A DNA stretch of 20,371 nt, taken from IMG/VR virus record IMGVR_UViG_3300049158_000050, positions 1 through 20,371 of that record. One strand, written 5' to 3'. Under the pieces are notes generated by a model that saw only the letters and a list, made by a program, of their open reading frames with translations, made no database searches and was not told where the DNA came from. Shown one piece after another: positions 1 through 20,371 of this stretch (position 1 is its first letter; the number at the start of each line of letters is the position of its first letter). The position numbers and the translations under genes are program-made. This DNA comes from a virus.

Positions 1-10
1 TAGGTGATGC

Positions 11-772
11 ATGTCAGGATGGATAAAAATTCACAGAACTTTATTAGAATGGGGATGGCTTAACTCTCCGAATCATGTCGCACTTTTTCTCACTTTACTA
101 CTCAGAGCAAACTACAAAACCACAAAATGGCGCAGAGAGACATTAAGTCCTGGTCAACTTCTAACTGGCCGAAAACAGTTAAGCATTTGGACTGGATTAT
201 CGGAGCAGCAGGTGCGCACAGCATTAAGTGACCTAAAAGCAACCAACGAGATAACCATCAAAACATGCAATAGATTCTCAATAATTACAATAACTAATTG
301 GGATATGTATCAGCAAGATAACCAGCAGGATAACCGGCCAACCAACCAACGGCCAACCAACGGCCAACCAACAGATAACCACATCCAAGAAGTTAAGAAA
401 GTAAAGAAAGAGAAGAATATTAATACACCTCAAAATTCTTTTGAGGAAATTCCAGAAAATCTAATTGAGCATTTTAAGAAAAATGACCTAATGCGTATTA
501 GAAGCAAGATAAGTATAAAAAAGTTGCAGACTGTCATAGATGATTATGGGGTTGAAGAAGTCTTTGAGTATATTGTTCGGGTAGACGACTATGTTCAAAC
601 AACTGGTAAAAAATATAAGTGCTATGTCTCAGCAGCAAGAAATTGGTTAAAACGTGATGGCGTTAAAAAGAATTTGAAGATCGAGAATGTTTTGAAAGGG
701 GAAGATGATGAGGAAAAAGTTTGGTTCAAAACTAACTCAAAAACAGAGGGAATACTTTCGTGCGAAAAGTGA
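11..772 (+). CDS. Phage replication initiator / replisome organizer (DnaD-like)
   Basis: This 253-aa protein probably binds the phage origin and recruits the helicase. The N-terminus (GWIKIHRTLLEWGW, residues 3-16) and the following winged-helix-like stretch (about 20-95, with LSIWTGLSEQQVRTAL) match the N-terminal domain of phage replisome organizers. A low-complexity Asn/Gln/Pro/Thr linker (about 101-125) and a lysine-rich stretch lead to a DnaD-like helical C-terminus (about 145-225, ending near YVSAARNWLKRDG). The start at 11 has a weak AGGTG site just upstream. Its 3' end overlaps the helicase gene by 68 bases. The linker DNA holds iteron-like repeats (separate entry), as in lambda O. 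The family call rests on motif resemblance. The general role is fairly secure, the exact subfamily is not. Confidence 0.75.
   Translation: MSGWIKIHRTLLEWGWLNSPNHVALFLTLLLRANYKTTKWRRETLSPGQLLTGRKQLSIWTGLSEQQVRTALSDLKATNEITIKTCNRFSIITITNWDMYQQDNQQDNRPTNQRPTNGQPTDNHIQEVKKVKKEKNINTPQNSFEEIPENLIEHFKKNDLMRIRSKISIKKLQTVIDDYGVEEVFEYIVRVDDYVQTTGKKYKCYVSAARNWLKRDGVKKNLKIENVLKGEDDEEKVWFKTNSKTEGILSCEK
311..446. other. Candidate replication origin (iterons plus AT/purine-rich stretch)
   Basis: Inside the initiator gene the motif CGGCCAACCAA occurs at 335, 350 and 361. GATAACC occurs three times around it (about 317, 329 and 374). The third CGGCCA copy is in a different codon frame from the first two, so the repeat is conserved as DNA rather than as protein. 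A purine-rich, AT-rich stretch follows (about 385-420), then a perfect 8-bp inverted repeat, CCTCAAAA (428-435) and TTTTGAGG (439-446). Iterons followed by an AT-rich segment inside the initiator gene is the layout of lambda ori. Origin function is inferred. Confidence 0.5.
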
Positions 773-1547
773 ACATATATTTTTTAAATCCAATCTTAGA
801 TTCTTAAGAGAGCATGGAGGATTCAGACCTACTAACATGCATCTTTTTCTAGCGAACGCCTCTGGTGGCAAATCAACAATGGTCAGAACACTTGTAATTG
901 ATTTACTTGAGTGTGGTGCAAATGTTTTGCTTTGGCTTTCAGAAGAAACAACAGAGCAGTATTTAATTGAGTTTGAAAAATCAGGCTATGATAACTACGA
1001 AGAGGAAAGCTTTACAATTTACTCAGAGGTTGATTATAGACTAGATAACTTAGACAAAGAGGTTGAAGAACAATCAAACAGCATTGCAGAGGATATAGAT
1101 ACACTGGTCATGGCAAGGGAGATTGACATAATAATCTATGACAACATAACTACAAGTATATTTTATATGCAAAGGCCACCTTACCAACAAGCATCGTTTG
1201 CGTGGAAGTTAAAAAGCAAGGCAAACTCATGGGCATTGCCAATGGTTATAATAGCTCACACAAACGATAAAGTAAGCGAAGACAATCATGATATGATACG
1301 CATGAATGATATTAAGGGTTCAAAAGACATTATCAACATGGCCGAGTTTGTTTATGTAATGCAATCTTTGTTTGTCCAGAACGAAAGATATAATTTTCTA
1401 AAAATAGCAAAGCATAGATCGCAAAGCATAGATAAAAGTTTTTTCCAATTAGTATATCACAAGAAAGCAAAAATATTTTACAACACACCAGCATCAGACT
1501 TCGAGGAGTTTAAGAAGATATTCAAAGAAAGGAGAAAGCTAGTATGA
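705..1547 (+). CDS. Replicative DNA helicase-like ATPase (RecA/DnaB fold)
   Basis: This 280-aa NTPase likely unwinds phage DNA at the fork. A P-loop variant lies at residues 50-58 (ANASGGKST, with Ala in place of the usual first Gly). LWLSEE (76-81) supplies the likely catalytic Glu. The Walker B strand is DIIIYDN (141-147, Asp146). IIAHTN (182-187) matches the sensor strand of DnaB/RecA-like hexameric helicases. The protein is about the size of a single RecA core, so it lacks the DnaB N-terminal domain; stand-alone hexameric helicases of this length, such as plasmid RSF1010 RepA, exist. Start choice: an AAAGGGG site (695-701) precedes ATGs at 705 and 708. It overlaps the initiator upstream and the next gene by ATGA downstream. 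A loader-type or RepA-like ATPase is the main alternative. Confidence 0.72.
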   Translation: MMRKKFGSKLTQKQREYFRAKSEHIFFKSNLRFLREHGGFRPTNMHLFLANASGGKSTMVRTLVIDLLECGANVLLWLSEETTEQYLIEFEKSGYDNYEEESFTIYSEVDYRLDNLDKEVEEQSNSIAEDIDTLVMAREIDIIIYDNITTSIFYMQRPPYQQASFAWKLKSKANSWALPMVIIAHTNDKVSEDNHDMIRMNDIKGSKDIINMAEFVYVMQSLFVQNERYNFLKIAKHRSQSIDKSFFQLVYHKKAKIFYNTPASDFEEFKKIFKERRKLV

Positions 1548-1822
1548 AAGACGATGATAAAGAAAAAGAATTGGAAAAAAAGAAAAGGCAAGAAAACAGA
1601 AAGAAGTTGATTGAACTTAAAAGAAAATTTGGAGGAAAGAAAAAATCAACTGAAAAAATAAACATGAAAAAATTAAGCGAAATATTTTATGATGCTACGT
1701 TTAGCAAAAGAATGTATAGAATAGCTTTTAACGAATTAAGAATCATGCACTATAAAAATACACCAATGGGTTCAAAAGATAGAACCTATGTTAAGCGAGC
1801 AAAGATTTTAGGGCTGCTATGA
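1544..1822 (+). CDS. Small lysine-rich protein of unknown function
   Basis: I do not recognise this 92-aa protein. Residues 1-45 are almost entirely Lys/Glu/Asp/Arg and probably helical or disordered. Residues 46-92 are more ordinary (IFYDATFSKRMYRIAFNELR). It starts in an ATGA overlap with the helicase gene, 9 bases after an AAAGGAG site (1528-1534), and ends in an ATGA overlap with the next gene, so it is translated as part of the replication operon. The high positive charge would fit nucleic-acid binding, which is only a guess from composition. Confidence 0.7.
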   Translation: MKDDDKEKELEKKKRQENRKKLIELKRKFGGKKKSTEKINMKKLSEIFYDATFSKRMYRIAFNELRIMHYKNTPMGSKDRTYVKRAKILGLL

Positions 1823-2025
1823 TTGAGAGATATAAAAAGCACAAACAATTACAATATATTTTGGCCATACGGAGCGACGATCAAGAAAAATTTAGTGAGT
1901 TGGTAAATGAGTCGCTGGCGTGCGGAGAATTTTTTAAGTTATACGAAAAGATACCTCAAAAGCTTTATTTACTTGGAACAGATAGAATAAAAAATTTGTT
2001 GGCAAAAAATAAATTCAAATATTAA
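1819..2025 (+). CDS. Small protein of unknown function, end of replication operon
   Basis: This 68-aa protein is unrecognised. It is predicted to be mostly helical with mixed charge (for example DDQEKFSELVNESL) and has no signal peptide or membrane segment. It overlaps the upstream gene by ATGA, with only a weak AGGG site (1810-1813), so translational coupling is the likely way it is expressed. It is the last clear gene of the rightward early operon. No terminator is evident directly after it. Confidence 0.6.
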   Translation: MIERYKKHKQLQYILAIRSDDQEKFSELVNESLACGEFFKLYEKIPQKLYLLGTDRIKNLLAKNKFKY

Positions 2026-2044
2026 CTGGCGCACAGTGTAATAT

Positions 2045-2197
2045 ATGAAGTCAAGAAAAACTATGTCAGAACTATACCAAACACCATTAGATTTTACGCA
2101 GAAATAGGGCGCATTTCAATTTGAAGACCGAAACATATATGAACACAAGCATGGGAATAAAAAACTGATTAGAATTAAAACTAGAGGCAAGGTGTAA
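2045..2197 (+). pseudogene. Amber-interrupted 50-codon reading frame
   Basis: From ATG 2045 the frame reads 20 codons (MKSRKTMSELYQTPLDFTQK), meets TAG at 2105-2107, then continues open for 29 codons with protein-like composition to TAA at 2195-2197. There is no good Shine-Dalgarno site before the ATG. It may be a decayed small gene at the end of the early operon, a readthrough product, or chance. The composition after the stop (AFQFEDRN, then KKLIRIKTRGKV) favours a once-real gene. Confidence that it is biologically meaningful is low. Confidence 0.3.
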
Positions 2198-2230
2198 GAA
2201 AACGAGTTAATCTTTCAGTTTCCAGTCATA

Positions 2231-2266
2231 TGTCAATATATTAACATCGATGACAATATATTAACA
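2231..2266. repeat. Two tandem TGWCAATATATTAACA copies, 20-base period
   Basis: TGTCAATATATTAACA (2231-2246) and TGACAATATATTAACA (2251-2266) differ at one base and start 20 bases apart. A 20-base spacing puts two bound proteins on nearly the same helix face. A third copy of the 13-base core lies at 2658-2670. They could be operator or attachment-type sites. No matching recombinase is visible in the window. Confidence 0.55.
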
Positions 2267-2453
2267 ATTTCAAAGTAAAATTCTAAAGCTATAAATTTTA
2301 TTATATATTCCATCAATGCATTTATCTGTTTTGGCATCAACCTAAAGCAAATTCCACCACGCATATATTCGACCCCAGGGCAATGAAAGCAACATTCAGG
2401 GCCATATTGTTTCAGAGTAAATGTAATTGGAATCAAATAGATAGAGAGAATAA

Positions 2454-2548
2454 TGCTATAGCGACAACCTAAGAGTTCGTTTGTTGCTTTCCTCTCTCGC
2501 AGGTCTGGGTATATAAATTCAAATCCTGCGGACGGCAACGCTATAGCA
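2454..2548. repeat. Nested inverted repeats, candidate structured RNA or operator
   Basis: TGCTATAGCG (2454-2463) pairs perfectly with CGCTATAGCA (2539-2548). Inside are GTTGC (2483-2487) with GCAAC (2535-2539) and CGCAGG (2498-2503) with CCTGCG (2525-2530). The 3' arms are nearly contiguous while the 5' arms are separated by longer bulges. GCTATAGC is itself palindromic, so two copies of a protein-binding site would look the same. No cloverleaf can be drawn. Confidence 0.35.
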
Positions 2549-2657
2549 AAACTCTCGCTTTAGACCAACTTCGCTTTTAACAGCTTTATCGGCCCTTGGC
2601 CTTAACCCAGTTAAAAGATGGCCCTGCTATGTCAAAAAGTCAATAAAAAGACATGGG

Positions 2658-2670
2658 TGACAATATATTA
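2658..2670. repeat. Third copy of TGACAATATATTA
   Basis: The 13-base core is identical to the copy at 2251-2263 and in the same orientation. It overlaps the stop codon of the leftward lipoprotein gene. The copies therefore bracket the roughly 390-base gene-poor segment, as direct repeats at the edges of an inserted or deleted piece would. Confidence 0.5.
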
Positions 2671-3207
2671 GAGGTCAAATGCGATATAACTACCCCAAGA
2701 GTTGCTAGAAAAGTCAGTATAGTAGGTAAAACTCTTTGCTATTTCAGTCGTCAAGGGAACAGAGTCATTGTTAAATAGCTCGATAACGTAAAGGTCAAAA
2801 TATTTCTCTAAATGTTCTGGATGAATTGTTTTCGAGTTCATTAAACTAATAGGTACACCTATGAAAGAATCGTCAATATGAGATTTTCCAAGTAAGCACT
2901 TTGCAAGTTCATGGTAAATTAATGCCTTTCTTGAATAAGAGTTCGATACTGCCCAATAAGAAGAATCGACCGTAACAATGCCAGTAAACGTATCACAGCT
3001 ACCCACAATACCTTGCGAGCTGTGAATGTCGCCAAAGGTGACAATTATCCTATCCACGTCAGCATTAACGTTATATGTATTTGCATCGGCCATAAAGTCA
3101 TCAATAAACTCATAGAATTCTGGTGATGTTTCAGCAACACCACCAGGAAGCTCTTTACCGCAAGAAAATAGAAATAAAATTATAGTTATAAAAAATAACG
3201 ATTTCAT
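2668..3207 (-). CDS. Lipoprotein with degenerate zinc-metallopeptidase-like motif
   Basis: This 179-aa protein has a type II signal peptide: Lys2, a hydrophobic run (4-14) and lipobox LFSC with Cys16 as the predicted lipidated residue. Gly follows at +2, so nothing indicates inner-membrane retention. Around residues 98-110, YHELAKCLLGKSH resembles the HELGHCLLGxxH signature of small secreted metallopeptidase-like proteins, but the second zinc His is Lys103. It is therefore probably not a working peptidase. It starts in an ATGA overlap with the ribbon-helix-helix gene, after a GTGGGG site, and is the last gene of the leftward operon. Phage lipoproteins made from a separate leftward operon often act in superinfection exclusion or lysogenic conversion; that role is inferred. 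The lipoprotein call is strong, the function is not. Confidence 0.72.
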   Translation of the reverse strand: MKSLFFITIILFLFSCGKELPGGVAETSPEFYEFIDDFMADANTYNVNADVDRIIVTFGDIHSSQGIVGSCDTFTGIVTVDSSYWAVSNSYSRKALIYHELAKCLLGKSHIDDSFIGVPISLMNSKTIHPEHLEKYFDLYVIELFNNDSVPLTTEIAKSFTYYTDFSSNSWGSYIAFDL

Positions 3208-3395
3208 TTTTTACCCCACTTGTTTGCTAAAAATTTTACCTGAGTTGTGGCAGTATATTTTTTTGATGTTTCTTTAGTCTCAAAGTAGTCACTTATTGCA
3301 CGATCAAAAAACGCCTGCACACTAATTCCATTCGCCTTTAAAATGGAAAGAATAAAACCATTAATTCTTATTCCAGTTGATTTATCTTTTTTCAT
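3204..3395 (-). CDS. Small ribbon-helix-helix DNA-binding protein
   Basis: This 63-aa protein has the Arc/MetJ pattern: a short strand (KSTGIRING, 5-13), a first helix (about 14-23), a turn and a second helix (SVQAFFDRAISDYF). It is likely a dimeric DNA-binding regulator. The start is placed at 3395 because AAAGGTGGTGAAG precedes that ATG; an upstream ATG at 3434 would add 13 residues but has no such site. It overlaps the 59-aa gene by 14 bases and the lipoprotein gene by ATGA, so the three are one operon. It could be the autoregulator of the leftward promoter or bind the inverted repeats at 3754-3977. An antitoxin is less likely because neither neighbour looks like a toxin. Confidence 0.6.
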   Translation of the reverse strand: MKKDKSTGIRINGFILSILKANGISVQAFFDRAISDYFETKETSKKYTATTQVKFLANKWGKK

Positions 3396-3561
3396 CTTCA
3401 CCACCTTTGTTTTTTGAAAACTTAATATCCTCAAGAATTTCTTTTAATAGAGAAATCATAGAATCTGTTCTAATTCGTGTTTCATAATCATCGAAATAAA
3501 GTTCATTTATCTCGGTGTAGTGCTTTAACTTTCTGTTTAAATTCAAGATAAGATCATCCAT
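3382..3561 (-). CDS. 59-aa protein of unknown function, first gene of leftward operon
   Basis: The frame runs from ATG 3561 to TAA at 3382-3384. A strong AGGGGG site (3568-3573) lies 6 bases upstream, and a near-consensus promoter is about 30 bases further up. The protein is helical and charged (MDDLILNLNRKLKHYTEINE, later SLLKEILEDIKFSK) and may form a short coiled coil. It has no membrane segment. I do not recognise the family. Its strong promoter, ribosome site and operon position make it a real gene despite its size. An anti-repressor or small regulator would fit the context but is not shown by the sequence. Confidence 0.65.
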   Translation of the reverse strand: MDDLILNLNRKLKHYTEINELYFDDYETRIRTDSMISLLKEILEDIKFSKNKGGEDEKR

Positions 3562-3591
3562 TAAATACCCCCTGATAGTTGTTATAAAAAC

Positions 3592-3619
3592 ATTATATCA
3601 CGCTGCGTAATAATGTAAA
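3592..3619 (-). promoter_or_regulatory. Sigma70-type promoter of the leftward operon
   Basis: Read leftward, TTTACA (3614-3619) is followed after 16 bases by TATAAT (3592-3597), a perfect -10 and a 5/6 -35. Transcription would start near 3585, giving a leader of about 24 bases to the 59-aa gene. A second TTTACA sits 13 bases further upstream (3627-3632), so AATGTAAA is directly repeated here and could also be bound by a regulator. Confidence 0.75.
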
Positions 3620-3753
3620 GCAAAAATGTAAAACACTTATATTAAATAAATGACTTTTAAAATTTGCCGCATATTCAGTCCTAAGCGTTTTTTGTAAAGG
3701 AGCATATAAAGTGTAGTGCCAGCACGGTAGAATTGATCACAGACAAAGCTAGC

Positions 3754-3797
3754 GTGTATAAAATTGGTACAATTCATGGTGTGTAAATTTTATACAC
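3754..3797. repeat. Perfect 12-bp inverted repeat, candidate operator
   Basis: GTGTATAAAATT (3754-3765) and AATTTTATACAC (3786-3797) are exact reverse complements separated by 20 bases. The core TTTATACAC recurs at 3854-3862, so there are three half-sites in about 110 bases, which favours repeated protein binding over a simple RNA hairpin. No poly-T tract follows, so a terminator is unlikely. Confidence 0.6.
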
Positions 3798-3853
3798 CTA
3801 GTAAGTAGTTAATACTACTAGTAGGCAGCATGTGTGGTAATGACTCATAAACA

Positions 3854-3862
3854 TTTATACAC
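3854..3862. promoter_or_regulatory. Third TTTATACAC half-site
   Basis: The nine bases are the same as in the right arm of the inverted repeat at 3786-3797 and in the same orientation. This is likely an additional binding site for the same regulator. Confidence 0.4.
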
Positions 3863-3936
3863 GAAAAATCAGTTGTTTAGATGATTGTCATAAATCATTA
3901 AGAAAAATGCAAAAAATCTCAAAAAAACGAATGAAA

Positions 3937-3977
3937 TTTCACACAAAAACGCAAGTTCTAATCCATTTTGTGTGAAA
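3937..3977. repeat. Second perfect 12-bp inverted repeat, candidate operator
   Basis: TTTCACACAAAA (3937-3948) and TTTTGTGTGAAA (3966-3977) pair perfectly across 17 bases. The repeat lies just upstream of the candidate rightward promoter, where an activator or repressor of the ParB-methyltransferase and late genes could bind. Its sequence differs from the repeat at 3754, so a second regulator may be involved. Confidence 0.55.
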
Positions 3978-3979
3978 AT

Positions 3980-4007
3980 TTGCTTTTTTGCCGTGAAAAT
4001 GTATAGA
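3980..4007 (+). promoter_or_regulatory. Candidate rightward promoter
   Basis: TTGCTT (3980-3985), 16 bases, then TATAGA (4002-4007), about 30 bases before the ATG at 4038. The match is moderate (4/6 and 5/6). Its place right after the second inverted repeat supports it. Confidence 0.4.
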
Positions 4008-4037
4008 ATTTACACAATCTTAATCTGGGGAATAAAT

Positions 4038-4568
4038 ATGAGTAGAATAATTTGGAAACTTGAAAAAAGAAAAATAGATGAACTAAAACCATTTGATAAA
4101 AATCCAAGAGTGATAACTGACGACTCACTTGATGAGTTGGGTAACTCTTTTGATGAAATTGGAAACTGCCAACCGATTGCGATTGATGTTGATAACACCA
4201 TTTTAAGCGGTCACGCCAGATGGATGCGACTAAAAAAAGAAGGTGAAAGCGAAGTTGAGTGCATGGTTCCAGATAGAAAACTCACTCCAAAGCAAAGAGA
4301 AGCGGTTGTAATTCGTATGAATAAAACGATTGCAGGAAAGTGGGACTTTGAAATTTTAAAAGATGAGTTTGAATTGAGTGATTTGATGGAGTGGGGATTT
4401 GAGGAACACGAGCTTTGCTTTGAACCTCCTGAAACTGGCGTTGATGATGATGAAAAAGATCAGACTGAAAAAAAGTACCTAGTTGAGGTTCAACTTTACA
4501 ATGAGCTAGAACAAAGTGACTTGTTTGATGATCTTGTTAACAAAGGGTTTATGGTAAGAAAAAAATGA
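4038..4568 (+). CDS. ParB/Srx-type nuclease-domain protein
   Basis: This 176-aa protein carries an N-terminal ParB-like fold (about 8-75): IDELKPFDKNPR, the LGNSFDEIGNCQPIAID stretch and the signature SGHARW (57-62). Phage versions often sit beside DNA methyltransferases or terminases, as here. The C-terminal 35 residues (YLVEVQLYNELEQ..., ending GFMVRKK) look like the beta-alpha tail of ParB-methyltransferase-associated proteins; the middle (112-150) is acidic. The start at 4038 is chosen because TGGGGA precedes it at good spacing; an ATG-less extension back to 3972 would run through the promoter and inverted repeat. It overlaps the methyltransferase by ATGA. Possible roles are CTP-dependent DNA binding, nuclease activity or help to the methyltransferase; none can be chosen. 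Confidence 0.72.
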   Translation: MSRIIWKLEKRKIDELKPFDKNPRVITDDSLDELGNSFDEIGNCQPIAIDVDNTILSGHARWMRLKKEGESEVECMVPDRKLTPKQREAVVIRMNKTIAGKWDFEILKDEFELSDLMEWGFEEHELCFEPPETGVDDDEKDQTEKKYLVEVQLYNELEQSDLFDDLVNKGFMVRKK

Positions 4569-5491
4569 ATTACGGAATATCTTACCAGGGATCAAAGAAT
4601 AAAATATTAAAAGATATTTGCAAATGGTTTGTCCCAAATGAAAATTTCTATGATCTATTTGGCGGTGGTTTTTCTGTAAGTCATTACATGGTTAAGCATC
4701 GGAGCAAGCACTTTAAAAACTTTATTTATAATGAAATAAGAAAAGGTGTACCTGAATTAATCAAAAATGCGATTGATGGAAAATACAGCTATGACGTTTT
4801 TAAACCTGAGTTCATAACAAGGGAAAAGTTTCACAGGGACAAGGAAGAAAGTGCATATATAAAACTACTTTGGTCATTTGGGAATAATGGAAGAGATTAC
4901 TTATTCGGAAAAGACCTTGTGAAGAAAAAACAATCACTTCACAACGCTATCGTATTCAATGAGTTCGATGAATTTGCAAAAGAGGTGATTGGAATAGATC
5001 AATTTAATGAAAAAATTAGTATTATTGACAGAAGGTTGCTGGTTAGAAATATTGTTCTAAGAAAAAAAGATAATGAAGTTGGTAGACTGAAAGGACTGGA
5101 ACAACTGCAACAACTGCAACAACTGCAACAACTGCAACAACTGGAACGACTGCAACGACTGCAACAACTGGAACTCTTAAATAAAAGCTATGAGCAAATA
5201 AACATAAAGCCAAACTCAACAATCTACTGCGATATACCTTACAAAGGAACAGCAGATTATGACAAGAATAAGCACTTCAATCATGATAAGTTCTTTGGTT
5301 GGGCGGCTTCGCAAAAAAACCCCTTATTCATTTCAGAATATAACGTTTCAGATAAAAGATTCAAATTGATTTGGATTGCAAAAACAATATCAAAATATTC
5401 GGCAACAAATAACAGTCAAAAAGTATTCGAGAAACTATATTGCAATAAAATTGCCTACGAAATGCTGAAAGATGCAAAAAACAACAAATAA
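4565..5491 (+). CDS. DNA N6-adenine methyltransferase (Dam/D12 class)
   Basis: This 308-aa enzyme transfers a methyl group from S-adenosylmethionine to adenine in DNA. YQGSK near the N-terminus (7-11), motif I YDLFGGG (29-35) and motif IV CDIPYKGT (222-229) place it in the D12 class; Ile replaces the usual first Pro of DPPY. Between residues 175 and 203 is a run of Leu-Gln-Gln / Leu-Glu-Arg triplets, encoded by nearly identical 9-base units, that probably forms an amphipathic helix or coil insert in the region before motif IV. The target sequence cannot be read from the protein; GATC is common for this class. The gene is coupled to the ParB-domain gene by ATGA. Likely roles are protection from host restriction or marking of phage DNA. 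Confidence 0.85.
   Translation: MNYGISYQGSKNKILKDICKWFVPNENFYDLFGGGFSVSHYMVKHRSKHFKNFIYNEIRKGVPELIKNAIDGKYSYDVFKPEFITREKFHRDKEESAYIKLLWSFGNNGRDYLFGKDLVKKKQSLHNAIVFNEFDEFAKEVIGIDQFNEKISIIDRRLLVRNIVLRKKDNEVGRLKGLEQLQQLQQLQQLQQLERLQRLQQLELLNKSYEQINIKPNSTIYCDIPYKGTADYDKNKHFNHDKFFGWAASQKNPLFISEYNVSDKRFKLIWIAKTISKYSATNNSQKVFEKLYCNKIAYEMLKDAKNNK
5096..5173 (+). repeat. In-frame 9-base tandem repeat (Leu-Gln-Gln)
   Basis: About five near-identical CAACTGCAA-type units lie in tandem, followed by diverged units encoding LER and LQR. The unit length is a multiple of three, so slippage would change the length of the insert without breaking the frame. Confidence 0.85.
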
Positions 5492-5506
5492 TGGTAGAAT
5501 AAAATT

Positions 5507-5857
5507 ATGAGACCAAGTAAATACAAAAAGTCATTTAACAAGCTCGCACTTGAACATTTCAAGAAAGGAAAAACGATTTCTCAGCTTGCTGCTGAGTTGA
5601 TGGTAAGTAGAGAAACCATTTATGATTGGGGCCGCAAGTTCCCTGAGTTTTCTGACACCCTATGTAAAGGACAAGATTTAGCTCAAGCATATTGGGAAAA
5701 TTTACAACATGGTAAATCTGTCGGAGCAGAAAAAACCGAAAAATTTAGTGAAAGAGGAATCGAGTTCAATCTAAAGACACGTTTTAGACGTGACTATGCT
5801 GAAAAAATTGAAGTAGACCAGGACAATAAAATCAATATAACTTATAAAGATGCATAG
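5507..5857 (+). CDS. terS: Terminase small subunit (HTH DNA-binding)
   Basis: This 116-aa protein is the DNA-recognition subunit of the packaging motor. Residues 22-45 form a clear helix-turn-helix (KTISQLAAELMVSRETIYDW), the usual N-terminal domain of small terminases. The remainder is helical and would form the oligomerisation ring, ending in a short beta tail. Size and position directly before the large subunit support the call. The ribosome site is weak. It overlaps the large subunit gene by 8 bases. Confidence 0.8.
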   Translation: MRPSKYKKSFNKLALEHFKKGKTISQLAAELMVSRETIYDWGRKFPEFSDTLCKGQDLAQAYWENLQHGKSVGAEKTEKFSERGIEFNLKTRFRRDYAEKIEVDQDNKINITYKDA

Positions 5858-7082
5858 TGAGTTTTCTTTATTATCAGGTCAAAAAGAATTTCTATTAAGT
5901 GAATCAAAAAAAGCATTTTTACTGGCGGGAATAGGATTCGGCAAGTCTACCATTGGATCACACTTTAGCATTAACATGTTTTCCAAATATCCAAAGTCTA
6001 AAGGCCTTATAACAGCAAATACTTACTCACAATTAATAAATGCAACTGTTGAAAATTTAGTTTGCGAACTAGATGCTTGTGGAATACCTCATAAATTAAG
6101 TCTAGGCGGTTCAAAGAAGCATATCAAAGTAGGCAACACAAAGGCTTATCTTTACTCACTAGAAAAACCAAATACTATCAGAGGGATCCAAACAGGGTGG
6201 TGGTGGTCTGATGAGTCGGCATTTGCAAAGAAAGAAGCTATCCAGATATGCAGGGGTAGACTAAGAGACAAAAACGGCCCACTGTACGAAAGACATACAA
6301 GCTCACCTAATGGTTTTAATTGGGCGTATGACGAGTTTGAGAATAAAGACGGTATCAATAGAACAGATAAACTACACCTTATTAGAGGCATTACAAAAGA
6401 TAATATATTCCTGCCTGATGGATATTATGAAAGCTTACTAGAAGACTATGGCGGCCCTGATAATCCACTGGCCAAGCAAGAATTATTCGGACAATTTACA
6501 AATCTTCAAGAAGGCGCAATTTACTGGGCCTTTGATCGTGATATAAATGTAAAAAAAGTAGAACCTAATAAAGAACATATCGTTTATGCTTGCCAGGATT
6601 TTAACGTCAATAATATGGAGGGATGTTATTTTCAATATATTGATGGCCAGATAAGAGTGTTTAAGGAAAGCATATTAAAACACCATGGGGCAAACACAGA
6701 CACGGCTGCAAGCACGATTAAGACAGATTTAGTTAATAAAGGGTATAGAGTTAAGGTCGTGCCAGATAGTACGGGAAAAGCTAAAAAGAGTTCCTCTAGT
6801 GGCGTATCTGATATTGAAATACTGAAAAGTTATGGACTTGATGTTGTTGACACTGAAAACCCTTTTATAAGAGATAGGCAAAATTCGACAAACATAGGGT
6901 TTAAGAAAAATAAAGTAGTAGTTGATCCATCCTGTAAGGAACTTATAAAGGAAATAGAAACTTTATCAAGCAGAGATAAGGAAGGAGACAAGGCCCATGT
7001 TAGTGTGGCCCTTGGTTATGGTGTTTGGCATTTAATGCCACTTTTACCACCAAGAGGAAAGTCAAGGATGATACAGTTGTAA
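5850..7082 (+). CDS. terL: Terminase large subunit (packaging ATPase and nuclease)
   Basis: This 410-aa motor protein cuts phage DNA and drives it through the portal. The ATPase domain has Walker A AGIGFGKST (26-34), a conserved ANTYSQL stretch (55-61), Walker B WWWSDES (117-123, with Asp121 and catalytic Glu122) and SSPNG coupling-type residues (151-155). The C-terminal RNase H-like nuclease starts near CQDFNV (248-253, Asp250). VVPDSTGK (303-310, Asp306) and DKAH (380-383) are likely further metal ligands. Length is normal for a short large terminase. The start lies inside the small subunit gene without a strong Shine-Dalgarno site, so coupling is likely. This call is secure; the headful or cos mode is not visible. 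Confidence 0.93.
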   Translation: MHSEFSLLSGQKEFLLSESKKAFLLAGIGFGKSTIGSHFSINMFSKYPKSKGLITANTYSQLINATVENLVCELDACGIPHKLSLGGSKKHIKVGNTKAYLYSLEKPNTIRGIQTGWWWSDESAFAKKEAIQICRGRLRDKNGPLYERHTSSPNGFNWAYDEFENKDGINRTDKLHLIRGITKDNIFLPDGYYESLLEDYGGPDNPLAKQELFGQFTNLQEGAIYWAFDRDINVKKVEPNKEHIVYACQDFNVNNMEGCYFQYIDGQIRVFKESILKHHGANTDTAASTIKTDLVNKGYRVKVVPDSTGKAKKSSSSGVSDIEILKSYGLDVVDTENPFIRDRQNSTNIGFKKNKVVVDPSCKELIKEIETLSSRDKEGDKAHVSVALGYGVWHLMPLLPPRGKSRMIQL

Positions 7083-7135
7083 AATCAAAAAAATAAGATA
7101 AACTAAGAAAATACAAGCATCAAGGAAGAGAATAT

Positions 7136-8554
7136 ATGGCATTAATGGATGAAAAGGACGATATATTAAACTTTATTAAAGAACATGAAACAAATCTAGG
7201 GTTTAATGAAACCATTTTTGATATTCTTGAAGGTGATCTTCTGAAATATGTAGAAGCATCTTTAAAAGAACAACTTTCAGAAAACTCATTTAAATCAGCT
7301 ATGGAGCGAGTTGCACCAATTAACTTGAGAAAAAAAGTTAATGATAAAGTATCAACTCTTTATGTTGATGAACCCATAAGAGTTGTTGATGGTGAAAATG
7401 AAAACGACCAGGCACTAATTGACGAGTATTCAGAAGAAATTGAAGTAAATTCATTCATGGAAGACTTGCAAAAGGGTGTGAACGCCTACAAATGGTCTGT
7501 TATTGAGTTTTATAACGATGATGGTATAAAAAATAGAGTGCTGCCATCACATCAATTTTTACCTTATTCAAATGACAGGAAAAATAAACTAAAAGTAACG
7601 GCCATAATCAAGTTTATGGGTTCATTTAAAAAGAAAGCCCAAGGCCGTGTACGGTCTAAGACAGTTCAGAAATATTGGATTTATTCAAAAGATGAATTTA
7701 TGGCCATGGATTCAGATGGCGAACTGGTTATTGAAGATATGCTAGAAAATGACGGTATTAACTCATATGGTGTACTTCCATTTGTGTTTGTCTCGAAGTC
7801 CAGGTATATGCTTGTTCCTACACCAGATAAAGACGATCTTAAAATGAGCGTTTTATTTCCAGTGCTATTAACAGACTTAAATTTTGCTGCAAAAATGCTT
7901 GCTCACAGTGTTTTTTATGGAATTGATATCGATGCTGAAAACTTACATCTATCACCGGATGCAGTTTGGATTTTTAAAAGTGATAAGCAAGGCACAAAGC
8001 CGGAAGTGGGAACCATAACCCCTCAGGTATCAATCACTGATGTTATTACTCTTGCCAAAGAACAATTGGGTTCCTGGTTAGAAACTAAAAACATTAAGGC
8101 CGGTTCTGTTGGCCAAATAGACTCTAAAAACTTTGCTAGTGGGATTTCCAAGGTCATTGATGAGGCAGACACAACAGTTGAACGAAAAAGACAGTCAAAG
8201 GTATTTAAAAAAGTTGAGCGATCCTATTGGCGAGTTCTTGCAATTATGCACAATAGATTACTTGAGGCAGGAATACTGCGAAATAAAAAGAAATTTTCAG
8301 ACCCAGAAAATTTAATTGTTAAAGTCACTCACGCAGACCAAAGACCAATTATGTCAAGAATTGAAAAGATCAATGAACTAAAAGAAGAAAACCAGGCAGG
8401 ATTTAAATCAAAAGAAACTTGCATCAAAGAATTAAACCCAAATATGTCAGAAGGACAAATCAGTTCTGAAATAGACCGAATTGAAAACGAGTCAACTTTT
8501 ACCATTGAAGAGGAAAATCAAGACAATGAACAAGTGGACGAGCAGAAAGATTAA
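7136..8554 (+). CDS. Portal protein
   Basis: This 472-aa protein would form the dodecameric ring through which DNA enters and leaves the head. The order directly after terL, the length, the N-terminal region with INLRKKVNDKVSTLYVDEP (about 62-80), the central SYGVLPFVFV strand and the long helical section (KNFASGISKVIDEADTTVER), followed by an acidic Gln/Glu-rich tail, are typical of portals. AAGGAAGAG precedes the ATG. Its 3' end overlaps the next gene by 29 bases. No protease domain is attached. Confidence 0.85.
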   Translation: MALMDEKDDILNFIKEHETNLGFNETIFDILEGDLLKYVEASLKEQLSENSFKSAMERVAPINLRKKVNDKVSTLYVDEPIRVVDGENENDQALIDEYSEEIEVNSFMEDLQKGVNAYKWSVIEFYNDDGIKNRVLPSHQFLPYSNDRKNKLKVTAIIKFMGSFKKKAQGRVRSKTVQKYWIYSKDEFMAMDSDGELVIEDMLENDGINSYGVLPFVFVSKSRYMLVPTPDKDDLKMSVLFPVLLTDLNFAAKMLAHSVFYGIDIDAENLHLSPDAVWIFKSDKQGTKPEVGTITPQVSITDVITLAKEQLGSWLETKNIKAGSVGQIDSKNFASGISKVIDEADTTVERKRQSKVFKKVERSYWRVLAIMHNRLLEAGILRNKKKFSDPENLIVKVTHADQRPIMSRIEKINELKEENQAGFKSKETCIKELNPNMSEGQISSEIDRIENESTFTIEEENQDNEQVDEQKD

Positions 8555-9098
8555 ACTATCTGAGAAATACACTAAGAGCGAGCGTGAGGCCATTGCGTAT
8601 GATCTTGTGACTTATATTCAGAAAAGAACACTAAGAGGCAAGGGCAAGGGTAATAAGTCATGGACACCGCCTGCAAACAAGTACTCTAAGGACTATAAAA
8701 AGTCATTGGACTTTAAATTTAAGCGAGACAAATCAAAGGTTAATCTTGAATTATCCGGTGACATGTTAAGCTCCATTGATCTATTGAAAAATAGAAAAGG
8801 TGAAATTATCATAGGGATTAGTGAATCGGATCCTGATCATGGAAAAGCAGAGGGTAACATCAGAGGAAGTTATGGCCAACCCACTGGCAAAAGATCAAAG
8901 GCAAGAGACTTTTTAGGCATTGATCCTGGTGAGATAAAGAAAATACTCGCAAAGTATCCGACAAAACAAAAAGAGAAAATAAAAGAACGTGTGGCACAAT
9001 TAGAAGCAGCACAGCAGGCAGCAAAGAAAATAATTGTAGGAACTAAAGTAAAGGACGAATTAACAATAGGAGAGATAGCCCTTGGCAAAGACAACTAG
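8526..9098 (+). CDS. Virion morphogenesis-type head/neck protein (copy A)
   Basis: This 190-aa basic protein is likely a minor head or neck component. The block LELSGDMLSSIDLL (about 74-87) and a later KARDFLGI stretch resemble the phage virion-morphogenesis / tail-completion family. The C-terminus is a Lys/Glu/Ala-rich helix. The next gene encodes a shorter relative with LTLTGQLLDSL at the equivalent position. The start is placed at 8526 (GAGGAAAA upstream); an in-frame start at 8481 would lie deeper in the portal gene. Family assignment is from a few short blocks, so the exact role is uncertain. Confidence 0.5.
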   Translation: MNKWTSRKIKLSEKYTKSEREAIAYDLVTYIQKRTLRGKGKGNKSWTPPANKYSKDYKKSLDFKFKRDKSKVNLELSGDMLSSIDLLKNRKGEIIIGISESDPDHGKAEGNIRGSYGQPTGKRSKARDFLGIDPGEIKKILAKYPTKQKEKIKERVAQLEAAQQAAKKIIVGTKVKDELTIGEIALGKDN

Positions 9099-9564
9099 CT
9101 TACTACTCAAGTATATTCGCAAAATAAAGAAGTCAATCAATAGAGTCGACTTTAATGGCCATGCGGAAAATGCTGCTGAAACTATAAAAATACGCACAAG
9201 ACTAGGCGGGGGCGTTTCAGGTGGCAAACGTGGTGGCACTAGGTATGCTTTAAAAAGTATTGGTAGAACAGAGAAATATAATAATTTTAGAAAGAAAACC
9301 AAAAAGCTCAATAAAACAGTCACAACACCAGCAAAGCACAATTTAACTCTTACTGGCCAATTACTTGATTCATTATATGGCCAAGCAAGAGGAAGTAAAA
9401 TGTTTGTTAAACTTAAACCAGATCGTGATGACGGCAAAAAAAATGATGAAATTGCGAAGTATCAAGAAGATTTAGGAAGGTACTTTTTTGAATTGACAAA
9501 CAAAGAACTAAAAAGGTTGCGCTCAAATATAAAACAGGATTTAATAAAACAAATAAAACGATAA
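9082..9564 (+). CDS. Virion morphogenesis-type head/neck protein (copy B, TTG start)
   Basis: This 160-aa very basic protein starts with TTG, 8 bases after an AGGAGA site (9068-9073) and within the end of copy A. It shares with copy A the order: basic N-terminus, a Gly-rich RGGTRY segment, LTLTGQLLDSL, then a short strand and a C-terminal LGRYFFEL block like the ARDFLGI block of copy A. The pair looks like an ancient tandem duplication. Both lie between portal and scaffold, where minor head proteins are encoded. The function is inferred from the family only. Confidence 0.5.
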   Translation: MAKTTSLLLKYIRKIKKSINRVDFNGHAENAAETIKIRTRLGGGVSGGKRGGTRYALKSIGRTEKYNNFRKKTKKLNKTVTTPAKHNLTLTGQLLDSLYGQARGSKMFVKLKPDRDDGKKNDEIAKYQEDLGRYFFELTNKELKRLRSNIKQDLIKQIKR

Positions 9565-9586
9565 TTTTTAATCAAAGGAAATGTAG

Positions 9587-10219
9587 ATGACAGATGACGA
9601 GAAAATCCCTAGTGGGGAACCTTCTAAGGATCTAGTGGACAACAAGAAGGACAAGTCAGAAGAGAGTGTATCTTATCAAACTTACCTCAAAACACTTGAG
9701 CAAGAGAAGAACGCAAAAGAAAGGGCCAAGACAGTTGAGCAAGAACTCAACGAACTAAAGGCCTCTATTGCCAAGAAAAAAGAGGATGAGCTACTAGAAA
9801 AGGGCGAAGTTGAAAAACTATTAAAGTTAAGAGAAGAGGAACTACAAAAAGAACGTGATCAGCGTGAGAAAACTTTGCAGGAGAACAAAGAACTTGAGTC
9901 AACATTAGTTAATAACTATAAACTCGATGCTATAATGCAAAAGCTCCCTGGAAAGCTGAAACATAAAGATTATAAGGCCTTCATTGATATCGACTCAGTA
10001 CTTGTTGACCCCGATACAGGTAACATAGACGATGGATCATTAAGTAAGGTTGTTTCTGAATTTGTAGAATCTCACTCAAGCTTAATAGATAGTTCAAATT
10101 TCAAAGACCTCCCTGGTGATGCTCCTGTTGGTAAAATGAGAAAATACACTCAAACAGAATGGAAATCATTATCCTTAAAAGACAAAAAAGAAAACTGGTC
10201 TAGAAGACCAGTCAGCTAA
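9587..10219 (+). CDS. Capsid scaffolding protein
   Basis: This 210-aa acidic protein is almost wholly helical. A long coiled coil (about 36-108, with EQEKNAKERAKTVEQELNEL) is preceded by a disordered acidic N-terminus and followed by a charged C-terminal region ending KDKKENWSRRPVS, which could contact the coat protein. Composition, length and position immediately before the coat gene are those of phage scaffolds, which fill the procapsid and leave before or during packaging. AAAGGAAA precedes the ATG. Confidence 0.8.
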   Translation: MTDDEKIPSGEPSKDLVDNKKDKSEESVSYQTYLKTLEQEKNAKERAKTVEQELNELKASIAKKKEDELLEKGEVEKLLKLREEELQKERDQREKTLQENKELESTLVNNYKLDAIMQKLPGKLKHKDYKAFIDIDSVLVDPDTGNIDDGSLSKVVSEFVESHSSLIDSSNFKDLPGDAPVGKMRKYTQTEWKSLSLKDKKENWSRRPVS

Positions 10220-10229
10220 GGAGAAAAAA

Positions 10230-11108
10230 ATGAGTGTTACAAATATTAACGATATGACCGCACAGGTGAGAGCAAACTGGTCTGACATGTTTGTTCAAGA
10301 GCTTCCTGAAAGCGATCTCATGATTAGTCTTGTAAATAGGGACTACGAGGGTGAAATTGGCCCTGGCGGAAATGAAGTAAAAGTAACTCAATACCTTGAT
10401 GCAGAAGGTGAAATCAGTACAATTGGTGTTGATGATGATTCATTTAACCCTGAAAAATTGTCTGAAATACAAATTGCCATCAAAGCTGATAAAATCTTTT
10501 CAGCTTCATTCCAATTTACAACAATGGCACAACTGCAATCACAACTTGAAGCGTCTGATTCAGAAATTAGGAGTGCATTATTGGCCGGTGTTAGAAAGAA
10601 AATGAACAGCTTTATCTATGGACTGTTTGATTGTACTAACAACACTGGTACAGTGACAGACTTTAACGCTGCTCAAGTATCAGCACTAAGAAAGTATGCA
10701 GGTCAAAAGAAATGGAAAAAAGATGGTAATTGGTATTTAATGGCCGATCCTTCATACCATTCTGACATGCTTAATGCATCTACGTTAACAAGCAACGACT
10801 ACACACCAGATTCGCCAGTTGTTGGTGGTCAGTTCGGTGCAAAAAAGTTTGGATTTAATATCTTTGAAGATAATTCAGACGGTCTATTATCTGTGATTAG
10901 TACTCTTAGTGGTACTGATACAGAAGACGTTGCCTTGGCCTTCCATCGTGATGCAGTTCACTTTGTTATGCAAGCAGAAGCAGACTTTGAAATTGCTTCT
11001 TTGACAGCAAACAAGCAAAGAGGATACGTTATCAAGGTTGATGTTATTGGTGGTGGTAAAGCAGGTCATGACCATGCTGATCTTCACCATGCTGTATTTA
11101 ATACATAA
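10230..11108 (+). CDS. Major capsid protein
   Basis: This 292-aa protein follows the scaffold gene by 10 bases with a perfect AAGGAGA site, as expected for the most abundant virion protein. The N-terminal helix region (TAQVRANWSDMFVQELPE), the strand SLVNRDYEGEIGPGGNEVKV and the later AFHRDAVHFVMQAE block resemble HK97-fold coat proteins of the P22-like or related groups. The C-terminus is His-rich (HDHADLHH). There is no N-terminal delta domain or protease nearby, consistent with a separate scaffold. The role is well supported by context; the fold is inferred. Confidence 0.85.
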   Translation: MSVTNINDMTAQVRANWSDMFVQELPESDLMISLVNRDYEGEIGPGGNEVKVTQYLDAEGEISTIGVDDDSFNPEKLSEIQIAIKADKIFSASFQFTTMAQLQSQLEASDSEIRSALLAGVRKKMNSFIYGLFDCTNNTGTVTDFNAAQVSALRKYAGQKKWKKDGNWYLMADPSYHSDMLNASTLTSNDYTPDSPVVGGQFGAKKFGFNIFEDNSDGLLSVISTLSGTDTEDVALAFHRDAVHFVMQAEADFEIASLTANKQRGYVIKVDVIGGGKAGHDHADLHHAVFNT

Positions 11109-11128
11109 CTTTTAAGTAAGGGCCAAGC

Positions 11129-11356
11129 ATGTTGAAAAACGTTAAATATATTAAGTTCGAGTCAAAGACTGCGGATGATTTAGAAAAGATTATAAATGAA
11201 TATGCGCAGAATTTAACGCCTATTAATATTTATACAAATAACAGTCGTCACTATGCTTGGTTCCAAACTGTTCTAGGTAGTAAAAAATCAGTTGTTAGAA
11301 GCAAAACTACGACTTACACTAACAAGAAAGAAAAAGCAAAACTAACAGGAGAATAG
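11129..11356 (+). CDS. Small protein of unknown function between coat and head-decoration genes
   Basis: This 75-aa protein is unrecognised. The N-terminal half looks like a beta-alpha-beta unit (VKYIKFESKTADDLEKIINE, then INIYTNN); the C-terminus is basic (about 57-75). It sits in the head operon with tight spacing (20 bases after coat, 3 before the next gene) and an AAGGGCC-type ribosome site. It may be a minor head or accessory protein. Confidence 0.55.
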   Translation: MLKNVKYIKFESKTADDLEKIINEYAQNLTPINIYTNNSRHYAWFQTVLGSKKSVVRSKTTTYTNKKEKAKLTGE

Positions 11357-11359
11357 AAA

Positions 11360-11770
11360 ATGGCAGCTTTAAACGATGCTAAAACAGTTGGCGCACCATT
11401 TGGGAATGAGTCAACTCTAAAGGTCGTGACTTACGACTTTTCAGTTGATGGCGGTGCCGTTGCTGACTATGATGTTATTACAGCAGATGGTTCAATTTTG
11501 GTTGAGCTTATCAATGTTGATGTTGAAACGGCAGTAACCTCCGCTGGCTCACTTGTTGCCGACCTTGGAAAAGGCGCAGGAGGTACAGAATTTTGGAGTG
11601 ACCAGGCGGTTGCAGGTATGACAATCGATGCTCAATTATTGCCTGACACACCTGGCACAATTGTAGAACTTGCCGATACTGAAAAACTTATTTTTGGAAT
11701 TGAGGTCGCTGCTGCGACAGCAGGAAAGGCACATTTTATGTTTAGAATCTATAGAAGACCTAAGCAATAA
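11360..11770 (+). CDS. Beta-rich head protein, probable capsid decoration
   Basis: This 136-aa protein alternates strand-like segments with small residues (for example DYDVITADGSILVELINVDVE) and ends in a basic strand, MFRIYRRPKQ. A strong AGGAGA site precedes it. The size and place right after the coat gene fit a decoration or head-stabilising protein of the kind seen in many siphoviruses. A terminator-like hairpin follows directly, as expected at the end of a highly expressed coat unit. No specific family is claimed. Confidence 0.55.
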   Translation: MAALNDAKTVGAPFGNESTLKVVTYDFSVDGGAVADYDVITADGSILVELINVDVETAVTSAGSLVADLGKGAGGTEFWSDQAVAGMTIDAQLLPDTPGTIVELADTEKLIFGIEVAAATAGKAHFMFRIYRRPKQ

Positions 11771-11776
11771 AAATCA

Positions 11777-11799
11777 GGGTAGGCGCTGCCTGCCCTTTT
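11777..11799 (+). terminator. Rho-independent terminator after the coat/decoration unit
   Basis: GGGTAGGC (11777-11784) pairs with GCCTGCCC (11788-11795) around a GCT loop, with one G-T pair, followed by TTTT (11796-11799). The T-run is short, so partial read-through into the accessory block is likely. The 3' arm can also pair with downstream sequence (next entry). Confidence 0.7.
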
Positions 11800-11816
11800 A
11801 AATTTTAAAAGCAGGC
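11788..11816 (+). promoter_or_regulatory. Alternative hairpin overlapping terminator and ribosome site
   Basis: GCCTGC (11788-11793), which is the 3' arm of the terminator stem, can instead pair with GCAGGC (11811-11816). TTTTAA and TTAAAA inside continue the stem. The two folds exclude each other, and the second also covers the AGCAGG ribosome site of the gene at 11823. This is the geometry of an attenuator; no ligand or leader peptide is seen. Confidence 0.45.
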
Positions 11817-11822
11817 TGTTAA

Positions 11823-12230
11823 ATGGTATCTAAAACAGGCAACGTATCGACTGACCATCAGAACTCATTTATAAATGACACTAGCGGAAATGTCGCAGTA
11901 AATACAGTTATTGCCGACGCAGTAGAAGGTTCATTTGCATTTTCAGGATTATCTACAGAGGTAAAAGTATCAAATGTTGTCGTAGGTGATGCAGCTTCAA
12001 CACTTCCTTTAGTTGCCTTGACCAATAGAAATAGTCTAATAATTCAAAACACAGATACAACAAACTCAATTTACATTGGATCATCTAACGTGGCATCAAC
12101 TGGGGCAAATGAAGGATGGGTTATAGGTGCAGGTGAATTTTTTTCACTAGACATAACAGACTCGATTGACCTGTATGCGATAGCCTCAACAGGGAAAACG
12201 GTTAGTGTTAAAATTATGGAGCTTGCTTAA
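11823..12230 (+). CDS. Beta-rich virion accessory protein, C-terminal domain repeated in next genes
   Basis: This 135-aa protein is rich in Ser/Thr/Val/Asn and strand-like throughout. The C-terminal 65 residues (NSLIIQNTDTTNSIYIG, then GAGEFFSLD, LYAIASTG and KIMELA) match in pattern the C-termini of the next two proteins, so this is a shared beta-sandwich module. Such modules occur in head fibres and surface decorations of phages; the exact role is unknown. Its ribosome site lies in the attenuator-like hairpin. It ends in TAATG with the next gene. Confidence 0.55.
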   Translation: MVSKTGNVSTDHQNSFINDTSGNVAVNTVIADAVEGSFAFSGLSTEVKVSNVVVGDAASTLPLVALTNRNSLIIQNTDTTNSIYIGSSNVASTGANEGWVIGAGEFFSLDITDSIDLYAIASTGKTVSVKIMELA

Positions 12231-12538
12231 TGCCGAATAGCTTAAACACATTTAGACCTAGGCTATTTGCAAAGAATGTATTGATTACAAATGTAAGTAC
12301 TGTGGCAATTACAGAAACTTCGCATGTTCTTCAACAGAACCTAAATGAACTAGTGATTAGGTCAAGGAATATGATAAACTTAAGACTTGCATTTGCAAGT
12401 GGTGAGACTATAAATAATTATGTTACACTAAAACCTGGAGCTGTTTTATCATTAGGTGGTCTTGATCTTGCGTCAACAACTATTTACATAAGATCGGATA
12501 GTGATGACACAGTGGAGATATTAGAACTATATAGCTAA
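12230..12538 (+). CDS. Short beta-rich accessory protein made mostly of the shared C-terminal module
   Basis: This 102-aa protein is little more than the shared module: NLRLAFASGETINNYVTL, LKPGAVLSLGG, TIYIRSD and EILELYS align in order with the IIQN, GEFF/GSSFEISLG, LYAIAS and MELA/AEYAD positions of its neighbours. It starts in a TAATG overlap with the previous gene (GGAG at about 12217). It is likely a stand-alone copy of a virion surface domain. The module homology is a reading by eye. Confidence 0.5.
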   Translation: MPNSLNTFRPRLFAKNVLITNVSTVAITETSHVLQQNLNELVIRSRNMINLRLAFASGETINNYVTLKPGAVLSLGGLDLASTTIYIRSDSDDTVEILELYS

Positions 12539-12552
12539 CCATGGAGGGCAAT

Positions 12553-13320
12553 ATGGCTATTTCCTTAGATGATATTCAGGGAACGCTACATTCCATTAAA
12601 ATCTCAGATGGCACAAATGATATACTTATTGATGCTTCTGGCCACCTATCAATTAATGATGGTGGCAACTCTTTAACCATAGATAGTGCTGACTTAACTA
12701 CGCTTGCTGGTGCTGTTTCAGGTACAGAGATGCAAGTAGATGTTGTGGCAGCATTGCCAGCAGGTACTAATAATATTGGATCAATTACAGTCACGGACGG
12801 AACAGACACAATTGCAATTGCAGCAGATGGTTCTATTGCTGTCACTGACAATGGTGGATCACTTACAATAGATAACTCTGATCTTACAACAATTGCTGGC
12901 GCAGTTTCTGGCACGGAAATGCAAGTTGATGTTGTGGCAGCATTGCCAACAGGTTCAAACACAATAGGTAAGGCATACATAACAGACGGTACGGAAGATT
13001 TAGCAATAAATGCCGATGGTAGTATAAACGTGCAATCGGCACCAGCAGGACTAGATTCATGGCAAACGTCAACACTTTCGGCCACAAGTACAGCAGGGGA
13101 AATAACAGCAACACCACTATCGAATAGATTGAAAATGATTATCCAAAACTTGGGAGCGCAAGACGTTTACTTAGGCGAAGATAACACGGTGACAACATCA
13201 AGTGGCATGAAGTTGCCTAAGGGTTCATCTTTTGAAATATCATTGGGTGCTACTGCAAACATATGGGCCATAACGTCAACAGGTTCATCAGACTTAAGGA
13301 TTGCAGAGTATGCGGATTAA
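12553..13320 (+). CDS. Repeat-containing virion surface/fibre protein with shared C-terminal module
   Basis: This 255-aa protein consists of two full 63-residue repeats and one partial copy (SDGTNDILID, TDGTDTIAIA, TDGTEDLAIN), each full copy ending in SGTEMQVDVVAALP, followed by the shared C-terminal beta module (KMIIQNLGAQDVYLG ... GSSFEISLG ... AITSTG ... IAEYAD). The two DNA copies of the MQVDVVAALP segment start 189 bases apart and are almost identical. The architecture suggests an elongated head-fibre or shaft protein tipped by a beta-sandwich. The start at 12553 follows a GGAGGG site (12543-12548); the ATG at 12541 overlaps that site and is less likely. Confidence 0.6.
   Translation: MAISLDDIQGTLHSIKISDGTNDILIDASGHLSINDGGNSLTIDSADLTTLAGAVSGTEMQVDVVAALPAGTNNIGSITVTDGTDTIAIAADGSIAVTDNGGSLTIDNSDLTTIAGAVSGTEMQVDVVAALPTGSNTIGKAYITDGTEDLAINADGSINVQSAPAGLDSWQTSTLSATSTAGEITATPLSNRLKMIIQNLGAQDVYLGEDNTVTTSSGMKLPKGSSFEISLGATANIWAITSTGSSDLRIAEYAD
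12616..13000 (+). repeat. 63-codon tandem repeat in the fibre-like gene
   Basis: The unit of about 189 bases occurs twice in full and once in part. Near-identical stretches include those starting at 12730 and 12919. The high DNA identity suggests a recent duplication or ongoing conversion between units. Boundaries are approximate. Confidence 0.75.
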
Positions 13321-13528
13321 TGAGCAAGACCTAATAAATGCAAAAGCATTAAATAGCATTGTTGGAAAAGGAAACTTTGAAATAAAAGGGGCCGCTGTAA
13401 AATCAGTGGCCTTTTTGTTTTCATGGTTAGATGATTTAGAAAATAGAATAGAAATAGGTTTAAAAGAAACTAAAATTCCATTGAGTGTTAAGGAAGTAAA
13501 AAAACCAGTAGAAAAAATAGGTAAGTAA
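13310..13528 (+). CDS. Small protein of unknown function, overlapping the fibre-like gene
   Basis: This 72-aa protein is helical with a Lys/Glu-rich C-terminus (LKETKIPLSVKEVKKPVEK). It begins 11 bases before the end of the upstream gene, with AAGGA at 13297-13301; the in-frame TTG at 13301 would lie on that site and is not favoured. A terminator-like hairpin lies inside it (13388-13416), encoding KGAAVKSVAFLF. Small genes at such places in phages sometimes encode chaperones or anchors for a neighbouring fibre; this is only a suggestion. It ends one base before the next gene. Confidence 0.55.
   Translation: MRINEQDLINAKALNSIVGKGNFEIKGAAVKSVAFLFSWLDDLENRIEIGLKETKIPLSVKEVKKPVEKIGK
13388..13420 (+). 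terminator. Terminator-like hairpin inside a coding sequence
   Basis: GGCCGCTG (13390-13397) pairs with CAGTGGCC (13404-13411) around TAAAAT, with one G-T pair. Flanking A and G residues pair with the following T-run (TTTTTGTTTT from 13412). It has the form of a good intrinsic terminator. Active translation of the host gene would melt it, so termination would depend on ribosome traffic. Confidence 0.6.
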
Positions 13529-13529
13529 A

Positions 13530-14801
13530 ATGATTAGTGATCTAACACCAGAAAACGTGATAACAAACGATGCTGGCGCAACAATTGGAGTCAGTGGTTC
13601 ACCTATTTATATAACTAGTGAAAGCAGTAACCCGACAAACATAACATTTAATAGCAATCATCTTGATTCGTTTGGTAGGTTGGTAGTGTCGTCACCTTTT
13701 AAACTTTTCGAGTACAGTGCTAGTCAACCTCTGGATACAACTAGGTATCATGACACGTCAACAACAGGCAGTGGGACAGTAACAAGAAATGCAACTAAAA
13801 CACAAATAGAGTTTTATACTTCAACGTCTAGTGGTGATAAGGCAATCTTTCAGACTAGAAGATCAATTCAATATAATAAAGCAAACTCACAAGAAATTTT
13901 TATAATATATCGACCAAACCCGGTGGCGAATAGGCGTGAGCGTTGGGGCTACTTTGATGAAAATAATGGAGTTTTTTTCGAGCATGATGGCACTAATTGT
14001 AAAGTAGTAATTAGGTCAAACACAAGCGGTAGTGTTGTAGACACAACTTTTGCACAAACAGCATGGGAAAACCATACAAGCGGAGTCGATTGGACTAAAC
14101 AACATGTTTTCAAAATTGACTTTGGTTGGCTGTCCTCAAGGGGTGTTAGGTTTTGGTTAGACGTTGACGGTGATTTATTGCCAGTAAAAACTTGGTATAT
14201 CTCAGGTTATTTAGACGTTCCCTTTATGAAAACCGCACAACTACCTATGAGAGTTGAGGTAGAAAATACAGCAGCAACGGCAAGTGCAAAAACGAGTAGC
14301 TTCACTTGTATGGCCGTACAGTCAAGTGGTGCCGAACAGCAGGAAGGTGCTGTCAGAACATTATCAACAGGAACGAGTACAATATCAGTTTCAACTACTG
14401 AAACAATAGGCGCAGGGTTAAGGTTAAAAAGTGGTTATGATAACGCATCGGCATTACCTCAAGACTTCTCTATGTTACCCCAGTCAGGGAATGACTTTGT
14501 ATATTACAAAGTTATTTATAACCCAACATTAACAGGTGATACTTGGAACACTCCAAGTGATGGCGTAGTTGACACGTTGGCAACAGTGACAAGTTATACA
14601 GGTGGCACTATTTTAGATGATGGCCATTTCCCACTAGGTAACAAAAATCAAACATCATCAAGTAAATTAAGATCGCTACTTAATGACATTTACTTAGGCA
14701 CTGATATATCAGGCAACTGTGATCCACTGATAATCACTTTTCAAACGGACGCAGGTACAGGTGATGTATTTTTCACTGGTAGCTATAGGGAGTTCATATA
14801 A
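13530..14801 (+). CDS. Large beta-rich virion structural protein (fibre or spike type)
   Basis: This 423-aa Ser/Thr-rich protein has no signal or membrane segment. WGYFDENNGVFFEHDG (139-154), followed by VVIRSNTSG and a later DVPFMKTAQLPMRVEVEN segment, gives a jelly-roll/lectin-like middle domain that I associate with phage structural proteins of the fibre/spike type. The N-terminus (ATIGVSGSPIYI) is a short attachment-like region. It lies between head-accessory genes and the connector gene, so a head fibre or neck whisker is as likely as a tail fibre. AGGTAAG precedes the ATG, and it ends in TAATG with the connector gene. Receptor binding is possible but not shown. Confidence 0.5.
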   Translation: MISDLTPENVITNDAGATIGVSGSPIYITSESSNPTNITFNSNHLDSFGRLVVSSPFKLFEYSASQPLDTTRYHDTSTTGSGTVTRNATKTQIEFYTSTSSGDKAIFQTRRSIQYNKANSQEIFIIYRPNPVANRRERWGYFDENNGVFFEHDGTNCKVVIRSNTSGSVVDTTFAQTAWENHTSGVDWTKQHVFKIDFGWLSSRGVRFWLDVDGDLLPVKTWYISGYLDVPFMKTAQLPMRVEVENTAATASAKTSSFTCMAVQSSGAEQQEGAVRTLSTGTSTISVSTTETIGAGLRLKSGYDNASALPQDFSMLPQSGNDFVYYKVIYNPTLTGDTWNTPSDGVVDTLATVTSYTGGTILDDGHFPLGNKNQTSSSKLRSLLNDIYLGTDISGNCDPLIITFQTDAGTGDVFFTGSYREFI

Positions 14802-15649
14802 TGAAAAGATTTATATTCTCAGATAATGGAACTTTAAAAGATAAAACAATCAATCTTGAGAAATATCACTCAGACTCAGAGGTTATTGATTATGTCACTT
14901 CTAACGATGCAATTTATATTGGTAGTGAGCTTCCTTTTAATTCTCTGTTTTTTGATGTTGCAGTAAGTAATACAACATCAGGAAATATATCTATAAAATA
15001 CTGGGATGCTACAACTTGGCGATCAATGGTCGAAACTTTTGACGAGACAGAAGTTGGAGGAATACCATTTTCTACCTCTGGCCATATTACATGGGTTCCT
15101 GATCGAAATTATCTATGGGCGCAGTCTAATACTACTTACCCAAGCGGTACTGAACAAATAACTGGCCTTGGGAACATTACTATCTATGACCTGTACTGGA
15201 TAAAAATAGAATACGATGCGACTCTTGATAATACTCTTGAATTAAACTGGATAGGGCCTAAGTTTTGCCATGACAACGATTTGACAGGAGAATATACACT
15301 TTTTAGTAATTCAACATTTAAAAGCAATTATTTAACAGGAAAAACAGACTGGGAAAATGAGATAATTATAGCTTCAAGGATAATGATTGAGGATATAATT
15401 AACAAAGGTGTCATATCTGGTGCCGGGCAACTATTAAAAAGAAGAAAATTAAGAGATGCTTGTGTGTCCAAGACCGCTCAACTTATATTTAAAAACCTTG
15501 GAGATGACTATAAAGACGATGCTGAAAGGGCCTGGAAGGAATACAAAGACAGATTGAGTATGTCAAATTATGGTGCCGACCTTAATAATAATGCAACATT
15601 TGATACGAGTGTTGAGCTAGGAGTAAAAACAGGTGTCTTATTTAGATAG
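14801..15649 (+). CDS. Head-tail adaptor with N-terminal beta domain
   Basis: This 282-aa protein appears to have two parts. Residues 1-155 are beta-rich (SIKYWDATTWRSM, 64-76; IYDLYWIKIEYDA, 128-140), like a carbohydrate-binding-type sandwich. Residues about 183-255 are helical and basic/acidic (LLKRRKLRDACVSKTAQLIF; DDAERAWKEYKDRLS), the pattern of gp6/gp15-type connector proteins that sit under the portal. Connectors are usually only 90-150 aa, so the N-terminal domain is an addition, perhaps decorating the neck. GGGAG precedes the start. Its end overlaps the next gene by 17 bases. The connector call depends on gene order and helix pattern. Confidence 0.55.
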   Translation: MKRFIFSDNGTLKDKTINLEKYHSDSEVIDYVTSNDAIYIGSELPFNSLFFDVAVSNTTSGNISIKYWDATTWRSMVETFDETEVGGIPFSTSGHITWVPDRNYLWAQSNTTYPSGTEQITGLGNITIYDLYWIKIEYDATLDNTLELNWIGPKFCHDNDLTGEYTLFSNSTFKSNYLTGKTDWENEIIIASRIMIEDIINKGVISGAGQLLKRRKLRDACVSKTAQLIFKNLGDDYKDDAERAWKEYKDRLSMSNYGADLNNNATFDTSVELGVKTGVLFR

Positions 15650-16109
15650 TTTGTTGACTTCAATTAAGTCTACAATCCCAACATATACTGGATTTAGTAC
15701 TAAGAAAGAAATTTTAAATCCATACTCTTTAGAAAACAATCCTAGCAAGTTTTTAGAGGATGCTTGGGGCCTTTCCGTAGGGCCGGGAACCAGGGCAGAA
15801 AATGACAGTCCAGTAAGAGAATACTATGTAACAACATTAAGAGATATCGGGGTAGTTCTATGTAGGCCAGTCTATGACGTACACAACATAGGACTAGCGT
15901 TAGATGATGAGCAAAGAACATTACTTTTTGATGCTGCAACAATCAGAGACAATTTTCTTGATTTGGCAAAATTCGGGGTGCTGAAAACAGGTGAAAATGT
16001 CGAGTATGTTGGAGATTCAGGAATAAATTTTCTTGAAATCGACGATGGTTTTAAATTCATCTATACGCAAATAGATTTTACATTTGAAATTATAGAAACT
16101 ATTAACTAG
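15633..16109 (+). CDS. Probable tail terminator / tail completion protein (GTG start)
   Basis: This 158-aa protein starts with GTG, 9 bases after AGGAG (15619-15623), inside the end of the adaptor gene. It has an alternating helix and strand pattern (REYYVTTLRDIGVVLCRP; later FKFIYTQIDFTFEIIE) typical of tail terminators, which cap the tail tube and join it to the head. Position between connector and tail-tube genes is where this gene is normally found. No strong sequence motif exists for the family, so the call is mainly contextual. Confidence 0.6.
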   Translation: MSYLDSLLTSIKSTIPTYTGFSTKKEILNPYSLENNPSKFLEDAWGLSVGPGTRAENDSPVREYYVTTLRDIGVVLCRPVYDVHNIGLALDDEQRTLLFDAATIRDNFLDLAKFGVLKTGENVEYVGDSGINFLEIDDGFKFIYTQIDFTFEIIETIN

Positions 16110-16118
16110 GAGGCCTTT

Positions 16119-17015
16119 ATGGCGTTAAGCGATCCTAGAGCTATCTTTGGAGTACACTCAGTTGCTCCATACAACAGAACAACAGGCGAATTTTACGGAA
16201 TTGCAAAAGTTCTTGATAGCTCATCAATTGCAATAAATTCAGAGTTAATCAGCTTGCCAGGTGGTTCGCAAAAGTTCCCCTGGGCGGTTGAAAATGGGCC
16301 AAGTACAGCAGAGGTATCACTGTCAATCGGACAATACGATAACTTTTTACTTGAACTTGCTTATGGTGGCACTGCCACTGAAAATGCAGCGGAGGCGACA
16401 GGTAGCGTAACAACATTAACAGACAAAAGTGGAACTGTTGTCGATGCAACAACGGGTATTGCATCTGTTGGGGTAACATCGGGTGATAGTTCTGATCTTA
16501 AGTTTGGTAAATACGTTGTTAAAGTCGTTTCTGGCACAACTGTAGATGTCTATATGTCAAGTGACGTAGACTTTGCAAGAGGCACTGACGGCAGTTATCA
16601 AAACGACCTTTTAAAAATCACAGCTTCACCTATTACTATTCCAGATACAGGTGGAACGATTGCGCTGGCCGATTATGGCATTGAGTTTACAGGTGGTAGT
16701 GGAACTATCAATCTTGAAACTGCTGGGGCCATTGGCGATACAGCTACATTTTCAGTAAGGCCACCAAATACAAAGTCAACTGACTTAACTATTGGTGCAG
16801 CGACTGATATCGTACCAGAAGTTGGAATGATTGTTTATAGTCAGGCCCGTGGAAATGGTGAGCTTTTTGAGATTGACATTTACAGGGCAAAACTGACTGG
16901 CCTTCCATTTGGATTTACAAAATTTGAGTGGTCGGTTGCAGAAATTACAGCACAGGCCTATTATGATTCAACTAGGGATGGTGTTCTATCAATTAGACAC
17001 GTCACACCTAGTTAG
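16119..17015 (+). CDS. Major tail protein (tail tube)
   Basis: This 298-aa protein has a perfect AGGAGG site, as expected for an abundant virion protein. The N-terminal strand (FGVHSVAPYN ... GIAKVLDSSSIAIN) and C-terminal part (ELFEIDIYRAKLTGLPFGF ... FEWSVAEITAQAYYD) are the tube-fold halves seen in siphovirus tail-tube proteins. Residues about 90-215 are Gly/Thr/Ser-rich and may be an inserted surface domain. Gene order (tail terminator, this gene, chaperones, tape measure) is decisive. It ends 4 bases into a leftward gene, and a terminator follows. Confidence 0.85.
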   Translation: MALSDPRAIFGVHSVAPYNRTTGEFYGIAKVLDSSSIAINSELISLPGGSQKFPWAVENGPSTAEVSLSIGQYDNFLLELAYGGTATENAAEATGSVTTLTDKSGTVVDATTGIASVGVTSGDSSDLKFGKYVVKVVSGTTVDVYMSSDVDFARGTDGSYQNDLLKITASPITIPDTGGTIALADYGIEFTGGSGTINLETAGAIGDTATFSVRPPNTKSTDLTIGAATDIVPEVGMIVYSQARGNGELFEIDIYRAKLTGLPFGFTKFEWSVAEITAQAYYDSTRDGVLSIRHVTPS

Positions 17016-17248
17016 GTTACTTCCCTTGGATTTTGGCCGTCTTTATGGCGGCCTTTTCTTACTGACCTATTTGATTCTCTTAAGTCGTTTTCATCAAGCA
17101 TCTTTCTATCAGCATTAAATGCAGAATAGACTAAAAATAGAGAAATATTCCCTTTTGCATACATTTTTGCAAGGCCAGTGATAAGGTTTTTCTCATACTG
17201 ACTTACTCGGATTTCAATTCTTTCAGATAATTTTTGCTTTTCTGTCAT
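17012..17248 (-). CDS. Leftward ribbon-helix-helix protein within the tail module
   Basis: This 78-aa protein shows strand RIEIRVS, then two helices (QYEKNLITGLAKMYAKG and ISLFLVYSAFNADRKML), the ribbon-helix-helix pattern found in Arc-like repressors and MobC-like proteins. The C-terminus is basic (RSVRKGRHKDGQNP). The start is placed at 17248 with AAGGAT upstream; a further in-frame start at 17299 would run through its promoter. It has its own promoter that overlaps the ribosome site of the rightward chaperone gene, and its end overlaps the tail-tube stop by 4 bases. It is probably an extra gene inserted between tail genes. It may be a late-gene regulator or a lysogenic gene. Confidence 0.6.
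   Translation of the reverse strand: MTEKQKLSERIEIRVSQYEKNLITGLAKMYAKGNISLFLVYSAFNADRKMLDENDLRESNRSVRKGRHKDGQNPREVT
17035..17057 (+). terminator. Rho-independent terminator after the tail-tube gene
   Basis: GGCCGTC (17035-17041) pairs with GGCGGCC (17047-17053) around TTTAT, with one T-G pair, then TTTT. It lies inside the 3' coding part of the leftward gene on the other strand. Termination after the tube gene would set its level above that of chaperone and tape measure. Confidence 0.65.
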
Positions 17249-17272
17249 TGTCCGTACTATCCTTTTATATAA

Positions 17273-17300
17273 ATTATAACCGAAAAAGAGGATAATCAAA
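17273..17300 (-). promoter_or_regulatory. Candidate promoter of the leftward ribbon-helix-helix gene
   Basis: Read leftward, TTTGAT (17295-17300) is followed after 16 bases by TATAAT (17273-17278). Transcription would start near 17266, about 18 bases before the ATG. The -35 region abuts the rightward start at 17303, so the two directions may interfere. Confidence 0.5.
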
Positions 17301-17302
17301 CT

Positions 17303-17716
17303 ATGAAATTAACTGAAATGGTGCCAAAGGAATCAAAACTAAAATTAGGTGAAAAAGAATTAACTTTAAGACCTATAAATCTATCAGATGAAATTTGGTT
17401 AGAAAAAGAGTTTGGCCAGGACGGTATTCAAGAAATTTTTGAAAAAGTTAAGATTGAAGAGATTTCTAGGATTGTTTTTAGGCTTTTGGTTGATGACGAT
17501 AAGTTATTTTTTAAAAAGCAAAACGTAAGGGCCGTGAGTGAAGATGGTGAAGTCAGTACAATTGAGCTTGGTGGCGTTGCTCTATTAAGGGCCATGGTTC
17601 ACGGTTGGGACGATAAACTGGCACTTTTAAACTGCTTACTTGAGAACATAGGAGCATCAAGGCCAGAACAAGAAGAAATAAACGATGATGATAAAAAAAA
17701 AGAAAAGAAAGAGTAG
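17303..17716 (+). CDS. Tail assembly chaperone, short form (lambda gpG analogue)
   Basis: This 137-aa protein would bind the tape measure and tube subunits during tail assembly. The N-terminus (LGEKELTLRPINLSDEIWLE) and the helical body match the size and style of siphovirus short chaperones. The end is extremely Asp/Lys-rich because codons 131-133 are AAA AAA AAA. GAGGATAA precedes the ATG. It lies between tube and tape-measure genes. A -1 frameshift near the end gives a longer form (next entry). Confidence 0.75.
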   Translation: MKLTEMVPKESKLKLGEKELTLRPINLSDEIWLEKEFGQDGIQEIFEKVKIEEISRIVFRLLVDDDKLFFKKQNVRAVSEDGEVSTIELGGVALLRAMVHGWDDKLALLNCLLENIGASRPEQEEINDDDKKKEKKE

Positions 17717-18003
17717 AAGAAACTGACTGGGCAACAATATTTGACTTAATCATTTCAGAATATAGTTGGAAAATAAAAGATATTTTAAACTTAACACTAA
17801 GAGAAATTAACTGGATATTAAATGCAATTATGAAAAGACAAAATGACAATCACGTATTTAATGCAAAAATCCATGGCTATGAAATAAAAGTTCCTCAACT
17901 TAATACCCCAAAGGCACCAAAGCAATCAACTGAGCATGACAGTACTATAAATCAAGCTTTTGAAAAATTAAAAGCAAAAAAGGCAGGATTACATGGCCGA
18001 TGA
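17303..18003 (+). CDS. Tail assembly chaperone, frameshifted long form (gpGT analogue)
   Basis: Nine A residues (17693-17701) contain A AAA AAA (17695-17701) in the correct phase for a -1 shift. After the shift, codons from 17701 stay open for 100 residues (starting RKERVEETDW and ending KKAGLHGR) to TGA at 18001-18003, 11 bases into the tape-measure gene. The fusion would be 233 residues: 133 from frame 0 plus 100. The extension has no start codon until about 17831, so it can hardly be an independent gene, and it fills the 276-base gap before the tape measure. A frameshifted G-GT pair here is conserved among siphoviruses. The only doubt is efficiency; no clear downstream stem is visible. Confidence 0.85.
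17695..17701 (+). promoter_or_regulatory. Programmed -1 frameshift slippery site
   Basis: A AAA AAA in frame 0 lets both tRNA-Lys re-pair perfectly after slipping back one base. It sits 15 bases before the frame-0 stop (TAG 17714-17716). No strong Shine-Dalgarno-like enhancer or downstream pseudoknot was recognised. Confidence 0.8.
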
Positions 18004-19879
18004 TAAAATTATCATTGAGTTTGATGGTGATATAAAACAATTAAAAGGAAAATTACAAAAAACCGATTCATCAGTAAATAAGTTAAAAACATCAGCTCAA
18101 GGCGTTGGTAAGGCATTAAATGCATCTGCAAAAATAGCTGCTGTAGGCTTTTCGGCATTGGTGGCCGGCATAGGGAGTGCCGTAAGTGCTTTTAGAGAAC
18201 AAGAGCAAGCTGAAATAAGGACAAGACAAACTATTGAGGCAACTGGAAAAGCTGCTGGCCTTAGTGCTGATGAAATCTTCAAGATGGCCGCAAACTTACA
18301 AAAAGTAACAACTTTTGGTGATGAAACAATCATATCAGGCCAAAACTTACTATTAACATTTAGAAATATAGGTAAGGACGTTTTTCCCAGGGCAACCGAA
18401 GCCATGCTTGATATGTCAACGGCAATAGGAATAGATTTAAAATCAAGTGCCATTCAACTCGGTAAGGCCCTAAATGACCCGACCGCAGGAATTTCGGCAC
18501 TGACAAGAGCTGGTATAACATTTTCAGAAGAACAAAAAAGACAAATTAAAACATTTCAGGATACAAATGACATTGCATCTGCTCAAGCGGTCATTTTAAA
18601 AGAATTAGAAAATCAATTCGGTGGCGCTGCTAGGGCCGCTGCTGGTGGTACAGGTTCTATTATTCAGACTAAAATGGTTCTAGGTGATATTCAGGAAGAA
18701 ATAGGAAGGGCCGCTTTGCCTGTTGTAGGTCTATTAAATGATGAACTAAGAGGCCTTGCCGAGAGCTTTGACAGTAATGGCGAAGCAATGCAAACATTTA
18801 AAACAGTTTTAGAAAGTTTGTCTAAAGTTGTGGCCCGTGCAAAAGCTGGTTTTAGTACATTAGGTGGCATTTTAGGTACAACACTTGCTGCTGGTATGGA
18901 GGCAGCAACACAAGCGATTAAATTTAATTTTACAGCTTCAAAAGATGCTATTGCATTGGGAGCAGAGCAAATTGCAGACGTTGTAAAGAATAGTGCCGAA
19001 ACATTAAATAAAGACCTTGCAAAAATTGATGAGGCATTTAGTGAGTCAAAGTTAAAGAATAGAGAAAAATCAAAGCAGTTATTGCTTGATGCCTTATCGG
19101 TCGAAGCTGAACAAGTTAAAGAACTAAAAGCTCAAGCAAAGATTGATGAAAATGCACTTTTAAATGAAATTGAAGCTGAATTGCACGCTATGAATTTAGA
19201 AAATAAAGCAATGCAGGAAGAGGCAATCAATACATTAGTAAAACAAAAACTAAAAGAAAGATTTGATGCCACAAGGGCCGTTGCCCAAGAAGATATAAAA
19301 GCATCAATAAAAGAGAATCAACTTAGACAAAAAGAAGAACAGCGTTATGGTAAAAATATTGCAGATTTTAGGGCATTAACACGTGATGAGGACTATAAAG
19401 GTGCAAAAGCAGCACTTGATAATTTAACTACATTAGGACGCTCAGGGAACAAAGAGCTTGTAGCAATCGCCAGGGCGGCCTCTGTTGCAAGGGCCATAAT
19501 AAATACCGCAGAAGGTGTAACTAAGGCCTTATCGTTAGGGCCAATTATTGGGCCAATACTTGCAGGAACAATTGCAGCGGCAGGTGCAGTCCAAATTGCT
19601 ACAATTAAGTCACAGAAATTTGCAAAAGGTGGAATGTTTACTGGTGGCATTGCAGGTGTTGATTCTATTCCTGCAATGGTTCAGCAAGGAGAGATTGTTG
19701 CACCGACTAAAAACTTTGAAGAGGTTATCGGTTCAGTTAGGGCCAAAAGAGAAGCTGAGAATTTAGGCGGTGGTGTTGGTGGTGTAAAAGAAGTTGTGAT
19801 CTCATTCAAAGATGATGCAATGGAATACATTGAAGCGCAAATCCTTGAACGAAGGGCCATTGGGGTAGGTAGTATATGA
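17993..19879 (+). CDS. Tape measure protein
   Basis: This 628-aa protein sets tail length and probably helps DNA enter the cell. After a short strand (DDKIIIEFDGDIKQLKGKL) comes a coiled-coil start, a hydrophobic segment (IAAVGFSALVAGIGSAVSAF, 48-67), long alpha-helical stretches and a C-terminal hydrophobic segment (about 513-538, LGPIIGPILAGTIAAAGAVQ), then FAKGGMFTGG and IPAMVQQGEIV, a characteristic tape-measure ending. At roughly 0.15 nm per residue the tail would be near 90-95 nm, an estimate from the general relation. GCAGGA precedes the ATG. It overlaps the frameshift extension by 11 bases and the next gene by ATGA. Confidence 0.92.
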   Translation: MADDKIIIEFDGDIKQLKGKLQKTDSSVNKLKTSAQGVGKALNASAKIAAVGFSALVAGIGSAVSAFREQEQAEIRTRQTIEATGKAAGLSADEIFKMAANLQKVTTFGDETIISGQNLLLTFRNIGKDVFPRATEAMLDMSTAIGIDLKSSAIQLGKALNDPTAGISALTRAGITFSEEQKRQIKTFQDTNDIASAQAVILKELENQFGGAARAAAGGTGSIIQTKMVLGDIQEEIGRAALPVVGLLNDELRGLAESFDSNGEAMQTFKTVLESLSKVVARAKAGFSTLGGILGTTLAAGMEAATQAIKFNFTASKDAIALGAEQIADVVKNSAETLNKDLAKIDEAFSESKLKNREKSKQLLLDALSVEAEQVKELKAQAKIDENALLNEIEAELHAMNLENKAMQEEAINTLVKQKLKERFDATRAVAQEDIKASIKENQLRQKEEQRYGKNIADFRALTRDEDYKGAKAALDNLTTLGRSGNKELVAIARAASVARAIINTAEGVTKALSLGPIIGPILAGTIAAAGAVQIATIKSQKFAKGGMFTGGIAGVDSIPAMVQQGEIVAPTKNFEEVIGSVRAKREAENLGGGVGGVKEVVISFKDDAMEYIEAQILERRAIGVGSI

Positions 19880-20371
19880 GTCAAATATTGATAATGCAGA
19901 AAAATATAATTGATATTAGTAATGAAAACATTGCTATAACCGTGACGGATGCAGTGGCAACAAGTACTGGCCAAGACATTGTTGATTATATCAGAAATAG
20001 AAACAACTATTCTGCTTGGGTAACAACAGACTCAACAGATGCAGCAAATACACAAGTCGATATTGACTTGGTAGATTCAGAAACATTTTCAAAAATTATC
20101 CTTATCGGTCACAATTTAAAAGCATTTACAATACAGTATTGGGATGGTGGTTGGACTGACTTTAGTACAGCAATCAATGAAACAACTAATTCAGATGACA
20201 CAACGGAATTTGATTTCACGTCAATAACAACAGACCAGATAAGGATTGTTATAACAGGCACTCAAGTTATAGATGATGATAAGTATATAAAACAGTTAAT
20301 TGTAACCAATGAAGTAGGTCAGCTTAATGGTTATCCAGTAATTGAAGATGCTACTCACGAAAGGACTAGAA
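19876..20371 (+). CDS. Distal-tail / baseplate-type protein with galactose-binding-like fold (partial)
   Basis: Starts in an ATGA overlap with the tape measure and runs open through the window end (165 codons seen). SKIILIGHNLKAFTIQYWDG (about residues 75-94) followed by TTEFDFTSITTDQIRIVITG is the pattern of a galactose-binding-like jelly roll. In siphoviruses the gene after the tape measure usually encodes the distal tail protein, which forms the hub of the tail tip and can carry such carbohydrate-binding domains. The QYWDG...W block resembles KYWDATTW in the adaptor protein. Family is inferred from position and pattern. Confidence 0.6.
   Translation, partial: MSQILIMQKNIIDISNENIAITVTDAVATSTGQDIVDYIRNRNNYSAWVTTDSTDAANTQVDIDLVDSETFSKIILIGHNLKAFTIQYWDGGWTDFSTAINETTNSDDTTEFDFTSITTDQIRIVITGTQVIDDDKYIKQLIVTNEVGQLNGYPVIEDATHERTR

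Follow-up and report, generated by a model that had tools for sequence, protein, structure and literature searches.

The window analysed here is a 20,371-nt stretch of viral DNA (positions 1 to 20,371 of IMG/VR record IMGVR_UViG_3300049158_000050), and a G/GT-type tail assembly chaperone pair at 17303-18003 is well supported by the analysis below. The short form, G (17303-17716, + strand, frame 0), is an open reading frame of 137 aa whose homologues lie upstream of the same T domain in IMG/VR relatives. Its AlphaFold model has a pLDDT of 85 and a disordered Lys/Asp-rich tail from residue 122, and its 3' end reads ...GAT AAA AAA AAA GAA AAG AAA GAG TAG, with the frame-0 stop at 17714-17716. Upstream on the same strand, the probable major tail (tube) protein (16119-17015) is assigned by position, with no family match for the product in PHROG and Pfam searches. 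Downstream lies the tape measure protein (17993-19879, + strand; PHROG 27166, E=4.6e-43; Pfam TMP_2, E=4.3e-9). Between G and the tape measure gene there is an apparent gap of 276 bases (17717-17992), as an earlier, sequence-only reading of this DNA had counted.

This gap is filled by T, an extension in the -1 frame (17701-18003, + strand). At the transition lies a run of exactly nine A (17693-17701), longer than a bare heptamer, which contains an in-phase A_AAA_AAA (17695-17701) as a possible ribosomal -1 site. The sequence-only reading had recognized this heptamer correctly but placed it 15 bases before the frame-0 stop, from which it is separated by 12. The -1 frame is open over 17695-18003 and is preceded by a TAA at 17692-17694, directly before the third A of the run. 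Hence, it can be entered only inside or after the A run. The extension spans exactly 100 codons (17701-18000), which together with G residues 1-133 gives the 233-aa fusion proposed earlier; it does not end at the tape-measure start, as was also proposed, but overlaps the ATG at 17993 by 11 bases. No initiator lies near its beginning, in line with the earlier description, the sole in-frame ATG, GTG or TTG being at 17830, midway through the conserved domain. Among 2000 dinucleotide shuffles, 4 produced a 276-nt stretch open in one of the three frames, which makes the open -1 frame improbable as a chance event. The codon-usage score of the -1 frame is 0.47, compared with 0.27-0.48 for the genes and -0.2 for the other two forward frames. 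The run at 17693-17701 is the only one of nine or more A in the window. However, shuffled windows give approximately three nine-A runs each, so that a single run is not rare at this base composition and was not counted as evidence by itself; what gives it weight is that relatives conserve it.

When viral and bacterial contigs were scanned with the window's G, T or tape measure protein as single queries, no relatives were returned; these were gathered via the terminase and through alignments. Iterated searches placed the T domain in 57 further loci, giving 58 loci in total (49 clusters at 75% identity), one of which (L160) sits in a Bdellovibrionales MAG. T is in the -1 frame of an upstream chaperone-length open frame in all 58. 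The T of the window matches the C-terminal half of the profile of PHROG 33493 (tail assembly chaperone) with E=0.003, and the same family is matched by 19 of 33 relatives (best E 1.1e-6). A tblastn search also matches T to the extension that gp25 of Arthrobacter phage DanielleIgnace gains by frameshifting, in a gene annotated as a joined CDS. In close pairs of loci, substitutions fall mostly in third positions of the -1 frame, with counts by codon position of [22,11,43] for L108/L109 and [11,7,49] for a Vibrio phage pair. The extension is a real protein domain that evolves as a coding frame. Homology to annotated frameshifted chaperones, the -1 offset in all overlapping relatives and the third-position bias bear out the earlier description of a G-GT analogue, and a check of the relatives for stop codons in the -1 frame, which that reading had named as a possible refutation, left it standing. 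Judging from gene order, T homology and analogy, G and T probably act as tail assembly chaperones. For G, family and fold searches gave no match, and neither the G nor the T model had a significant match in fold searches, to solved chaperones or otherwise. An Rfam search also gave no match, and named phages and plasmids contained no DNA-level or close protein match to the G/T pair of the window.

The T family tree has two well-supported clades of 16 and 33 lineages, and the window belongs to the larger one (support 100/99). Within that clade, 28 of the 33 lineages carry a run of 9 A (25 lineages) or 10 A (3), and one carries 8 A; runs of 8 A were seen at two loci, L158 and L088. The remaining four (L116, L130, L159 and L127) have a heptamer or no canonical site, with heptamers lacking a long run in the first three. 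L127 (2959-3014) combines the -1 offset with neither a canonical heptamer nor an A run, reading CTG GGG GAG TGG where its sisters have CTA AAA AAG TGG or CTG GGA AAG TGG. Of the 28 lineages with 9-10 A, 15 have the first A at codon position 1, 7 at position 2 and 6 at position 3, and each of the two minority phases requires 6-7 label changes on a poorly resolved tree. The 16-lineage sister clade, mostly G+C-rich, has G_GGA_AAA or G_GGA_AAG in a single fixed phase with A runs of 3-7, and classical G_GGA_AAR or A_AAA_AAR sites occur in sister lineages. At most loci the junction run is the sole run of at least nine within several kilobases, even at 61% G+C (L111), and outside the junctions of the window's clade we found 2 runs of 9+ where approximately 14 were expected. 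A locus found after the rule had been formulated (L162) also has exactly nine A. In an independent sample, chosen by tape-measure similarity, runs of 6-7 are always phased for an in-frame heptamer, followed by a near-gap at 8 A and then by runs of 9 in all phases; here, A9 occurs in T families unrelated to that of the window, at G+C contents up to 0.63.

We propose that the pair is made through RNA-polymerase slippage at A9, which is the best explanation that we have and, given the sequence comparisons, a likely one. Most transcripts would carry nine A and yield the short G of 137 aa. In some transcripts, RNA polymerase would slip back on the template at A9 and insert one A, for a total of 10 (net +1), which leads into the -1 frame. 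The ten-A mRNA would then be translated normally into the T frame, giving the 233-aa G-T fusion. If the two parts work as in lambda, G may bind the tape measure and T may recruit the tail tube protein. Some -1 shifting by the ribosome may come on top, at the A_AAA_AAA within the run. Slippage is favoured over a ribosomal shift because a run of 9-10 A is conserved independent of codon phase. Published reviews and surveys of genomes put efficient slippage of bacterial RNA polymerase at nine A or T, a run length that is also avoided in coding sequence (PMC5009743; PMC1088944); correspondingly, the window has an uninterrupted A9 at the transition and its clade 9-10 A, in any phase and avoided elsewhere. 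Insertions into transcripts of E. coli and Buchnera are mostly of one base and fall in A/T runs (PMC5574713). Ribosome sliding on poly-A is robust at 11 A and slight at 9-10 A (PMC4363877). Thus, of the programmed -1 frameshift put forward in the sequence-only reading, the -1-frame extended product stands, but a ribosomal cause fits less well than polymerase slippage with a run kept regardless of codon phase. Mass spectrometry of junction peptides, suggested in the same reading, would give one result for both mechanisms, given that the ten-A mRNA encodes an identical ...DDDKKKRKERVEE... product.

A classical programmed -1 ribosomal frameshift at 17695-17701, with the extra A incidental or boosting the ribosomal slip, is the less likely explanation. 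The window and all its A-run relatives carry the in-phase heptamer, G/GT pairs of other phages shift on the ribosome, and the classical heptamers persist without long runs in sister lineages. In addition, no run shorter than nine A contains an in-phase A_AAA_AAA regardless of phase, and every A9 member thus carries a ribosomal site. However, that length is required for an in-phase heptamer only with a start at codon position 1; from positions 2 and 3, 8 and 7 A suffice, and a heptamer ending in AAG would serve as well. The run remains at 9-10 after a change of phase, and its conservation does not follow the heptamer. If only a heptamer were required, so many 9+ runs would occur together with a probability of 1e-12 to 6e-5, depending on the chance assumed for each extra A (0.32-0.6); this treats lineages as independent, which is only roughly true. 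Furthermore, A_AAA_AAG does not replace the run in A-run lineages, although it is more shift-prone than A_AAA_AAA in E. coli ribosomes (PMC5009743). Stimulators, which are usual but not obligatory for ribosomal shifting, gave no signal in the window or in 28 loci: downstream RNA structure is not enriched (mean z +0.28 over the 28 loci; window z -0.71), and a Shine-Dalgarno-like motif is found in 2 of 28, in a comparison confounded by G+C. Three further loci with A9/A11 runs (L023, L025 and L080) were examined for a +1 shift, since finding one would have ruled out a simple ribosomal -1 shift; all three are offset by -1. Reporter cassettes gave 10% frameshift product with 7 A and 40% with 9 A (PMC3711429), which suits ribosomal shifting at the longer run, but those reporters did not separate ribosomal from polymerase slippage. 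A point against polymerase slippage is that its reported level at A9-A11 in enterics (approximately 15-40%) exceeds the GT share in lambda (approximately 1 in 30). The ratio would therefore have to be another one here, or slippage would have to be weaker in these hosts. Ribosomal shifting at A9 may add to the product and is less likely to account for all of it.

It is very improbable that T is a separate gene with its own start, unfused to G. The ATG at 17830 could serve as such a start, but it lies 43 codons into the domain, and initiation there would lose the conserved DW..IFDL..SEYGW block upstream of it. The relatives examined have no start ahead of this block, and in the window a stop closes the frame where the run begins. 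T does have a start of its own in three distant loci (L152, L154 and L157, near 2970), at an ATG that precedes and overlaps the stop of the upstream gene, G, in another frame; in this lineage a separate gene may possibly have replaced the frameshift. DNA-level phase variation, with replication slippage toggling the fusion, or an assembly miscount of the run, both of which homopolymers invite (discussed in PMC3711429), is the least probable explanation of all: G and T are fused in frame in none of the 58 loci and offset by -1 in all, independent metagenomes, a MAG and the eight Vibrio phage isolates checked all show an identical A9, and T retains its third-position substitution bias.

Cultured phages offer a parallel to the arrangement that we attribute to polymerase slippage. 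As in the window, the gene preceding the tape measure gene has A9 at its end in Vibrio breoganii phage 1.082.O and Vibrio phage LP.2, and a 98-codon -1 extension follows. Unlike in the window, their T belongs to another sequence family and the run (nine A exactly) begins at codon position 3. Between the two phages (75% DNA identity) the run is intact while the flanking codons differ, and nine A are present in all eight Vibrio phage isolates checked. In the Vibrio phage records (L167, 2197-2472; L176, 578-877), the -1 extension is listed as a hypothetical gene in its own right, starting at an ATG in the V. breoganii phage records examined and at a TTG in LP.2. These annotations appear to overlook the chaperone fusion.

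The G/GT shift is a textbook example of a conserved translational frameshift in tailed phages. As in lambda gpG/gpGT, the site in the window lies near the end of G and before the tape measure gene, there is a short and a -1-extended form, and the extension ends at the tape measure start. Lambda-type sites, however, are ribosomal heptamers, such as the G_GGA_AAR of the sister lineages, whereas the clade of the window has a phase-independent A9/A10 and no stimulators. DanielleIgnace gp24/gp25 and PHROG 33493 share with the window a homologous T domain in the -1 frame, there annotated as a joined CDS, but the G part of DanielleIgnace is not detectably similar and its site is G_GGA_AAA. Programmed slippage at A9 in bacteria is represented by Thermus dnaX, IS elements, Shigella T3SS genes and Citrobacter tssM (A11). 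These systems likewise have approximately nine or more A at the frame transition and need no RNA stimulators, and their other form comes from transcripts with an inserted A, as would be the case in the window's clade. They are cellular or IS genes, unlike the phage tail chaperone considered here. A full-text search of the open-licence PMC literature returned no tail chaperone made via transcriptional slippage; an earlier description elsewhere is possible. The nearest statements are a passing remark on a prophage tape measure protein apparently made by slippage (PMC6095929) and a T6SS gene that uses an A11 run (PMC4256274).

It also appears reasonably likely that, in several unrelated chaperone families, slippage of the host polymerase at A9 sets the chaperone ratio, as a widespread second class of tailed phages whose lineages have switched to and from ribosomal heptamers. 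If this is true for a large group, the identical ratio problem would have been solved twice, once by the ribosome and once by the polymerase. The chaperone ratio would then depend on the RNA polymerase of the host and on factors like lambda N, which is reportedly a slippage inhibitor. Annotation tools built on heptamers would misjudge A9 sites, and reporters that bypass the natural polymerase, such as T7 polymerase constructs, could mislead. For uncultured phages, the rule of nine A before the tape measure gene aids the annotation of chaperone fusions.

Two other features of the window were observed. A small ribbon-helix-helix-like gene (weak TacA1/NikA matches) lies on the minus strand at 17012-17248, between the probable major tail gene and G, and is found in the same place and orientation in 15 relatives at 38-76% identity; an antisense gene inside a tail operon is unusual. 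Within a probable DNA methylase gene (4565-5491), an in-frame 9-nt tandem repeat of approximately nine copies (5086-5174) encodes the leucine/glutamine stretch LQQLQQL.
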